A DNA stretch of 64,000 bases from Bifidobacterium breve. GTDB lineage: Bacteria; Actinomycetota; Acidimicrobiia; Acidimicrobiales; Ilumatobacteraceae. Position 1 is the first letter of the stretch, and each line of letters starts with the position of its first letter. Where the stretch lies: NCBI GenBank assembly GCA_945886445.1, contig CAMCZG010000001.1, forward strand, positions 1 through 64,000. Reading direction: 5' to 3'. Below are positions 1-64,000 of the stretch, piece by piece. Position numbers and translations under genes: made by a program. Under the pieces are notes generated by a model. The model searched no databases, had not been told where the DNA came from, and worked only from the letters and a program-made list of their open reading frames with translations.

Positions 1-476
1 GTTGCATAGTGGTAGCCCATGAGAAGGAAGGGAAGTGCCATTGTCTCGGGGTGGAAGGTTTCCCATGCCAAGTATGCGGTGGTGGGCAACAAGAGCCATG
101 CAACACCAAATGCCAGTGCAGACAGTTCGCTCTTTAAGCGATGGCGAGCAATGAGGAAAACTGGGTATGCAGCACTTGCTAATGCGATGACTTGAAACAT
201 GTTCCAGAGGTTTGGCCCGCCGCCGAGCCAAACAAATGGCACGAGGAAGTAGTACATGAACATTGCATGATGACCAAAGACGGGAAGACCACAGACCGTG
301 TTGAACCATTTGCCGTTGGCGAGCAGCCACAGCGACTGGTCATGAATGCCGAGGTCGAAGTCGAAAGTTGCATATGCATCGTGACGATGCACAACCAGGC
401 GTCCAACGACGATGATCCAGGTGAAAATGGAGGCCCAAATGAGCGCCGAGGAAAGCGACTTGCGCACTACAGGCAT
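1..476 (-). CDS. DUF2079 family membrane protein, 5' part only
   Basis: Reading the minus strand from ATG at 476 gives about 158 residues with no stop before the window edge, so the C-terminus lies outside. A hydrophobic segment near residues 10-27 is followed by FDFDLGIHDQSLWLLANGK, then GLPVFGHHAMFMYYFLVP and, near the edge, TFHPETMALPFLLMGYHY. This pattern of an FDLG..DQ.LW block, a later HH and a final FHPE is characteristic of DUF2079, a family of polytopic membrane proteins distantly like glycosyltransferases and of unproven function. An in-frame GTG at 479 touches the ATG and could be the start; GAGGAAG lies about 13-19 bases upstream of the ATG. It is divergent from the esterase at 547. 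Confidence 0.75.
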   Translation of the reverse strand, partial: MPVVRKSLSSALIWASIFTWIIVVGRLVVHRHDAYATFDFDLGIHDQSLWLLANGKWFNTVCGLPVFGHHAMFMYYFLVPFVWLGGGPNLWNMFQVIALASAAYPVFLIARHRLKSELSALAFGVAWLLLPTTAYLAWETFHPETMALPFLLMGYHYA

Positions 477-546
477 CACAAAAAAGTACTACTTCCTCTT
501 CTGATAATTTGGTCATGTAGCAACGAACGAGAGGGAAGTGAGCAAA

Positions 547-1458
547 ATGGCAAGCAAAGAGGCAGAAGCGTTCCTTCAACAAGTGCGTGAGTACCAAAAA
601 CAAGCACTTGGCTCAGCAACTGCAGTTCCCACGCTGGAAGAAATGCGCTTTGGGGCAGAAGCGGTAATGGAAACCGTTGGTGCCATGCCTACTGGTGTCG
701 AAATTGAACCAGTTGACGTGAGTGGTCTGTCGGCCTTGTGGGTGCGACACTCTGGGGCCGATGCACAGTCGGTGGTGATGTACTTCCACGGTGGTGGTTA
801 CGTCGTGCAAAGTGCCAATTCGCATCGCAAAGTTGCTGCTCACCTTGCACTGCAGAGCAACAGAAATATTTTGAGCGTGAATTATCGGCTCGCTCCCGAG
901 CATGCACACCCAGCGGCAGTAAACGATGCAGTACTTGCTTATGAGTGGTTGTTGAGTTCTGGTTTCGCACCGAGCAAAATTGCTCTTGCCGGCGACTCGG
1001 CTGGTGGAGGGTTGTCTTTAGCACTCATGGTTGCACTCAAAAATAAGAAACTTCCGCAGCCAGCTGGTGCGGTCGTATTCTCCCCTTGGGTAGATCTTGA
1101 AGGAACAGGCGAATCAATGGACAGCAAGGCAAGTGTCGACCTAATGGTCGATCGTCATGCGCTTGCGCTCATGGCAAATATGTTTATTGGCGGAGGCTCG
1201 CTGCGTGACCCTCTCGCTGCTCCGTTGTATGCAGACCTTGCCGGTGTTGCCCCTATATATATTCAAGTGGGCGGCGATGAAGCACTGCTCGATGACTCCA
1301 CGCGATTCGCCACTCGTGCAGCCCACGCCGGAGTATCGGTGCGCTTAGATGTGTTCCCCGAAATGCAACACGTATTTCAATCGGGAGTAGGGGTTATTCC
1401 CGAAGCTAACGATGCTGTTGCGCGTGCGGGGCAGTGGCTACAGGGAATCTTGGCCTAA
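547..1458 (+). CDS. Alpha/beta hydrolase, HSL-type (family IV) esterase
   Basis: A protein of 303 residues with the features of the hormone-sensitive-lipase family: the oxyanion-hole motif FHGGGYV, the nucleophile elbow GDSAGGGLSLAL, and a C-terminal Asp (GGDEALLDD) and His (MQHVFQ) completing the catalytic triad. The family hydrolyses short-chain carboxylic esters; the natural substrate cannot be read from the sequence. No signal peptide is visible, so it is probably cytoplasmic. The ATG at 547 is preferred because GAGGGAAG lies about 9 bases upstream; an in-frame GTG at 538 would overlap that Shine-Dalgarno. It converges on the LLM oxidoreductase, with only three bases between the stop codons. 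Confidence 0.88.
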   Translation: MASKEAEAFLQQVREYQKQALGSATAVPTLEEMRFGAEAVMETVGAMPTGVEIEPVDVSGLSALWVRHSGADAQSVVMYFHGGGYVVQSANSHRKVAAHLALQSNRNILSVNYRLAPEHAHPAAVNDAVLAYEWLLSSGFAPSKIALAGDSAGGGLSLALMVALKNKKLPQPAGAVVFSPWVDLEGTGESMDSKASVDLMVDRHALALMANMFIGGGSLRDPLAAPLYADLAGVAPIYIQVGGDEALLDDSTRFATRAAHAGVSVRLDVFPEMQHVFQSGVGVIPEANDAVARAGQWLQGILA

Positions 1459-1461
1459 GAA

Positions 1462-2406
1462 CTACTTGCCGTTGAGTGCAGCGACAACGGGGGCAAAGGA
1501 ATCAACGTCTTCTGCGCCAACGATGATGTAGCTAAAGCCCCAACGCTCGCGACGAGCAATGAGGTCTTCAATGAGCTTGCTCGGAGGGCCAATGAGTGCA
1601 AATGGTGTTTCTTCCACCATTGATGGGGTAACACCAATCATTTGAGCTACACCATCAATAGTTCCGGCGGCATCGTCGGTGACCTTGACGAAAAAAGAAC
1701 GAATGTTCATTTCAATGTTGGGCAATCGTGACCCTGCCGCATTGATGACGATGTTGACTTTGTCGGTGACTGCTTCAGCCGTCATGGTGCTAATTGCTTC
1801 GGGGCCAACAACCCCTGCAGTCATGGTGCCGTTAATGCCAATGATGTCGGCTTCGCGCGCTGCATAGGTAAGAACACGTTTGCCACCTCCGCCAATCAAG
1901 ATGGGTGGGTACGGGCGCTGTACGGGTTTTGGCATGCCAACGTAATTGGCAACGTTGTAATGAGTTCCTGCATGATTCACGGGCTCGTCGCCCATTGCTG
2001 CTTTGATAATGGCAAGACCTTCAATAAATCGGTCGATGCGCACACCAGGAGTGTCGTATGCAATTCCCGATTGCTCATAGTCACTCACCATCCAGCCTGC
2101 ACCTAAACCAATTTCGAGGCGGCCTTCTGAGAGCAGGTCGATGGTGGCAAGTTCTTTTGCCAATACAACTGGGTGCTTGTAGTCGTTGTCCCATACCAGC
2201 GCACCCACACGCAGGGTGCTTGTTGCGTCGGCCACTGTTTGCAATGCAGGAATAGGGGCAAGTTGATCGGTGAAGTGGTCGGGCATTGTGAGGCAAGAAA
2301 AGCCGTTGGCCTCTGTCTTCTTTGCTAAATCAACCCACTCTTTGCGGTTCGCGGCGCGCGAGCACTGAACGCCAAAACGAAAGGGAGCAATGTGGGGAAA
2401 AGTCAT
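1462..2406 (-). CDS. LLM-class F420-dependent oxidoreductase (MSMEG_2516-like)
   Basis: A luciferase-like monooxygenase fold enzyme of about 314 residues. The N-terminal part FRFGVQCSRAANRKEWVDLA, the TMPDHF motif, and the block LLSEGRLEIGLGAGW are typical of the F420-dependent LLM subfamily close to MSMEG_2516. Such enzymes use reduced deazaflavin F420 to reduce or oxidise diverse substrates; the substrate here is unknown. The start at 2406 is chosen because AAGG sits 6 bases upstream. In-frame ATGs at 2421 and 2475 add residues that do not look like the family and lack ribosome-binding sites. Cytoplasmic. Confident on family, not on substrate. Confidence 0.85.
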   Translation of the reverse strand: MTFPHIAPFRFGVQCSRAANRKEWVDLAKKTEANGFSCLTMPDHFTDQLAPIPALQTVADATSTLRVGALVWDNDYKHPVVLAKELATIDLLSEGRLEIGLGAGWMVSDYEQSGIAYDTPGVRIDRFIEGLAIIKAAMGDEPVNHAGTHYNVANYVGMPKPVQRPYPPILIGGGGKRVLTYAAREADIIGINGTMTAGVVGPEAISTMTAEAVTDKVNIVINAAGSRLPNIEMNIRSFFVKVTDDAAGTIDGVAQMIGVTPSMVEETPFALIGPPSKLIEDLIARRERWGFSYIIVGAEDVDSFAPVVAALNGK

Positions 2407-2489
2407 GAGAAACCTTGTCATATCCCACGGCAGCACAGCAAGTGTGGAGATATGCCCGTGACTTGCATCCGTCACCTTTTACCTTTACA

Positions 2490-2505
2490 TTGAATAATAA
2501 TTCAA
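2490..2505. promoter_or_regulatory. Inverted repeat in divergent intergenic region
   Basis: The AT-rich interval between the LLM oxidoreductase (start 2406, minus) and the large lipoprotein (start 2548, plus) contains the perfect inverted repeat TTGAA-N6-TTCAA. A second small hairpin, GTCCA-N6-TGGAC, follows at 2507-2522. The position fits an operator or promoter region serving divergent genes, but no regulator can be named. Confidence 0.35.
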
Positions 2506-2547
2506 AGTCCATTGTGGTGGACTCAAATACGGGTGAAGGTGGATGTT

Positions 2548-5500
2548 GTGGCTCGTTTAACACACATATGGAAAACGGGTGTTGTTGTTACAGCGTTATT
2601 GGCAACAGTGGTGGCATGTGGTAGCAGTGATTCATCGCGTGCACGTAACGCTGCGTTAGTTGCAGGTACTAAATGTGTGAAACCTGGTGCGGTAACAAAA
2701 ATTTCGAAGGTGTCAGTGGTGTGCGCGAAAACGACTACCGGCAACATTTGGTATCCAACAATGAAAGCCAAAGGCAAAGCCCAAGCATGTGCCAAGCCTG
2801 GAATAATTCGCAAGAAGTCACAGATTGTCTGGGTGTGTGGTGTTGTGAAAAGCAAAAAACTGTGGCAAGCAACACAACCTCTTACCGCGTTATCAGCCAA
2901 AGGAGACCTACTATCAACATCTCCGGGTGCCTTTGTTGTTGCTGACAACGCAGTTTTGGCTGATCCCAAGATCCCTGATGACAAAACTGTCACTCAAGTG
3001 CCTGATGCTGCTGCAACACCAACTCTTGCACCAGCAGTAACCACAGCATTGTCTCTTGTGACACAACCCTTGGGTGGTGTCAACGCTGACGTTTTAAAAA
3101 CCCAGCCAGTAGTGCAACTCCTTGATCAAAGAGGCGCGTCTATCGCAACAGCCGGTATCACCATTACAGCTGTTTCTGGTCGCACTGATGTGGTGTTATC
3201 GGGCAATACAGCAATCACTGACGCTACAGGTCGCGCCACATTTACAACATTGTCTCTCAAGGGAATCATGGGAGACATCACTTTGACATTTACTGCATCG
3301 GGTCTTGAAGGCATCACGTCAGACAAATTTGTCTTGGCTCCTGGAGCAGCAAAGGCTCTGGTCATCAGTACAACTAGTAGCTCTGTAGCGAGTGGTAAAG
3401 CCTTTGATCAACAACCCGTATTGCATCTTGAGGATTCAAGTGCCAACGTCATTGCTGTTTCAGGAGTCGATGTCATTGTTACGTCATCACCGCCGGGGCT
3501 CATTGGCACGACAACTGTGGCCACCAACAATAATGGTATTGCTGAGTTCACTGGCTTAGCTCTGACTCAAGCAGGTGTAACCACTTTGACATTTACATCT
3601 GGTCTATTGAGCACCAAACCAAAAGTTACTGTTGTTGCTGGCGACTACACAACAGTCAAGATCACAACAGAAGCATCTGTAGTGGCCTCAAACAACAATA
3701 AGTTTTCACAGTCTCCAGTTGTGCAGTTGATTGACGCCAATAACAACAACGTCATCACTAAAGACATCACGGTGACTGCAACAATCACTCAATTTCCCAC
3801 CGCCGACACCAACAAAGTCGCAACACTGCTTGTTTCAACTGCCACAACAAACGATCAAGGCCAAGCCACATTTACTGGCCTTGGTATCAAGGGCTTGATT
3901 GGCGATTACACCCTTGGCTACACGCCAACAAATGGCGTGACACGGGGATCAGAAAAAACAACGCTTAGTGCTGGCGGGACAACACAACTCATCGTGCTGA
4001 CTGCTGCTGCTGGACCAGTGGGAAACAGCACCGAAGGCACATGGTCTTTGACTCAATCACCCGTGATTGGCTTGCGTGACATCTCAAATAATCCAGTGCC
4101 GACAAGTGGCGTGGCAGTAACTGCCACAGTGAACGGACAGACTTCAACCACAGCACCAACCACAGCACTAACAAATGCCGAAGGCGAAGCACCAATTGGG
4201 TTGATCTTCAGCGGTGACAGTGCCGGTGATCGCATGATTACATATAGCGCACCTGGCTTGTTGACGACGACGACGGGCAAAGTCGACTTGCCGCTCTTGA
4301 ACACAAGGGTGTCCCCAGCATGGGTGTTGCAAAAGCGAATTAAGAGCTCTGCCCCGTTCGTATTGACGCCACCAACATCAAACAGTAGTGGCCCTTGGTC
4401 CTACGCAAGCTCCAATACAGCAATTGCAACAGTCACCTCCGCAGGCACAGTGACACTCAAAGGCCTTGCTGGCCAAACCTCCTTCACAGCAACACACGCA
4501 GCCACATCAAAGTACAAAAGTGCTACGACGACTGCCAATCTTGTCACTACTGATAGCTACAACGTTGGCGATACAGGTCCTGGTGGTGGCATCGTGTTCT
4601 ATGACGCAGGAGCCACACAGTCATGGGGACGCTACTTAGAAGCCGCATTAACAAACGGAACAACACCTTCTACATGGACACGAGCTACCGAGAAAGGGTG
4701 GGGCTGCAATGGGACTGATATCTCTGGAACAAGACTTGAGATCGGCACAGGACGAGCCAACACCACGATCATCACTGATAGAAAATGCACAAGTGATTAC
4801 TCATTGAGTGCTGCAAGTATCGCTGCGGCCTATAACGGTGGTGGCAAGACTGACTGGTTTTTACCATCGAGAGATGAACTCAACGAGTTGTGTAAATATG
4901 CGAAAACCCAAACCACAGGAGACATTGAGCAGGACTGCGTTCTCTCTGGGACGATTCGCACTGGTTTTGTGTCTGACCACTATTGGAGTTCGTCTGAGAG
5001 CAACCCGACCATCGCGTTGGGCCAGTCCTTCTCCAGCGGGATTGGGGACAGCTACGGCAAGGGCTTCATCTTCTACGTGCGTCCAGTGCGGGCTTTTGCT
5101 GCGACTTGTGCAACCGGGGGAGCCTGCAAGGTCGGTGACACGGGTCCTGGTGGTGGCATCGTGTTCTATGTAGCACCCACACCATTTAAATGTGGAGTAG
5201 ATCTGACAGCACGATGCACATATTTGGAAGCAGCGCCTACAGGGTGGATAACTGCTTCTACGCCTGCTGAACAAACAAACTGTGGGCAAGCTGGTACTTC
5301 AACGGTTGATCCTAAATGCTGGTGGTCAGGTAACACAGGCTCTTTGATTGGAACAACGCAAACAGGAATTGGCACTGGGTATGCGAATACTTCGAAGATG
5401 ATTGCCCAAAGCAACACTGCAGGAAAAGCAGGAACTGTTGCACGTGCATTTCAAGGTGGAGGCAAAACCGACTGGTCCTTACCATCGAGAGATGAACTCA

Positions 5501-6387
5501 ACGCGTTGTGTAAATGGGCGTTTAACGACACAGAGAATGCGATCTGCAACAATAACGGTGAGGGCACTTTGAAGTTGGAGAATGGTGGTTTTGCTTCTGA
5601 CGGCTATTGGAGTTCGTCTGAGGGCGGCGCGTCCAGCGCGTGGTATCAGTTCTTCTACAACGGGGGCCAGGACAACGACGATAAGACGTACACGTACTTC
5701 GTGCGTCCAGTGCGGGCTTTTGCTTTAACTTGTGCAGAAGGCGGACCCTGCAAGGTCGGCGATACGGGTCCTGGTGGTGGCGTCGTGTTCTATGTGGCAA
5801 CCACGCCATTTACATGTGGAGTAGATCTGAAAGCAACATGCACATATTTGGAAGCAGCAATAACGAAGGGAACAGGTACTTCTACATGGACACCAGCCAC
5901 CCGGGCACAGTGGGGCTGTCGGGGCACTGATGTGATGCCGCTTGTCCAGCGAACAGCAAGTCTTGAGATCGGAACCGGGCGAGCCAACACCATACTGATT
6001 ACTGGGGCAAAATGTAACGTCTTAACGAGTGCTGCAAGTATCGCTGCGACCTATAACGGGGGTGGCAAGACTGACTGGTTTTTGCCATCACGTAAAGAAT
6101 TGAATGCTTTGTGTCTTGAATTTTTCAATGATCCAAACAGCGAATACGCCGGCATCGGCTGGCATTCTAGATTTCAGTTAGGTGGATGCAAAGGCAGGCA
6201 ATCAGCCGTGAAAAGCGCAACCGATGTGACGCCAGGGTGGAGTTTTTCTTCTTACCAGTATTGGAGTTCGTCTGAGGGCGACGCGGGCTACGCGGACTAC
6301 GCGTTTTACCTGGGCTTCGACGACGGGTACGAGTACTACGGCGATAAGACGAACACACGCTACGTGCGTCCAGTGCGGGCTTTTTAA
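2548..6387 (+). CDS. Large secreted lipoprotein with Ig-like domains and three Lcl_C/DUF1566 modules
   Basis: About 1279 residues. The GTG at 2548 follows GAAGGTGG by 5 bases and starts a lipoprotein signal peptide: basic n-region ARLTHIWK, hydrophobic stretch, lipobox TVVAC. Next comes a Cys-containing region with two similar C.KPG...C units, then four bacterial Ig-like (invasin/Big_1-type) domains of about 100 residues encoded at roughly 3049-4290, and a Big_2-like domain at about 4297-4555. Three C-terminal modules each begin VGDTGPGGG.VFY and end YVRPVRAF, with TDW.LPSR.ELN.LC and YWSSSE inside; these match the Lcl_C/DUF1566 family seen in surface-exposed proteins. It is probably a lipid-anchored surface or adhesion protein. 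Function and ligand are unknown. It appears to be a monocistronic unit, ending at a hairpin. Confidence 0.8.
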   Translation: MARLTHIWKTGVVVTALLATVVACGSSDSSRARNAALVAGTKCVKPGAVTKISKVSVVCAKTTTGNIWYPTMKAKGKAQACAKPGIIRKKSQIVWVCGVVKSKKLWQATQPLTALSAKGDLLSTSPGAFVVADNAVLADPKIPDDKTVTQVPDAAATPTLAPAVTTALSLVTQPLGGVNADVLKTQPVVQLLDQRGASIATAGITITAVSGRTDVVLSGNTAITDATGRATFTTLSLKGIMGDITLTFTASGLEGITSDKFVLAPGAAKALVISTTSSSVASGKAFDQQPVLHLEDSSANVIAVSGVDVIVTSSPPGLIGTTTVATNNNGIAEFTGLALTQAGVTTLTFTSGLLSTKPKVTVVAGDYTTVKITTEASVVASNNNKFSQSPVVQLIDANNNNVITKDITVTATITQFPTADTNKVATLLVSTATTNDQGQATFTGLGIKGLIGDYTLGYTPTNGVTRGSEKTTLSAGGTTQLIVLTAAAGPVGNSTEGTWSLTQSPVIGLRDISNNPVPTSGVAVTATVNGQTSTTAPTTALTNAEGEAPIGLIFSGDSAGDRMITYSAPGLLTTTTGKVDLPLLNTRVSPAWVLQKRIKSSAPFVLTPPTSNSSGPWSYASSNTAIATVTSAGTVTLKGLAGQTSFTATHAATSKYKSATTTANLVTTDSYNVGDTGPGGGIVFYDAGATQSWGRYLEAALTNGTTPSTWTRATEKGWGCNGTDISGTRLEIGTGRANTTIITDRKCTSDYSLSAASIAAAYNGGGKTDWFLPSRDELNELCKYAKTQTTGDIEQDCVLSGTIRTGFVSDHYWSSSESNPTIALGQSFSSGIGDSYGKGFIFYVRPVRAFAATCATGGACKVGDTGPGGGIVFYVAPTPFKCGVDLTARCTYLEAAPTGWITASTPAEQTNCGQAGTSTVDPKCWWSGNTGSLIGTTQTGIGTGYANTSKMIAQSNTAGKAGTVARAFQGGGKTDWSLPSRDELNALCKWAFNDTENAICNNNGEGTLKLENGGFASDGYWSSSEGGASSAWYQFFYNGGQDNDDKTYTYFVRPVRAFALTCAEGGPCKVGDTGPGGGVVFYVATTPFTCGVDLKATCTYLEAAITKGTGTSTWTPATRAQWGCRGTDVMPLVQRTASLEIGTGRANTILITGAKCNVLTSAASIAATYNGGGKTDWFLPSRKELNALCLEFFNDPNSEYAGIGWHSRFQLGGCKGRQSAVKSATDVTPGWSFSSYQYWSSSEGDAGYADYAFYLGFDDGYEYYGDKTNTRYVRPVRAF
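4561..6387 (+). repeat. Three tandem Lcl_C/DUF1566 modules, partly near-identical in DNA
   Basis: The modules span about 4561-5108, 5131-5730 and 5755-6387. Blocks are close to identical at nucleotide level: the segment encoding GDTGPGGG(I/V)VFY, the segment encoding GGGKTDW(F/S)LPSR, the TGGAGTTCGTCTGAG block, and the terminal GTGCGTCCAGTGCGGGCTTTT block. The sequences between differ in length and content. The pattern suggests duplication with continuing exchange in the conserved blocks, and a possible site of copy-number change. Confidence 0.85.
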
Positions 6388-6409
6388 CTATTTATCTATT
6401 CATCTATTT

Positions 6410-6440
6410 GTGTTCGGGCCGCCTTCGGCGGCAAGAACAC
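6410..6440 (+). terminator. Hairpin after the surface lipoprotein gene
   Basis: GCCGCC-TTC-GGCGGC forms a tight hairpin (6418-6432). It is extended by GTGTTC (6410-6415) pairing with GAACAC (6435-6440) across a two-base internal mismatch. It lies 22 bases after the stop codon. No long T run follows, only an AT-rich stretch, so it may act as a weak intrinsic or rho-assisted terminator. Confidence 0.6.
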
Positions 6441-6579
6441 AAGATAAATATTTTTATCATGTAGACCTCCTGGTTGAGCCTGCTGCCACTACAACTAGGC
6501 GCCGCTGGTCTGATGGTTGGTGGTATGCGACCTGGCGGAGAGCGTCGTACCATCGCTGTACTCAGGTACCGTAGAGATT

Positions 6580-8949
6580 GTGCCCAATGCAAAGGATTTC
6601 TTCCGCAAGTTTGCGACGAAAGATTATCTTTCACGCGTAGGCGGCACTGTAGGAAAGATGAGCATTGTGCTCATGGCTGGTGCGCTTCTTGTGAGCGCCC
6701 TCGTTGTTGCAATGGCTCCGCGAGTATGGGGAATTGCTACAGCACATAGCGAAAAGCCAGTCACTCTTCCTGCGTTTACCGGAATCGCACAGCGGTCGTA
6801 CTTGTACGACGTGAATGGCGCTCAAATTGGCGCGTTCCAGGTGGAGAATAGCCAGCCAGTCAAAATGCAAGAAGTGCCGGTCGACGTCACGGCGGCAATT
6901 CTTGCGGTGGAAGATGCAGGCTTCTACGGGCACAAAGGTGTGAACCTGCGCGCTTTGGTGCGAGCAACGCTGTCGAACTTCAATGCAGGAAGCTCACGGC
7001 AAGGGGCCTCAACCATTACTCAGCAAGTGGTGAAAAATGAATATCTTGCAGGCTTGCCGCGCGATGGCCGGTACAAAGTGCTTCAAGCGAGGTATGCCGC
7101 ACTCTTGGAGAAACAAGCGACAAAGCCACAAATTCTTGAGAGGTATTTGAACACCGTATTTTTCGGAAATAATGCCTATGGCATTGAAGCCGCTGCGGAA
7201 ATATATTTTGGCGTTGGTGTAGAGAAGCTCACCTTGGTACAAGGTGCATTTCTCGCTGGCCTCATTCAGGCACCTACCAGTTACGACCCCATTCGTCACC
7301 CTGAACGATCGCGGCAACGTTTTGGTCAATCTTTGAATCGCCTTGTGTCGGAAAAACTGATGACGAAAGAAGAAGCTGCACGTTTGGCCAAGGAATGGCC
7401 GTTGCCAGAAGTGGTGCAAAGTGTTCCGCAGAAGTCGGTAGAGCGCACGTACTTTTCTGAAACGGTAAAAGATTACTTATTGAACCGCAGCGATATTTTG
7501 GGCCCCACGTATCAAGAGCGATACAACGCGCTCTTTCGTGGTGGTCTCAAGATCTACACCACACTCGATAATAGTTATCAAAAAGCTGCAGAAAAGGCTG
7601 CGGCCGAGAAGCTTCCAGCAAACAAGCAAGGCATCCAATCGGCTGTGTTGTCGTTAGACACTGCAACCGGTGGCGTGCGCGCCATGGTGGGCGGGCCTGG
7701 TTTTGTTCCTGGGCAAAGTGAAGTCAATATGACCTTGCGCAGGCGTCAAACGGGGTCAAGTGTCAAGATCTTTATTTTGGCAGCAGCACTGCAGGCAGGC
7801 GCAGAAGGAATAGATCTCATCGATGGCACCTTGCCGTGCACCTTGCCAAACCCGGGTAAGCCTGAAGAGCCCTTTGTGGTCACTAAAGGTGTGAGTCGTC
7901 CACTTGGTTCGCTGGAAGAAATGACTTGGTATTCCATTAACTGTGCCTATAGCAGGCTCTCGCAAATTGTTGGTTTGAATCGAGTAGTCGACACCACGTA
8001 CCGAATGACGCAGTCGATGTACCTGAATCGCGACACGTACTCCATTCAGCCATATGCAAGTTATGCAACAGGTGCTAATGAGATGAGCCCATTCGACATG
8101 GCCAGTGGAGCGCAGACAATTGCTAACGGTGGTTTGCATAAGCAGCCGTATTTCATTGACCGTATTGAGAACTTCTCGGGAACGATGTACGAACACAATG
8201 ACCCTGGTACACAAGTCTTCACTAAAGAAATTGCCGATAAGGCAGTGGCGATATTGAAAGGTGTACTTACCAAAGGCACCGCAAGACGCAGTGCGCTCGA
8301 CAAAGATCGCCCCGCTGGTGGAAAAACCGGCACACAAGACGACAACACCAATGCATGGTTCGTTGGTTTTACAAAAGAACTCACCACTGCGGTGTGGGTA
8401 GGCGACCCGCGTGCGTATACCTCGATGGTGGGAATTCCCGAGTTTGTTGCTGCAGGTGTTCCTCGTGTTCAGGGTGCCACTTTCCCTGCAGCCATTTGGA
8501 AGGCATACAACGATGCGGCTCTTGTCGACGCCCCCATTGTCGATTGGGATGCAGCCGTTCCACCAAGCCGCGGCTCGATGCGTTTGTACTTGCCAGGTGT
8601 CGACTGCGTGGCACAGCTGGTGTCGGGCGCATTGCCACGCAGGTTCACTGGCAATGTTGTGGCCTTTGACCCCATGTGGTTAACCACAACAACAGTTCAG
8701 CCAATTGGTGATCCGGCAGGCGGGGTCACCACGTCTATGCCGAGCACAACAACCACTGTGCCTGTAGTGGTTCCAGGGGCTCAGGGCCCGCCTGTAGTGA
8801 GCATTGTCGACCCAGGCACCACAATTTTGCCGTCGAATACGAACCCATTTTCTCCTGTGCCCACGCTTGACCCGCTAGGAAACTTGATTTTTGACTGTGC
8901 AAAACCCCTTCCAGGAAGTGTGCAAACGAGTATTCCGACACCTGGCTAA
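6580..8949 (+). CDS. Bifunctional class A penicillin-binding protein (GT51 + transpeptidase)
   Basis: A membrane-anchored peptidoglycan synthase. A basic cytoplasmic tail (KDFFRKFATKDYLSR) precedes one membrane anchor (SIVLMAGALLVSALVVAM). The GT51 glycosyltransferase domain shows EDAGFYGHKG and RQGASTITQQVVKN. The transpeptidase domain shows the SxxK motif (GSSVK), SIN (WYSINCAY) and KTGTQDD. The C-terminus is Thr/Pro/Val-rich and probably a disordered wall-associated tail. About 789 residues from GTG 6580, a normal size for class A PBPs. The start is uncertain: the frame is open to TTG 6517 and GTG 6520, and ATG 6658 has AGGA close by but would remove the basic tail. Confidence 0.9.
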   Translation: MPNAKDFFRKFATKDYLSRVGGTVGKMSIVLMAGALLVSALVVAMAPRVWGIATAHSEKPVTLPAFTGIAQRSYLYDVNGAQIGAFQVENSQPVKMQEVPVDVTAAILAVEDAGFYGHKGVNLRALVRATLSNFNAGSSRQGASTITQQVVKNEYLAGLPRDGRYKVLQARYAALLEKQATKPQILERYLNTVFFGNNAYGIEAAAEIYFGVGVEKLTLVQGAFLAGLIQAPTSYDPIRHPERSRQRFGQSLNRLVSEKLMTKEEAARLAKEWPLPEVVQSVPQKSVERTYFSETVKDYLLNRSDILGPTYQERYNALFRGGLKIYTTLDNSYQKAAEKAAAEKLPANKQGIQSAVLSLDTATGGVRAMVGGPGFVPGQSEVNMTLRRRQTGSSVKIFILAAALQAGAEGIDLIDGTLPCTLPNPGKPEEPFVVTKGVSRPLGSLEEMTWYSINCAYSRLSQIVGLNRVVDTTYRMTQSMYLNRDTYSIQPYASYATGANEMSPFDMASGAQTIANGGLHKQPYFIDRIENFSGTMYEHNDPGTQVFTKEIADKAVAILKGVLTKGTARRSALDKDRPAGGKTGTQDDNTNAWFVGFTKELTTAVWVGDPRAYTSMVGIPEFVAAGVPRVQGATFPAAIWKAYNDAALVDAPIVDWDAAVPPSRGSMRLYLPGVDCVAQLVSGALPRRFTGNVVAFDPMWLTTTTVQPIGDPAGGVTTSMPSTTTTVPVVVPGAQGPPVVSIVDPGTTILPSNTNPFSPVPTLDPLGNLIFDCAKPLPGSVQTSIPTPG

Positions 8950-8961
8950 TAGCCTGCAAGT

Positions 8962-9666
8962 GTGTCGATCTTGGTTCATCTCTATGACCTGCAAATGCTC
9001 GATACCAGCCTTGAGCAGCTACGGCACCAGTTCATCACATTGCCTGAGCGCGAAGTTTTAGCCCTAGTTCAAAAGAATATTACTGACTGTGCGGCGAAAA
9101 TATCGTTGGGTGAATTGCGCCAACAGGAACTAGAGAAACTGCTGAGTGTGGCGGAAGCCAACAGTGCAACTTTGCAGAAAAAACGAGAGCGCCTTGAGCA
9201 GCAAATGAAAACTGTTATTGCAACGCGCGAAGCAGAGGCACTTCAACACGAAATTCTCACGGTGAACGGTGAATTAAATACGGTCGATGAAGAGTCGCTG
9301 GCTTTCATGGAAGAGTCTGAGTACATTGATTCCACTTTGGCATCGGCACGAAATGACTTGGGTCAATTCCGCACCGCTGAAATTGTTGCCACCGAGGCTT
9401 TGAAGCTTGCTGAAGAATATAAAAAGGCAGAAGCACGTGATGTTGAAGAAAAGCGTCAACGTCTTGCCGAGTCTCTTGATGAAAAGTGGTCGGCAGCGTA
9501 CGAACTGCGCCGGTCGCAGCACAAAGGTATTGCTGTGGCAAAGGTAAAAAATCACGTGTGTGGTGGTTGCCATCTCGACCTGTCTCCCTCAGAAGTGGAC
9601 CTTCTTAAAAAAGAAACCGATGAAAATAGAGAATGTCCGAACTGTGCTCGGTGGCTGGTGTTCTAA
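8962..9666 (+). CDS. C4 zinc-ribbon coiled-coil protein (Rv2229c-like)
   Basis: A protein of 234 residues. Most of it is predicted coiled coil, rich in Glu/Gln/Leu heptads. It ends in a zinc ribbon with CGGC and CPNC, the DUF164/zf-RING_7 arrangement. Homologues such as Rv2229c of mycobacteria are usually next to a histidine phosphatase or RNase H gene, as here (10160). Function is unproven; a nucleic-acid or protein-bridging role has been suggested from structure. The GTG at 8962 lies 12 bases after the PBP stop, with no strong Shine-Dalgarno. It abuts the membrane protein at 9667 with no gap, so the genes are probably cotranscribed. Confidence 0.82.
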   Translation: MSILVHLYDLQMLDTSLEQLRHQFITLPEREVLALVQKNITDCAAKISLGELRQQELEKLLSVAEANSATLQKKRERLEQQMKTVIATREAEALQHEILTVNGELNTVDEESLAFMEESEYIDSTLASARNDLGQFRTAEIVATEALKLAEEYKKAEARDVEEKRQRLAESLDEKWSAAYELRRSQHKGIAVAKVKNHVCGGCHLDLSPSEVDLLKKETDENRECPNCARWLVF

Positions 9667-10155
9667 ATGTTTTTCTGGTTTGTTGCCACGGCAATATTTT
9701 CGGTTCGGTTTGTTTTCCAAGACCCGCGCTTTGACTATCGACTACTTGTAGTGGGTGTCCTTCTTCCCGATGCCATTGATATTTGGTGGGGTGGCGCACG
9801 AGTACTGCACACGTTGCTGTTTAGCGTTTCATTGTTAGTGGTCATTATGTTGACAACGCAAAATAAGAAGGTAATTCGTAAACGCATGTTGCCACTTGCC
9901 ATAGGCACCTTTATGCATCTCATATTTGATGGTGCATTTACTGCTACGAAAGTGTTCTGGTGGCCTTTTGGCGGCGTGTCATTTGGCGATGCTGAACTTC
10001 CCGTTGCTCAACGCATGGGGCTCAATATTGCAATGGAAATTATTGGCGTACTTCTGCTCGTCGTTTTAGTGCGCCAGTGTGGGCTGACCAATGCCGAGCG
10101 TCGTCGCGACTTTATGCGTACCGGAATGCTTTCTTCTGTTAGTCAAGCGAAGTAA
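9667..10155 (+). CDS. Small integral membrane protein, possibly DUF457-like
   Basis: A protein of 162 residues with about four hydrophobic segments. A short VLLPDAID sequence, RVLHTLLFS and GTFMHLIFDG place His and Asp residues next to membrane helices, as in the YdjM/DUF457 family of putative membrane-bound hydrolases. The similarity is only at motif level. The ATG follows the previous stop codon directly, so translation is probably coupled. Nothing in the sequence gives a substrate. Confidence 0.6.
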   Translation: MFFWFVATAIFSVRFVFQDPRFDYRLLVVGVLLPDAIDIWWGGARVLHTLLFSVSLLVVIMLTTQNKKVIRKRMLPLAIGTFMHLIFDGAFTATKVFWWPFGGVSFGDAELPVAQRMGLNIAMEIIGVLLLVVLVRQCGLTNAERRRDFMRTGMLSSVSQAK

Positions 10156-10159
10156 CGCC

Positions 10160-10759
10160 ATGGGCGAACGTTTACTCACACTTGTGCGACACGGGCAAAC
10201 TGCTGCCAATGCTCAAAACTTGTTGCAGGGTCATGTAAATCATCCACTCGACGACATTGGTCGTGCACAGGTAAGTCTTTTAGGTCCTGCAGTTCAGAAA
10301 ATTGCCCCGGTCAGCCGCATCATTTCAAGCCCGCTTCTGCGTGCACAACAAACCGCACAAGCAATTGCTGAAGGACTATCGCAAAGTATTGAAGTAGAAA
10401 CCGACCCGCGTTGGATTGAACTCAACTATGGCGACTTCGATGGCCAGCCAGTGAGTTCAGTGAGTGCACAACAGTGGGCCACATGGCGAACAGATGAGCA
10501 TTTTCGCCCGCCAAACGGTGAAACGCTTGGCGAACTCTCTGTGCGCGTGAATGAGGCAATTGACGACCTGTTGAACGACACTTTGCACTCGCACATTGTG
10601 GTGGTCAGTCATGTTTCGCCCATCAAGGCCGCTGTGGCATGGGCGCTTGGCGTTGGTGTGGAAGTGTCGTGGCGTACCGCCCTCGACCGCGCATCAATGA
10701 CAACGGTGAGGCTCGACGCGAAGCATCCTGCACTGAAAACTTTTAATGTCACTGTGTGA
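10160..10759 (+). CDS. Histidine phosphatase family protein
   Basis: A protein of 199 residues with the phosphoglycerate-mutase-like signature LVRHGQTAAN at residues 7-16 (catalytic His), an Arg in SSPLLRAQQTA, the Glu in WIELNYGDFDG, and a second catalytic His in VVVSHVSPIKA. The ATG at 10160 is chosen because the phosphatase strand begins right after it. Members include cobalamin phosphatase CobC, sugar phosphatases and fused RNase H-CobC proteins; here the RNase H half is absent. The zinc-ribbon neighbour matches the mycobacterial arrangement. The substrate cannot be assigned. Confidence 0.85.
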   Translation: MGERLLTLVRHGQTAANAQNLLQGHVNHPLDDIGRAQVSLLGPAVQKIAPVSRIISSPLLRAQQTAQAIAEGLSQSIEVETDPRWIELNYGDFDGQPVSSVSAQQWATWRTDEHFRPPNGETLGELSVRVNEAIDDLLNDTLHSHIVVVSHVSPIKAAVAWALGVGVEVSWRTALDRASMTTVRLDAKHPALKTFNVTV

Positions 10760-10764
10760 AGTGG

Positions 10765-11103
<339 letters not shown>

Positions 11104-11112
11104 CCGCTCAAA

Positions 11113-11118
11113 AGTGTA
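11113..11118 (-). promoter_or_regulatory. Candidate -10 element of rnpB
   Basis: On the minus strand TACACT lies 9 bases upstream of the inferred RNase P RNA 5' end, the distance expected for a -10 hexamer. No convincing -35 hexamer is seen at 17 bp. The site sits between the stop of the ferritin-like lipoprotein (11148) and rnpB. Confidence 0.5.
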
Positions 11119-11147
11119 CGAGGTTTATTGGGGAAGTGGTGTTGGCT

Positions 11148-11993
11148 TTATGAGCATTTGGCGTATTCATACGCCATGGAGTTGAGGCTTGGCGTTTCCA
11201 TGTTGAGCGTGGTTTTGTTGCCTGCCTCGCTCTTCTTGCCAAGGGCGACAGCGATGGATCCGAGTGATCCAAATGGGCCAGGCACTGCTGCTGGGTTCGG
11301 CTTCCCTGTGTCTTTGTTTGTTGATGGGCCGATGCCTGCAATGCCAGGGTTAATGGCTTGGGCAAGAACTGCGGCGTGGCGAGATTCTTGTTCGCCAATA
11401 CCCATCGCTGCTGCGCGCAACTTTGGTTGCGAGAGCAACGACACGTAGAACTGGTAGGTCTGTGCCGCCAAAGTTTCGAGGCCAAGAGCTAATGCCATGA
11501 CATCGTCGAGCGGTGTGTCACTTGGTGCAATGCCAGCATCTTTGTTTCCCAAAATCAGATCAAGCGCTGGGTTGATGTAGAGCTTGTTAATTTGCTCGTT
11601 GGCGCATTCAAAGGTTTCACCCTTTGCCTCGGTGATGATTCCGCTCAATGCTTTGGCGTGGGCTTCATGGTCGGCCTTAAACCTGTTGACCACTGCTGCA
11701 GTGCCTGCTGCGCTACCAGTGAAGAGACCGAGAGCCAATACTTTTCTATAGGTGTCGATGGCGTTGAATTCAAGTGAAGTGGCAGTGCGCAAGAGCACTT
11801 CATCGGTGGGCACTCCGTCGGGGAGGCCTGTTGTTGGCGGCACTACACCAATGCGTGGGAACTCGCCCTGTGGGCTCTGAGGACCTTTTCCGCATGCGGC
11901 AAGCAGTGTGGTTGTGGCTATTGCAAAGCCGCCTGTGAGAAAAAACCGACGGCGGTTGACTGGGGAATTCATTTCGAAGTTGTTCGCGTTCAT
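11148..11993 (-). CDS. Ferritin-like domain lipoprotein with Tat-type signal
   Basis: A protein of 281 residues. The N-terminus has NRRRFFLTGG, a twin-arginine-like motif, then a hydrophobic stretch and the lipobox LLAAC, so it is probably a Tat-exported, lipid-anchored protein. The rest matches the Ferritin_2-like four-helix family, with Glu/His pairs such as FKADHEAHAKAL and EQESRHAAVLAQ. It may bind a di-metal centre outside the membrane. AAGGA lies 7 bases before the ATG at 11993. It follows the related gene at 12017-12523 on the same strand with a 23-bp gap, indicating an operon. Activity (iron, peroxide or other) is not known. Confidence 0.78.
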   Translation of the reverse strand: MNANNFEMNSPVNRRRFFLTGGFAIATTTLLAACGKGPQSPQGEFPRIGVVPPTTGLPDGVPTDEVLLRTATSLEFNAIDTYRKVLALGLFTGSAAGTAAVVNRFKADHEAHAKALSGIITEAKGETFECANEQINKLYINPALDLILGNKDAGIAPSDTPLDDVMALALGLETLAAQTYQFYVSLLSQPKLRAAAMGIGEQESRHAAVLAQAINPGIAGIGPSTNKDTGKPNPAAVPGPFGSLGSIAVALGKKSEAGNKTTLNMETPSLNSMAYEYAKCS

Positions 11994-12016
11994 GGTGAGT
12001 CCTTAGAAGATCTGTT

Positions 12017-12523
12017 CTACGCCGGGTAGGTCTTGGTGTCGAGTGGTTCTGCTTCATTGTCGAGAATGTCGCCGAGGCCTTTTTTGCCTGCAAAGCCAGC
12101 GAGTACCGCTGCATGACGACCCTGTACAGGAATGATGGATGCAACAAGTTGCGCACCGTCGGTGCCCGTAATGGTTCCGAGCACGCCAAGGTGAGTTTTC
12201 ACGAGCGAGTTCTCTAATGAGAGAAAGGTGCCCGCAAGTTCTGTATCGGAACCAGATGATGCAGCGGTCACGAATGCCGTGTAGAAACTTGCATTTTGTG
12301 TGGTAGCCGATGAGCGACCAAGGAGCCCTGCCAACGACTGAGCATGAGCCAGATGGTGTCCACCGAACATGTCGCAAACTGTTTTGAGGTCTTTTCCCGC
12401 TGCAGCAGATGCTTTTGCATAGAGCGCAGTCATTGCAAGTTCGATTCCATGAGCAAACTGCAAAATAGCGATGTCGCTCTTTGTCGGTTGCTTTGGCGGG
12501 GCGGTGGTGGTGGGTGCGCTCAC
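12017..12523 (-). CDS. Ferritin-like domain protein, cytoplasmic paralogue
   Basis: A protein of 168 residues with four predicted helices and ferritin-like Glu/His pairs (FAHGIELAMTALY, HHLAHAQSLAGLLG, ENSLVKTHLG, VQGRHAAVLAGF). It resembles the downstream lipoprotein but lacks any signal peptide after a short Thr/Pro-rich N-terminus. The GTG at 12523 follows AAAGGA by about 7 bases. Such pairs of one plain and one Tat-exported ferritin-like protein occur in actinobacteria. Function is not established. The 96 bp between it and the kinase gene may hold its promoter. Confidence 0.72.
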   Translation of the reverse strand: MSAPTTTAPPKQPTKSDIAILQFAHGIELAMTALYAKASAAAGKDLKTVCDMFGGHHLAHAQSLAGLLGRSSATTQNASFYTAFVTAASSGSDTELAGTFLSLENSLVKTHLGVLGTITGTDGAQLVASIIPVQGRHAAVLAGFAGKKGLGDILDNEAEPLDTKTYPA

Positions 12524-12619
12524 GCGGGGTTCCTTTCGTATTCTTTAACAGATCAGATTTGTGTCCATCACAGTATTTCAGACTGAGTTGATTTCCGAAC
12601 TAAGGAAAGCGAGTCAACT

Positions 12620-14143
12620 TTAGAAGTCAAGAGCAGAGAGGTCGGGGATCCAGCCCTGCGAACCCCTCACAGCTTGGGCCCATTGCGCACGGGTAGCCAC
12701 AGTTGTGGGCTCGTCGAAGGCGCTTTCCACCTGATTCTCGGGGTTCCAGGTGCTGGTGGCTACAGAGAGTGAAGGCCATAGCCCGAGCGCGGTGCCCGCC
12801 AAAAAGGCGGCGCCGAGTGTTGTTGCTTCCGTGACGGGCGACACTTCAATGATGCGAGAAGTACTGTTGGCGAGCGCCTGAACGAACACGGGGTTCTTAC
12901 TCATTCCGCCGTCAATGCGAATGGGGTTACTGGTGGGTGAGGCGAACTGCGCTGCATCGTGAGCGGCGGCTTCATAGAGGTCGGCTCCTCTGTGCGCAAT
13001 GCCTTCCAGAACTGCTCGTACAACATGGGCGCGTGTGGTGCCGCGTGTGATGCCCAAGAGCGCTCCGCGTGCGCCGTAGTCCCAGTGCGGTGTTCCGAGA
13101 CCAAAGAGCGCCGGTACATACATGACCCCATCGCTACTTGCCACTGTGGCCGCAAGGTCTGCACTCTCCTGCGCATTGTCGATGAGCCCCATGTCTTCAA
13201 TGAGCCATTCAATATTGGTGCCAGCAGACAACATGATGGCTTCAACGCCCCAATGCAATTTGGTTGTCGTTGCACCTTTTTCACCTTTTTCATTGAGCGA
13301 AAAGGCAACGATGGGGAAAGTTCCCGATGTACTGCGTGACGACGCAGTTGGTGCGGTGGTGCCGGTGTACATGTCGAGCATGCCACCAGTACCAAAAGTA
13401 ATTTTGGTGCTACCAGGGGTAATGCAACCTTGCCCCACCAAAGATGCTTGTTGGTCACCAACAAGTGCGGCAATGGGAAGGTTTTCTAATTCGGTCGCGT
13501 GGCCCACAATTTGCGATGACGCAACAATGGTGGGGAGTGCGGCAAGTGGAATATTCAAAATTCCACAGATTCGTTCCGACCAGTTTAGTGTTTCAACAGA
13601 AAAGAGCCCTGTCACGCCTGCGTTGGTGTGGTCGGTCACAAAAGATTTTCCTGCGGTGAACTTCCACGTCAGCCAAGTATCAATGGTGCCAATACAAATG
13701 TCGCCACGCTGAATTTCTTCCCCCAGCTGCGCTCCATAGTTTTTCAACATCCAAGCAGCTTTTGTTGCCGTTTGGTTGGGGGCAAACATCAGGCCATGCT
13801 CGGAACGTGCGGTGATGCACTCCATAATGGTGCGCAGATCTTGCCACCCAAGTGCAGGCCCTAGGGGTTCGCCAGTAATGCGATTCCAAACAATGGTGGA
13901 AGCGCGTTGGTTGGCGATTCCGATGCCTATTGCGGAATTGGGGTTGCGCTGCAGCACGGTGAGTGCTGCCTCGCGGGCAGCAGTGAACATATGCATTGCA
14001 TCGAACTCAACAAGACCTGAAAAAGGAGTTGATGGTGGATTCTTGCAGTACTGCGAGTCAATAATTTGCCCCGCGCCATTGACGAGCGCTGCACGCAAGC
14101 CAGTTGTGCCTACATCGATGACCAAAATTGATGGCGTTGTCAT
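12620..14143 (-). CDS. FGGY-family carbohydrate kinase, probably glycerol kinase-like
   Basis: A protein of 507 residues with both FGGY domains. The N-terminal phosphate loop DVGTTGLRAALV, NQRASTIVW, GWQDLRT and GTIDTWLTWK are in the first. GDQQASLVGQG, FGTGGMLDMYTG, GALLGITRGT and DGGMSKNPVF are in the second. It transfers phosphate from ATP to a polyol. Its place in the same strand block as glpD points to glycerol, but a second, more typical glycerol kinase is encoded at 27440-28900, so this one could act on a related polyol such as dihydroxyacetone. Its start overlaps the stop of the preceding membrane protein by 4 bp. Confidence 0.82.
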   Translation of the reverse strand: MTTPSILVIDVGTTGLRAALVNGAGQIIDSQYCKNPPSTPFSGLVEFDAMHMFTAAREAALTVLQRNPNSAIGIGIANQRASTIVWNRITGEPLGPALGWQDLRTIMECITARSEHGLMFAPNQTATKAAWMLKNYGAQLGEEIQRGDICIGTIDTWLTWKFTAGKSFVTDHTNAGVTGLFSVETLNWSERICGILNIPLAALPTIVASSQIVGHATELENLPIAALVGDQQASLVGQGCITPGSTKITFGTGGMLDMYTGTTAPTASSRSTSGTFPIVAFSLNEKGEKGATTTKLHWGVEAIMLSAGTNIEWLIEDMGLIDNAQESADLAATVASSDGVMYVPALFGLGTPHWDYGARGALLGITRGTTRAHVVRAVLEGIAHRGADLYEAAAHDAAQFASPTSNPIRIDGGMSKNPVFVQALANSTSRIIEVSPVTEATTLGAAFLAGTALGLWPSLSVATSTWNPENQVESAFDEPTTVATRAQWAQAVRGSQGWIPDLSALDF

Positions 14144-14538
14144 TTGGGGCGCACTCCTGAGTTCTGCATGAAACTACCGAGCACGCCGCCAAAAATACTG
14201 GCAACTAGCGCAAGAGAAAATGCGGTAATAATTCTGCTCACACGTACTTCACCGCCAGTGGCGACGCGAATGAGAAGAAAAAAACTTTGCACCACAACAA
14301 AAACTCCCGCGCCAGCAACAAGGCCATGCATGAGCGGACGCCCGAGTTGTTGATGCCATGCAGCCACTCCGCTGCCAATGACGAACCCGCAAATGGCAAA
14401 CAATGAAAGTAATGGTGCCCATCCACTTGGATTGTCGGAATTGTCAATGACGAATCGCGCAATGAGAGTGGGTGGAACGGCAAAGAGAGCGGTGACTGAT
14501 GCCCCTTTTTGCAGAGCAAGCGTGTCGAAATCTTTCAT
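14140..14538 (-). CDS. Small four-helix membrane protein of unknown function
   Basis: A protein of 132 residues with about four hydrophobic segments: TALFAVPPTLIARFVI, LLSLFAICGFVIGSGVAA, GLVAGAGVFVVVQSFFLLI and IITAFSLALVASIFGGVLG. I do not recognise a family. It is wedged between the AGPS-like flavoprotein (9-bp gap) and the FGGY kinase (4-bp overlap), so it is translationally coupled and probably works with the glycerol genes. A transport or membrane-scaffold role is possible but not shown. Confidence 0.65.
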   Translation of the reverse strand: MKDFDTLALQKGASVTALFAVPPTLIARFVIDNSDNPSGWAPLLSLFAICGFVIGSGVAAWHQQLGRPLMHGLVAGAGVFVVVQSFFLLIRVATGGEVRVSRIITAFSLALVASIFGGVLGSFMQNSGVRPK

Positions 14539-14547
14539 TGCTTATGT

Positions 14548-16062
14548 TTAGCGCATTGGCCAGAGCGCAGCGTCGTTCGGCCCTGCGTTGAGACCTAATT
14601 TGCCGGGGTTCAAAATGTTGTTTGGGTCGAGCGTCGTTTTCAGCGACTGCAGAACTTTCATTCCGGTTCCGAGGGCTTCGGTCATAAAGCGGTTCCGGTT
14701 GAGGCCCACGCCGTGGTGGTGCGACAGGTTTGCCCCAGCTAGAAGTGCAGCGCGTTGGGCTGCATCCCACAGCGCAACATAGGTTTTCTCAAACTCTTCT
14801 GCTGGTGGGGTTGCCGCAAATGTGAAGTACACACATGCACCATCGAGGTAGCTGTGCGATAAATGACATGTTGCGCTTCGTGCGTGCGGAACTTGAAGAA
14901 TTGCTTGCACTACTGCATCGTTGACATGCATCAATTGACTCCATGGTGCAGCAACTTCAATGGTGTCTACAACAAAGCCTTTTTTGGTGAGGGCTTGCAA
15001 AGCGCTGGTGTCATTGCGGTGCGACAACCACTTTTCGACAAGTGCAATATCGGCCACGATTGCATTATTCGATGTGGCGTATTGCTGCACAATATGCATT
15101 GTTGCTGCAACGAGTTGCTCGTTGCCCTCGTCGAGTACAAGCAAAGTAGCTTGAGTGCCATCGCCTTCGTGCGAGCGCTTGCTTTCGCTTCCGTCGTATA
15201 AACGCAGCACCGCAGGTGTAGCGCCTGCGCGAATGAGTTGACGGCAAGCTTCAATACCTTGGGTAAAAGTGGGGAATCGGTATGCGGCTGTTGCGCGAAA
15301 CTCTGGCAAGGGGTGGGCGCGAAGCCACGCCCGTGTAATAACGCCCAGGGTTCCTTCGGAACCGAGAAATACTTCAGTGAGGTCGGGCCCCGCTGCTGCG
15401 GCAGGGGCTCCTCCGGTGAGAACAACTGTTCCGTCGGCTAGCACCACTTCAAGACCCACCACCATGTCTTCAATTTTCCCGTAACGCGTTGAAAATTGAC
15501 CAGCACCTCGACAAGCAATCCAACCACCCACGGTGGAGATATCGAAAGATTGTGGATAATGCCCCACGGTGAGTTTGTATTGCGAGTTCAACTCAGTTTC
15601 CATATCTGGACCAAAGGTGCCAGGGAGTACTTCAACAATGCCCGACAAAGCATCGACCGCAGTGATGCCTTGAAGCGAAGTGAGATCGAGCAAGACACCG
15701 CCGTAGAGCGGAATGGAGGCGCCAGTTACTCCACTGCGACCACCGGCAGGAGTGACGGGAATATTTTCTTTGTGGCAAATACGCATGACTGCCGAGACTT
15801 CTGACGTCTTGAGTGGACGACACACCACGCCCGGCAGGGCGGCAGTTTCGTTGCGTAGTGCCCATGACAACGACAAAGGCCACCAGTCGCGACCACTTTC
15901 AGCAAGCGTTGCGGCATCGGTAGAGCTAGCACAAACAGATGCAAGTTGTACCAGTACGTCTGCGCTGATTGAGCCGCGTGCTTGAGTGGGAAAATGTGGT
16001 GTTGCCGAAGCGGCCGACCCAGAGAATTCAATGGGTGCTGTTGCTTGCATGGGTTGTGTCAT
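14548..16062 (-). CDS. FAD-binding oxidase, alkyl-dihydroxyacetonephosphate synthase-like
   Basis: A protein of 504 residues: an FAD_binding_4 domain (GVVCRPLKTSEV, TPAGGRSGVTGASIP, VGHYPQSFDISTVGGW, FLGSEGTLGVITRAW) and a C-terminal FAD-linked oxidase domain with SHHHGVGLNR and DPNNILNPGKLG. The HYPQSF...STVGG block and the HHH motif are characteristic of alkyl-DHAP synthases, which exchange the acyl chain of acyl-DHAP for a fatty alcohol to make ether lipids. Bacterial homologues, including Rv2251 near glpD1 of M. tuberculosis, are mostly uncharacterised and could be other 2-hydroxyacid or glycerolipid oxidases. It overlaps the glpD stop by 4 bp (ATGA), so it is part of a glycerol-3-phosphate operon. 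Confidence 0.8.
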   Translation of the reverse strand: MTQPMQATAPIEFSGSAASATPHFPTQARGSISADVLVQLASVCASSTDAATLAESGRDWWPLSLSWALRNETAALPGVVCRPLKTSEVSAVMRICHKENIPVTPAGGRSGVTGASIPLYGGVLLDLTSLQGITAVDALSGIVEVLPGTFGPDMETELNSQYKLTVGHYPQSFDISTVGGWIACRGAGQFSTRYGKIEDMVVGLEVVLADGTVVLTGGAPAAAAGPDLTEVFLGSEGTLGVITRAWLRAHPLPEFRATAAYRFPTFTQGIEACRQLIRAGATPAVLRLYDGSESKRSHEGDGTQATLLVLDEGNEQLVAATMHIVQQYATSNNAIVADIALVEKWLSHRNDTSALQALTKKGFVVDTIEVAAPWSQLMHVNDAVVQAILQVPHARSATCHLSHSYLDGACVYFTFAATPPAEEFEKTYVALWDAAQRAALLAGANLSHHHGVGLNRNRFMTEALGTGMKVLQSLKTTLDPNNILNPGKLGLNAGPNDAALWPMR

Positions 16063-17768
16063 GGTTGCTCTTTCGTCGAGGCGACAAATTCAGATTCAGT
16101 AACTAACCCAGCAGCTTCTTCTTCGGCGCAGATGCCATGAAAGTGTGCAACTTGGCTGTTGATGTCAGATTCGCTCCAGTTCATTTGCGGCGCAATGAGC
16201 TCAGCCACACTACGCGCTGCGTTTTTCGCCGCTGCGCGGTTGAAAAGGAGCGCCCGTGTGCGCCGCGACAGAACGTCATCGAGCGTGAAGGCCATTTCGT
16301 GGGTTACTGCGTACATTGCTTCAGCACGCAAGTAGGGAAGGCCATCAATGAGGGGCTGCGCAAGGTCGGGTTGCGCTGTGATGAGTGCTTCAATGTCGGT
16401 TGCAAACGTGCCAAATCGTTGGGCAAGATGCAACTGTTGGGTCGTGCGAGATTTTGATTCTCGGTACCCACGAGCACCGTGTATTGGAAGATTTTTGGTT
16501 TGGCATCGATACTTTTTGTCCGACAAGTGAAGCTGATGAATGACAGCGTCGATGGTGTCTTCACTCATTTCACGGTAGGTGGTGAGTTTGCCGCCGGTGA
16601 CGGTAATGACCCCAGATGCTGAAGTGCTCACCCGGTGGCGTCGCGACAAATCGGCGGTGCGTTCACCAATTGATTCATTTTCGTCGGGCTTCACAAGCGG
16701 GCGTAGCCCAGCCCACACTGCCAAAACGTCTTTGTGCGTTATTTCGTTGGTGATGCTCGCATTGAGTGCTCGCAAAACGTAATCGATGTCGTCTTTCGTG
16801 CACTGCGGGTTGTCTGGCGAGCCGTCGTATCCGGTGTCTGTGGTTCCGATGTAGGTGTATTGAAATGTGCCATCGCCATTAGGTACCCAGGGCACGACAA
16901 ACAAACTGCGTTTATCTTTTGGCACCGGAATAACAACAGCAATGTCGTTGCGCACGAGGTTCCACGGCACGGTGATGTGCACCCCTTTAGCGGGTCGAAT
17001 AGAAGACGGGTGTTTGCCTTCGTCAAGCTTGCGCACATCGTCGGCCCACACTCCAGTGGCATTAACAACCGCTTTGGATTTCACCGTTAGCGCATCGCCT
17101 TCGTGTGATTGCACCTGCACGAGGAATGTTCCTGATGAGTCTTTTTCAATTCCAGTGACGCTGCACCAGTTGGCAAGTGTTGCCCCAAGTTGAGCTGCAG
17201 TTTGCGCAAGTGAAATACATATACGAGAGTCATCTGCTGCGGCGTCGTAATACAAATATGCAGACGCAAGCCGATCTTTTGGCATTGTTGGCAAGTGTTT
17301 ATACGCAGCCTTTGCATTTAAGCGGCGGTGAAATTTTCCGATGCGCCACCCACCTGTGAGGTCATACATCCACAATGCAGAACCCAGTGCGCGCGCAATT
17401 TTCTTTTTGATGAGACCGTCTTTAGTGACGATGGGAATCATGAAGGGAAGCACTTGCACTAAGTGTGGTGCATTGGAACGCAGACGTCGTCGTTCATGCA
17501 GTGCTTCGTACACCAAGCGCACATCACCTTGTTGCAAGTAGCGCAACCCGCCGTGAATGAGTTTTGAACTTTTCGATGAGGTGCCCGAAGAAAAGTCGTG
17601 ACGCTCAAGAAGTGCTACGCGTAATCCTCTGCTTGCTGCATCAACTGCAACACCCAAACCAGTGACGCCACCGCCAACAACCAGCACGTCGAATTCTTCA
17701 TTGGAAAGATTTTGCAGTGCGTGGGCTCTGGTCAGAATGGGGGCGCTCAGGGGGGTGGCGTTACTCAT
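16059..17768 (-). CDS. glpD: Aerobic glycerol-3-phosphate dehydrogenase
   Basis: A protein of 569 residues. The FAD Rossmann motif VVGGGVTGLGVAVDAASRG is near residue 30, followed by GTSSKSSKLIHGGLRYLQQG, the family signature of GlpD. The C-terminal DAO_C region (residues about 440-550) is present. The enzyme oxidises sn-glycerol-3-phosphate to DHAP and passes electrons to quinone at the membrane. It is the first gene of a minus-strand operon with the AGPS-like flavoprotein, a membrane protein and an FGGY kinase. A TAGGAT hexamer ends 6 bases before the ATG, suggesting a leaderless transcript. It is divergent from the Fur gene. Confidence 0.94.
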   Translation of the reverse strand: MSNATPLSAPILTRAHALQNLSNEEFDVLVVGGGVTGLGVAVDAASRGLRVALLERHDFSSGTSSKSSKLIHGGLRYLQQGDVRLVYEALHERRRLRSNAPHLVQVLPFMIPIVTKDGLIKKKIARALGSALWMYDLTGGWRIGKFHRRLNAKAAYKHLPTMPKDRLASAYLYYDAAADDSRICISLAQTAAQLGATLANWCSVTGIEKDSSGTFLVQVQSHEGDALTVKSKAVVNATGVWADDVRKLDEGKHPSSIRPAKGVHITVPWNLVRNDIAVVIPVPKDKRSLFVVPWVPNGDGTFQYTYIGTTDTGYDGSPDNPQCTKDDIDYVLRALNASITNEITHKDVLAVWAGLRPLVKPDENESIGERTADLSRRHRVSTSASGVITVTGGKLTTYREMSEDTIDAVIHQLHLSDKKYRCQTKNLPIHGARGYRESKSRTTQQLHLAQRFGTFATDIEALITAQPDLAQPLIDGLPYLRAEAMYAVTHEMAFTLDDVLSRRTRALLFNRAAAKNAARSVAELIAPQMNWSESDINSQVAHFHGICAEEEAAGLVTESEFVASTKEQP

Positions 17769-17774
17769 GGGTAG

Positions 17775-17780
17775 ATCCTA
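17775..17780 (-). promoter_or_regulatory. Candidate -10 of glpD (leaderless)
   Basis: TAGGAT on the minus strand ends 6 bases before the glpD ATG at 17768. This spacing puts the transcription start at or next to the start codon. No Shine-Dalgarno is visible between them. Confidence 0.5.
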
Positions 17781-17825
17781 CTTGTGACGGAAATCGCATG
17801 CTCTGTTAGTTAGCACGACTTGTTG

Positions 17826-17849
17826 ATTAGCAGTTCATGAGGCTAATTT
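17826..17849 (+). promoter_or_regulatory. Candidate Fur/PerR operator overlapping the -10 of its own gene
   Basis: ATTAGC-N10-GCTAAT is a perfect inverted repeat at 17826-17847. Its right arm overlaps TAATTT (17844-17849), a -10-like hexamer 7 bases before the GTG start of the Fur-family gene. Fur and PerR boxes are AT-rich inverted repeats, and self-repression through a site on the -10 is common, so an autoregulatory operator is a reasonable inference. Confidence 0.5.
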
Positions 17850-17856
17850 TCGTTCT

Positions 17857-18279
17857 GTGAAAACACCAGAAGAGCTCGTGGCCCGCTTTCGTGAGCAGGG
17901 GTACAAAGTCACCCCACAACGCCAACTCATTTTCCGGTTGCTTGACGGCAATACCGCTCACCCCACGGCAGAAACGTTGTATGAGGTTGCAGCACAGCAG
18001 ATGCCAGGAATCTCGTTGCGTACGGTGTACCAAACCTTGTCGGAATTGAGCGCCATGGGTGAAGTTCAGCACATCGATCTTGGCTCTGGCGCTGTGCGGT
18101 TCGACCCCAATGTGGACGATCACCACCATGTGGTGTGCAGTACGTGCGGAGTGGTGCACGACGTCTATGTGAATCAAACGCCCCTGCATTTTGAAGGCGA
18201 TGTTGAAGGTTTTGCGGTGCACAGCACACGCATTGTGTTCTCAGGTGAATGTGCTCAATGCGCGCATTTATCTGCGTAA
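17857..18279 (+). CDS. Fur-family metalloregulator, probably PerR-like
   Basis: A protein of 140 residues with an N-terminal winged helix (YKVTPQRQLIFRLL, HPTAETLYEVA, ISLRTVYQTLSEL) and a C-terminal metal-binding half containing DDHHHVVCSTCGVVHD and CAQC, the usual two CxxC zinc motifs and His cluster. Fur proteins repress iron or peroxide-stress genes. The rubrerythrin gene 37 bp downstream supports a peroxide sensor (PerR) role. The start is GTG at 17857, probably on a leaderless message with TAATTT 7 bases upstream. Likely cotranscribed with rubrerythrin. Zur or Fur identity cannot be excluded by sequence alone. Confidence 0.88.
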   Translation: MKTPEELVARFREQGYKVTPQRQLIFRLLDGNTAHPTAETLYEVAAQQMPGISLRTVYQTLSELSAMGEVQHIDLGSGAVRFDPNVDDHHHVVCSTCGVVHDVYVNQTPLHFEGDVEGFAVHSTRIVFSGECAQCAHLSA

Positions 18280-18316
18280 GAGAAATACCCATAACAACTA
18301 CAAAAAAGGAGACGTC

Positions 18317-18733
18317 ATGGCCGGATTGAACGGAACCAAGACACACGAAAACCTGAAAGAAGCATTTGCTGGTGAAAGCCAAGCAAACCGTCGTTACCTC
18401 TGGTTCGCACAGAAGGCAGACGTTGAAGGCTTCCCCGACGCAGCTGCACTTTTCCGTTCAGTTGCTGAAGGCGAAACCGGCCATGCACATGGTCACCTCG
18501 ACTTTCTCTCGCAAGTAGGCGACCCAGCATCTGGTTTGCCCATTGGTGAAACCGAAGAGAACTTCAAAGCATCTATTGCTGGCGAAACATATGAGTACAC
18601 ACAGATGTACCCAGGTTTCGGACGCACAGCTCGCGAAGAAGGATTCAACGACATCGCCGACTGGTTTGAAACTCTTGCAAAAGCCGAAAAGAGCCACGCT
18701 GGTCGTTTCCAGCAGGGTCTTGACGCTCTCTAA
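18317..18733 (+). CDS. Rubrerythrin without the C-terminal rubredoxin domain
   Basis: A protein of 138 residues forming the di-iron four-helix domain: [15 protein letters not shown] with Glu ligand, [28 protein letters not shown] and [13 protein letters not shown]. It reduces hydrogen peroxide in the cytoplasm. Typical rubrerythrins carry a rubredoxin-like FeS4 domain of about 40 residues at the end; this one stops before it, so electrons must come from another protein, perhaps the Fe-S protein at 18822. A strong AAGGAG lies 4 bases before ATG 18317. A stable hairpin follows the stop codon. Confidence 0.92.
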
Positions 18734-18748
18734 AGAGTGTGTCATCTC

Positions 18749-18784
18749 GTTGTGGGGTACAGGCTCTTGTCTGTGCCCCACAAC
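18749..18784 (+). terminator. Strong hairpin between rubrerythrin and the Fe-S protein gene
   Basis: GTTGTGGGG (18749-18757) pairs perfectly with CCCCACAAC (18776-18784). The stem continues with TACAG/CTGTG including one G-T pair, giving a 14-bp stem and an 8-base loop. No T tract follows. It could terminate part of the transcripts or stabilise the rubrerythrin message, giving rubrerythrin higher expression than the downstream genes. Confidence 0.65.
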
Positions 18785-18821
18785 AACACTTCTATAAAAA
18801 TAATGCATACAGAGGAATGAC

Positions 18822-20129
18822 ATGACCATCACATACGACCCGAAGCATCCGAATTACCTCAACGAGGCCGATCTGCGTGATGAGCTCACCCGGGTGTACG
18901 ACCTGTGTCATGGGTGTCGTTTGTGTTTTAAATATTGCACGTCATTTCCTACACTTTTTTCCTACGTCGATGCCCACGACGACCAAGATGCGGGTCGCTT
19001 GACCCCGGCACAACAAGACCAAGTGGTCGACGAGTGCTTCCAATGCAAGCTCTGTTACATCAACTGCCCCTACATTCCAGGTCTGCATGATTGGGAACTC
19101 GATTTTCCGCGGCTCATGTTGCGCGCCGATGCGACGCGCCAAGCAAATGGTCAAGTGCCGCTGCGTCAGCGCATGACCACCACGGTGATGGGCCACACCG
19201 ATGCGCTCGGCAAAGTAGCGACAACGTTCTCGCCAATCGCCAAGGCAATTATGGGAGCCGAACCAGGTTCGCTTGTACGCAAAGTGGTAGAAAAAACTTC
19301 CGGCGTCTCAAGCCAACGCCTCTTGCCACCATTTGCTAAGACTCGTTTTTCCACATGGTTCAAAAAGCATGTGTCTCCGGTGATGACGAAAAAACAGGGA
19401 AAAGTTGCGCTTTTCCCAACCTGTCTTGTGGAATACCAAGAGCCAGGTATTGGTAAAGACCTCATCAATGTTTATGAAAAGAACAATATTGAATGTTCAC
19501 TTGCAGAAGGTGCTTCGTGCTGTGGTGCCCCGTACCTTCACAGCGGCGATGCTGAGCAATTCAAAATAGTTGGAGCGAAAAATGTTAAGGCTCTGGCCGC
19601 TGCAGTGCGTGCCGGCAACGACATTGTTGTGCCGCAGCCAACGTGTGGATATATATTGAAAAAAGACTATGTCGACTACATCGGTGGGCCAGATGCCGAG
19701 CTAGTTGCCGCAAATACTTACGATGCGGCCGAGTACCTGATGCGTTTGCATAAAGGTGAAGGAACTGAGCTCAATACCGATTTTGTTGGCGAAGTGCCAG
19801 AAAAAATCACTTATCATGCGCCATGCCACTTGCGTGCTCAAAACATTGGCATGAAGAGCCGCGACTTGTTGAAACTCACTGGAGCAAAAATTAAGCTCAT
19901 TCAAACCTGTTCAGGTATCGATGGTATGTGGGGCCTTCGCGCCGAAAACGCCGATATGTCAGTGCCAATTGCCCGCAAACTTGCCGCTGAAATTGAAGCT
20001 GCCGAGGGCGATGAAATTGCTGGTGACTGCCATCTGGCAAACACTGCCATTACTGAGCAAACAGGCAAATCGCCGAGCCACCCCCTGCAATTGTTGGCTC
20101 GCGCTTACGGAATCCCCGAAGAAAAATAA
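18822..20129 (+). CDS. Fe-S oxidoreductase with two 4Fe-4S and two CCG domains (GlpC/HdrD-like)
   Basis: A protein of 435 residues. Two ferredoxin-type clusters are visible at the N-terminus: CHGCRLCFKYC and CFQCKLCYINC. Two CCG-type domains follow: FPTCLVEYQEPG with GASCCGAPYLH, and YHAPCHLRAQN with QTCSGIDGMWG. This is the COG0247 family (GlpC, GlcF, HdrD subunits). A set of rubrerythrin, this Fe-S protein and a DUF3501 protein recurs in many bacteria, so the likely job is electron delivery to rubrerythrin rather than glycerol-3-phosphate oxidation. Probably membrane-associated, though no membrane helix is seen. It is followed 23 bp later by the DUF3501 gene. Confidence 0.85.
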   Translation: MTITYDPKHPNYLNEADLRDELTRVYDLCHGCRLCFKYCTSFPTLFSYVDAHDDQDAGRLTPAQQDQVVDECFQCKLCYINCPYIPGLHDWELDFPRLMLRADATRQANGQVPLRQRMTTTVMGHTDALGKVATTFSPIAKAIMGAEPGSLVRKVVEKTSGVSSQRLLPPFAKTRFSTWFKKHVSPVMTKKQGKVALFPTCLVEYQEPGIGKDLINVYEKNNIECSLAEGASCCGAPYLHSGDAEQFKIVGAKNVKALAAAVRAGNDIVVPQPTCGYILKKDYVDYIGGPDAELVAANTYDAAEYLMRLHKGEGTELNTDFVGEVPEKITYHAPCHLRAQNIGMKSRDLLKLTGAKIKLIQTCSGIDGMWGLRAENADMSVPIARKLAAEIEAAEGDEIAGDCHLANTAITEQTGKSPSHPLQLLARAYGIPEEK

Positions 20130-20152
20130 CAACCCAATTAGAGAGGATGAAA

Positions 20153-20779
20153 ATGACCCCCGTATTGTCAACATCTCACAATGGTTCACGCAAGCTAGTG
20201 CTCGAAGACATTCTCGACCTACGTGCATATGAAAAAGTACGTGTTGCAGAAAAAGCACGCGTCTTAGAACTGAAGCGCAAACGTCGCGTTGAACTCGGAA
20301 CCATCTTGACAGTGCTCTTTGAAAACAGAGACACCATGTGGATTCAGATTCAAGAAATGCTGCGTGCCGAGAAAGTTCTCACCGATGAAGGTGTCTATGA
20401 AGAGCTCAATGCGTACAACCCACTCATCCCAGAGCCGGGGCAGTTGAGTTGCACGGTCTTCATTGAAATCACCACCGAAGCCGCCATGCACGAGTGGTTA
20501 CCAAAACTGGTGGGCATCGAGCGTTCTATTGTCTTGGTGCTCAGCGATGGCACTGAAGTTCACCCCGTGACCGATGCCCAACACGATGCTGCCCTTACCC
20601 GTGAAGACATCACAGCCGCCGTTCATTACATCCATTTCAATTTCACGCCCGAACAAGTGGCGACATTTGCCGGTGGCCCGGTGCAATTGCGGTGTATCCA
20701 CTCCAACTATTTAGAGGTAATAGAACTCGCTGATTCCACCGTTGGAGAGCTTCTTTCAGACCTGCAGGCCAATAGTTAA
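20153..20779 (+). CDS. DUF3501 family protein
   Basis: A protein of 208 residues beginning MTPVLSTSHNGSRKLVLEDI and containing RKRRVELGTILTVLFENRDT, IQEMLRAEK and HPVTDAQ, matching the DUF3501 family. Its members regularly follow rubrerythrin and GlpC-like Fe-S genes, but no activity is known. No metal-binding Cys pattern is evident. The ATG at 20153 is chosen because GAGAGG lies 6 bases before it, while the ATG at 20147 touches that site. Last gene of the peroxide module. The 154 bp before whiB hold a weak bulged hairpin at 20801-20822 and no other clear feature. Confidence 0.8.
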   Translation: MTPVLSTSHNGSRKLVLEDILDLRAYEKVRVAEKARVLELKRKRRVELGTILTVLFENRDTMWIQIQEMLRAEKVLTDEGVYEELNAYNPLIPEPGQLSCTVFIEITTEAAMHEWLPKLVGIERSIVLVLSDGTEVHPVTDAQHDAALTREDITAAVHYIHFNFTPEQVATFAGGPVQLRCIHSNYLEVIELADSTVGELLSDLQANS

Positions 20780-20933
20780 TTCTTTTTCTTTGAGTTTGCG
20801 TTACTTGTAGAGCACAACGTAAGGTGGGCGAGGTGAGACGTTCGTCACGCATCGGGGGATGCTTGGCGGGGGTGGAACTGAACACATTCCGGCGTTTTTC
20901 CGGGGTGAACTGCAACACGGTGGGGGAAACAAC

Positions 20934-21179
20934 GTGACAGTCATCGATCTTTCATGGCGACAAAAAGGGGCCTGTCAGGGTCTCGATCCTGCGGTTTTTT
21001 TCCCTGATGAAGGCGACGAGGCGCAGGTAGAAATCGCCATCGCAGTCTGCGATACCTGCCATGTGCGGGTGTCATGCCTTGAACATGCATTAGCCAGCCG
21101 CGAAAAAGAAGGTGTGTGGGGCGGCACTACTGAACGCGAACGTCGACGCATTGTGCGTCAACGCCGTCGGTCTGCGTAA
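20934..21179 (+). CDS. WhiB-family iron-sulfur transcription regulator
   Basis: A protein of 81 residues. The four cluster-binding cysteines are in GACQGLD and CDTCHVRVSC, followed by the GVWGG turn (EGVWGGTTERERR) and a basic C-terminal tail RRRIVRQRRRSA. WhiB proteins bind a 4Fe-4S cluster and act with the primary sigma factor. They are restricted to actinobacteria and their phages. The GTG at 20934 follows GGGGGAA by 6 bases and gives the compact family length; the open frame extends upstream to 20859 without family similarity. The gap to trpD is only 10 bp. Which WhiB subclass it is cannot be decided. Confidence 0.9.
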   Translation: MTVIDLSWRQKGACQGLDPAVFFPDEGDEAQVEIAIAVCDTCHVRVSCLEHALASREKEGVWGGTTERERRRIVRQRRRSA

Positions 21180-21189
21180 GAATGAGCGA

Positions 21190-22281
21190 GTGACTTCTTC
21201 GCATTCTCTCGATATTGCTCAGTACGGGGGTTGGCCAGGCATTTTGGGCACGCTCATCTCGGGAAACAATCTCGATGCACATATAGCCGAAGCAGCTATT
21301 ACCGACATTTTAAATGGGCAAGCAACTGCGTCTCAAATGACCGCATTCATAGTGGCTTTGCGCGCCAAAGGTGAAACTGCAACCGAATTATCGGGCATGT
21401 TGCGCGCCGTGCGTTCCGCTGGCCAACGCGTAGATCTGGCACCAGAACTTGCACAACGCGCCATCGACATTGTGGGCACGGGCGGCGACCAAAGTAATTC
21501 TTTTAACGTTTCTACTGTCACTGCGATCGTTGTGGCCGGCGCCGGAGTGCCAGTGTGCAAGCACGGGAACCGCGCCGCTTCATCGAAGTGTGGTGCAGCC
21601 GATGTGTTGGAAGAACTTGGTGTTGCCATTGAACTCGACCCCGTCGGTGTTGCTCAATGTATTGATCAAGCAGGAATGGGCTTTTGTCTTGCTGCTCGTT
21701 TTCACCCAGCGTTTCGCTACACGGGGCCATCGCGGCGCGAAATAGGAATTTCCACTGCGTTCAACTTGTTGGGGCCCATGGCAAACCCTGCTCCTATCTC
21801 TTCCATGCTCGTTGGTGTTGCAGCGCCGTGGATGATGCGCCCGATGATTGAAGCTTTAAGTTCACGCGGAGTCACTTCTGCATGGGTGGTACATGGAAGT
21901 AACGGCACCTCGCAAGGTGGTGTCGATGAACTCACGCTTGCTGGCCCAGCGTTTGTGATGCAATTGTGCGACGGTGAAGTAAGCGGAATGAAAGTTGACT
22001 GCTCCGACATTGGTCTGGCAGCGCAACCACTGTCGGCAATTGTTGGCGGAGACGCAACTGAAAATGCCCGCATTGCTCGTGCAGTGCTAGCTGGCGAAGC
22101 AGGTGCAGCACGCGACACAGTGGTGTTCAACGCGGCTGCAGCACTGCATATTGCTGGGGTCGCAGCGTCGCTTGGCGCAGGTCGCATGTTGGCAGAAGAA
22201 TCTATTGATTCAGGTAAGGCATCTGACGTATTGCGGAAGTTAATAACAGCAAGCACTGCAGCAGCAGAGCGCTTGGAGTAA
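21190..22281 (+). CDS. trpD: Anthranilate phosphoribosyltransferase
   Basis: A protein of 363 residues. It has the glycine-rich PRPP loop DIVGTGGDQSNSFNVST, the KHGNRAASSKCGAADVLEELG block and GPSRREIGISTAFNLLGPMANP, all diagnostic of TrpD. The enzyme makes phosphoribosyl-anthranilate from anthranilate and PRPP in tryptophan synthesis. The GTG at 21190 is the best start just after whiB; no strong ribosome-binding site is seen. No other trp gene lies nearby, so it is an isolated trpD, linked with the threonine gene thrB. Confidence 0.92.
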   Translation: MTSSHSLDIAQYGGWPGILGTLISGNNLDAHIAEAAITDILNGQATASQMTAFIVALRAKGETATELSGMLRAVRSAGQRVDLAPELAQRAIDIVGTGGDQSNSFNVSTVTAIVVAGAGVPVCKHGNRAASSKCGAADVLEELGVAIELDPVGVAQCIDQAGMGFCLAARFHPAFRYTGPSRREIGISTAFNLLGPMANPAPISSMLVGVAAPWMMRPMIEALSSRGVTSAWVVHGSNGTSQGGVDELTLAGPAFVMQLCDGEVSGMKVDCSDIGLAAQPLSAIVGGDATENARIARAVLAGEAGAARDTVVFNAAAALHIAGVAASLGAGRMLAEESIDSGKASDVLRKLITASTAAAERLE

Positions 22282-22298
22282 ATATTTCCTCTCTTGCA

Positions 22299-23108
22299 GT
22301 GCGCGTTCCCGCAAGTTCGGCCAATTTAGGCCCAGGGTTCGATGGAATAGCCATGGCGTTGTCTTTGTACGCAACCGTGCGCGAAGCAGAAAGTACCGAA
22401 TCTGTTGCCGATGAATTTCACCCAGCCACCATTGCCTTTCGTGCACTCGGCGGCGTAGGCAATATTTCTGTACGCACCGATATTCCTATGGGTCGTGGTC
22501 TTGGCTACAGCGGAGCAGTACGAGTAGGCGGAGCGCTGCTTGCAGCAGTGCAGCAAGATGAAAATGCATTGCATTCCCATGAGTGGTACAAGAAAGTTCT
22601 GGTGGCAACTGCAGACCTTGAAGGCCACGGCGACAATGTTGCTGCATCGTTGCTGGGCGGAATAGTGGGAACGAACGGAACATTCGCAGCAAAAATTACA
22701 AATAACTGTGCAGTGGAAGTGGTGGTGTGGGTTCCGTCTTCGTCTACCTCAACTCATGCATCGCGTACAAAGTTGCCCACCCAAGTACCTCTCGCAGATG
22801 CATCTTTCAATATTGCTCACACCGCACTTCTTGTTGGAGCATTGAATTCTGGAGATCTTGAAGCGCTTGCTGCAGCAACTGCCGACCGTTTGCATCAAGA
22901 TCTTCGTTTTGCAGCGGTTCCACATAGCCGAGCTGCGCTCGATGCAGGGTTAAGCGCCGGAGCCATTTGTGGATGGCTATCGGGTTCGGGTCCGAGTGTT
23001 GCCATGTTTTGTCGTGCAGGCGAGGCAGCACGTATTGCTCAGAGCCTTCCCGCTGAAGGCACGGCAAAAGTGTTAGAGATCAACACCACTGGTGCGCGCC
23101 TGTTATAG
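22299..23108 (+). CDS. thrB: Homoserine kinase
   Basis: A GHMP kinase of about 270 residues. The N-terminal strand RVPASSANLGPGFDGIAMAL and the ATP loop PMGRGLGYSGA identify ThrB; AICGWLSGSGPSVAMF near the C-terminus is motif 3. It phosphorylates L-homoserine for threonine synthesis. The start is odd. GTG 22299 is the first standard start but has no Shine-Dalgarno and leaves a very short N-terminus. In the same frame ATT at 22284 has GGAG exactly 5 bases upstream and would add five residues. It follows trpD by 17 bp. Confidence 0.9.
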   Translation: MRVPASSANLGPGFDGIAMALSLYATVREAESTESVADEFHPATIAFRALGGVGNISVRTDIPMGRGLGYSGAVRVGGALLAAVQQDENALHSHEWYKKVLVATADLEGHGDNVAASLLGGIVGTNGTFAAKITNNCAVEVVVWVPSSSTSTHASRTKLPTQVPLADASFNIAHTALLVGALNSGDLEALAAATADRLHQDLRFAAVPHSRAALDAGLSAGAICGWLSGSGPSVAMFCRAGEAARIAQSLPAEGTAKVLEINTTGARLL

Positions 23109-23139
23109 CTCTGTCACACCCCTTTGCTCACATGTGGGT

Positions 23140-23364
23140 ATGGAACAACGCACCTCACTTCCCGTTACGTCTTCGTCGCTCACCATTTCATGCGATACCT
23201 GTGTGATGCGTGAGAGCGATGCTTGCGGCGACTGTGTGGTCTCGTATCTCTTAAATCACGAGCCAGGCGATGCCGTGGTATTCAGCCTTGAAGAAGAGCG
23301 TGCCGTCAGGTTGCTCGCTTCTGCGGGTTTGGTGCCTACGCTTCGTCATCGTGAAGTCGGTTGA
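23140..23364 (+). CDS. Small Cys-rich protein of unknown function
   Basis: A protein of 74 residues with SCDTCVMRESDACGDCVVSYL, a CxxC-x8-CxxC pattern able to bind zinc or an Fe-S cluster, followed by a short alpha/beta tail. I recognise no named family. It overlaps the queG start by 14 bp, so the two are probably translated together. A role next to the Fe-S enzyme QueG is only a guess. Confidence 0.65.
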   Translation: MEQRTSLPVTSSSLTISCDTCVMRESDACGDCVVSYLLNHEPGDAVVFSLEEERAVRLLASAGLVPTLRHREVG

Positions 23365-24478
23365 GTCTCAAAGTAGCTATACGCACCACCTCTCTGAGGT
23401 AGGTCTGTCGGCTGGGTTGCACCGCATTGGCTTCACCACTGCCGAGCCATTGTTGCGGGCACGTGAAGCGTTAGTTGAGCGAGAAGCACGTGGGCTACGC
23501 GACACCATGCAATTCACGTATCGCAACCCCATTCGTTCAACAACACCAGAGATGGCGCTGCCACATGCGCGCAGCATTGTGGTGGGGGCGCGCAGTTATT
23601 TCGCCGATGTTCAATTGCCGGCACTTTCACAAATGACCGACGCAGTTTTTGGCGAGGTGGCTCGCTATGCCTGGTCCGATCATTATGCGTCATTGCGCGA
23701 TTCACTGACGGTGGTTGCACAACAGTTGCATAGCGATGGTCATGAAGCCCTGGTCTTTGCCGATAGCAATGCAATTGTCGATCGTGAAGTTGCGTACCTT
23801 GCAGGGCTCGGATGGTTTGGTAAAAATGCAAACCTGCTCATTAGTGGTGCTGGCAGTTGGTTTGTCTTGGGTTGCGTTATTACTACTGCCGAGTTGTCAC
23901 CGTCGTCTGTGGCGTCTGATGGGTGCGGAACCTGCCGGCGCTGCCTCGATGCGTGTCCAACCGGAGCCATTGTGGAGCCCGGAGTCATTGACGCAGGAAA
24001 GTGTTTGGCGTGGATACTGCAAAAGCCTGGCATTATTGCGCATCAGTATCGCGAAGCTATTGGTGCACGTATGTATGGCTGCGACTCATGCCAAGACGCG
24101 TGCCCGCCAAGCATGCGCCTGGCACAACATGAAAATGTTGCCAACGATGCCCAAATAGTGGTCGATGTATTAGAGCTCTTGTCGCTGTCCGATGCCGACA
24201 TTTTGGAGCGTTACGGACGGTGGTACATCGCGGGTCGTAATCCGCGATGGGTGCGCCGCAATGCTTTAATAGTCATTGGCAATACCGCTTCTTTGCACAA
24301 TGAGAAAGCGAAAGCAATAGTTGCCACTCACGTGCAGAGCCCCGACCCGGTCTTGCGGGCACATGCAATATGGGCGGCCTCGCGTCTCGGCATGGGTTCC
24401 AGCATTCCGCTTCACGATGAAGATCCCGATGTGGCAGCGGAATTGCACCGTCTGCCAGGTGTGCGTGAGCAACACTAG
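23351..24478 (+). CDS. queG: Epoxyqueuosine reductase
   Basis: About 375 residues from GTG 23351. Two 4Fe-4S motifs are present, CGTCRRCLDACPTGAI and CDSCQDACP, with GWFGKNANLLI between the N-terminal cobalamin-binding region and the ferredoxin domain. The C-terminal part resembles a HEAT-like tail. QueG uses cobalamin and two Fe-S clusters to reduce epoxyqueuosine to queuosine in tRNA wobble positions. The start overlaps the upstream Cys-rich gene; an upstream extension to 23270 lacks family similarity. No other queuosine gene lies in this window. Confidence 0.88.
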   Translation: MKSVESQSSYTHHLSEVGLSAGLHRIGFTTAEPLLRAREALVEREARGLRDTMQFTYRNPIRSTTPEMALPHARSIVVGARSYFADVQLPALSQMTDAVFGEVARYAWSDHYASLRDSLTVVAQQLHSDGHEALVFADSNAIVDREVAYLAGLGWFGKNANLLISGAGSWFVLGCVITTAELSPSSVASDGCGTCRRCLDACPTGAIVEPGVIDAGKCLAWILQKPGIIAHQYREAIGARMYGCDSCQDACPPSMRLAQHENVANDAQIVVDVLELLSLSDADILERYGRWYIAGRNPRWVRRNALIVIGNTASLHNEKAKAIVATHVQSPDPVLRAHAIWAASRLGMGSSIPLHDEDPDVAAELHRLPGVREQH

Positions 24479-24484
24479 AGAAGC

Positions 24485-25609
24485 ATGACTTCCCGCCACC
24501 TTTTAGTAACGAACGACTTCCCACCCAAAATTGGTGGTATTCAGTCGTTGCTTTGGGAGTGGTGGCGCCGTTTGCCAAGCGATTCTTTTGCTGTGCTCAC
24601 GTCGCCCTACGAGGGTGCAAAAGAGTGGGATGCAACGCAACCATTTCACATTGAACGCACGCGCGAGCCAGTGTTATTGCCGCACCCATTCATGGTGAAG
24701 CGCATTAATGAGATGGCAAAACGAATGAACGCCGACTTTGTGGTGCTCGACCCTGCCGTACCACTCGGCATTGTTGGCCCGTCGTTGGAGTTGCCTTATG
24801 TGGTTGTTGTTCACGGGGCCGAGGTCACGGTGCCGGGGCGCATACCCGGCACACATCAAATATTGGGTCGCGTATTGCGCAACTCCATTCATGTTGTTGC
24901 TGCGGGTCAGTACCCGGCAAATGAAGCGGCGCGTGCTGCAGGTCGTGACCTGCCCACAACGGTGGTGCAACCTGGTGTTGACACCGAACGTTTTCACGTA
25001 TTGAGCGCCGGCGAACGCGTATCGGCACGTGAACATTTTGGTGTGTCGCCTACTGCAGAACTCATTGTTGGTGTGAGTCGCCTTGTTCCGCGCAAAGGTT
25101 TCGATATTGCTATTTCGGCAGTTGCGCGGCTCGCGCGCGATCGTCCGCAATTAGAAATGCTCATTGCGGGTGCGGGTCGCGATGCAAAACGCCTGAATGA
25201 ACTTGCCAAAAGGTTGGGAGCGCCTGTGCGCTTTTTAGGCCGCACGCCATTTGAAGACCTGCCGCTTCTGTATGGTTGTGCCGATATTTCCACCATGCTG
25301 TGTCGTAATAGGTGGGGCGGGCTTGAACAAGAAGGCTTTGGCATCGTGTTTCTGGAAGCAGCTGCTTGCGGAGTGCCGCAGGTAGCGGGCAGTAGTGGCG
25401 GAGCTGCTGAAGCCGTTGACGATGGCGTAACGGGCATTGTGGTGAAAGACCCCACCAGCATCGACGAAGTGGCGAAAGCTTTTTCATTGCTGCTGAACAG
25501 CGCCGACCTGCGGCAAAGAATGGGAAATGCAGGGCGAGTGCGAGCAGTAGAAAGTTTTTCCTACGATGTGCTCACTGCCCGTTTATGGAATACTCTGTCG
25601 CAATTGTGA
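24485..25609 (+). CDS. pimB: GT4 glycosyltransferase, PimB-like mannosyltransferase
   Basis: A protein of 374 residues with GT-B fold. The N-terminus has VTNDFPPKIGGIQ; the acceptor half has VVVHGAEVTVPGR and VQPGVDTERF; the donor half has GVSRLVPRKGFDIAI and the ExxxxxxE motif QEGFGIVFLEAAACG. This is closest to actinobacterial PimB', which adds the second mannose to phosphatidylinositol mannoside at the cytoplasmic membrane face. The symbol is assigned on motif similarity only; another GT4 mannosyl- or glucosyltransferase is possible. It starts 6 bp after queG. Confidence 0.78.
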   Translation: MTSRHLLVTNDFPPKIGGIQSLLWEWWRRLPSDSFAVLTSPYEGAKEWDATQPFHIERTREPVLLPHPFMVKRINEMAKRMNADFVVLDPAVPLGIVGPSLELPYVVVVHGAEVTVPGRIPGTHQILGRVLRNSIHVVAAGQYPANEAARAAGRDLPTTVVQPGVDTERFHVLSAGERVSAREHFGVSPTAELIVGVSRLVPRKGFDIAISAVARLARDRPQLEMLIAGAGRDAKRLNELAKRLGAPVRFLGRTPFEDLPLLYGCADISTMLCRNRWGGLEQEGFGIVFLEAAACGVPQVAGSSGGAAEAVDDGVTGIVVKDPTSIDEVAKAFSLLLNSADLRQRMGNAGRVRAVESFSYDVLTARLWNTLSQL

Positions 25610-25622
25610 AGAAAGACAAGTA

Positions 25623-26072
25623 ATGAGCAAAATAGTTTTGTTTAATCGAGTAGCAACAGTGGGCTTTGCTGTTGTTGCAGTTCTCAGTGCCATTTTCTTT
25701 ACTTCAGCATGGCGAGTGGCAATTGTCGCAGTGTGCCTTGTTCTTTTTGCCGCGGGCGTGGCTACTTTCCTCTTGGGGTACTTCGCTGCCGTGCAACGCA
25801 GCAGAGAAGAAGAGATTTCAGTTACTCAACTTTTCTTCTTGGCTGGTGAAGTTGCACCAAAAAATGTTCGCTTAGCAATGTGGTATTGCTTTGCGGCACA
25901 ATGCGCCGTTGGTCTTGGTGTTGCCTTGGCGCGACCCTCCACCGATGGAAAAACGGGAAGCGTTATGGCATTTGCGGTGATGGTTCCCATGCTCGGAATT
26001 GGGTTGAATGGCCTGTGGGCGGGCAAGTTCGGTACATTTGCACCGCGACAATTGAAGTCTGCATCGGAATAA
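25623..26072 (+). CDS. Small four-helix membrane protein
   Basis: A protein of 149 residues with hydrophobic segments at about 10-27, 30-52, 83-101 and 112-132, separated by a basic/acidic loop RSREEEIS. No family is recognised. It follows the pimB-like gene by 13 bp, indicating the same operon; a link to envelope glycolipid synthesis is inference. The start at ATG 25623 is preceded by GAAAGA, a weak ribosome-binding site. Confidence 0.65.
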   Translation: MSKIVLFNRVATVGFAVVAVLSAIFFTSAWRVAIVAVCLVLFAAGVATFLLGYFAAVQRSREEEISVTQLFFLAGEVAPKNVRLAMWYCFAAQCAVGLGVALARPSTDGKTGSVMAFAVMVPMLGIGLNGLWAGKFGTFAPRQLKSASE

Positions 26073-26108
26073 ACGTGCAATTGCATGCGCCATCGGTAAC
26101 AATGGGGT

Positions 26109-26540
26109 ATGGCCGAAACCGCCAAACAAACCACCGTCATAGCCGCTTCACCTGAGCACTGCTTTGCCATTGCTACTCAGTTTGAGCGCTACCCCGAATG
26201 GGCTAAAGACCTGAAAGACGCCGTGGTCCTTGAACGTGATGCGCAAGGTCGTGCTTCACGAGTCGAGTTTCGCGCCTCTGCACTTGGTCGTAGCACTCAC
26301 TACACACTTGGCTATAGCTACGGCGATGCACCGCTCACCATTCAGTGGAAACTCGTCGATGGCGACATTATGCGCACGCTCGATGGCGACTACATGTTTG
26401 AGCCTGTGAACAACGGAACGCTTGTTACCTACGACCTGTCTATCGATTTGGTCATTCCGCTCCCTGGCTTTGTGAAGCGCCGTGCAGAAAACCGCATTTT
26501 GCATACGTTGAATGAACTGAAAGCCCGCTGCGAGTCGTAA
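26109..26540 (+). CDS. SRPBCC (START/Bet v1-like) family protein
   Basis: A protein of 143 residues with the polyketide-cyclase/coenzyme Q-binding fold: the N-terminal ETAKQTTVIAASPEHCFAIA strand-helix, FERYPEWAKDLKDAVVLERD, and the long C-terminal helix GFVKRRAENRILHTLNELKA. These proteins have a hydrophobic pocket for lipids or aromatic ligands. Actinobacterial members often sit next to polar-lipid mannosyltransferase genes, as here. The ligand is unknown. Cytoplasmic. Confidence 0.8.
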   Translation: MAETAKQTTVIAASPEHCFAIATQFERYPEWAKDLKDAVVLERDAQGRASRVEFRASALGRSTHYTLGYSYGDAPLTIQWKLVDGDIMRTLDGDYMFEPVNNGTLVTYDLSIDLVIPLPGFVKRRAENRILHTLNELKARCES

Positions 26541-26571
26541 GACCGCGCATCAGCATTTCTCATCGTTCAAT

Positions 26572-27450
26572 ATGGTTGCAATTGGTATAGATGTAGGTGG
26601 CACCAAGTGCCTGGCAGTTGCACTTGCTAACGATGGGTCCATTCTCGATTCACTCACGCTTCCCACTGCCACAGGCGTAGGCATAGTTGAAGAAGTTGCC
26701 GATTTATGCACGGCTCTTGCGTCGCGCGTGGGCAAAGCAGCAACGTCACTCGGGGTGGGCATGCCCGGAACAGTGTCGCATGACGGCGTTGTGTATCTTG
26801 CACCACACCTTCCCGAAGTGCGCCAGTTACCTATGCATGCGCTGCTTTCAAGCCAACTAGGTATTCCTGTTGTTGTAGACAACGATGCAACATGTGCCGG
26901 TGTTGCTGAGTGGAGAAATGGTGCAGCACGAAATTGCGATAACGCTCTAGTCATTACTATTGGCACAGGAATTGGTGTAGCACTGATAGCCAATGGAAAA
27001 GTGTTGCGTGGTCATCACGGGTTTGCCGGTGAAAGCGGACACCACATTGTGATGCATGGCGGGGAAGAGTGCCCATGTGGTCGACGCGGATGTTGGGAGC
27101 AATATGCATCGGGCTCGGCGCTACGGCGCATGGCCAATGGTGTGAGCGGTGAAGAAGTTTTGTTGCGCGTGGTGCAAGAAGACAAAGAGGCGAAACGTGT
27201 TCTCGAAGAGTTTGCAAGCTGGGTAGCTCTTGGTCTTTTCAACTTGGTCAATACGCTTGACCCACAAGTCATAGTGTTGGGTGGGGGCCTCGGGTCGTCT
27301 GGGGTGTTGCGACATTTTGTAGCCGATGCATTGCACAAACAAATGCCGCCGTCAGACTTGCGCCCGGCGCCACTATTGCTCACTGCACAATTAGGCCCCG
27401 AAGCCGGTGCAATTGGGGCGGCAGTGCTGGGCAAAGAAGTTATTGAGTAG
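26572..27450 (+). CDS. ROK-family sugar kinase, probably glucokinase
   Basis: A protein of 292 residues. The phosphate loop IGIDVGGTKCLAVAL, the DNDATC active-site Asp region, TIGTGIGVALI and the zinc-binding ROK signature CPCGRRGCWEQYASG are all present. The likely reaction is ATP- (or polyphosphate-) dependent glucose phosphorylation, as in actinobacterial glucokinases; a repressor role is excluded because there is no N-terminal helix-turn-helix. Its last 11 bp overlap the convergent glycerol kinase gene. Confidence 0.87.
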   Translation: MVAIGIDVGGTKCLAVALANDGSILDSLTLPTATGVGIVEEVADLCTALASRVGKAATSLGVGMPGTVSHDGVVYLAPHLPEVRQLPMHALLSSQLGIPVVVDNDATCAGVAEWRNGAARNCDNALVITIGTGIGVALIANGKVLRGHHGFAGESGHHIVMHGGEECPCGRRGCWEQYASGSALRRMANGVSGEEVLLRVVQEDKEAKRVLEEFASWVALGLFNLVNTLDPQVIVLGGGLGSSGVLRHFVADALHKQMPPSDLRPAPLLLTAQLGPEAGAIGAAVLGKEVIE

Positions 27451-28900
27451 TGCGTACTCGCTGCACAGCGTTCAGCCACTGGGCGTGAGCTGTGTTGGCA
27501 ACGCTTTGGTTGTCGTTCTTGGGTGAATAGGTCATATCGCTCATCCAATGAGTGGCAATTTCCTCCATGGTCGACCATGCCCCAATGCCAAGACCAGCGA
27601 GGTATGCAGCACCGCAGGCAGTTGTTTCACGGTCAACGGGCAATACAACAGGAACCTGCAATTGGTCGGCCTGGAACTGCATGAGAAATGCATTGTCGGT
27701 GGCTCCACCATCGGCACGTAGCTCGGTCAAGGTAATGCCTGTTGCCTTCGCCATTGCTTCAATCACGTCGCGCGTTTGAAATGCCACCGACTCTAAAGTT
27801 GCTCGTGCAAGATGGCCACGATTGGTACCGCGCGAAATACCAAAGATGCCACCGCGTGCGTATGGATCCCACCACGGGCTGCCGAGCCCGGTGAGTGCAG
27901 GCACCATTACCACTCCTGCGGAATCGGGAACCGATAAAGCCAGTTCTTCTACTTCTTTTGCATTATCAATGATGTGCAATCCGTCGCGCAGCCATTGCAC
28001 CGCGGCTCCGGTCACAAAAATGGATCCTTCAACTGCATAGGTGGTGGTGTCGTTAATGCGCCACGCAACAGTATTGAGCAAACCGTCGACCACCGAAGGG
28101 CACGTGGTGCCCACGTTCATCAGCACGAAACTGCCAGTTCCGTAAGTATTTTTTGCAGTACCGGCAGTAAAGCAGGCTTGGCCAAAAAGTGCAGCCTGCT
28201 GGTCTCCGGCAATACCAGAAATAGGAATGCCTCGAGGAATGCCTTCAACATTTGTTGTTGCAAAGATGCCACTTGAGTTGCGCACTTCGGGAAGCGCATT
28301 CATGGGAATGGAAAGAAGTGAACACAACTCTTCGCTCCATGCATGTTTTTGAATGTCGTACAGCATGGTTCGACTTGCATTCGATTCATCGGTAGCAAAT
28401 GTGGTGCCACCCGAAAGCCTCCACAAGATCCACGAGTCAATGGTTCCGAGTGCAAGTTGTGCAGTGGGCTTTACTACGCCGTTGCGTAGCAGCCATTCTG
28501 CTTTCGTGGCAGTGAAGTAGGGGTCGAGAACGAGGCCCGTGATACGCCGAACTGCTGGTAATTCGCTGGCCAACTGGTGACAACGGTCTGCGGTGCGGCG
28601 ATCTTGCCAAACAATTGCGGGTGCAAGTACTTCATCACTTGCGCGGTCCCATGCCACAAGAGTTTCGCGTTGGTTGGTAATGCCCAGTGCAATAGGTGGT
28701 TCGCTCAGTTGGCTGAATACTTCGCGCAATGTAAAGAGAACTGCGCTCCAAATTTCTTCGGCATCATGTTCTACCCATCCAGGCTGAGGAAAGTACTGCG
28801 TGAATTCCTTGTACGAAGAAAGCGAGGGTGCACCATCGAGAGAGATTGCGCGCGCTCTGACTCCGGTTGTTCCGGCGTCGATTGCAACGATGAAGGCCAT
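27440..28900 (-). CDS. glpK: Glycerol kinase
   Basis: A protein of 486 residues with the FGGY fold: VAIDAGTTGVRARAISLDG, NQRETLVAWDR, WQDRRT, GTIDSWILWRLSGG, GDQQAALFGQ, TYGTGSFVLMN and GGIFGISRGTNRGHL. These match GlpK better than the second kinase at 12620. It makes sn-glycerol-3-phosphate for GlpD. TAGTTT, which includes the stop codon of the upstream regulator, ends 6 bases before the ATG, so an internal leaderless promoter is possible. It lies 9 bp after the response regulator, which may control it. Confidence 0.9.
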   Translation of the reverse strand: MAFIVAIDAGTTGVRARAISLDGAPSLSSYKEFTQYFPQPGWVEHDAEEIWSAVLFTLREVFSQLSEPPIALGITNQRETLVAWDRASDEVLAPAIVWQDRRTADRCHQLASELPAVRRITGLVLDPYFTATKAEWLLRNGVVKPTAQLALGTIDSWILWRLSGGTTFATDESNASRTMLYDIQKHAWSEELCSLLSIPMNALPEVRNSSGIFATTNVEGIPRGIPISGIAGDQQAALFGQACFTAGTAKNTYGTGSFVLMNVGTTCPSVVDGLLNTVAWRINDTTTYAVEGSIFVTGAAVQWLRDGLHIIDNAKEVEELALSVPDSAGVVMVPALTGLGSPWWDPYARGGIFGISRGTNRGHLARATLESVAFQTRDVIEAMAKATGITLTELRADGGATDNAFLMQFQADQLQVPVVLPVDRETTACGAAYLAGLGIGAWSTMEEIATHWMSDMTYSPKNDNQSVANTAHAQWLNAVQRVRTTQ

Positions 28901-28909
28901 GCCTAGAAA

Positions 28910-29632
28910 CTAGTGCTGTTTGACCTTTTCGCCGTCAAAGCGGTAGCCAAGGCCGCGAACGGTGACAACATATCGGGGTTCGTCTGGGCGTACTTCAATT
29001 TTCGTGCGCAGACGGCGCACATGAACGTCGACAAGTCGACCATCGCCGAAGTATCCGTATCCCCATACCCGGTCGAGAAGTGTTTCACGAGCAAACACCT
29101 TGTTGGGGCTGGTTGCTAGCTCGCAAAGTAAGCGAAACTCAGTACGAGTAAGAGAGATTTCTTTGCCTTCTTTGTAGACGCGACCTTCATCGGGACGAAT
29201 TTCGAGATGTCCGAAGTGCAATGCGTTCTCGAGGTGAAATGCCCCATTTGCTCGGCGCAGAAGCGCGTCCATGCGTGCAACAAGGTGTTGGCAGTTCACT
29301 GGATGATCGTGGTAATCGTCAGCGCCAGCTTCAAGGCCTTGCAAAATGGTGTCGGAGTTCTCGGTGACAATATAAATAAATGCAGAGGTTATATTTCTTA
29401 TTTGTTTGACCAAGTCGCTTGTATCGCCGTTGAGTGCAGCAAAATTCATGATGACAACAGTGGGTTGCTTACTGCGTACTGCTGCAAGCGATTCATCTAC
29501 TGTACGTACTACCTGCAGTTCGTAGTTCCCTTTTTTTTCGGCAAATGAATGAATGAGTTCGGCCTCAATGTGTGGGGAGCCTTCAACAAGGAGCACTGCT
29601 ATTGGAGATTCAGCGGCGCGTCCTTTGCTCAT
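28910..29632 (-). CDS. OmpR-type response regulator with a degenerate receiver domain
   Basis: A protein of 240 residues. The C-terminal winged helix is intact (LTRTEFRLLCELA, VFARETLLDRVWGY, VDVHVRRLRTKIE, YVVTVRGLGYRF). The N-terminal receiver keeps the fold and the Thr (IVTEN, T89), but the phospho-acceptor Asp is Asn (VVIMNF, N63), the acidic pair is Glu-Gly (LLVEGSP, residues 17-18), and the conserved Lys before Pro is His (DDYHDHP, H109). It should therefore not be phosphorylated in the normal way. No sensor kinase is adjacent. TAGACT 8 bases upstream and AAAGG precede ATG 29632. Orphan, phosphorylation-independent regulators of this sort occur in actinobacteria. Confidence 0.9.
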   Translation of the reverse strand: MSKGRAAESPIAVLLVEGSPHIEAELIHSFAEKKGNYELQVVRTVDESLAAVRSKQPTVVIMNFAALNGDTSDLVKQIRNITSAFIYIVTENSDTILQGLEAGADDYHDHPVNCQHLVARMDALLRRANGAFHLENALHFGHLEIRPDEGRVYKEGKEISLTRTEFRLLCELATSPNKVFARETLLDRVWGYGYFGDGRLVDVHVRRLRTKIEVRPDEPRYVVTVRGLGYRFDGEKVKQH

Positions 29633-29665
29633 AGACCTTTAGTCTAGGGCACTTGTAGAGGGCAA

Positions 29666-30457
29666 TTAACTGTTGGAGTTTCGGATGAGATCTTGTATTT
29701 GAGTAAATACACCTGGGGGAGATGCCAAAATAGCCGACGGCTGAATGTCGCCACCGTCGATACTGCCAATGATGCAACCAGATTCTTTGGCAATGAGTGT
29801 TCCTGCGGCAAGATCCCATGGAAAAAGATGTTCCTCGTAGTACGCGTCGTAACGCCCTACTGCAACAAAACATAGGTCGAGCGATGCTGAACCGAGGCGA
29901 CGAATGTCGCGAATTTTCGCAATGATTTTTGGAATACGCGCTGCCTGAATGAGGCGATTATCTGGTGAATAATTAAACCCAGTAGCAATGAGGCAGTGGG
30001 CAATATCATTTATCTCATTGCAGTGAATACGTGTGTCGTTCAAAAAGGCGCCACCACCTCGTGTGGCGGTGTAGGTCTCGCTGAGCGGAGGGCAAAAGAC
30101 CACTGCAGCAAGCTCGCCGTCGGCGTCGTGTGCCCCCAGCGAAACAGTCCACGTGGGGAGGTCGTACAGAAAATTGGTTGTCCCATCGATGGGGTCAACG
30201 AACCAGGTGATGCCGCTGGTGCCGGTGTGTCCGCCACCTTCTTCGGCAACGATGCTGTCGTCGGGGCGAGCAGCACGAAGTGCGGTAATGATTGATGCTT
30301 CGGTGAGTTTGTCGTACTCAGTCACCATGTCGGTAGAGGTCGACTTTGTGCTTACTTCACGAAGCCCGCGCTTGCGCCCGGCAAGTGCAACTGCGCCAAC
30401 TTCATGGGCAATAGTGGTAGCCAAGTTCACGAGGTCTACAGCAAGTGACGTGGTCAT
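29666..30457 (-). CDS. Inositol monophosphatase family protein
   Basis: A protein of 263 residues with the metal-binding motifs of the family: VAEEGGG, VDPIDGTTNFLYDLP and the C-terminal PWDLAAGTLIAKESG. Substrates of the family include inositol-1-phosphate, fructose-1,6-bisphosphate, histidinol-phosphate and PAP. The presence of PimB-like genes in the region makes inositol phosphate a plausible substrate but does not prove it. ATG 30457 has AGGA about 6 bases before it; it overlaps the stop of the preceding small membrane gene by 4 bp. Confidence 0.87.
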   Translation of the reverse strand: MTTSLAVDLVNLATTIAHEVGAVALAGRKRGLREVSTKSTSTDMVTEYDKLTEASIITALRAARPDDSIVAEEGGGHTGTSGITWFVDPIDGTTNFLYDLPTWTVSLGAHDADGELAAVVFCPPLSETYTATRGGGAFLNDTRIHCNEINDIAHCLIATGFNYSPDNRLIQAARIPKIIAKIRDIRRLGSASLDLCFVAVGRYDAYYEEHLFPWDLAAGTLIAKESGCIIGSIDGGDIQPSAILASPPGVFTQIQDLIRNSNS

Positions 30458-30750
30458 TGGTTGTCCTGCAGTTCTTTCCATTCTCCTAAAGCGCGCAGTA
30501 CCAGCACAGCAACTACGCCCATGCCAGCAGCAGTAATTGTTGCACCCGAGAACACGCCAATGCCTTTGGGAACATCGCATGCTCCGGAACATTGCAGGTC
30601 GACAAGCGCAAAGCCAATGAGGCCGCCTGCAATGCCACCAAAGACGATGGAGCAAAACGCCGCTACACGTGCACCTCGGGGAGGAAGTGCAGAAAGTGGG
30701 CGATCAAGTGGTGGGGGGTCGTTGTGGGTGGGGGTGGGAAGCGAAGACAC
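30454..30750 (-). CDS. Small membrane protein, two helices, Pro-rich N-terminus
   Basis: A protein of 98 residues: a Pro-rich cytoplasmic N-terminus (about 28 residues), one hydrophobic segment AAFCSIVFGGIAGGLIGFAL, a short loop with CSGAC, and a second segment ATITAAGMGVVAVLVLRAL. I recognise no family. It is translationally coupled to the inositol monophosphatase gene by a 4-bp overlap, and its start is only 26 bp from the divergent dinB start, so the promoters of the two genes must overlap. Confidence 0.6.
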   Translation of the reverse strand: MSSLPTPTHNDPPPLDRPLSALPPRGARVAAFCSIVFGGIAGGLIGFALVDLQCSGACDVPKGIGVFSGATITAAGMGVVAVLVLRALGEWKELQDNQ

Positions 30751-30776
30751 AGAGACATCGTAGGCTGTGAAGTGAA

Positions 30777-31970
30777 ATGAACCCTGAACGCGTCATTCTG
30801 CATGTTGATATGGACATGTTCTATGTGGCTGTTGAGCTGCGTGAACGGCCCGAACTGCGTGGAAAACCTGTTGTAGTGGGCAGTGCTGGTCCGCGCGGCG
30901 TTGTGGCTGCGGCGTCGTACGAGGCACGCAGGTTTGGGGTCTTTAGTGCAATGGGCTCAATACATGCACAACGGCTGTGCCCCGACGCCATTTTTTTGCC
31001 AGGTAATCATGCCTTGTATCAAGAGGTGAGTACGGAAGTGCACAACATTTTTCATTCGGTCACCCCGCATGTCGAGGGGCTGGCTCTCGACGAAGCATTT
31101 CTCGATGTCACCGGGTCACTCAAAATATTTGGCAGTGCAGTAGAGATCGCAGAACTACTGCGTCACCGTATTCGTACCGAAATTGATATTCCTTGTTCGG
31201 TGGGAATCGCAACCAATAAGTTCATTGCGAAAATTGCCTCGAAGGCTGCAAAGCCAATAGCCACTGCTGAAGGAGTGCGCGAAGGCAAGGGAGTTGTTCA
31301 AGTGGAAAGCGGAAGTGAACTTTCATTTTTGCATCCATTACCCATTAAATCGTTGTGGGGTGTAGGGCCAGTGACGCAAGAAAAACTCGACCGCATTGGC
31401 ATTAAAACCATTGGCGACCTTGCTGCGCTTCCACTGCATGTTCTTACTGTCGCCGTGGGCGAAGCACATGGCCAACATTTATTTGACCTATCGCATGGCA
31501 AAGACGAACGGTCGGTGGAATCGGAACGCGATGTAAAATCCATTGGGCACGAAGAAACATTTAACGAAGATCTTTTTACACACGATGAAGTGCACAAGCA
31601 TTTAGTGCGGCTGTGCGATGCAGTGGCTTCACGTTTACGTGCGCATCAGACCTTGGCACGAACATTAACGCTGAAGGTGAAGTTCTCCGATTTTCATTCC
31701 ATCACGCGCAGCATTACGGCCGATGGTGGGAAGTCGAGTGGCCCGAGTTTGGTCGAGGCCCTCACGCCGCTGTTGAACAACATCAACCTTGCTCCTGGGG
31801 TGAGATTGTTGGGGGTCAGCACGAGCAATTTCACCGATGAACGTGCTCAGCCTTCTCTTTTCGATGAAGACCACGTTCAAGACCACTCATGGGACCAAGC
31901 AAGTGAAGCCATCGACAATATTCGTGAAAAATTTGGCAAAGGTGCTATTCGACCCGGTTCAGCGCTTTAA
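30777..31970 (+). CDS. dinB: DNA polymerase IV (Y family)
   Basis: A protein of 397 residues. The first catalytic motif HVDMDMFYVAVELRE, the YEARRFGVFSAM fingers element, LALDEAFLDVTGS with the second acidic pair, and the helix-hairpin-helix (PIKSLWGVGPVTQEKL) are present. The C-terminal QPSLFDE resembles a beta-clamp binding motif. It performs error-prone translesion synthesis. The usual SxDEA of the palm is AlDEA here, a small variation. No LexA box was found in the short divergent promoter region. Confidence 0.93.
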   Translation: MNPERVILHVDMDMFYVAVELRERPELRGKPVVVGSAGPRGVVAAASYEARRFGVFSAMGSIHAQRLCPDAIFLPGNHALYQEVSTEVHNIFHSVTPHVEGLALDEAFLDVTGSLKIFGSAVEIAELLRHRIRTEIDIPCSVGIATNKFIAKIASKAAKPIATAEGVREGKGVVQVESGSELSFLHPLPIKSLWGVGPVTQEKLDRIGIKTIGDLAALPLHVLTVAVGEAHGQHLFDLSHGKDERSVESERDVKSIGHEETFNEDLFTHDEVHKHLVRLCDAVASRLRAHQTLARTLTLKVKFSDFHSITRSITADGGKSSGPSLVEALTPLLNNINLAPGVRLLGVSTSNFTDERAQPSLFDEDHVQDHSWDQASEAIDNIREKFGKGAIRPGSAL

Positions 31971-32022
31971 CCAAGAGAGTTATGAGTTGCGTATTGAGAT
32001 AGACGCCATAACGTGAGAGACT

Positions 32023-32379
32023 ATGGACGTGCCATTATCAGAAGACGAGCAGCGCATCTTGCGCCAAATTGAAGAGCAGCTGCAGTCCGACGAGCGCTTT
32101 GCTCAAAACACATCGCCAGCTGGCATGTATCGCCAGTCGGCAAAAACAGTGCGCTGGGCCAGTCTTGGTGCGTTAGCCGGGCTCGTTTTCACAGTTGTGA
32201 CCCTGTCAATTCACTTTCTGCTTGCTTTTGGCGGCTTTCTCGTCATGCTTGCATGCGCCCTGGTCATCGAGCGCCAACTGCGTGCCATTGGCAAAGTAGG
32301 GGTGCAAGATCTTGCAGCTTCCCTAAAAAACAGCCGTATCGGTGCCACACGAATGCGCGACCGTTTCCCTCGCGACTAG
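32023..32379 (+). CDS. DUF3040 family membrane protein
   Basis: A protein of 118 residues starting MDVPLSEDEQRILRQIEEQL, the family signature, followed by FAQNTSP and two membrane helices (about residues 45-85). DUF3040 proteins are almost confined to actinobacteria and are often encoded near dinB or mraZ; their function is unknown. The stop codon TAG is part of the TAGATT hexamer that probably serves the next gene. Confidence 0.85.
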   Translation: MDVPLSEDEQRILRQIEEQLQSDERFAQNTSPAGMYRQSAKTVRWASLGALAGLVFTVVTLSIHFLLAFGGFLVMLACALVIERQLRAIGKVGVQDLAASLKNSRIGATRMRDRFPRD

Positions 32380-32388
32380 ATTGCGGGT

Positions 32389-33609
32389 ATGCATCCCGTT
32401 TATCCACCAGAAGCCGCTGTCTATCGCACCAAGGTTCAAGCATTTCTTGCTGAGAAGCTTCCCAAGAATTGGGGCGGCACTGGGCAACTTGAAGCCGAAG
32501 AACTCGATCAGTTTGTAGCCGAGTGGCGAACCACATTGGCAGCAGCTGGTTACCTGGCACCCAACTGGCCTGTGGAATACGGCGGTGCAGGTCTTACTGC
32601 GTTAGAGCAAGTCATTTTGGCTGAAGAGTTTGCGCGTGCAGGCGTGCCTGGTGGCGCACCAAATGATGTGTTCAGCATCCAAATGTTGGGTAACACATTG
32701 TTGCGCTGGGGAACCGAAGAACAAAAGAAACATTACCTGCCTCGCATTTTGGCGGGCGACGACGTGTGGTGCCAGGGCTATAGCGAACCAAATGCCGGCT
32801 CAGACCTCAGCAATGTGGGCTTGAAGGCTGAACTCGACGGCGATCAGTGGATTCTCAATGGTCAAAAAATCTGGACCTCGGCAGGTCACCTTGCAGACCA
32901 TATTTTCACCTTGGCTCGCACCGACCCTGACGCACCTCGACACAAAGGAATCTCTTTCATCTTGGTCGATATGCGTCAACCAGGAATTGAAGTGCGTCCC
33001 ATCAAAATGATTACCGGCGATAGCGAATTCAACGAAGTGTTTTACACCGATGCTGTTGCGCCAAAAGGTGAAGTCATTGGCGGAGTCAACAACGGCTGGG
33101 CAGTTGCTATGACCCTGCTCGGTTTTGAGCGCGGTGAAGCTGCAGCGGTGAGCCCCATTCGTTATCAAGCAGAACTCGACCGTTTGTTGTTGATGGCAAA
33201 AGAACGTGGCGTCAATACCGACCCGCTGATTCGTCAACGCTTGGCTTGGTGCCATTCGAAAGTTCAGATGATGCGTTTCCTCGGTATGCGTACCCTCACG
33301 CAGTTCTTGCAAGGTCATCAGCCTGGGCCCGACGCGGCAATTGGCAAATTGTTTTGGAGCGAATATCACAAGGTCGTTACTGAACTCGCCATGGACATGA
33401 TGGGTGCCGATGCAATGGTTCCTACAGGTCGGCCTCCGTCAAGCGCATTTGGTGCCGACGATGCCGGCGCGCCGAACTCCACCAATAGCTGGGCGATGAC
33501 CTTCTTGAATGCTCGTGCAGGAACCATTTATGCCGGCTCATCACAGGTACAGCGAAACATTGTTGGTGAAATGGTTTTGGGGTTGCCCAAGGAGCCCCGA
33601 CCTTCATGA
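32389..33609 (+). CDS. Acyl-CoA dehydrogenase
   Basis: A protein of 406 residues with the three-domain ACAD fold: an N-terminal helical part, the FAD/substrate sheet CQGYSEPNAGSDLSNVGLKA and WILNGQKIWTSAGH, and the C-terminal helical domain ending NARAGTIYAGSSQVQRNIVGE. It oxidises an acyl-CoA to the enoyl-CoA with FAD; chain specificity cannot be read. TAGATT lies 6 bases before ATG 32389 and there is no Shine-Dalgarno, so translation is probably leaderless. Its end overlaps the next small gene by 4 bp. Confidence 0.92.
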   Translation: MHPVYPPEAAVYRTKVQAFLAEKLPKNWGGTGQLEAEELDQFVAEWRTTLAAAGYLAPNWPVEYGGAGLTALEQVILAEEFARAGVPGGAPNDVFSIQMLGNTLLRWGTEEQKKHYLPRILAGDDVWCQGYSEPNAGSDLSNVGLKAELDGDQWILNGQKIWTSAGHLADHIFTLARTDPDAPRHKGISFILVDMRQPGIEVRPIKMITGDSEFNEVFYTDAVAPKGEVIGGVNNGWAVAMTLLGFERGEAAAVSPIRYQAELDRLLLMAKERGVNTDPLIRQRLAWCHSKVQMMRFLGMRTLTQFLQGHQPGPDAAIGKLFWSEYHKVVTELAMDMMGADAMVPTGRPPSSAFGADDAGAPNSTNSWAMTFLNARAGTIYAGSSQVQRNIVGEMVLGLPKEPRPS

Positions 33610-33845
33610 TGCAAGTGGTTGGTGCAGTTCTGGTTCGTCCCGCACTGTGGGGAACGGCGTTGCAGCAGTGGCTGCGACTCATGCCGCGTCGCTGGTGGGC
33701 ATCTGCACCCTTTTTGCCATTACCGAATCGCGAATACATGAAGATGCGCAACACCATTCAGTACGGAAATGAACAACATCCCATGGTGGCCAAAGACGTT
33801 GTGAGTTACTTGCAGTGGTGTCGGGAATGGAAGCACCTCTCATGA
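33606..33845 (+). CDS. Small protein coupled to the acyl-CoA dehydrogenase
   Basis: A protein of 79 residues with an N-terminal amphipathic or weakly hydrophobic part (VVGAVLVRPALWGTALQQWL), then RRWWASAPFLPLP and a polar C-terminus with MKMRNTIQYG. The start codon ATG overlaps the ACAD stop as ATGA, showing coupled translation. I recognise no named family. It may help localise or regulate the dehydrogenase; this is inference. Confidence 0.6.
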   Translation: MMQVVGAVLVRPALWGTALQQWLRLMPRRWWASAPFLPLPNREYMKMRNTIQYGNEQHPMVAKDVVSYLQWCREWKHLS

Positions 33846-33870
33846 GACAAAGAACGCAGCGGTTGTAGAA

Positions 33871-34368
33871 ATGAAAAGTGCGCTCGTTCTTAATGCAACT
33901 TTCGAGCCACTCAGTATTGTTTCCGTGCGCCGTGCCACATGTTTGGTGCTCTCAGAAAAAGCAGAGCTCATTGAAAATGATGGAACAGAAATGCGTTCTG
34001 AACGATTCACGCTTGCTTCACCTCTCGTTGTGCGACTCAAGTACATGGTGAAGGTTCCTTATAGTCGCCACACCGCAATGTCGAGGCGTGCCATCATGGC
34101 CCGCGACGGACACGCATGTCAGTATTGCGGAGCACCCGCCGACAGCATCGATCACGTACTGCCAAAATCGCGCGGCGGCATGCATGTGTGGGAAAACGTC
34201 GCCGCTGCGTGTCGTACCTGTAACTTGCGCAAGCGTGACCGTACTCCTGAAGAAGCAGGAATGCCGTTGGTAACAAAGCCGTATGTGCCACGTGAGTCAT
34301 CGTGGATCACATTGTCGGTGATGACCGTGCCCGATCAGTGGAAGCCGTATCTTGCTCTTGCTTCATAA
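33871..34368 (+). CDS. HNH endonuclease family protein
   Basis: A protein of 165 residues. The N-terminal half begins LVLNATFEPLSIVSVRRA, the typical start of actinobacterial HNH proteins of this type. The HNH core is RDGHACQYCG, SIDHVLPKSRGGMHVWENV, ACRTCNLRKRDRTPEEAGM, with two CxxC zinc knuckles. Such stand-alone chromosomal HNH proteins may be DNA repair or RNA-linked nucleases; function is not established. Its 3' end overlaps the next gene by 17 bp. Confidence 0.88.
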   Translation: MKSALVLNATFEPLSIVSVRRATCLVLSEKAELIENDGTEMRSERFTLASPLVVRLKYMVKVPYSRHTAMSRRAIMARDGHACQYCGAPADSIDHVLPKSRGGMHVWENVAAACRTCNLRKRDRTPEEAGMPLVTKPYVPRESSWITLSVMTVPDQWKPYLALAS

Positions 34369-35008
34369 ACGTGAGGGCACTGCCGAAGAACTACACCACA
34401 CTGTTTTACCCCTAGAGCGAGGCGTGTGGTTGCTGACCCCTACGCGGCCAGCAATTGTTTTGGGCTCATCACAAAAAGACGAAGACATAGATCATGCTTT
34501 TTGTGCAGCAAACGGAATTGATGTTGTACGTAGGCGCAGTGGTGGAGGAGCGGTATACGTACACCCCACCGAATCATTATGGATCGACATTGTTGTGCCG
34601 CGCGGTGATGCGTTATGGAATGACGACATCGGAAAATCAATGTGGTGGATTGGCGATTGGTGGGTATCTCTTCTCGCTGGTGTGGGAGTGGCTTCTACTC
34701 AGGTACATCGCGATGCATTTGAACGCAACGAGTGGTCTGACCTGGTGTGTTTTGCGGGTCGGGGATCTGGTGAAGTGTTTGCCAATGGTCCCTTTGAGCA
34801 TCGGAAAATAGTGGGCATTAGCCAACGACGAACACGCGACTACGCACGCTTTCAATGCATTGCCTATTTCCGGTGGGATGCTGCACTACACGCCTCAATG
34901 TTGCCGCGCCTGCAAAACGATGTGGCTCGTATTGCTGAACTTGCTGTCCCAGTGCCGATGGCACTTCAGCACCGTGTCATCACCCCCACTTTGCCCCACC
35001 ACCTCTAA
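34352..35008 (+). CDS. Lipoate-protein ligase A-like protein
   Basis: A protein of 218 residues of the BPL/LplA catalytic family. It has VRRRSGGGAVYVHP (the RRxSGGGAV lipoyl-AMP motif), a TRPAIVLGSSQKDED strand near the N-terminus and HRKIVGISQRR with the catalytic Lys. It may attach lipoate or octanoate to E2 or GcvH proteins, or be an octanoyltransferase-like enzyme. The start is TTG 34352, with GGAAG 7 bases before it inside the HNH gene. The C-terminal accessory domain of full LplA is absent. Confidence 0.8.
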   Translation: MLLLHKREGTAEELHHTVLPLERGVWLLTPTRPAIVLGSSQKDEDIDHAFCAANGIDVVRRRSGGGAVYVHPTESLWIDIVVPRGDALWNDDIGKSMWWIGDWWVSLLAGVGVASTQVHRDAFERNEWSDLVCFAGRGSGEVFANGPFEHRKIVGISQRRTRDYARFQCIAYFRWDAALHASMLPRLQNDVARIAELAVPVPMALQHRVITPTLPHHL

Positions 35009-35029
35009 CAGGCCATATTCTGGCTTTTC

Positions 35030-35052
35030 ATGCCCTTTTTAGGGCATTTTTT
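35030..35052 (+). terminator. Rho-independent terminator
   Basis: ATGCCC-TTTTTA-GGGCAT followed directly by a run of six T. It lies 21 bases after the lipoate-ligase-like gene and isolates the dcw cluster promoter from upstream transcription. It is the clearest intrinsic terminator in the window. Confidence 0.92.
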
Positions 35053-35113
35053 GCGTTTTAGGGTCCTTTTTCGTGCGTCATTGGGGCTGATCCTCCCATT
35101 TCCTCAGATTTTG

Positions 35114-35178
35114 TGGGGAAGATAGTTGCATGGTGGGGAACTGTGGGGCATAATGGAGATCGCTGGGGGGAGGTGGTG
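35114..35178 (+). promoter_or_regulatory. mraZ promoter covered by a 10-bp-periodic MraZ box array
   Basis: TGGNG boxes start at 35114, 35134, 35144, 35154, 35164 and 35174, five of them spaced exactly 10 bp. MraZ proteins are known to bind TGGG-type direct repeats spaced by one helical turn ahead of mraZ. A promoter lies inside the array: TTGCAT at 35126-35131, a 17-bp spacer, CATAAT at 35149-35154. MraZ bound here should block RNA polymerase, giving autorepression of the whole dcw cluster. Confidence 0.85.
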
Positions 35179-35224
35179 CCCGCTTCCTAGTCGGGTGGAG
35201 ACCGGGTACCAAGACGGAGATCAC

Positions 35225-35641
35225 GTGTTTGTCGGAGTACACGAGCGCCAATTAGACCCCAAAGGTCGCTTGGCGTTGCCTGCTGCATTCCGGCCGCGTT
35301 TAGAGCCCCGTTGCTATCTCGCTTTTGGGCAAGACATGTGCGTTGACGTTTTGAGTGCTGAGGCATTTGAAGCAGAAGCTGCAGAAGTACTGGCCAAAGT
35401 GCGACGTGGCGAAATGGACCGCAACCAGATGCGTGCTTTGGCAAGCAACATGGTGGAGGTATCCATCGATGCACAAGGTCGCATCAACATCGAAGAACAA
35501 TTGCGTGCATACGCAGGTCTTTCTTTGAATTCCAAAGTTGTGGTGAGCGGTGCGTTCGATCGAGTGGAAATTTGGGAGCCACTTCGCTTTGGCCGCATTA
35601 ATACAAAAGGCACCGGGCAAATTGCAGGGGCCGACGCATGA
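35225..35641 (+). CDS. mraZ: Transcriptional regulator MraZ
   Basis: A protein of 138 residues with two SpoVT/AbrB-like halves: VHERQLDPKGRLALPAAFR and VEVSIDAQGRINIEEQLR, each with the DxxGR core. MraZ forms a ring that binds TGGG direct repeats and represses its own operon. The GTG at 35225 follows GGAG by 7 bases and gives the normal family N-terminus FVGVHERQLD. Its stop overlaps the start of a small ORF (ATGA) at 35638. First gene of the dcw cluster. Confidence 0.93.
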   Translation: MFVGVHERQLDPKGRLALPAAFRPRLEPRCYLAFGQDMCVDVLSAEAFEAEAAEVLAKVRRGEMDRNQMRALASNMVEVSIDAQGRINIEEQLRAYAGLSLNSKVVVSGAFDRVEIWEPLRFGRINTKGTGQIAGADA

Positions 35642-35799
35642 CGACCACAACACACATTTCCCAAGTAGAAGTACACGAATTTCGCTCACCGGCAGTCTCT
35701 CGGTCGGCAAGATGGCTAGCTCCAACTCCGCCCGCTACTGTCTCGCTTGTTCCGGGGAGAAATCCCGGCGGCACTCGTTGGCCGAGGGGCTGCCGGTGA
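35638..35799 (+). CDS. Putative 53-residue coupled ORF between mraZ and rsmH
   Basis: The ATG overlaps the mraZ stop codon (ATGA) and has AGGGG 7 bases upstream. The frame runs 53 codons and its TGA overlaps the rsmH GTG (GTGA). The product starts MTTTTHISQVEVHEFRSPAV and continues with a Pro/Arg-rich part (LAPTPPATVSLVPGR); I recognise no family. The reading frame passes through the long RNA stem at 35680-35805, so ribosomes on it would melt the structure. It may be a leader ORF that couples translation of rsmH to mraZ rather than a functional protein. Chance coupling at both ends is possible but not the simplest reading. Confidence 0.5.
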   Translation: MTTTTHISQVEVHEFRSPAVSRSARWLAPTPPATVSLVPGRNPGGTRWPRGCR

Positions 35800-35805
35800 G
35801 CGAAA
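35680..35805 (+). ncRNA. Structured RNA leader of rsmH, candidate mraW RNA motif
   Basis: TTTCGCTCACCGGCAG (35680-35695) is perfectly complementary to 35790-35805. Pairing continues inward without a break to 35708/35777, giving a 29-bp stem with five G-U pairs. The inner 68 nt include a CCGGG/CCCGG hairpin (35752-35768). The rsmH GTG (35796) lies in the 3' strand, and its Shine-Dalgarno (35784-35789) is also paired. A conserved RNA called the mraW motif has been described upstream of mraW (rsmH) in actinobacteria; position and shape agree, but I could not test it against a covariance model. Confidence 0.75.
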
Positions 35806-36746
35806 CAACTGTATTTTCTCATGATCCAGTGATGCTGAACGAGGTAATTGCTGTTTTTCAACAAGTGCCTCGTGGTGTTGTTATTGATGCCACCTTGGGT
35901 GGTGCAGGACACTCGTTGCGGTTGCTGTCGAGCAACAGCGACATTTCCATTCTTGGTTTAGATCGTGATGAACTCGCTGTGACAACGGCAAGTGAGCGCC
36001 TAGCGGCATTTGCGGAACGTGCAACTGTGCGCCGAGCTCGTTTTGAGCAAATAGACGACGTGCTGGAGTCGCTACACATTGATGAAATATCGGGGGCACT
36101 TTTTGACCTCGGCGTTTCTTCGCCACAACTCGACCGCTCTGAGCGCGGCTTTTCCTACCGTGTCGAGGCCCCCCTCGACATGCGTATGGACCAGAGCCAG
36201 TCGCTCACTGCGGCCGAGGTGGTGAACACTTATGAACGCGGCGAACTCATTCGCATCTTGCGTGAATACTCTGATGAACGCTTTGCTTCGCGCATAGCCG
36301 ACGCCATTATTGCGGCGCGACCATTGCACAGCACTACACAGTTGGCTGCTGTTGTGACTACAGCAATACCTGCTGCAACGCGTCGCACTGGTGGGCATCC
36401 TGCGAAGCGCACTTTTCAGGCAATTCGTATTGAGGTCAACGCAGAACTTGATCAGTTGCCGCGTGCATTAGAGAGCGCAATTCGTCGTACCCGCACGGCT
36501 GGGCGTGTGGCAGTGATTTCGTATCACTCTGGTGAAGACAGAATTACAAAGAATATTTTGCGAGAAGCAGAAACTGGTGGTTGCACCTGCCGAGCCGATT
36601 TGCCATGTGGCTGTGGGGCAGTGCGACTAGTGAAGCGTGTTCGCTGTACTGAAACACCAACGAAAGAAGAGCAGCTGCGCAATCCACGGGCCCGTTCAGC
36701 GCGTCTACGAGTGGTGGAAAAACTTGCTCCGGTAGGGGTGAACTGA
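35796..36746 (+). CDS. rsmH: 16S rRNA m4C1402 methyltransferase
   Basis: A protein of 316 residues. FSHDPVMLNEVI is the family N-terminus, DATLGGAGHS the SAM-binding loop, ALFDLGVSSPQLD and PLDMRMDQSQ the catalytic region, and YHSGEDRITKN the C-terminal motif. It N4-methylates C1402 of 16S rRNA. The GTG at 35796 keeps the HxPVM motif; later starts would cut it. Its Shine-Dalgarno GAGGGG and start codon are inside the 3' strand of the long stem described above, so expression probably depends on opening that stem. Confidence 0.93.
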   Translation: MSETTVFSHDPVMLNEVIAVFQQVPRGVVIDATLGGAGHSLRLLSSNSDISILGLDRDELAVTTASERLAAFAERATVRRARFEQIDDVLESLHIDEISGALFDLGVSSPQLDRSERGFSYRVEAPLDMRMDQSQSLTAAEVVNTYERGELIRILREYSDERFASRIADAIIAARPLHSTTQLAAVVTTAIPAATRRTGGHPAKRTFQAIRIEVNAELDQLPRALESAIRRTRTAGRVAVISYHSGEDRITKNILREAETGGCTCRADLPCGCGAVRLVKRVRCTETPTKEEQLRNPRARSARLRVVEKLAPVGVN

Positions 36747-36747
36747 A

Positions 36748-37224
36748 ATGGCTCGCAATATGGCCCTTCCCATCGATAAAGCACTACCTATTGAAGGCGT
36801 TGTTGCGCCGTCTCGCCCGCGCTTGGTGGAGACACAACGTGGAGGCAGGGCATTTTGGGTGCTTGTGGTTTCTGCAGCGCTTGTCTGCGGTGTCTTTTTT
36901 CTTGCAGCATTAGTGCATGTGGAATTAGCGCAACAGCAAATGAAGCTTGATTCTCTCACTCAAACGGTTGCTATGGCGCGTGACAACTACAACGTGTTGC
37001 GCCATGAACGCTCACTTCTCATTTCGCCCGACAACTTGTCGTCCCAAGCTGCTCGTCTGGGTATGAAGCCGTCTACACAGGCTCGCTTTGTTGCAGTAGA
37101 CCCAGACATCGTCGCTGGAGTACTTGCATCAACGGGAGATCTCAGCGATGCGGTGGCTCATGACGCGGAATCACCGCTCAATGAGTTTGGCCAATTGAAA
37201 TCAGAAATTGGTGGTGCACCTTGA
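36748..37224 (+). CDS. ftsL: Cell division protein FtsL-like
   Basis: A protein of 158 residues with a basic cytoplasmic N-terminus, one membrane segment (AFWVLVVSAALVCGVFFLAALV, about residues 29-50) and a leucine-zipper-like periplasmic coiled coil (LAQQQMKLDSLTQTVAMARD) followed by LSSQAARLGMKPS. Topology, size and position between rsmH and ftsI all fit FtsL, a partner of FtsQ and FtsB that activates septal synthesis. Sequence identity in this family is low, so the call rests on topology and synteny. Confidence 0.8.
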   Translation: MARNMALPIDKALPIEGVVAPSRPRLVETQRGGRAFWVLVVSAALVCGVFFLAALVHVELAQQQMKLDSLTQTVAMARDNYNVLRHERSLLISPDNLSSQAARLGMKPSTQARFVAVDPDIVAGVLASTGDLSDAVAHDAESPLNEFGQLKSEIGGAP

Positions 37225-39161
37225 GCACCCGAGTGAAGGCGAATGCACCACGTGCTGCTGCGCCTCGAGTGCAGCGTAGTCATCAAACCCGACCGAACAC
37301 AGCACAACGCTCGCGTTTAGCAGAGCAGAGGCCGCGTCATTTGCAGCCAGTGCGTGCTCAGGTGAAAAAAACAACGAAACTCAACGTACGTCGTGCTCCT
37401 TTTATTACAGCGCCGATTTTAAAGAAGAGATTGCGCTGGGCTCTTGCAATCCTTCTGGTTCTCCTTGCGATATTGGTATATAAAGTCGCGCGGTTGCAGA
37501 TAGCCGGAGGCGATAAGTTTCGCGCGGCTGGTGTGGATATACGTGTGCGAGCAACGACACTCCCTGCAGAACGTGGTGCAATATTCGATCGCACTGGTCA
37601 AGAAATTGCAATGTCTGTACCCATGAGGACGTTGTATGCCGACCCGAAGGCAGTAACTGACCCAGTAGGGGCGGCCAAGGCAGTTTCCAGTTTGATGCGT
37701 TTTGACGCTGTGAAAGAAGCAGAGTTGGCTGCAACTTTTGCTGCACGCGAATCAAACTTCTCTTTCATTGCGCGTCAGGTTGATCCAAAAATCGTCAAAT
37801 CAATTACTGCATTAAAGATTCCCGGAATTGGTTCTTATGAAGAACCAGCACGAACCATCGTGGGCGCTTCGGCAAAGTCTGTAGTGGGCAAAACCGATAC
37901 CGATGGAGTCGGTACTGCTGGCCTGGAACTGAAGTACAACGATATTTTGACGGGCGTCAATGGTCGATTCGTACGTGAGCAAGACAATGAAGGCCGCTCA
38001 ATTCCTGGTTCGAACAGCATGGAAGTGCTACCTCAGCCTGGCCAAGATTTGGTGCTCACTCTTGACCGCTCAATTCAGTATCAAGTAGACCAACTTCTAG
38101 CCGAGCAGGTTGCACGTATTGGTGCCCGTGGTGGCACCGCAATGGTGATGAATTCAAAGACCGGCGATATTTATGCAATGGCAAACGTGCGACGCAATAA
38201 AGACGGATCATTTACCAATACGTCCGGCAACTTCGCTGCAGTAGATGCCCATGAAACGGGTTCTGTTGCAAAAGTATTCAGCGTGGCTGCAGCAATTGAT
38301 GCAGGAGCAATTACTCCCGATTCAACGTTCCATGTGCCAGCGGCCCAGGTTTTTGACAAGTTCCTCATTCGCGACGCATATCCTCACCCACTTCAAGAAA
38401 TGACGGTCAAAGAAATTCTGGTGAAGTCATCAAACCTCGGCACAGTTCTTGCTACCCAGCGCATTTCGAGCCCAACTCTTGAGTCGTATCTACATGCATT
38501 CGGGTTCGGGTCTAAATCTGACCTTGACCTGCCCGATGAGAGCGCGGGAATTTTGAAGCCAGTAAAGAAGTGGCAGGGAACTGAAAAAATAACTGTTGCA
38601 TATGGTTATGGGTTCGCATCTACGTCGGTGCAGTTACTTTCAGCTGTGAACGTCATTGCCAATAATGGTGTGTATGTTGCTCCGCGCATGGTGAGTGCGG
38701 TCATCGATCAAAATGGCAAAACAAAGTATTTAGAGCAATCCTCCACACGCGAAGTGCTGAAATCATCTACCGCGCAGCAAATGAATCTCATGATGCGTGA
38801 TGTCATTTGTTATGGAACTGGTACTAAGGCACAAATACCTGGCATGACCATTGCAGGAAAAACAGGTACTGGATACAAAATTCAGGCAGACGGTACTTAT
38901 GGAACCGATGAAGGCGGACGTAAGTACTTTGCTTCTTTTGTTGGGTTTTTGCCTGCAGAAGACCCCCAAGTAACAGTTCTTGTGTCGATAGACGAACCAG
39001 ATGCAGGATCACGCGACCGTTTCGGTGGTACTGCAGCCGCCCCTGTGTTTGCAGAAATTGGTGGGGTTGTTGCGCGTGAACTTCGCATTAAGCCAGCGGC
39101 AACTACTCAGCCATGTAGTCGGGTAGACCCTTACGCTCGCGCGAACGAAGCGGCTCACTAA
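37221..39161 (+). CDS. ftsI: Septal peptidoglycan transpeptidase (class B PBP3)
   Basis: A protein of 646 residues from TTG 37221, which overlaps the ftsL stop. A long basic N-terminus (about 70 residues) precedes one membrane segment (LAILLVLLAILVYKVARL). The PBP dimerisation domain includes RGAIFDRTGQEIA. The transpeptidase domain has SVAK, SSN (VKSSNLGT) and KTGTG. It cross-links septal peptidoglycan as the partner of FtsW. The extended basic cytoplasmic tail is typical of actinobacterial FtsI. No PASTA domains are present. Confidence 0.92.
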   Translation: MSTRVKANAPRAAAPRVQRSHQTRPNTAQRSRLAEQRPRHLQPVRAQVKKTTKLNVRRAPFITAPILKKRLRWALAILLVLLAILVYKVARLQIAGGDKFRAAGVDIRVRATTLPAERGAIFDRTGQEIAMSVPMRTLYADPKAVTDPVGAAKAVSSLMRFDAVKEAELAATFAARESNFSFIARQVDPKIVKSITALKIPGIGSYEEPARTIVGASAKSVVGKTDTDGVGTAGLELKYNDILTGVNGRFVREQDNEGRSIPGSNSMEVLPQPGQDLVLTLDRSIQYQVDQLLAEQVARIGARGGTAMVMNSKTGDIYAMANVRRNKDGSFTNTSGNFAAVDAHETGSVAKVFSVAAAIDAGAITPDSTFHVPAAQVFDKFLIRDAYPHPLQEMTVKEILVKSSNLGTVLATQRISSPTLESYLHAFGFGSKSDLDLPDESAGILKPVKKWQGTEKITVAYGYGFASTSVQLLSAVNVIANNGVYVAPRMVSAVIDQNGKTKYLEQSSTREVLKSSTAQQMNLMMRDVICYGTGTKAQIPGMTIAGKTGTGYKIQADGTYGTDEGGRKYFASFVGFLPAEDPQVTVLVSIDEPDAGSRDRFGGTAAAPVFAEIGGVVARELRIKPAATTQPCSRVDPYARANEAAH

Positions 39162-39165
39162 GCGA

Positions 39166-40605
39166 ATGCATGTTTCACTACAAGATGTAGCAGCAGAGCT
39201 GGCGTCTCGTGGTTTACTTGCCACCGATGTGGGCAATGTTGCCGATGTTCATATTGCCGATGTGAACCATGACTCTCGAAAAGTGCATGCTGACACCCTC
39301 TTTTGTTGCATATCGGGAGCAAAAGCTGATGGGCATCAGTTTGTAGATTCAGTGACGGCGAGTGGGGCTAGTGCATTATTGGTGACCCAAGACGCCAAAT
39401 ATCCATTGCCTTTTCTCAAAGTTCTTGATGACCGCAGGGCAATGGCGCATGCGGCACATGTTGTGCATGGACGTCCGTCGCAAGAGGTTCCTGTCTTTGG
39501 CGTGACGGGTACAAATGGAAAAACAACGACAGCTGCGATGCTCAGTTCAATATTGCGCTGTGCAGGTATGTCACCTCACGTTTTTGGCACGTTAAACAGT
39601 GAGAGAACCACGCCGGAAGCAACTGATTTACAACGCGAGATGCGACAGGCAATTAATGAGGGCGCGCAGTCGGTGGTGATGGAGGTAACTTCTCACGCAC
39701 TGCAGTTACAGCGCGTGACGGGTGTGCAGTTTGCTGCCGGTATTTTTACGAATCTTGGACATGACCATCTCGATTTTCATGGAACAATGGAAAACTATTT
39801 TGAGGCAAAAGCAGAACTGTTCAACACTGCAACAACAGGTGTAGCAATTGTCAATGTTGACGACACATGGGGCATGAAGTTGGCAGATTCCCTTAAAGGT
39901 CGCTACATCGGCGGTGACCTTATTCGCGTGTCAATTAATGAGGTGCAGAATTTGCAGAGCACGTTGGCTCAGAGTTCATTCACATGGCGCGGTAAAAATA
40001 TTGTTCTTTCACTCGGGGGTTTGTTCAACGTCAGTAATGCTCTTCTTGCCGCTACAACTGCTGAGGTCCACGGCGTGTCACTAGAGGCAATAGTGGATGG
40101 TCTAGAGGACGTGCAGGTTGTTCCAGGGCGTGTGCAAAAAGTATCCAACGACAGTGGAGTTCTTGCATTTGTTGATTTCGCACATACTCCCGATTCGCTG
40201 CAGGCAGTACTGAACTCTGCACGAACATCGGCGGGCAATGGTCGCGTCATTGTGGTGTTTGGTTGTGGCGGAGACCGCGACCGAGAGAAGCGGCCAGAGA
40301 TGGGAAGAGTTGCAAGTGAAATTGCCGACATCGTTATTGTGACGAGTGACAATTCACGCTCTGAAGACCCTGCATCCATCATCGCCGATATTTGCTCGGG
40401 AATGGGCAAAACTAGAGTGGTGAAAATTGCCAACCGTCGTGAAGCTATTGCCCATGCGGTGAACCTTGCGCAAAGCGGAGACGTGCTCATCGTTGCAGGT
40501 AAAGGGCATGAGACATCGCAACTCGTAGGAACCACAAACCTGCCGTTCAGCGATGTTGAGGAACTTGAGTTGGCCTTTGTGCAGAAAAAGGCGGGCATCT
40601 CATGA
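39166..40605 (+). CDS. murE: UDP-MurNAc-tripeptide synthetase
   Basis: A protein of 479 residues of the Mur ligase family: N-terminal DSRKVHADTLF, the ATP loop GVTGTNGKTTTAAML, the LGHDHLDFHG motif and C-terminal FGCGGDRDREKRP. The amino-acid selecting loop reads SDNSRSEDP. The usual meso-diaminopimelate loop is DNPR; the Arg is kept but Pro is Ser. It most likely adds meso-DAP. It is followed directly by mraY (4-bp overlap), with no murF between them. Confidence 0.92.
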   Translation: MHVSLQDVAAELASRGLLATDVGNVADVHIADVNHDSRKVHADTLFCCISGAKADGHQFVDSVTASGASALLVTQDAKYPLPFLKVLDDRRAMAHAAHVVHGRPSQEVPVFGVTGTNGKTTTAAMLSSILRCAGMSPHVFGTLNSERTTPEATDLQREMRQAINEGAQSVVMEVTSHALQLQRVTGVQFAAGIFTNLGHDHLDFHGTMENYFEAKAELFNTATTGVAIVNVDDTWGMKLADSLKGRYIGGDLIRVSINEVQNLQSTLAQSSFTWRGKNIVLSLGGLFNVSNALLAATTAEVHGVSLEAIVDGLEDVQVVPGRVQKVSNDSGVLAFVDFAHTPDSLQAVLNSARTSAGNGRVIVVFGCGGDRDREKRPEMGRVASEIADIVIVTSDNSRSEDPASIIADICSGMGKTRVVKIANRREAIAHAVNLAQSGDVLIVAGKGHETSQLVGTTNLPFSDVEELELAFVQKKAGIS

Positions 40606-41648
40606 TTGCCGTCTTTATTGGTGGAGCCATCGCCATGATGGGCTCATTATTTGGTACTCGTTACCTCATCGGGTTTTTCCGTCGCATCGGTCGAGGTCAA
40701 CCCATTTTGGGCAAAGAAGATCTTGGCCCAACACACCACATGGCCAAACAGGGCACTCCCACCATGGGTGGTGCGGCAATTGTTATTTCAGCGTTCCTTG
40801 GCTGGTTTGTTGCGCATCTGCGTCATGGCCTTGCGTTTTCGAATCAAGCCCTCATTATGTGGGCATGTATTTTTGTCATGGCCTTCATGGGGTTTCTCGA
40901 CGACTTCATCAAGGTACGCAAAGCGCATAATCGTGGAATCTTTTGGAAGAAAAAGGGCTATCTCACCTTTGGCATCACAGTTCTTTTTCTTTGGTGGTTA
41001 GTCACAGCAACAAATGTCAGCAGCACTATTTCCATCACGCGCAGTTCGTATCCGGGTTGGGATATTCCGTGGCCGTTGTGGGTCATTTGGGCAGCCATCA
41101 TGGTGTGGAGTGCAACTAATGCTGTCAATGTGACCGATGGTCTCGATGGCCTTGCTGGTGGCTCTGCTCTGTTGTCATTTCTTGCCTACACAGTTATTGC
41201 GTACTGGGCGTTTCGTAACCCTGAGGTGTACGGATTAGTGAACCCACTTGACCTAGCTGTTCTTGCCGCAGCCTTCGCTGGGGCATGCGGTGGCTTTTTG
41301 TGGTGGAACGCAGCGCCAGCAAAAATTTTCATGGGAGATGTTGGGGCACTCGGTATTGGCTCAGCCCTTGGTCTGCTTGCGGTCACCACAAATACGCACC
41401 TTCTCTTAATGCTCATTTGCGGTATCAACGTATTTGAAGCTGGGTCGGTAGCAGTGCAGATGGGTGTCTTTAAAGCATCTGGGCGCAAACGACGCATTCT
41501 GCGCATGTCACCAATTCACCACCATTTTGAACTAGTGGGTTGGCCAGAGACCACGGTCATCATTCGTTTTTGGATTATTCAAGGAATCTGTGTTGCGACC
41601 GCACTTGCCGTATTTATTGGTGACTTCACACGGGGAGTTGGCCAATGA
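40602..41648 (+). CDS. mraY: Phospho-MurNAc-pentapeptide transferase
   Basis: A protein of 348 residues with about ten membrane helices. Catalytic and binding motifs are GQPILGKEDLGPTHHMAKQG, TPTMGGAAIV, FMGFLDDFIKV, NAVNVTDGLDGLAGG and the C-terminal PIHHHFELVGWPE. It transfers phospho-MurNAc-pentapeptide to undecaprenyl phosphate to form lipid I at the cytoplasmic membrane. Start overlaps murE and stop overlaps murD as ATGA, so it is strictly coupled. Confidence 0.95.
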   Translation: MIAVFIGGAIAMMGSLFGTRYLIGFFRRIGRGQPILGKEDLGPTHHMAKQGTPTMGGAAIVISAFLGWFVAHLRHGLAFSNQALIMWACIFVMAFMGFLDDFIKVRKAHNRGIFWKKKGYLTFGITVLFLWWLVTATNVSSTISITRSSYPGWDIPWPLWVIWAAIMVWSATNAVNVTDGLDGLAGGSALLSFLAYTVIAYWAFRNPEVYGLVNPLDLAVLAAAFAGACGGFLWWNAAPAKIFMGDVGALGIGSALGLLAVTTNTHLLLMLICGINVFEAGSVAVQMGVFKASGRKRRILRMSPIHHHFELVGWPETTVIIRFWIIQGICVATALAVFIGDFTRGVGQ

Positions 41649-42988
41649 CCAAGGTCTTGGTTTACGGGTTGGGAATAGCGGGAACTGCAGTGGCACGTGC
41701 TCTCGTTGCGCGCGGTAGCGAAGTTGTACTCGCTGACGATCAGTTGTCGCCCCAGCATGAACAACTCGGGCGAGAACTGGGTGCTGAAATTTTCCCCGCA
41801 GGTGATCTTGGCGCGCTTGCTGATTTGGTGAAAAATGTCGACAGCGTGATGCCTGCTCCGGGGGTTCCTGAAACCCACCCGTTGTTTGCAATTTCTATTG
41901 ACGCGCAAAAAGAAATGTTGTCAGAAATTGAATTGGCTTATCGTTGGGAGCAATCGCGCAGTGGTGGGCCGCGTCCCATTCTTGCGGTCACTGGTACCGA
42001 CGGTAAAACAACCACCACCCTCATGGCTGCAGCAATGATTCGCGCCTCAGGAATGCGTGTTGCGGCTGTAGGAAACACAGAAACACCATTCATTGATGCC
42101 CTCGACAGCGATGCAGAGGCATTCGTTGTTGAGTGCTCTAGTTTTCGATTAGCGCTCACCAGTACATTTCGCGCAAATGCGGCAACCTGGCTCAATATTG
42201 CTCCCGACCACCTCGACTGGCACCACGACTTTGCTTCCTATGTTGCTGCAAAAGCAAAAATTTGGGCACACGTGCAACCCGGTGACGTTGTGGTGGCACC
42301 GTTCGCCCACAAAGACATTTGTGCCGTGGCGCAAAAGAGCATGGGGCGGTTCGTCTCCTTTGGCGACACCCCAGAAAGTAGTTATTTCGCCGGTGGGAAT
42401 GAACTCGTTGGGCCGCAAGGGGTTCTTGTTGCGAAAGACAAGATGAAGCGATCATTACCCCACGATGTACAAAATGGTCTTGCTGCCGCTGCCATGTGTT
42501 TAGAAAGCGGTGTTGGCACTCGGGCGGGTGTTGTTCAAACATTGCAAGAATTTGCACCATCACACCATCGCATTGAACTCGTTGCTTCAAAAAATGGAGC
42601 GCGTTGGTTTGACGATTCAAAAGCAACCTCTCCGCATGCGACACGAACTGCATTGCGTGCCTTTCCACGTATTGTTCTTATTGCTGGTGGCCGCAATAAA
42701 GGCTTGAACTTGTCAGAACTCGCCCTCGAGCATCAGCATGTCAAAGCCGTGGTATGCATCGGCGAAAGTGCGCAAGAAATTGCAGCCGCCTTCGCTGGTC
42801 TTTGCCCAACGACAATTGCCACGAGCATGCAAGAGGCAATAGAAATTGCTGGCTCTCAGGTCAGCGCTAATGAAGTAGTGCTGCTATCGCCAGCATGCAC
42901 AAGTTTTGATTGGTACAAGAACTACGAAGAGCGGGGATCCGACTTTGCGGCACGTGTGAGGGTCTATGTTGGAGATGATTTGACATGA
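41645..42988 (+). CDS. murD: UDP-MurNAc-L-Ala--D-Glu ligase
   Basis: A protein of 447 residues. The Rossmann-like N-terminus is VLVYGLGIAGTAVARAL, and the ATP loop is AVTGTDGKTTTTLMA, with Asp where most homologues have Asn. NIAPDHLDWHHDF, the DDSKATSPHAT loop, GGRNKGLNLSEL and SPACTSFDWYKNYEERG identify MurD. It adds D-glutamate in the cytoplasm. It overlaps mraY and ftsW by 4 bp each. Confidence 0.94.
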   Translation: MTKVLVYGLGIAGTAVARALVARGSEVVLADDQLSPQHEQLGRELGAEIFPAGDLGALADLVKNVDSVMPAPGVPETHPLFAISIDAQKEMLSEIELAYRWEQSRSGGPRPILAVTGTDGKTTTTLMAAAMIRASGMRVAAVGNTETPFIDALDSDAEAFVVECSSFRLALTSTFRANAATWLNIAPDHLDWHHDFASYVAAKAKIWAHVQPGDVVVAPFAHKDICAVAQKSMGRFVSFGDTPESSYFAGGNELVGPQGVLVAKDKMKRSLPHDVQNGLAAAAMCLESGVGTRAGVVQTLQEFAPSHHRIELVASKNGARWFDDSKATSPHATRTALRAFPRIVLIAGGRNKGLNLSELALEHQHVKAVVCIGESAQEIAAAFAGLCPTTIATSMQEAIEIAGSQVSANEVVLLSPACTSFDWYKNYEERGSDFAARVRVYVGDDLT

Positions 42989-44187
42989 GCACAGTTGTTC
43001 CCGATCGTTCGCAGGCAGGTTTCCAAACGGTTGCTCAGCGCCGCCGCGCGACGCTCGACCGTTCAGGTGTATCGGGCAAACGACAGATGGCAACACAGGC
43101 ACCAACAGTCGCTTTTTATGGACTTCTTGTTGTGAGCGCGTTGCTTGTGATGTTTGGTCTTGTGATGGTGCTTTCGGCATCGTCGGTGACGATGTTGCAT
43201 AGCGGCAAATCAGCATTTGGAATCTTTTATCGTCAGCTTGCATGGGCTGGTATCGGCACCTTTCTCATGTGGGGTGCCTATTCATTTCCCTATCAAATGT
43301 TGAAAAAATATGCCCGTCTCATTTTTATAGCTTCTTTTGTGGCCATGTTCCTCCCGTTCGTACCAGGTCTAGGCGCCTCAGTGAACGGGGCGCGCGCATG
43401 GGTGGGCGACGGCGCATGGCGCTTCCAGCCATCAGAGCTGCTGAAGTTGGCAACACTCATTTATGTAGCTCGCATCTTGAGTAAGAATCATCGAGATATG
43501 TCAGATATGAGTACACGACTTGTAAAAGTCGCTGGGGTACTGGTGCTTGCTGCCGGAATGTGCATGGGCCAAAAAGACCTTGGTTCAGCAATTATTTTTG
43601 GAGCAATGGTTCTCTCTATCGCATTTGTCGCAGGGGCTCCAATTTCACGCTTGCTCGGCGCGAGTGCGATCGGCTTATTCATCGGTGGCATTTTTGTCAA
43701 CATGGAAAATTATCGCCGTCAACGTTTTTTAGCATTCATGGACGTTGAGGGAAATAAAGGTCACTGGGGCTATCAGGTCTACCAGTCAATGATCAGCATC
43801 GCTAATGGCAAATTCACCGGTGTTGGTGTTGGCGACGGCGCAGGTAAGTGGGGCTATGTGCCACTTGCCCACACCGACTTTATTTTCGCCATTATTGCTG
43901 AAGAACTTGGGTTCATCGGAGCGATAGCAGTCATAGGGCTCTTTTTCCTCTTCATTGTATTTGGAATACAAGCAGCACTTGGCGCGCGCGATGCCTTCGG
44001 TGCGCTTCTTGCTGGCGGTGTTACTGCATGGTTCGGGGTGCAAGCAATTGTCAATATTGGCGGCGTCACAGGGGCGATGCCTGTTACTGGTCTCACTCTT
44101 CCATTCATTTCGTACGGCGGTAGTTCGCTTCTCGTCACCATGGCCGCAACTGGCTTATTGCTCAACGTCGCACGCCACATGAAGTGA
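42985..44187 (+). CDS. ftsW: Septal peptidoglycan polymerase (SEDS family)
   Basis: A protein of 400 residues with about ten membrane helices after a basic N-terminus. It shows LVMVLSASSV, the loop GARAWVGDGAWRFQPSELLK, GMCMGQKDLGSA and the C-terminal PFISYGGSSLLV, all FtsW/RodA signatures. It polymerises lipid II at the septum with FtsI. It is 7 bp upstream of murG. Confidence 0.94.
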   Translation: MSTVVPDRSQAGFQTVAQRRRATLDRSGVSGKRQMATQAPTVAFYGLLVVSALLVMFGLVMVLSASSVTMLHSGKSAFGIFYRQLAWAGIGTFLMWGAYSFPYQMLKKYARLIFIASFVAMFLPFVPGLGASVNGARAWVGDGAWRFQPSELLKLATLIYVARILSKNHRDMSDMSTRLVKVAGVLVLAAGMCMGQKDLGSAIIFGAMVLSIAFVAGAPISRLLGASAIGLFIGGIFVNMENYRRQRFLAFMDVEGNKGHWGYQVYQSMISIANGKFTGVGVGDGAGKWGYVPLAHTDFIFAIIAEELGFIGAIAVIGLFFLFIVFGIQAALGARDAFGALLAGGVTAWFGVQAIVNIGGVTGAMPVTGLTLPFISYGGSSLLVTMAATGLLLNVARHMK

Positions 44188-44194
44188 CGATCGC

Positions 44195-45325
44195 ATGACT
44201 TCTTCTGGGGCGTTGCGGATAGTTATTTGTGGAGGTGGCACCAGTGGTCATGTACTTCCTGCGGTCGCGATTGCTGAAATGCTGGAAGATGAAGGGGTCC
44301 ACCCCGAAAACATTCACTTCATCGGAACACAACGTGGCATTGATGAAAATATTCTTTCGCAAACGAAGTATCCCTTCACTCTTTTGAACGTCATCGGTGC
44401 CAAACACCAACTCTCTCCGAGATCCGTTCTCCATAATGTGCGCATGTTGTTATTGCTGCGCAAGGCAACACGTATGTCAAGCAAGTTGATGAATGAGATC
44501 ATGCCAAATGTGGTGGTGTCGGTTGGTGGGTATGGCAGTTTGGCACCCATGCAAGCGGCAAAAAAGCTCGGAATTCAGCGCGTGGTTGTTTCGTACGACT
44601 CGCAACCAGGACTCGCGACAAAACGTCAGGCGCGCGATGCGCACTTGGTAACGAAGTCGCATCCACATTCACCGCTGAGCACGGCAACTTTGGTGGGGGC
44701 CCCAATTCGGCGTCATCTTCGCCAAGCCGGCCACACCCAGATCGACACCTCGACGAAAAACGCTGCTCGTGCAGTGCTCGGAATACCGCTTCATCAATTC
44801 GTGGTCGTTGTCATGGGAGGGTCACTTGGCTCAGCACTGTTGAACAACGTGACCGAACAGCTTCGTGACAACGAAAGGTTGAGTTCGGTGTTTTGGTACC
44901 ACATTGCTGGCAATCGATATATAGAAAATGGTGCGCCCATGACATCGCCAAATTGCATTCAGGTGGGTTACGAAGCACGTATACAAGAGGTGTATCAAGC
45001 AGCCGATCTTGTTGTTTCGCGCTCGGGGGCAAGCACCATTGGCGAAATTTCCACGTTGGGTGTTGCCAGCATTTTGGTTCCGTGGGCTGGGGCTGCAGAC
45101 AACCATCAAGAACAAAATGCCCGTTTGCTTTCAGACGTTGGTGGGGCACTACTCATCACGGAAGAACACTTCACTGTACAAAAAGCCGAAGAAGCAATTT
45201 CTGACCTAGTGCTGCATTCAGAAAAACTCACAGATCTGCGTAAAAATGCCTATTTTGCAGGGGAATTAAACCGTCGGGCGGAACTGGGCTCGCTCATTGC
45301 TACCGTCGCTCGTGCAACTGAATAA
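44195..45325 (+). CDS. murG: UDP-GlcNAc:lipid I GlcNAc transferase
   Basis: A protein of 376 residues, GT28 family. The N-terminal glycine loop CGGGTSGHVLPAVAIAEML, VVSVGGYGSLAPMQAAK, the second loop VMGGSLGSALLN and the donor-binding SRSGASTIGEISTLGVAS with NHQEQNA are all present. It makes lipid II from lipid I at the inner membrane face. GAAGTGA precedes ATG 44195. It is 15 bp upstream of the murC-murB fusion. Confidence 0.95.
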   Translation: MTSSGALRIVICGGGTSGHVLPAVAIAEMLEDEGVHPENIHFIGTQRGIDENILSQTKYPFTLLNVIGAKHQLSPRSVLHNVRMLLLLRKATRMSSKLMNEIMPNVVVSVGGYGSLAPMQAAKKLGIQRVVVSYDSQPGLATKRQARDAHLVTKSHPHSPLSTATLVGAPIRRHLRQAGHTQIDTSTKNAARAVLGIPLHQFVVVVMGGSLGSALLNNVTEQLRDNERLSSVFWYHIAGNRYIENGAPMTSPNCIQVGYEARIQEVYQAADLVVSRSGASTIGEISTLGVASILVPWAGAADNHQEQNARLLSDVGGALLITEEHFTVQKAEEAISDLVLHSEKLTDLRKNAYFAGELNRRAELGSLIATVARATE

Positions 45326-45340
45326 GGCAAATGATTCTTT

Positions 45341-47833
45341 ATGTCCTCATCGCATAGCAACCCACCACATACGAAAAAAGTAGCTGTCTTTGAATTAGGC
45401 ACTGCACAACGTCTGCATGTGGTCGGAATTGGTGGACCCGGTATGAGTGCACTTGCGCGTTCGCTAGTGGCAATGGGGCACCGCGTGTCGGGCAGCGACA
45501 TTCGTCCGAGTGAAAATATTGCCCAACTCAAAGAATTGGGTATCAATATTTCAATTGGTCACAATGAGGAACTCGTTGTTGGCTGTGATGCGGTGTGCGC
45601 CTCAAGTGGCGTGCCGAGCGACAATATTGAAATGGCTGCCGCTCGGCGTGCGGGCATTCCCGCATTGTCACGTGCTGAAATGTTGGCCGCCGTTTGTGCT
45701 TCAGGGACATCTATTGGGGTGGCAGGTACGCACGGAAAAACGACGACCACCACTTTAGTTTCGTTGATGTTGGGCGGCGCTGAAGGCAAATGTGGTTTTG
45801 TTGTTGGAGGGGATGCCCCGGGCTTGCAGACAAATGGGGCATGGTCGCAAACAGGACTCTTCGTGGTGGAGGCCGACGAAAGCGATGGCACACACGAGGT
45901 TTTGCCACTACGCGGGGCGATCATCACCAATATCGATACAGATCATCTCGATCACTTTGGAAACTTCGCAAATATTGTGAATAGCTTTTCCCGTTTTGCT
46001 CGAGGGGTCGATGGCCCAATTGCCCTGTGTGTAGACGACGTTGAATTGCACAAGCTCAGCGGCCACTTGCAGGCTGAGGGACGGGAAGTTTTGACATATG
46101 GCGTGCAGGGCAAGAACACAGACATTGGCATCGCTGCGTCAGATATTGAAGCCACCTCGAGTGGCATGACCTTTTCGGTGCACATTGCCGAAAATATTCT
46201 GGAGAAGTATCACGGGCAACGTGACTTTGCAGTGAACTTGAAGGCGCGAGGTATGCATAATGTGCTCAATGCGCTTGGCGCACTCGCCATTGCACTGCGA
46301 TTCGGTGCAACTCAAGAAGAAGTTACTCGAGTGCTTGGCGAATTTCAGGGTGTTGCACGGCGTTTCGATATTCGTAGCGAACTAGACGGCATCACGCTGA
46401 TTGACGATTATGCCCATCTCCCCACAGAAATTGCTGCAGTAGTAGGTGCTGCTCAAGGAATGATTGCTGGTCGTGTTCATGCACCTGCGCGTAACAGACT
46501 GATTTATGTTTTTCAACCCAACAGGTATAACCGAATGGCGCTCATTTCTGATGAATACGCCCACGCCTTTACCGGTGCAGATGTTGTGGTCATCACCGAT
46601 ATTTATGCATCTGGTACTGCTTATATTGAGGGTGTGACCGGCAAGTTGGTAGTAGATGCGGTGCAAACTGCGTATCCACAGTTGCAGGTCAATTGGGTGC
46701 CGCGTCGCACAGATTTAGCACAGCACTTGGCCAACATATTGCGTGACGGAGATGTATGTATTTCAAGCGGCTGTGGCGATATTGAAACGTTGCCCGCTGA
46801 AATTGCATCTGAACGCTTGTTAAGGCAATGTGCCGCAGAACTGGTCGCTGCACAACTAGTAGTGCATGAATATTTTCCAATGGCTGCGTGTACTACCTAC
46901 AAAGTAGGAGGGGTAGCTCGGTTGTTCGTGGAAGTGCTTTCCGAAGACCAGCTTCTCACAGTTGCCACTATTTGTTCGCGCCGTCGCGAAATGCCCGTGG
47001 TTGTGTTGGGGCGTGGAAGTAACACGCTTGTTTCCGACTTGGGGTTTCAAGGTCTGTGTATTGCTCTTGGCGACTTTGGGCAAAGCATTGCTTTGGAAGA
47101 GTCATCGCAAGAACCGGGTCGTGTGAGTGTTCTATTTGCAGGTGCAACGCCGTTGCCGGTGGCAGCACGACAACTCAGCGCACTAGGAATTGCTGGTTTT
47201 GAATGGGCAGTGGGTGTACCGGGGTCTATTGGCGGAGCAGTGCGGATGAACGCTGGGGGTCACGGGGCAGATATTGCTGCTTCGTTGCACTCGGCTTATG
47301 TCATCTCTTTAACGTCGGGTTGTCATGGCTGGGTTCCAACGAGTGAACTGGGTTTACGGTTTCGTGGTTCTGCGCTCGGCAATCAACATGTGGTGACATG
47401 GGCAAAAGTTGTGCTGGAAAAAAGCGAGCCGGGCTGTGGAGACGCGTTAATTGGCGACATCGTGAAGTGGCGCCGCGATCACCAACCTGGTGGTCAAAAT
47501 GCGGGGTCGGTGTTCATTAACCCAAACGATGGAGCCATTTCAGCTGGTGCGCTCATCGACCAAGCAGGGCTGCGTGGCTATCGGCTAGGCACTGCATGTG
47601 TGAGTGAAAAACATGCCAACTTCATTCAAAGTGACCAAGGTGGCACAAGCGCCGATGTGGTGAAACTGATGAACATGGTGCAACAGGAAGTGCTTCGTCT
47701 CGCTGGGGTGCAATTGCACAGCGAAATTCGTTTAGTGGGCTTCGCACCAGGTGAGGCATTGGCAATTGACGCAGAAAACTCGTCAGTGAGTGAGAAACTA
47801 GACGCGTACCTCTGCGCAAAATTCCCAAAGTGA
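45341..47833 (+). CDS. murC-murB: MurC-MurB fusion: UDP-MurNAc--L-Ala ligase and UDP-GlcNAc-enolpyruvate reductase
   Basis: A protein of 830 residues with two full enzymes in one frame. Residues about 22-490 are MurC: VVGIGGPGMSALARSL, GVAGTHGKTTTTTLVSL, DTDHLDHFGN, DDYAHLPTEI. Residues about 508-825 are MurB: the FAD-binding TTYKVGGVARLFVE and VVLGRGSNTLVSDLGF, GVPGSIGGAVRMNAG, and catalytic Ser in AGSVFINP. MurB makes UDP-MurNAc and MurC adds L-Ala to it, so fusion joins consecutive steps. There is no frameshift or internal stop. Replaces separate murC and murB genes of most dcw clusters. It is 7 bp before ftsQ. Confidence 0.93.
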   Translation: MSSSHSNPPHTKKVAVFELGTAQRLHVVGIGGPGMSALARSLVAMGHRVSGSDIRPSENIAQLKELGINISIGHNEELVVGCDAVCASSGVPSDNIEMAAARRAGIPALSRAEMLAAVCASGTSIGVAGTHGKTTTTTLVSLMLGGAEGKCGFVVGGDAPGLQTNGAWSQTGLFVVEADESDGTHEVLPLRGAIITNIDTDHLDHFGNFANIVNSFSRFARGVDGPIALCVDDVELHKLSGHLQAEGREVLTYGVQGKNTDIGIAASDIEATSSGMTFSVHIAENILEKYHGQRDFAVNLKARGMHNVLNALGALAIALRFGATQEEVTRVLGEFQGVARRFDIRSELDGITLIDDYAHLPTEIAAVVGAAQGMIAGRVHAPARNRLIYVFQPNRYNRMALISDEYAHAFTGADVVVITDIYASGTAYIEGVTGKLVVDAVQTAYPQLQVNWVPRRTDLAQHLANILRDGDVCISSGCGDIETLPAEIASERLLRQCAAELVAAQLVVHEYFPMAACTTYKVGGVARLFVEVLSEDQLLTVATICSRRREMPVVVLGRGSNTLVSDLGFQGLCIALGDFGQSIALEESSQEPGRVSVLFAGATPLPVAARQLSALGIAGFEWAVGVPGSIGGAVRMNAGGHGADIAASLHSAYVISLTSGCHGWVPTSELGLRFRGSALGNQHVVTWAKVVLEKSEPGCGDALIGDIVKWRRDHQPGGQNAGSVFINPNDGAISAGALIDQAGLRGYRLGTACVSEKHANFIQSDQGGTSADVVKLMNMVQQEVLRLAGVQLHSEIRLVGFAPGEALAIDAENSSVSEKLDAYLCAKFPK

Positions 47834-47840
47834 GCTTTTT

Positions 47841-48893
47841 ATGACGACTCCCTCACATGATGATGAAACACAAGAGTTGCAGTCAGTGGAGTTGGCACAT
47901 GTCACCGGTGAAACACCAGTTGTGCGTTCTATTGACGATGTTCCATTTGAGGTTCTCGAGGAACTGACGGAGGCTTTTGAGGGTATTTCAATTGTCGACG
48001 AAGATGGCCCGGAGTATTTTGAGGGCCATGTCCTTGGCGGATACGACATCGTCTCCGATGATGATCTCACCCATGCCCGACGTCCGCCGCTTGTTATTGA
48101 AGATAAAGAATTCACCCAGCCACTCGAGCGAAGTGATGATGGTCAGCCCCACCGCCGGTTTCGTTTGCGTCGTATTGAAGTGCGTCGCGAAGAGGGAAAA
48201 CGTCGTTTACGCGTTGTGCTCTATGTGCTGGTACCAATTCTTGTTGTGGTCATAGCGGTGCCCATTTTGAACTCACCCTTATTCGGGGTGCGCACGGTGA
48301 CTGTGCAAGGAGCAAAATACGTTTCATCAGAAGTTTTGGCACAAGCCACAGCACAAGTGAAAGGCAAGTCCATCATTTTCGGCGACCTGCATGCTGCAGA
48401 ACTGACCTTACGGGCAGACCCGTGGGTGCGTGATGCAAGCGTCAGCAAGCACTTCCCATCGACGGCGGTCATCGACATTGATGAGCGACAGCCCGTTGCG
48501 TGGTTTCTCGGGAGTGACAACCAGTCACGTGTCTTAGACGTTGAGGGCTATGTCATCTCTGTGCAAACAGGTCAACCCACTCAGTACATGCAAATCACCG
48601 GGGTTGGCGATGCTCTCCTTGCCGGGGCACGGGCCAACGAGGTCTATACGGCGGCAGCGCAACTCTCTGCGTCTTTGCCCACCGAAATCCAAAAGACAGT
48701 CTTGAATGTTGGTGTTGCCAATAACACCGAGCTGCTCATGACCCTGCGCACGGGAACCGTGGTGATCTTTGGCCAGCCAAGTGATTTACGAGCAAAACTC
48801 GTGTCTTTAGTGCTGGTTTTGCGTCGGCAGGATCCTCAAAACCTCCGCAGCATCGATCTCTCGAGTGGTGACCCCATCTTCGCTCAGAAATAA
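47841..48893 (+). CDS. ftsQ: Cell division protein FtsQ/DivIB
   Basis: A protein of 350 residues. A long acidic cytoplasmic N-terminus (about 110 residues) ends in a basic patch RFRLRRIEVRREEGKRRLR, followed by one membrane segment (VVLYVLVPILVVVIAVPIL). The POTRA domain follows (SPLFGVRTVTVQGAKYVSSE) and then the FtsQ domain (VSKHFPSTAVIDIDERQPVAW). It scaffolds the FtsL/FtsB complex in the divisome. The acidic extension of more than 100 residues is unusual and may be disordered. Confidence 0.9.
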   Translation: MTTPSHDDETQELQSVELAHVTGETPVVRSIDDVPFEVLEELTEAFEGISIVDEDGPEYFEGHVLGGYDIVSDDDLTHARRPPLVIEDKEFTQPLERSDDGQPHRRFRLRRIEVRREEGKRRLRVVLYVLVPILVVVIAVPILNSPLFGVRTVTVQGAKYVSSEVLAQATAQVKGKSIIFGDLHAAELTLRADPWVRDASVSKHFPSTAVIDIDERQPVAWFLGSDNQSRVLDVEGYVISVQTGQPTQYMQITGVGDALLAGARANEVYTAAAQLSASLPTEIQKTVLNVGVANNTELLMTLRTGTVVIFGQPSDLRAKLVSLVLVLRRQDPQNLRSIDLSSGDPIFAQK

Positions 48894-48973
48894 TAAAGCG
48901 GAAATCCCACAGTTGAGCCTCTTAACGTGGAAACATAAGGACAACATTTCCTATCTCTCGGAGGTCATGGCCC

Positions 48974-50065
48974 ATGGCCGGAGCACCCCAAAATTATCTA
49001 GCAGTCATGAAAGTCGTTGGAGTCGGTGGCGGCGGCGTGAATGCCGTCAACCGCATGATCGATGCCGGCCTCAAAGGTGTTGAGTTTGTTGCGGTCAACA
49101 CCGATGCGCAAGCGCTCTTAATGTCTGATGCCGACGTCAAACTCGACATCGGTCGCGACCTCACACGTGGACTCGGCGCCGGCAGCGACCCAGAAGTCGG
49201 ACATGCTGCTGCAGAGTCTCATCGAGCTGAAATTGAAGAAATGTTGGCGGGTGCCGACATGGTCTTCATCACTGCGGGCGAAGGCGGCGGTACTGGTACC
49301 GGTGCGGCTCCGGTCATTGCTGAAATTGCACGGGCAATTGGCGCACTCACCATTGGTGTTGTTACTCGTCCATTTGGCTTTGAAGGTCGTCGTCGTTCCA
49401 CGCAAGCGGAAAACGGCATTGCCAAACTCAAAGAAAAAGTAGACACTCTCATCGTTATTCCAAACGATCGACTCTTGAGTGTTGCCAACGATAAAACTTC
49501 TGCAATCAATGCATTTAAAATGGCAGACGACATCTTGCTCAATGGTGTTGCTGGTATTACAAGCCTTATTACAACTCCCGGCCTCATTAACACCGACTTT
49601 GCCGACGTCAAGATGATTCTGGCAAATGCAGGAACTGCGTTATTGGGTATCGGTCATGCAAGTGGCGATAACCGCGCAGTTACTGCGGCAAAGGCTGCTA
49701 TTACAAGCCCACTTCTTGAGGCTCAAATCGATGGTGCGCGTGGAATTCTGCTCAACATTGCTGGTCCGTCAAGTATGGGTCTGTTCGAGATGAATGCTGC
49801 AGCCGAAGTAGTACATGCAGTTGCTCACCCCGATGCAAATATCATCTTCGGTACCGTTATCGACGACGAACTAGGCGACGAGGTGCGTGTCACCGTTATT
49901 GCCGCTGGGTTCGAGCGTTGGGATGGAAATGACAAGCGCGCACCATTGCGTTCTGTTGACTCTCGTCCTGGTACCAGCTCAACTCCGCGCAGTGTGTTTG
50001 GCTCAGATCCACTCGATACGAGTGGTGATGATGACGAGTTCGATGTGCCCTCATTTTTGAAATAA
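48974..50065 (+). CDS. ftsZ: Cell division GTPase FtsZ
   Basis: A protein of 363 residues. It has [16 protein letters not shown], the tubulin signature [22 protein letters not shown], the T7 loop region ([10 protein letters not shown]) and the C-terminal peptide [10 protein letters not shown] that binds SepF. The linker is short (about 45 residues). GGAGG lies about 10 bases before ATG 48974. The 80 bp before it lack an obvious promoter hexamer pair. FtsA is not encoded here, so SepF (50795) is the likely membrane anchor. Confidence 0.97.
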
Positions 50066-50079
50066 CTTTGCAGTAGCTC

Positions 50080-50772
50080 TTGTCAAGCACCACTCCATCT
50101 TTTTCTCAAGAACAAGTCATCCACAACGTCGGTGTGGTGCGGTCGCATATTGCAGACATCTGTGGCGAAGCGGCGCGAGCCGTGCAACTTGTTGCAGTGA
50201 CCAAAAACTTCGGGCCTGAAGCCTGGGATTGGGCAAGAGATGCCGGGTGTGATGCCGTGGGCGAGAACTATGCCCAAGAAGCATTAGCAAAAGCATTGGC
50301 TGCCGATATTCACAAGCGTTTGCCCCTGCACTTCATCGGGCATTTGCAGTCAAACAAACTGGCTCAGTTGTTTGGAAAAGTACAGACTTGGCAGACCATC
50401 GATAGGGAATCGGTCATTTTGGGGCTAGCGAAGTTGTACGCGACTCACGGTGGAGTCGCGCCCGCGGTTCTTTTGCAAGTCAATATCGCCGACGAGACAC
50501 AAAAATCGGGTTGCCATCCACGTGATGTAGCGAAACTGGTGGAACTTGCCCGTTCATCTCAACTGCATGTCGGTGGGCTGATGGTGATGGGCCCAACAAA
50601 TGGTGACCCCTTGGAGACACGAGAGACCTTTCGCGAGACACGCAAAATGTGCAATGAATTGGGTCTTTTGGAGTGTTCGGCGGGGATGTCTCATGACTAC
50701 CGCATTGCCCTCGAAGAGGGTGCAACCACAATTCGTGTCGGATCTGCAATATTCGGGGAACGTCCCCAATAG
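50080..50772 (+). CDS. yggS: PLP homeostasis protein (YggS/YlmE family)
   Basis: A protein of 230 residues, alanine-racemase-like barrel without the second domain. The PLP Lys is in LVAVTKNFGPE; GENYAQEA, HFIGHLQSNK and the C-terminal TIRVGSAIFGERP are diagnostic. The family binds PLP and keeps amino-acid and vitamin B6 pools in balance. It is nearly always between ftsZ and sepF in actinobacteria, as here. The start is TTG at 50080 with no strong Shine-Dalgarno. Confidence 0.92.
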   Translation: MSSTTPSFSQEQVIHNVGVVRSHIADICGEAARAVQLVAVTKNFGPEAWDWARDAGCDAVGENYAQEALAKALAADIHKRLPLHFIGHLQSNKLAQLFGKVQTWQTIDRESVILGLAKLYATHGGVAPAVLLQVNIADETQKSGCHPRDVAKLVELARSSQLHVGGLMVMGPTNGDPLETRETFRETRKMCNELGLLECSAGMSHDYRIALEEGATTIRVGSAIFGERPQ

Positions 50773-50794
50773 AGAACGCCATGTCGTATAACCT

Positions 50795-51334
50795 ATGAAC
50801 ATGTCAATGTGGCGACGCGCTATGGATTATCTCGGTCTAGGGGCCGATGAAAATTATGACGACTATGACCAGTCAATGGAGATAGATCGTCCCCAGCGAA
50901 ACGTGCGCTCAGGTTATGCAGCCGACCCATCTAGTCGTGCGCCTCGTCAACGTATGGAGCCCGAATACGAAGATCACAGCGGAGCAATTCCGCAAGACAC
51001 TGGTGGCTATCGCCGCAATGGTGACGACTCGGGTTTGCAATTGCGACCCGTTGGTTCACCGCGTCAGAGCACAACAGTTCGTCCTTTAGCAGTGAGTGGC
51101 GCTGAGCCCGCAACGGTCAGGCCGTTACGTTTTGAACAAGCTAAAGAAATTGCTGACAGGTTCAAAGAAGGCCAGCCGGTCATTATGAATCTTGAAAGTT
51201 GCGACAAAGAAGTTGTGCGTCGACTCATCGACTTTGGAAGTGGACTCTGTTACGCAATGAATGGTTCAATGGAGCGCGTCGCCACCGATGTGTTTTTGTT
51301 GAAGCCACCAACATCACGTTCACAGTTCGAATAA
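50795..51334 (+). CDS. sepF: Divisome membrane anchor SepF
   Basis: A protein of 179 residues. The N-terminal amphipathic helix MNMSMWRRAMDYLGLG, a polar linker rich in Asp, Arg and Gln, and the globular C-terminal domain with FEQAKEIADRFKEGQPVIMN and DKEVVRRLIDFGSGLCYAMNGSME are typical. It binds membrane and the FtsZ C-terminus. It lies 22 bp after yggS and 3 bp before yggT. Confidence 0.95.
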   Translation: MNMSMWRRAMDYLGLGADENYDDYDQSMEIDRPQRNVRSGYAADPSSRAPRQRMEPEYEDHSGAIPQDTGGYRRNGDDSGLQLRPVGSPRQSTTVRPLAVSGAEPATVRPLRFEQAKEIADRFKEGQPVIMNLESCDKEVVRRLIDFGSGLCYAMNGSMERVATDVFLLKPPTSRSQFE

Positions 51335-51337
51335 CTT

Positions 51338-51589
51338 ATGCGTGAACTTTTGTGTCGGCTATTGAACTTTTATGTTCTCATCATTTTTTTCCGCATTGTT
51401 TTGTCGTGGTTCCCACTGCGTCCAGGTGGAATCGTCTTTACTGTCAATCAGTGGCTCTTTCGTGCAACAGAACCCCTCATGGGGCGCGCGCGGCGAATCC
51501 TTCCTCCGATGGGTCAATTTGATCTCTCGCCCATCGTGGTCATCATGTTTTTGCAAATAGTGGTAGGCCGCCTCATCTTGGGCTGCTAA
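51338..51589 (+). CDS. yggT: YggT family membrane protein
   Basis: A protein of 83 residues with two membrane helices (LLNFYVLIIFFRIVLSWFP and LSPIVVIMFLQIVVGRLIL) separated by the family loop ATEPLMGRARRILPPMGQFD. Linked to division or osmotic tolerance, but the mechanism is unknown. The 60 bp before ileS contain no T-box-sized leader. In many actinobacteria divIVA follows here; it is missing. Confidence 0.9.
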   Translation: MRELLCRLLNFYVLIIFFRIVLSWFPLRPGGIVFTVNQWLFRATEPLMGRARRILPPMGQFDLSPIVVIMFLQIVVGRLILGC

Positions 51590-51649
51590 AAACGAAGTCG
51601 CGCTCTACGTGCTGTACATCAGTCAGTTATCTGAGTAGGGTTCGTTGCC

Positions 51650-54600
51650 GTGGCATACCCCAATGTTCAGTCTCAACCTAAATTTCCGGCAATAGAAGAA
51701 GCTGTTTCCGCCTTTTGGGCTGCCGATCAGACCTTTGAGGCATCGGTGCAATTACGCAGTGCCGGAGAAAAAGGAAATAACGAATTCGTTTTTTATGACG
51801 GTCCTCCTTTTGCAAACGGTTTGCCGCACTACGGGCACCTGCTCACGGGGTTCGTCAAAGATGCTGTGCCGCGTTACCAAACCATGCGTGGTCGGCGTGT
51901 AGAACGTCGATTCGGCTGGGATTGCCATGGGCTTCCCGCAGAAGTGGAAGCAGAAAAAGAACTCGGCATTGCTGGGCACCCAGAAATTGCCGCCTTTGGT
52001 ATCGACAAATTTAATGACGTGTGCCGCACCAGTGTGTTGCGATACACCAGCGAGTGGGAACGTTACGTCACTCGCCAGGCGCGCTGGGTCGATTTTGACA
52101 ATGACTATAAAACCCTCGATACGCCATATATGGAAAGTGTCATGTGGGCATTTCACACGCTGTGGGAAAAGGGTCTCATCTACGAAGGCTTTCGCGTGCT
52201 GCCATATTGCTGGCGTTGCGAGACTCCTTTGTCTAATACAGAAACTCGCATGGATGATGTGTATCAAGATCGCCAAGACCCTGCATTGTCTGTGTGGTTT
52301 TTATTGGAGAGTGGTGAGCGCATTATGGCCTGGACCACAACGCCATGGACATTGCCATCAAACCTTGCCTTAGCTGTTGGTGCCGATATCGATTACGCAA
52401 TCATGCAAGATGGTGAAGGCGTGAAATATATTTTGGCCGAGTCGCGCCTCGGTGCGTATGAAAAGGAATTCAGCGGTGCTGAGCAAGTAGGAACTGTAAA
52501 AGGAAGTGGACTAGCGGGTCGCAAGTACACGCCACTTTTCAATTACCTTGCCGACACTGAAAATGCCTTCCAGGTACTCGTTGCCGACTTTGTTACTACC
52601 GAAGATGGAACGGGCGTGGTGCATCTTGCCCCTGGCTTTGGTGAAGACGACCAATTGGTATGTGCGAATGCAGGAATTGCCACCATTTGCCCCATGGACG
52701 ACCAGGGTTGCTATACCGAACTCATTTCCACATGGGTGGGCACACACGTCTTTGAAGCGAACCCATTAGTTATTCGTCAGCTCAAAGACGAAGGGCGAGT
52801 CATACGCCACGACAGCTATAACCACTCGTATCCACATTGCTGGCGTTGTGCGCAGCCGCTTGTGTATCGCGCAGTATCAAGCTGGTTTGTGGAAGTCACA
52901 AAGTTTCGCGACCGTATGGTGGAACTCAATGAAAACATTCACTGGGTTCCTGAGCATCTGAAACACGGTTCTTTTGGAAAGTGGATTGCTAATGCTCGCG
53001 ACTGGTCAATTAGCCGTAACCGCTTTTGGGGATCCCCTATACCTGTATGGAAAAGCGACAATCCACTTTTCCCACGAATAGACGTATATGGAAGTGTTGC
53101 GCAACTGCAGGCCGATTTCGGCGTGGAAGTAAATGATCTGCATCGTCCATTCATCGATAATCTCACGCGACTAAATCCAGATGACCCATCGGGCGAATCT
53201 GTCATGCGGCGTGTTCCTGAAGTACTTGACTGCTGGTTTGAAAGCGGATCAATGCCTTTTGCGCAGGTGCACTACCCATTTGAAAACCAAGAATGGTTTG
53301 AAAATCACTATCCCGGTGACTTCATTGTGGAATATGTGGCGCAAAGCAGAGGCTGGTTTTATACCTTGCACGTGCTGGCAACGGCTCTGTTCGACCGCCC
53401 TGCATTTTCCACTTGTGTAGGTCATGGTGTGGTGTTGGGTGATGACGGCGCGAAAATGTCGAAGAGTCTGCGCAACTATCCCGACCCAATGGAAGTGTTC
53501 AATACGTATGGTGCCGATGCAATGCGTTGGTATTTGTTGTCGTCTCCTATTTTGCGAGGTGGAGACTTCTCGGTTAATGAAGCCGGCATTCGTGAAACAG
53601 TGCGCCAGGTACTTCTGCCAATGTGGAACTCGTGGTATTTCCTCACCTTGTATGCAAATGCTGAAGGCAAGCAAGGCAACTGGTCGACTGACAGTACAAA
53701 CGTCCTAGACAAATATATTTTGTCAAAGACACATAATCTTGTGGCGGCTCTCACTCAACAATTCGATGCCTATGATTTGTTTGAGGCGTGCGCCACCATT
53801 CGCACCTATCTCGACGTTTTAACAAATTGGTACATTCGCCGTAGTCGTGATCGGTTCTGGGCAGGTGACCAAGATGCCATCAACACTTTGCACACTGCGC
53901 TCACCGTGTTGTGTCGTGTTGCTGCACCGTTACTGCCGTTGGTGTCGGAGGAAATTTATCGAGGCCTCACCGGAGAGCGAAGTGTTCATCTCACCGATTG
54001 GCCATCAGAAAATGAACTTGTTGCGCACCCTGAACTGACTGCAGCAATGGACAAAGTGCGCGATGTTTGTTCTACGGCACTGTCTATTCGTAAGGCCAAC
54101 GGGCGTCGGGTGCGTCTTCCGCTTACTACGTTGACCATTGCAACGCCAGAATTGTCTGGGCTCGACGCCTTTATTGACATTGTGAAAGATGAAGTCAATG
54201 TACGAAATATTGAATTTCGTATCGACGTAGGTGCAATGGCGAAGCACGAGTTGCAGGTCACCCCAAAGGCACTTGGCCCGCGTCTCGGTGGCGACACACA
54301 AAAAGTAATTAATGCTGTCAAGTCGGGAAATTGGTCGATAGTCGATGGAGCACCAGTTGCTGGTGGGTTCCGGTTAGAAGAGGGTGAGTATTCCCTCAAA
54401 TTGGTCGCCGCCGAGGGTGCAGCTAGCGCCGCACTGTCGCATCATCCAGGTGTGGTGGTGCTCGATGTTGCTCTCACCCCAGAACTTGAAGCAGAAGGTG
54501 CTGCACGAGACCTCATTCGCGCTCTTCAGCAAACCCGGCGAAGTCTTGGCTTTGTGGTCACCGATCGCATTTCCGTTGCTATTACAGGCCCTGGCGCTTT

Positions 54601-54751
54601 CATTAGTGCTGTATCGGCTCACGTCGACATGATGGCTCATGAGGTGCTGGCCACCCGTTTTACCTTGGAGCAAGGAAGCGGAGACCCCCAGCATGTGGAG
54701 ACGCTCGAAGGGCACGAAGTGCATATTTGGATGGCATTAGCGGGCAAATAA
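51650..54751 (+). CDS. ileS: Isoleucyl-tRNA synthetase
   Basis: A protein of 1033 residues. The HIGH-equivalent is HYGH ([11 protein letters not shown]), the core has [19 protein letters not shown], the KMSKS loop is [14 protein letters not shown], and the CP1 editing domain is complete. Zinc ligands are visible in CWRCETPLS and CWRCAQPLV. The long C-terminus resembles the eukaryote-like IleS of actinobacteria. It charges tRNA-Ile and edits Val. The start GTG at 51650 gives the normal N-terminus [17 protein letters not shown] perfect palindrome follows the stop. Confidence 0.95.
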
Positions 54752-54756
54752 GGGAA

Positions 54757-54779
54757 ATATTGGGACTTGGTCCCAATAT
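54757..54779 (+). promoter_or_regulatory. Perfect 10-bp inverted repeat after ileS
   Basis: ATATTGGGAC-TTG-GTCCCAATAT is a perfect inverted repeat 6 bases after the ileS stop and 46 bases before the DksA-like gene. As RNA it forms a 10-bp stem with a 3-base loop. It lacks a downstream T run, so it is either a weak terminator or an operator for the following gene; the sequence alone does not decide. Confidence 0.6.
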
Positions 54780-54825
54780 GACGTATCATCCACCGTCAAG
54801 ATAGACCACTCAAGAGAAGTCTTTT

Positions 54826-56007
54826 GTGGAAAACGGAAATGGTGTGAGCATGGTCGCAAAGAAGCCAGCAAAGAAGTCAGCGGGAAAGAAGCCTGTTGCA
54901 AAGAAATCAACGGCAAAAAAGCCAGCGGCAAAGAAGTCTGTCGCACCAAAGAAAGCAGCATCCTCAAAATCCGTGTCTAAAAAAACTGTGAGCTCAAAGA
55001 AGTCGGCTCCTACCAAAAAAGTTGTAGCGAAAAAGGCACCTGCCAAAAAAGTGGTAGCCAAAAAAGTTGTTGCTAAGAAAACTCCAGCCAAAAAAGCACC
55101 TGCCAAAAAAATTGCTCCAAAGGTCGACCTGAAAAAAGTAGCAGCCGCCAAAAAAGCAGCTGAACTAGCAAAGAAAATTGCTGCAGAAAAAAAAGCAAAA
55201 GTGATTGCCGTACAGCGCGAAAAAGCCGCAAAAGCTAAGGCAGCTGCCGATGCAGTACGTGCAAAGGCTAAGGCTGCTGCCGAGCTCGCGCGTGCCAAGG
55301 CAAAAGCCGCAGCAGAAGAAAAGAAAGCTCGCGAAAAAATTCTTGCTCAACAAAAAAAGGAACAAGAGCTAGCGAAGAAAAAAGCCGATGCTGAAAAGGC
55401 GGTAATTGCCAAGCGGAAAGCTGCAGAAAAAGAAGTAGAGCGCCTCGCCAAAGAAGCTGAAAAGCAGGCCGAAGCAGATCGCAAGGCAGCCGAAAAAGAA
55501 ACTGCTCGCTTAGCGAAAGAAGCTGAGAGGCTCGCTGAAGTCGCTCGCAAGGTTGCAGAGAAAAAAGCGAAGGCTTTGGAAAAACCAGTCATCGTAAAGT
55601 TGCCTGTTCAAGATGGAATCACCCCAACTAAAGATTTTGATCTCAAGTTCCTCCAAGCGCAGCGTGAGATACTTCACTCAGAGCGCGTCAGTCTCGTTGG
55701 GCAAGCAACACGTCTTGAAGACGAAGCAAACGCACTCATTGCTGATGCTGAAATGGGAGATGTTCAATTTGATGACGAAGGCGGCGAGGGAGACACCATG
55801 GTTGTTGAACGTGAACGCGATCTCACCTTGTCGGCTTCGGCGCGTCACATTGTTGAACAAATCGACCTTTCATTAGAGAGCATTAAGGCGGGCGAATACG
55901 GCTACTCAGAACATTCTGGTAAGCCCATTCCACGGGAGCGCTTGAAAGCAATTCCGTGGACCACAGAACTCGTTGAAGAGCGAGTCGGCACATTCGGCCG
56001 CAGGTGA
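54826..56007 (+). CDS. DksA/TraR-like protein with histone-H1-like Lys/Ala-rich N-terminus
   Basis: A protein of 393 residues in three parts. Residues about 8-110 are repeats of KKPA/KKVVAKK type, rich in Lys, Ala and Pro, like histone H1 tails. Residues about 110-260 are a Lys/Ala/Glu helix with coiled-coil character. Residues about 270-393 are a DksA/TraR domain (FLQAQREILHSERVSLVGQA; YGYSEHSGKPIPRERLKAIP). The zinc-binding cysteines of DksA are replaced (SEHS; WTTELVEER), so no C4 zinc site can form. It may bind DNA through the tail and RNA polymerase through the DksA domain. GTG 54826 is the likely start; an internal ATG at 54850 is possible. It overlaps lspA by 4 bp. Confidence 0.85.
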   Translation: MENGNGVSMVAKKPAKKSAGKKPVAKKSTAKKPAAKKSVAPKKAASSKSVSKKTVSSKKSAPTKKVVAKKAPAKKVVAKKVVAKKTPAKKAPAKKIAPKVDLKKVAAAKKAAELAKKIAAEKKAKVIAVQREKAAKAKAAADAVRAKAKAAAELARAKAKAAAEEKKAREKILAQQKKEQELAKKKADAEKAVIAKRKAAEKEVERLAKEAEKQAEADRKAAEKETARLAKEAERLAEVARKVAEKKAKALEKPVIVKLPVQDGITPTKDFDLKFLQAQREILHSERVSLVGQATRLEDEANALIADAEMGDVQFDDEGGEGDTMVVERERDLTLSASARHIVEQIDLSLESIKAGEYGYSEHSGKPIPRERLKAIPWTTELVEERVGTFGRR

Positions 56008-56462
56008 CCTCTCTGCGCCGGTCTTCACTTGCGGTTGCGAGTGGAGTAGTGGCTTTCGATCAAATTACTAAACATTGGGCTGTGAGTCGTTTGGACGATG
56101 GTCACGTTGTAGGTGTGCTGGGAAGTTTGCGGTTCAATTTGTCGTTCAACAACGGTATGGCGTTTTCGCAAGGAACAGGAATTGGTCCCATTATTGGGGT
56201 ACTTGGAATGATCGTCGTGGCGTATTTGCTTGTAGGTATGCGGAGATCTTCGTTCAGTAGCGCAGTATTTGTTGGCTTAGTCGCCGGTGGTGCTGCAGGA
56301 AACATTGTCGATCGTCTGTTTCGCGGCGATGCGTGGTTACATGGTGCTGTCGTTGATTTCATCGACCTGCAGTGGTGGCCAGTTTTTAATATTGCCGATG
56401 CGGCAATTTGTATTGGTGGAGCACTTCTCGTTTTCACCTCATTTCGAACGGAGAAGTCATGA
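56004..56462 (+). CDS. lspA: Lipoprotein signal peptidase (SPase II)
   Basis: A protein of 152 residues with four membrane helices. The catalytic Asp residues are in AAGNIVDRLF and VFNIADAAICIG; DQITKHWAV and FNLSFNNGMAF are the other conserved boxes. It cleaves prolipoproteins such as the Lcl_C lipoprotein (2548) and the ferritin-like lipoprotein (11148) at the membrane. It starts with GTG inside the end of the DksA-like gene and overlaps rluD as ATGA. Confidence 0.93.
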   Translation: MTSLRRSSLAVASGVVAFDQITKHWAVSRLDDGHVVGVLGSLRFNLSFNNGMAFSQGTGIGPIIGVLGMIVVAYLLVGMRRSSFSSAVFVGLVAGGAAGNIVDRLFRGDAWLHGAVVDFIDLQWWPVFNIADAAICIGGALLVFTSFRTEKS

Positions 56463-57385
56463 TTGAAGAAATCCTCCCCCCAGCGTTAGCAGGAGATCGT
56501 CTCGACCGTGTTGTTGCGTTGCTCGCCGACATTAGTCGTGCGCAGTCGTCGTCGCTCATCAGCGTTGGCGGCGTTTCCATTGATGATGTGGTTTCAGTAA
56601 GCGGCAAGGTGAAAGTAGTAGCGGGTCAGAAAATTTCCATCGATCCAACGCGCGTGCCTGAAAAAGAACTTCCACAAGGTGACCCATCGGTCGTGCTTGA
56701 CATTGTTTATGCAGACGACTCAGTGGTCGTCATCAATAAAACTAATGGTCTTGTGGTGCACCCAGGAGCAGGCAACATGACAGGAACATTGGTGAATGGC
56801 ATTTTGGCCCTATACCCAGAAGTGGCCGGGGTGGGAGAGTCCATGCGTCCAGGCATTGTGCACCGTCTCGATATTGGCACCACCGGATTAATGGTGGTGG
56901 CACGCACACAAAACGCATATGAGTCATTGGTCGATGCACTGAGCGATCGAACAGTGAAGCGAGAATATTTTGCATTAACAGTTGGTCATTTCGATGCGCC
57001 ATCAGGAGTCGTCGATGCGGCTATTGGTAGAGACCCTCGCGATGTGATGCGGATGACCATTGTTGTTGATGGCAAATTTGCGCGTACCCATTATGAAGTC
57101 ACTGAAGAGTTCGATACGCCTATTCCGGTGAGCACAGTTCGCTGCCGTTTGGAAACAGGACGCACACATCAAATTCGCGTGCATCTTGCCGCAGTGGGTC
57201 ACCCCGTCATTGGCGATGGAACATACGGTGGGGCACGAGCTGGGCTTCCTTTTTCGCGACCTGCATTGCACGCAGTGAAATTAGGATTCGATCACCCTGC
57301 CACTGGTGAAGCGATGTCATTTGATGCGCCGATGCCAAGTGACATTTCAACCTTGTTGGAAGGCTTGGGAGTTACTGCCTCTTAG
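56459..57385 (+). CDS. rluD: 23S rRNA pseudouridine synthase, RluD-like
   Basis: A protein of 308 residues. The N-terminal S4 domain is at about residues 10-65; the catalytic domain has VVHPGAGNMTGTLVNG, the active-site Asp in HRLDIGTTGLMVVA, and RTHQIRVHLAAVGHPVIGD. It isomerises uridines in 23S rRNA; target position is inferred from family. Follows lspA in many actinobacteria. The stop overlaps the convergent Rrf2 gene by 4 bp. Confidence 0.9.
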   Translation: MIEEILPPALAGDRLDRVVALLADISRAQSSSLISVGGVSIDDVVSVSGKVKVVAGQKISIDPTRVPEKELPQGDPSVVLDIVYADDSVVVINKTNGLVVHPGAGNMTGTLVNGILALYPEVAGVGESMRPGIVHRLDIGTTGLMVVARTQNAYESLVDALSDRTVKREYFALTVGHFDAPSGVVDAAIGRDPRDVMRMTIVVDGKFARTHYEVTEEFDTPIPVSTVRCRLETGRTHQIRVHLAAVGHPVIGDGTYGGARAGLPFSRPALHAVKLGFDHPATGEAMSFDAPMPSDISTLLEGLGVTAS

Positions 57386-57834
57386 TGGGTGTGTTCGATT
57401 GCAGGCCACGGTGCGACACCGCTTGCTGCATTTGCAATACCAGCAAGTGTGTACTGCTCAAGATGTTGTTTCATATGGTCACCAGCGGCACCCCAAATGG
57501 CAAGCAAAACACACTGACCTTCGTGGTTGCATGCTTCGTCTTCGTGGGGTTGCCCAAAGTCGCCAATGGTGATGGGTCCATCGACAGCGGAAATGACCTC
57601 AGATAATTTGATGTCTGCAGGGTCGCGTGCCAATACGTAGCCACCACCCACGCCACGCTTTGATTTCACCAACCCGGCACCTTTTAAGGCAAGAAGAATT
57701 TGTTCAAGATAAGGCTGGGGTAGCGCGGTGCGCTCGGCAATGTCACGCACAGAGGTAGGCCCAGAACTGTCTGCGTGCAGGGCAAGGGAGAGGAGTGCTC
57801 GGCAGGCGTAGTCGCCACGGGTAGAAACTCTCAC
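57382..57834 (-). CDS. Rrf2-family transcription regulator
   Basis: About 150 residues from GTG 57834: RVSTRGDYACRALLSLA, PQPYLEQILLALKGAGLVKS and the wing SKRGVGGGYVLAR are typical of Rrf2/IscR/NsrR. The cluster-binding region has only two Cys in CNHEGQCVL; IscR-type proteins have three, so cluster binding is uncertain. GTG 57834 fits the family N-terminus and has TACGAT 6 bases upstream, a leaderless arrangement. An upstream ATG (57873) adds residues without family similarity. Its targets are not evident from context. Confidence 0.88.
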   Translation of the reverse strand: MRVSTRGDYACRALLSLALHADSSGPTSVRDIAERTALPQPYLEQILLALKGAGLVKSKRGVGGGYVLARDPADIKLSEVISAVDGPITIGDFGQPHEDEACNHEGQCVLLAIWGAAGDHMKQHLEQYTLAGIANAASGVAPWPAIEHTH

Positions 57835-57840
57835 GTCTCT

Positions 57841-57846
57841 ATCGTA
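57841..57846 (-). promoter_or_regulatory. Candidate -10 of the Rrf2 gene (leaderless)
   Basis: TACGAT on the minus strand ends 6 bases before the GTG at 57834 and no Shine-Dalgarno intervenes, so transcription probably begins at the start codon. Confidence 0.5.
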
Positions 57847-57892
57847 CGGGGTGTTGGCGTTGTGTTCAGCCATCGTGAGGTGGTTCACTGCA

Positions 57893-59020
57893 GTGGTGCC
57901 TTTAGATGTTGCCCCTGTCCCCATTTTGCCAGATTTCTCTGGCGGGGCAATTTGCAACATCATTCCGTACTTGTTGTCGCCTCAGGCGACTCACCAGGCA
58001 AATGCTCCCGACTGGCTCCCAGTTGGTGCTGTTGGGGCAAAGCGGGCCGTGGTGCTCATCGTCGACGGTTTGGGGTGGAACCAGTTTCAGGAACGCACAG
58101 CGCTCGCACCGACCATGGCAAACATGTCGGCTTCGCGTATCACCAGCGTTGCACCCACCACTACCGCCACGGCTCTCACTTCTATTGCAACGGGCTTGGC
58201 CCCAGGTGAACATGGCATTGTTGGCTACCGAATGCAAATTGACTCATACGTCATGAACTCCTTGCGATGGGCCGATGAAAAAGGAGACTTGCGACGTCAG
58301 TTTCCTCCACACGACGTGCAGCCATTTCCTCCCTTTTTGGGTTCGTCGGTTCCTGTTATTTCGAAAGCAGAGTTAGAGGGCAGTGGTTTCACGGAAGCGC
58401 ATTTGAAGGGTGTTCGCCATCACGGATGGAGAGTGTCGTCAAGTATTCCTGTCATCATTGAAGAACTCCTCAATGCGGGCGAAAATTTTGTATACGCGTA
58501 TTACGACGGCATCGACAAAATTGCGCACGAAAGAGGTTTCGGTGCTTTTTACGATGCAGAACTACGTGTTGTCGATGCGCTCATCTCAGACATCATTTCG
58601 CGTTTGCCAAGCGATACTGCACTGTATGTAACTGCCGACCATGGTCAGGTGCATGTCAATGACAACGTGGTGCGGCTCGACAACGACGTCATGAACCTTG
58701 TACGTACTCAAAGTGGTGAGGGGCGATTCCGTTGGCTGCATGCACGCAGAGGCATGGAGGCCCAGTTACTTGAGGTGTGTACCGAGAAATTTTCTCACTG
58801 CGCATGGGTGCGTTCTCAAGAACAAATTCTCGACGAGCATTGGTTTGGTCCCGTTATGCGCCCTGTTGTGCAAAGGCGTCTCGGGGAAGTTGCGCTTGTG
58901 CCGTATGAACCGGTGACATTCTTTGACCCAGCCGATTCTGGGCCTTTTCAACTCGTCTGTCGTCATGGTTCACTTACTGACGATGAGATGTATGTCCCTT
59001 TGCTTGCTCATCGCTCATAA
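57893..59020 (+). CDS. Alkaline phosphatase superfamily, type I phosphodiesterase-like
   Basis: About 375 residues. Metal- and substrate-binding motifs of nucleotide pyrophosphatase/phosphodiesterases are present: VVLIVDGLGWNQF, the nucleophile Thr region VAPTTTATALTSIATGLAPGEHG, YYDGIDKIAHERG and YVTADHGQVHV. It hydrolyses phosphodiester or phosphonate bonds; the substrate is unknown. No signal peptide is seen if GTG 57893 is the start; the frame is open to 57851, but that would run into the divergent Rrf2 promoter. Confidence 0.83.
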   Translation: MVPLDVAPVPILPDFSGGAICNIIPYLLSPQATHQANAPDWLPVGAVGAKRAVVLIVDGLGWNQFQERTALAPTMANMSASRITSVAPTTTATALTSIATGLAPGEHGIVGYRMQIDSYVMNSLRWADEKGDLRRQFPPHDVQPFPPFLGSSVPVISKAELEGSGFTEAHLKGVRHHGWRVSSSIPVIIEELLNAGENFVYAYYDGIDKIAHERGFGAFYDAELRVVDALISDIISRLPSDTALYVTADHGQVHVNDNVVRLDNDVMNLVRTQSGEGRFRWLHARRGMEAQLLEVCTEKFSHCAWVRSQEQILDEHWFGPVMRPVVQRRLGEVALVPYEPVTFFDPADSGPFQLVCRHGSLTDDEMYVPLLAHRS

Positions 59021-59059
59021 GTCTTGCTTCAGTGCTGCACCCCTCTAGAGTGTGGCTGT

Positions 59060-59485
59060 ATGAGCACCTCCGATGAACTAGTGGAAACCGTTACGGCCCC
59101 CGCCAAGGTCATGCGTATTGGCTCGATGGTGAAGCAGTTGCTCGAAGAAGCACATGCCACTCGTCTCGACGAAGCAAGTCGGGAAAGAATGGCAGAAATC
59201 TATGAACGCTCCATTGTGGAATTAGGCGACGCGTTATCACCCGATCTGCAAGCGGAATTAAAAATGCTGGCCTTGCCATTCACCGATGGTGAAATTCCGA
59301 GCGAAGCGGAAATTCGTGTTGCCAAAGCTCAGCTCGTTGGCTGGCTAGAAGGTTTGTTTCATGGAATTCAGGCCACGCTTTTCGCTCAACAGGTGGCAGC
59401 GCGTCAGCAATTCGAAGAAATTCGCCAACTACCTACTGGCCAAGACCCCGAGGCGGGAGCTGGTCATAATGGTCAATATCTCTAA
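59060..59485 (+). CDS. bpa: Bacterial proteasome activator (Bpa/PafE)
   Basis: A protein of 141 residues. PAKVMRIGSMVKQLLEEAHA, ALPFTDGEIPSEAEIRVAKA and QLVGWLEGLFHGIQATLFAQQ are the conserved helices of DUF2587. The protein ends GQYL, the motif that docks into the 20S proteasome alpha ring. Bpa opens the proteasome gate without ATP and helps degrade unfolded proteins. TAGAGT lies 8 bases before ATG 59060. It implies that a prcAB proteasome is encoded elsewhere in this genome. Confidence 0.95.
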   Translation: MSTSDELVETVTAPAKVMRIGSMVKQLLEEAHATRLDEASRERMAEIYERSIVELGDALSPDLQAELKMLALPFTDGEIPSEAEIRVAKAQLVGWLEGLFHGIQATLFAQQVAARQQFEEIRQLPTGQDPEAGAGHNGQYL

Positions 59486-59547
59486 TCAGTCGGTCTTTTT
59501 CATCCCGCGTCACACGGGTTTGGTAGTTTCGTCTTTCTGACGCCACT

Positions 59548-62500
59548 ATGACTGAATCTTTTACTCACCTCCATGTTCACACCGAGTTCTCAATGCTCGA
59601 CGGTGCTTCGCGCCTCGACGAACTTGTGGCGGCGGCAGTGGCCGATGGTCAGCCTGCGCTCGGCATTACCGATCACGGCAACATGTACGGGGTGCTCGAC
59701 TTTTACCGAGAATGTAAAAGCCAGGGCATTAAACCCATCATTGGCACCGAGGCCTATATGGCACACGAGTCACGCCACGAGCGCCCGGCGCGACGTGGCC
59801 GTATCGACGACACTGGTGGCGATACCGAGTCAGGTAGCAAGTTGTACTACCACCTCACGTTGCTTGCAGAAAATACCACCGGCTATCGCAACCTCATTCA
59901 ATTATCAAGCCTGGCTTTCCTCGAGGGGTACTACTACAAGCCCCGCCTCGACTGGGAACTGCTCGAAAAATATAGCGAAGGTCTGATTGCCTCAACAGGT
60001 TGCTTAGGTGGGCATGTTTTGCAGTCGCTGTTGCGTGGTGACGACAAAGGTGCTCTGGAAAAGGCTTCACGTTTGCAAGACATCTTTGGTCGCGACAATT
60101 TGTTTGTGGAATTGCAAGATCACGGTATTCCTGCGCAGCTAGAAACAAACCCCAAGCTCATCGAAATCGCAAAGAAAATTAATGCTCCCCTCATTGCAAC
60201 CAACGACTCGCACTACACGCAGCGTCACGACCACACGGCACACGATGCTTTGCTATGTGTGCAAACAGGGGCATTGTTGTCTGACCCCAACAGGTTTAAG
60301 TTCGAAGGCGAAGAGCACTATCTCAAATCAGCTGCAGAAATGCGCTGGCTCTTTCGTGATTTCCCAGAGGCCTGCAACAGCACGTTATGGATCGCAGAGC
60401 GCGCCAATGTCCATATCGATTTTGAACAAGTACACCTTCCCGACTTTCCAGTACCTGAAGGTTTTGCCAACGATGAAGAGTATTTGCAACACCTCACCAC
60501 TGAAGGAGCAAAGTTCCGCTGGGGTGAAAAAATGCCAAAGGAAGTTGTCGAACGGCTCGCATTTGAAATCAAAGTCATTATCGACATGGGCTTCGCTTCG
60601 TACTTTCTCATTGTGTGGGATCTCATTAAACATGCGCGCGATAACAACATCCGTGTAGGGCCTGGTCGCGGTTCTGCAGCCGGTTGCGCTGTCGCCTACG
60701 CATTGCGCATCACCGATCTCGACCCCATCAAGTACGACCTCTTATTTGAACGCTTCTTGAACCCCAGCCGTGTATCAATGCCCGATATCGACATGGACTT
60801 CGACTCTCGTTACCGCGAAGAAATGATCCGTTATGCAACGGAAAAATATGGTCGCGACCACGTGGCCCAAATCATTACCTTTGGCACCATTAAGGCCCGT
60901 AATGCCGTGCGCGATGCCGCACGCGTTCTCGGTTACCCATATGGGTTGGGCGATAAAATTGCGAAGTCTCTGCCGCCGTTGGTGATGGGTCGCGATACTC
61001 CGTTGAAATACTGCTTTGAATATGCGGCAAAGCATCACGACGGCTTTCGTGCATCATCTGAACTACGTGAGCTTGTTAATTCCGACCCCGACGTAAAGCG
61101 CGTTGTGGAAGTGGCAATGGGCTTAGAAGGCCTCAAGCGCTCCGACGGCATTCACGCAGCTGCTGTAGTTATTACTCGTGAGGCACTTACCGAGTATTTG
61201 CCTATTCAACGCAAACCCGACCCTGGTCAAAGTGCAGAGTTGTCTCCGGTTGTTACTCAGTACGAAATGCACGGAGTAGAAGCGCTTGGTCTTCTCAAAA
61301 TGGACTTTCTTGGTTTGCGTAACCTCGATGTCATCACCGACACCATGGCAATGGTGCGCGCCAGCTATGACCCCAACTTCGACATCGATACAGTGTCGTT
61401 AACCGACCCTCAAACATTCGACCTCTTGGCTCGCGGCGACACCATTGGCGTGTTTCAGTTAGAAAGCCCGCCCATGCGCGCATTGCTCAAATCGCTTGCG
61501 CCGAATGCGCTTGAAGATGTTGCTGCAGTGGTTGCGCTGTACCGCCCTGGTCCAATGAGCGTCAACATGCACTACGACTATGCCGATTATAAAAACGACC
61601 GCAAAGAGCCGGTGTATTTCCACCCCGATGCACAAGAATTGCTCAGCGATACGTACGGTCTCATGGTGTACCAAGAGAGCATGATGCGCGTGGCGCAGAA
61701 ATTTGCTGGCTATTCACTTGCCGAAGCCGACAACTTGCGTAAGGCCTGTGGAAAGAAACTGCCAGAGCTCATGGCAAAAGAACGCGATGGTTTCGAGCTT
61801 GGTTGCGAAAACAGCGGATACGGAAAAGTTCTCGGCAAACAACTCTTTGACGTCATTGAAAAATTTGCCGACTACGCATTCAACAAAAGTCACGCATATG
61901 GCTATGCGCTCGTTGCATATCAAACTGCATTCCTCAAAGCGCATTACCCAGTGGAGTACGCAGCATGTTTGCTCAGCAGCGTGAAGGGCAACTTCGATAA
62001 GGGCGCTATCTATCTCTCCGATGCGCGTGCAAGTGGCATTGCAGTGCGCACTCCCGACATCAACTTGTCGCGTTCCGATTTTATTTCTCTCATGCCTCAG
62101 GGCGAGAAGGCAGTCAGCTTTGGTTTGTCTGCTATTCGTAACGTAGGCGAGGGCCTAGTAGAACAAATGTTGGCAGAGCGCGATGCCAATGGTCCGTTTG
62201 CAACGTTCCATGAATTCGCAGAGCGCACTCCTGAAACTGTGCTGAATAAGCGCACGGTTGAGTCGCTCATCAAAGCAGGCGCCTTCGACACCCTTGGGCA
62301 TCCACGCCGTGGGTTACTCATGTCTTTTGAACGTATTCTCGACAGCAGCATCACTCGTCGTCGCGAACGCGATCGCGGCATCATGAGTTTGTTTGGCGAT
62401 GAAATGGCAAGCGACAATGGCTTTACCGATCGCGTCGAAATCCCTGCTTTAGAGTTCGATAAAACCGATCAGTTGCGCAATGAAAAAGACATGTTGGGTC

Positions 62501-63075
62501 TCTACGTCTCAGACCACCCGCTCATGGGTATTGAGCATGCATTGCGGCGCAGAATTGATTGCGGAATTGGTGAGGCACGCGAGCGCGATGATGGTTCTTT
62601 TGTTATGACCGGTGGCGTCATTACTGGCTTAGCCAAGAAGTACACCAAAAAAGGCGACCAAATGGCCGTCTTTGTTTTGGAAGATCTCGACTCAAGCATT
62701 GAAGCCACGGTGTTTCCAAAAACCCTCACCGACTTTGCTCATCTGCTCACCGACGATGCAATTGTTGCCATTCGGGGGCGAATTGACCGCCGTGACGATG
62801 CCCGCGTTGGCATCATGGTCACCAAAGTCGAAGTTCTTGAGCACCTCGGTCAAGGCGCACGTGTCGTTACCCTCAAATTGCCCGCTGCAGCCATTAACGA
62901 ATCAGCCATTGCGCGATTGAAAGGCATTTTGGTGGAATTCCCCGGGGAAGTTCCCGTCTTTGTCGACATGGGAGGCGATGTCACCGTGCAACTTGGCGCG
63001 GGCTTCAATGTCAATATCGACAAGGCGATGGGCGATCTCGTTGTCGCATTTGGTGACAGTGTTGTGGTCGCCTAG
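59548..63075 (+). CDS. dnaE: DNA polymerase III alpha subunit
   Basis: A protein of 1175 residues, DnaE1 type. Domains: PHP (FTHLHVHTEFSMLDGASRL, near residue 5), palm with PDIDMDFDSRY and GRGSAAGC, fingers with QLESPPMRALLK and YRPGPMS, and a C-terminal OB fold (VMTGGVITGLAKKYTKKGDQ). It is the replicative polymerase catalytic subunit. The start at ATG 59548 gives a normal N-terminus; no strong Shine-Dalgarno is visible. The 131 bp after it contain only short T runs and a possible promoter for the next gene. Confidence 0.97.
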   Translation: MTESFTHLHVHTEFSMLDGASRLDELVAAAVADGQPALGITDHGNMYGVLDFYRECKSQGIKPIIGTEAYMAHESRHERPARRGRIDDTGGDTESGSKLYYHLTLLAENTTGYRNLIQLSSLAFLEGYYYKPRLDWELLEKYSEGLIASTGCLGGHVLQSLLRGDDKGALEKASRLQDIFGRDNLFVELQDHGIPAQLETNPKLIEIAKKINAPLIATNDSHYTQRHDHTAHDALLCVQTGALLSDPNRFKFEGEEHYLKSAAEMRWLFRDFPEACNSTLWIAERANVHIDFEQVHLPDFPVPEGFANDEEYLQHLTTEGAKFRWGEKMPKEVVERLAFEIKVIIDMGFASYFLIVWDLIKHARDNNIRVGPGRGSAAGCAVAYALRITDLDPIKYDLLFERFLNPSRVSMPDIDMDFDSRYREEMIRYATEKYGRDHVAQIITFGTIKARNAVRDAARVLGYPYGLGDKIAKSLPPLVMGRDTPLKYCFEYAAKHHDGFRASSELRELVNSDPDVKRVVEVAMGLEGLKRSDGIHAAAVVITREALTEYLPIQRKPDPGQSAELSPVVTQYEMHGVEALGLLKMDFLGLRNLDVITDTMAMVRASYDPNFDIDTVSLTDPQTFDLLARGDTIGVFQLESPPMRALLKSLAPNALEDVAAVVALYRPGPMSVNMHYDYADYKNDRKEPVYFHPDAQELLSDTYGLMVYQESMMRVAQKFAGYSLAEADNLRKACGKKLPELMAKERDGFELGCENSGYGKVLGKQLFDVIEKFADYAFNKSHAYGYALVAYQTAFLKAHYPVEYAACLLSSVKGNFDKGAIYLSDARASGIAVRTPDINLSRSDFISLMPQGEKAVSFGLSAIRNVGEGLVEQMLAERDANGPFATFHEFAERTPETVLNKRTVESLIKAGAFDTLGHPRRGLLMSFERILDSSITRRRERDRGIMSLFGDEMASDNGFTDRVEIPALEFDKTDQLRNEKDMLGLYVSDHPLMGIEHALRRRIDCGIGEARERDDGSFVMTGGVITGLAKKYTKKGDQMAVFVLEDLDSSIEATVFPKTLTDFAHLLTDDAIVAIRGRIDRRDDARVGIMVTKVEVLEHLGQGARVVTLKLPAAAINESAIARLKGILVEFPGEVPVFVDMGGDVTVQLGAGFNVNIDKAMGDLVVAFGDSVVVA

Positions 63076-63206
63076 TGCGATATCAGCATTTTTTTGCCCG
63101 TTTTTGTGAAGTTTCTCAACTGATTTGTTCATTGCGTAGGCGCAAGGCAAATCCGCTGGCAGAATGGGGGGCGAATGTGCAGGTTCAGTAAGGAGCATCT
63201 GGCGCT

Positions 63207-63866
63207 ATGGCACTAGAGGTCGACACTAGAGACTCATCGGCAATGACCGAGACTGATCTCGAGGAAATGGCCTCCATGGGGGGCGCTTTTGACATGGAAT
63301 TATTGTCGAAAGCTCAAACAGACTGGGTACTCAATACCACCGCCCGGCTCGATGGCAAATTGCACGGATACAGCTTTTCCACCCTGGAACGTATTGGTGG
63401 CACCCCTTGTGTGCTCTTGGGGCTCATGAGCATTAAGCGCACTCCGAAGCGTGACTCAATCTTGAAGGGCCTCATGACCGAGGCCTACCACAGGGCCCTC
63501 ATGGCTTTCCCCGACGAAGACGTTGTCGTGGGGTCGCGCTTCACGAGCGCTCACGGACTCGAAGCATTCAAGGCTCTGACCGAAATGATTCCTCGTCCTG
63601 GGCACCGCGCCGTGGGCGAAGAGCGAGCATGGGGTCGGCGTTTATCGAAGCGTTTTGGTGTCGAGCGCGCTTATGACGAGCAGTCATTCATTGTGAAATC
63701 TGCCGGGCAATCTGGCTTTCTCGATCATGAATCAACGAAGCCGGAAAAAATTAATGCCGACATTGCGGCAATGTTTGACAAAGTGGCAGCCAACAAAGGT
63801 GGAGCACTCATCGTTCATGGTTGGACCATGACCGAAAGCCTTGTCAAACTCGGCAAATTGCAGTAA
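63207..63866 (+). CDS. Conserved-looking protein of unknown function
   Basis: A protein of 219 residues. An acidic N-terminus is followed by FDMELLSKAQTDWVLNTTAR, GYSFSTLERIGGTPCVLLGL, and EDVVVGSRFTSAHGLEAF, then a C-terminal part with GGALIVHGWT. The central strands could form an acetyltransferase-like (GNAT) fold, but I do not recognise a family and no acetyl-CoA loop is clear. AAGGAG lies about 12 bases before ATG 63207; ATG 63243 is an alternative. It is on the same strand as dnaE. Confidence 0.65.
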   Translation: MALEVDTRDSSAMTETDLEEMASMGGAFDMELLSKAQTDWVLNTTARLDGKLHGYSFSTLERIGGTPCVLLGLMSIKRTPKRDSILKGLMTEAYHRALMAFPDEDVVVGSRFTSAHGLEAFKALTEMIPRPGHRAVGEERAWGRRLSKRFGVERAYDEQSFIVKSAGQSGFLDHESTKPEKINADIAAMFDKVAANKGGALIVHGWTMTESLVKLGKLQ

Positions 63867-63871
63867 CCCTC

Positions 63872-64000
63872 GTGGAGTTTGTGCGCGTTGTCCGTACGCG
63901 ACACATGACGCGTTCTTTCGCACACACCGCCGTCGCTCGTAGCACAATAAGTGAATTGCTCGATCTTGCTGTGCGTGCACCGAGTGCAGGAAAAACTCTA
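63872..64000 (+). CDS. Nitroreductase family protein, N-terminal fragment
   Basis: The frame from GTG 63872 is open to the window edge (43 codons). TRHMTRSF, followed by ELLDLAVRAPSAGKT, matches the FMN-binding N-terminus of nitroreductases (R.MTRSF...APSAGN pattern). The rest lies outside the window. It begins 5 bp after the preceding gene. GTG 63881 is an alternative start with GGAG just before it. Confidence 0.75.
   Translation, partial: MEFVRVVRTRHMTRSFAHTAVARSTISELLDLAVRAPSAGKTL

Follow-up and report, generated by a model that had tools for sequence, protein, structure and literature searches.

The locus described here raises the question of what becomes of a response regulator whose receiver has lost its phospho-acceptor. 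The regulator is encoded on the minus strand at positions 28910-29632 of the window, by which we mean the whole 64,000-nucleotide stretch of DNA that was analyzed. Its open reading frame is intact and specifies a 240-aa MtrA-like regulator of the OmpR/PhoB type with a pseudo-receiver. The pseudo-receiver (residues 11-129; 29246-29602, minus strand) was recognized by the Pfam receiver model Response_reg, although barely (PF00072; 31.9 bits against a cut-off of 30.2). AlphaFold2 predicted a complete (beta-alpha)5 fold for it (mean pLDDT 85, pTM 0.83), and the best PDB match was MtrA (2gwr, TM 0.83-0.89). The winged-helix DNA-binding domain (residues 138-234; 28931-29221, minus strand) matched Trans_reg_C (PF00486) with 96.8 bits, and 89 of its 97 positions (92%) were invariant within the clade of congeneric species that includes the window, which bears out the claim of a preliminary description that this domain is intact. 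A search for viral relatives found none.

Compared with canonical orthologues, the pocket of the pseudo-receiver reads E17-G18, N63, T90, E91, Y107, H110, and V112. E17-G18, N63, T90, Y107, and H110 were read directly. At codon 18 (29579-29581, minus strand), the Asp that is the second acidic residue and binds metal has been replaced by Gly, such that the E-D pair is now E17-G18; codons 63 (29444-29446, minus strand) and 110 (29303-29305, minus strand) specify Asn for the phospho-acceptor Asp and His for the conserved Lys, respectively. Outside the clade, Asp63 and Lys110 were present in all 99 distinct homologues and Asp18 in all 98 that cover the site. The three substitutions of the preliminary description are thus real, with the one correction that the His lies at residue 110 and not at 109. 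Furthermore, the T+1 residue (position 91), Ala in 99/99 homologues outside the clade, is a bulky acidic Glu or Asp in most clade members, and residue 109 is Asp or Glu. The Y-T coupling pair is retained, with position 90 as Thr or Ser and position 107 as Tyr or Phe. With a recognizable receiver domain and N63 at the acceptor site, the protein classes by sequence as an aspartate-less receiver (ALR), and through D18G, D63N, and K110H it lacks the combination of acidic pair, Asp, Thr/Ser, and Lys that defines a canonical response regulator. A second set of changes lies in the stretch H108-x-H110-P-V-N-C114-Q-H116, which runs from the end of beta5 to the start of alpha5 (29285-29311, minus strand). 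Its canonical counterpart from position 108 to 114 is L-x-K-x-F-A-P, from which H108, H110, V112, N113, and C114 all differ; these five residues are invariant across all eight species with data, whereas H116 is Leu in one (G009). At position 116, on the dimer face, Glu has become His, and part of the chemistry of this face is therefore altered.

The preliminary description had proposed a tree of homologues as a check on whether these changes are fixed, and had regarded changes private to this sequence as a sign of error or decay. They are not private. The window genome and its congeners (JABMMV010000063, CANFUE010000018, RGCG01000020, and JAGWWV010000010) belong to a small-genome genus of Acidimicrobiales, and the window clade comprises nine species, one of which (G005) has no data at the regulator. 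Seven species have the gene intact, and in an eighth it is divided between two contigs. G18, N63, and H110 occur in every clade member covering each site, and across species their codons show synonymous turnover only: GGC, GGA, GGG, and GGT at codon 18, AAT and AAC at codon 63, and CAT and CAC at codon 110. This synonymous variation, together with recurrence in eight species, rules out a sequencing error or private change and indicates that the changes are fixed and maintained. Paralogy, with a canonical copy elsewhere, was likewise ruled out by synteny, the regulator tree, and a whole-genome search.

The surroundings of the gene show how it came to lie beside glpK. Across the family the gene order is dinB, a small ORF (sm98), an inositol monophosphatase (IMPase) gene, the regulator, a variable interval, glpK, and a ROK kinase gene. 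In the window, the IMPase-family gene (PF00459) is the conserved upstream neighbor (29666-30475, minus strand, start approximate), and glpK, encoding glycerol kinase (27440-28900, minus strand; NCBIfam GlpK, 612.9 bits), is the ancestral downstream neighbor. Thus, the regulator is the positional orthologue of the MtrA-like regulator of Acidimicrobiales. In relatives it is followed by a histidine kinase, a Germane (LpqB-like) lipoprotein, pfkA, a small protein, and glpK; in most genera this interval holds a HAMP-HisKA-HATPase kinase, the Germane lipoprotein, a phosphofructokinase on the opposite strand, and a small membrane protein, and the distance from regulator to glpK is usually 3.4-4.7 kb. 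In the window, synteny places all of these genes at a single junction of 9 bp (28901-28909), the spacing already reported, and the regulator lies this close to glpK because the intervening genes were deleted. Since glpK is a family-wide downstream neighbor, its adjacency says little about glycerol control, and the earlier argument from adjacency to control of glycerol use is not supported. The two genes now probably share one transcript, and for that reason glycerol control is still conceivable. Upstream of the regulator, a -10-like element, TAGACT (29641-29646, minus strand), lies 8 nt before the ATG and is conserved in all clade members examined; judged from the sequence, it is a possible leaderless promoter for the regulator, and a leaderless transcript has been described for mtrA of Streptomyces (PMC5487470).

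The preliminary description had noted that no sensor kinase is near. This is true throughout the 130-kb contig, and the orthologous kinase is absent from the entire window genome, which is 92.7% complete; within that completeness, the genome-wide kinase search rules out that the kinase was relocated. Within the genus, G003 and G010 alone have the orthologous kinase. The other kinases of the clade are paralogues with at most about 40% identity, each beside its own regulator, and in the window genome the one nearest to the lost kinase (32% identity) likewise adjoins its own regulator. Four of the six HATPase matches in the window genome are kinases beside canonical regulators (contigs C2, C3, C33, and C41). 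The match on C15 we take to be GyrB, and that on C4 is presumably a HisKA_2-type kinase (HHRVKNNL motif), which probably pairs with an ANTAR-type regulator on C9. On contig C16 (L166:3199-3879, minus strand), the same genome encodes a further OmpR-type regulator whose receiver is degenerate: the acidic pair is missing, Asn stands in the acceptor region, and Thr replaces Lys. This gene follows one for glutamine synthetase at a distance of 14 bp and is perhaps a GlnR-like orphan.

A survey of the locus in 43 genomes revealed a graded series of losses. The full module is present in eleven genera with genomes of 1.8-6.2 Mb. The four genomes of genus g5 (1.5-1.7 Mb) have lost the lipoprotein, pfkA, and the small gene but keep a full-length kinase. 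In genus g9, most of the sensor domain is gone from the kinase in the eight genomes that have both flanks (1.2-1.8 Mb; a ninth is interrupted by a contig end), and the same is true of G003; about 310-370 aa of these kinases are matched, compared to 450-476 in full-length ones. The deletions in g9 (L181-L188) and G003 (L063) are independent, and the regulator and kinase core are intact in both. In G010 (L062:9182-11148), the kinase lacks its C-terminal ATP-binding G box and the regulator lacks its first ~37 codons; glpK of this genome is split between two frames, which reflects either decay or in part an assembly error. The kinase is lost while Asp and Lys are kept in G064 and G114 (genus g3) and in G001, whose regulator carries Arg for Glu17 and Ser for Pro at D+4. 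The kinase-less g3 orthologues (L179 and L180), which retain Asp, Lys, and Phe at K+2, offer a natural control for asking if the receiver changes through loss of the kinase by itself. Loss of the kinase together with erasure of the pocket is seen in the window clade only. Finally, the regulator module is wholly gone from G013, G014, G036, and G011, apart from a pseudogene remnant of the regulator C-terminus (HVVGVRGLGCRVDG) between the IMPase gene and glpK in the last (L161:9045-9120).

In the regulator tree, the genus falls inside the canonical group of Acidimicrobiales with support of 100/100 (97/99 for the DNA-binding domain alone), and the stem of the clade is long, at 3.8 substitutions per site for the receiver compared to 0.5 for the DNA-binding domain. 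In a tree built from ten syntenic proteins, the genus divides into the window clade and {(G001,G011),(G003,G010)}, each fully supported (100). As this species tree separates G001 from the window clade, the kinase losses in the two halves of the genus were parallel events, and a further loss took place in g3. Although the regulator tree joins G001 to the window clade, it does not reject the alternative (p-AU 0.099), and the species tree, which groups G001 with G011, G003, and G010 (100), rules out G001 as a direct, ancestor-like intermediate. Phe112 at K+2 is replaced by Val both in the window clade and in G001. Val at this site shifts CheY toward active conformations (PMC12632262), a parallel that is no more than suggestive, since Val is found in a kinase-linked paralogue too.

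Selection on the two domains was compared by pairwise Nei-Gojobori dN/dS within the clade. The receiver had values of 0.09-0.29 and the DNA-binding domain values of mostly 0.01-0.05, while a canonical paralogue of the same species gave 0-0.05 for its receiver and ~0.02-0.08 for its linker and DNA-binding domain (0.13 in one pair). Constraint on the receiver is thus weaker by a factor of about five, yet it is still far from neutrality, and the balance of constraint is reversed relative to the canonical paralogue, with an output domain that is as tight or tighter and under strong purifying selection. Consistent with this, the clade keeps 63 of 75 outgroup-conserved columns in the DNA-binding domain but only 19 of 91 in the receiver. 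Within the receiver, alpha4-beta5-alpha5 is better conserved than the remainder (25/37 compared to 29/82 positions, p=0.0014), as it also is in canonical homologues.

Altogether, as read from these genomes, the chemistry of Asp phosphorylation and the kinase are gone and the protein has been maintained. We consider it probable that the regulator is a pseudo-receiver factor derived in place from an MtrAB-LpqB-like response regulator, independent of phosphorylation, constitutive on its old targets, and still dimerizing via alpha4-beta5-alpha5. The sequence shows that four genes, among them those for the kinase and its lipoprotein partner, are missing between regulator and glpK, and that the Mg2+/phosphoryl pocket has been lost through D18G, D63N, K110H, and, in most members, a bulky acidic T+1 residue. 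The regulator would no longer receive a phosphoryl signal; with the pocket residues lost, control should not run through Asp phosphorylation, a point on which the preliminary description is supported. The DNA-binding dimer may be held, or easily reached, via the retained alpha4-beta5-alpha5 face, aided by changes such as F112V, and the protein would act constitutively on the old target set, its output being set mainly by its amount. Val at K+2 favors active conformations in CheY, and the T+1 residue is normally small (PMC12632262). An MtrA D56N/Y102C variant that cannot be phosphorylated still binds DNA, and it reverses the mtrB-knockout phenotype at least in part (PMC6265350). However, MtrA of Streptomyces venezuelae no longer binds DNA when it carries just the D53N change (PMC9045223), so that other receiver changes must compensate here; candidates for these are guesses. 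The altered dimer-face residue at position 116 also speaks against this reading. Input from a ligand, redox state, or Ser/Thr phosphorylation is possible.

A more specific version of such input is that the pocket was rebuilt as a sensor, in which His108, His110, Cys114, mostly His116, and Glu17 bind metal, or Cys114 reports redox. The invariance of H108, H110, V112, N113, and C114 in eight species despite a diverging receiver points this way, as do precedents for direct control without phosphate in RitR (Cys128), Hp1021 (Cys), and JadR1 (ligand) (PMC12632262). Nevertheless, only eight related species are compared, the stretch is part of the alpha4-beta5-alpha5 face, which is conserved in general, G009 has Leu in place of H116, and the Cys residues of RitR and Hp1021 occupy positions other than that of Cys114; we regard this reading as unlikely. 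In a wider scenario, the receiver would have become such a metal/redox pocket (His108, His110, Cys114, His116, and Glu17) once the kinase was gone, making the regulator a one-component sensor, and sister lineages would have shed the system from the outside in, beginning with the lipoprotein and continuing with the sensor domain, the kinase, and the regulator; this is likewise unlikely. That the regulator instead serves as a dedicated local regulator of glpK, responding to glycerol or glycerol-3-phosphate, would fit the 9-bp spacer and shared strand, hence a probable single transcript. This we hold to be improbable, as glpK is the ancestral downstream neighbor also of canonical regulators under kinase control, conservation of the DNA-binding domain speaks for retention of an older regulon, and the 64-kb window, operon included, contains no exact match to the MtrA-type direct repeat (GTNAC-N6-GTNAC).

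Decay of the locus in relatives (the missing N-terminus in G010, the remnant in G011, and nothing left in G013, G014, and G036) might suggest that kinase loss made the receiver useless and that the gene is a decaying relic. Such a relic is strongly disfavored, and in our estimate very improbable, by a reading frame that is intact in seven species and complete across the contig break in the eighth, by dN/dS far below 1 in both domains, and by the near-invariant DNA-binding domain. Nor is there much to be said for phospho-signaling retained through an unusual acceptor or a paralogous kinase: the Y-T coupling pair T90 and Y107 is kept, and Ser/Thr phosphorylation is known for GlnR (PMC12632262), but the acceptor Asp, the metal-binding Asp, and the Lys are all lost and T+1 has gone from a uniform Ala to Glu or Asp, which leaves this explanation a very small chance.

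Among known systems, MtrAB-LpqB gives the best family matches, MtrA for the regulator and MtrB for the lost kinase, and the gene order in relatives and the best structural match agree. The regulator differs in having neither phospho-acceptor, kinase, nor lipoprotein; the adjacent MtrB-type kinase and LpqB-type lipoprotein are absent in the clade and present in relatives. The NCBIfam MtrA model gives 176 bits for the window regulator and 266 for a canonical orthologue (L142), against a cut-off of 300, and the relatives' copy of the kinase scores 214 bits with MtrB, against 450; as these scores lie below the curated cut-offs, we call the regulator MtrA-like and not MtrA. RitR of Streptococcus pneumoniae, the aspartate-less archetype and likewise an orphan OmpR-type regulator, also has Asn at the acceptor site (PMC4395418), and keeps the first acidic residue while losing the second. 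However, RitR retains Lys103 (PMC4395418), where the window regulator has His, and its Cys for redox dimerization lies in the linker (PMC12632262), whereas the Cys of the window clade is at the start of alpha5. Among aspartate-less receivers, Asn is the second commonest replacement (16%), the second acidic residue is usually lost, and the Lys position remains basic in about 70% (PMC4395418); the change of Lys to His places the window regulator on the unusual side. GlnR, ChxR, NblR, and JadR1 are also phosphorylation-independent orphan OmpR-type regulators, from lineages different from that of the window: GlnR dimerizes via its Asp, ChxR has Glu, and JadR1 binds a ligand (PMC12632262, PMC4395418).

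In its history, the regulator closely resembles the OmpR-type CosR of thermotolerant Campylobacter (with HP1043 of Helicobacter pylori), where the adjacent kinase gene cosS is absent in the lineages that have Asn or Ser for Asp51, and where the DNA-binding domain is conserved and the receiver variable (PMC3938529). Here too, the kinase stands beside the orthologue in relatives and is missing where the Asp is lost. In contrast to CosR, the window regulator belongs to an unrelated lineage and has in addition exchanged Lys for His and Asp18 for Gly, and its relatives preserve intermediates at the same locus. Pseudo-receivers are common and their control is largely unknown (PMC12632262), and their stepwise origin is seldom seen; here, one locus in one family preserves the stages, which links the loss of signaling to small genomes and means that natural variants could be exchanged to test in what order the events took place. 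Thus, the regulator is a further case of an established kind, and its value lies in an unusually complete evolutionary series.
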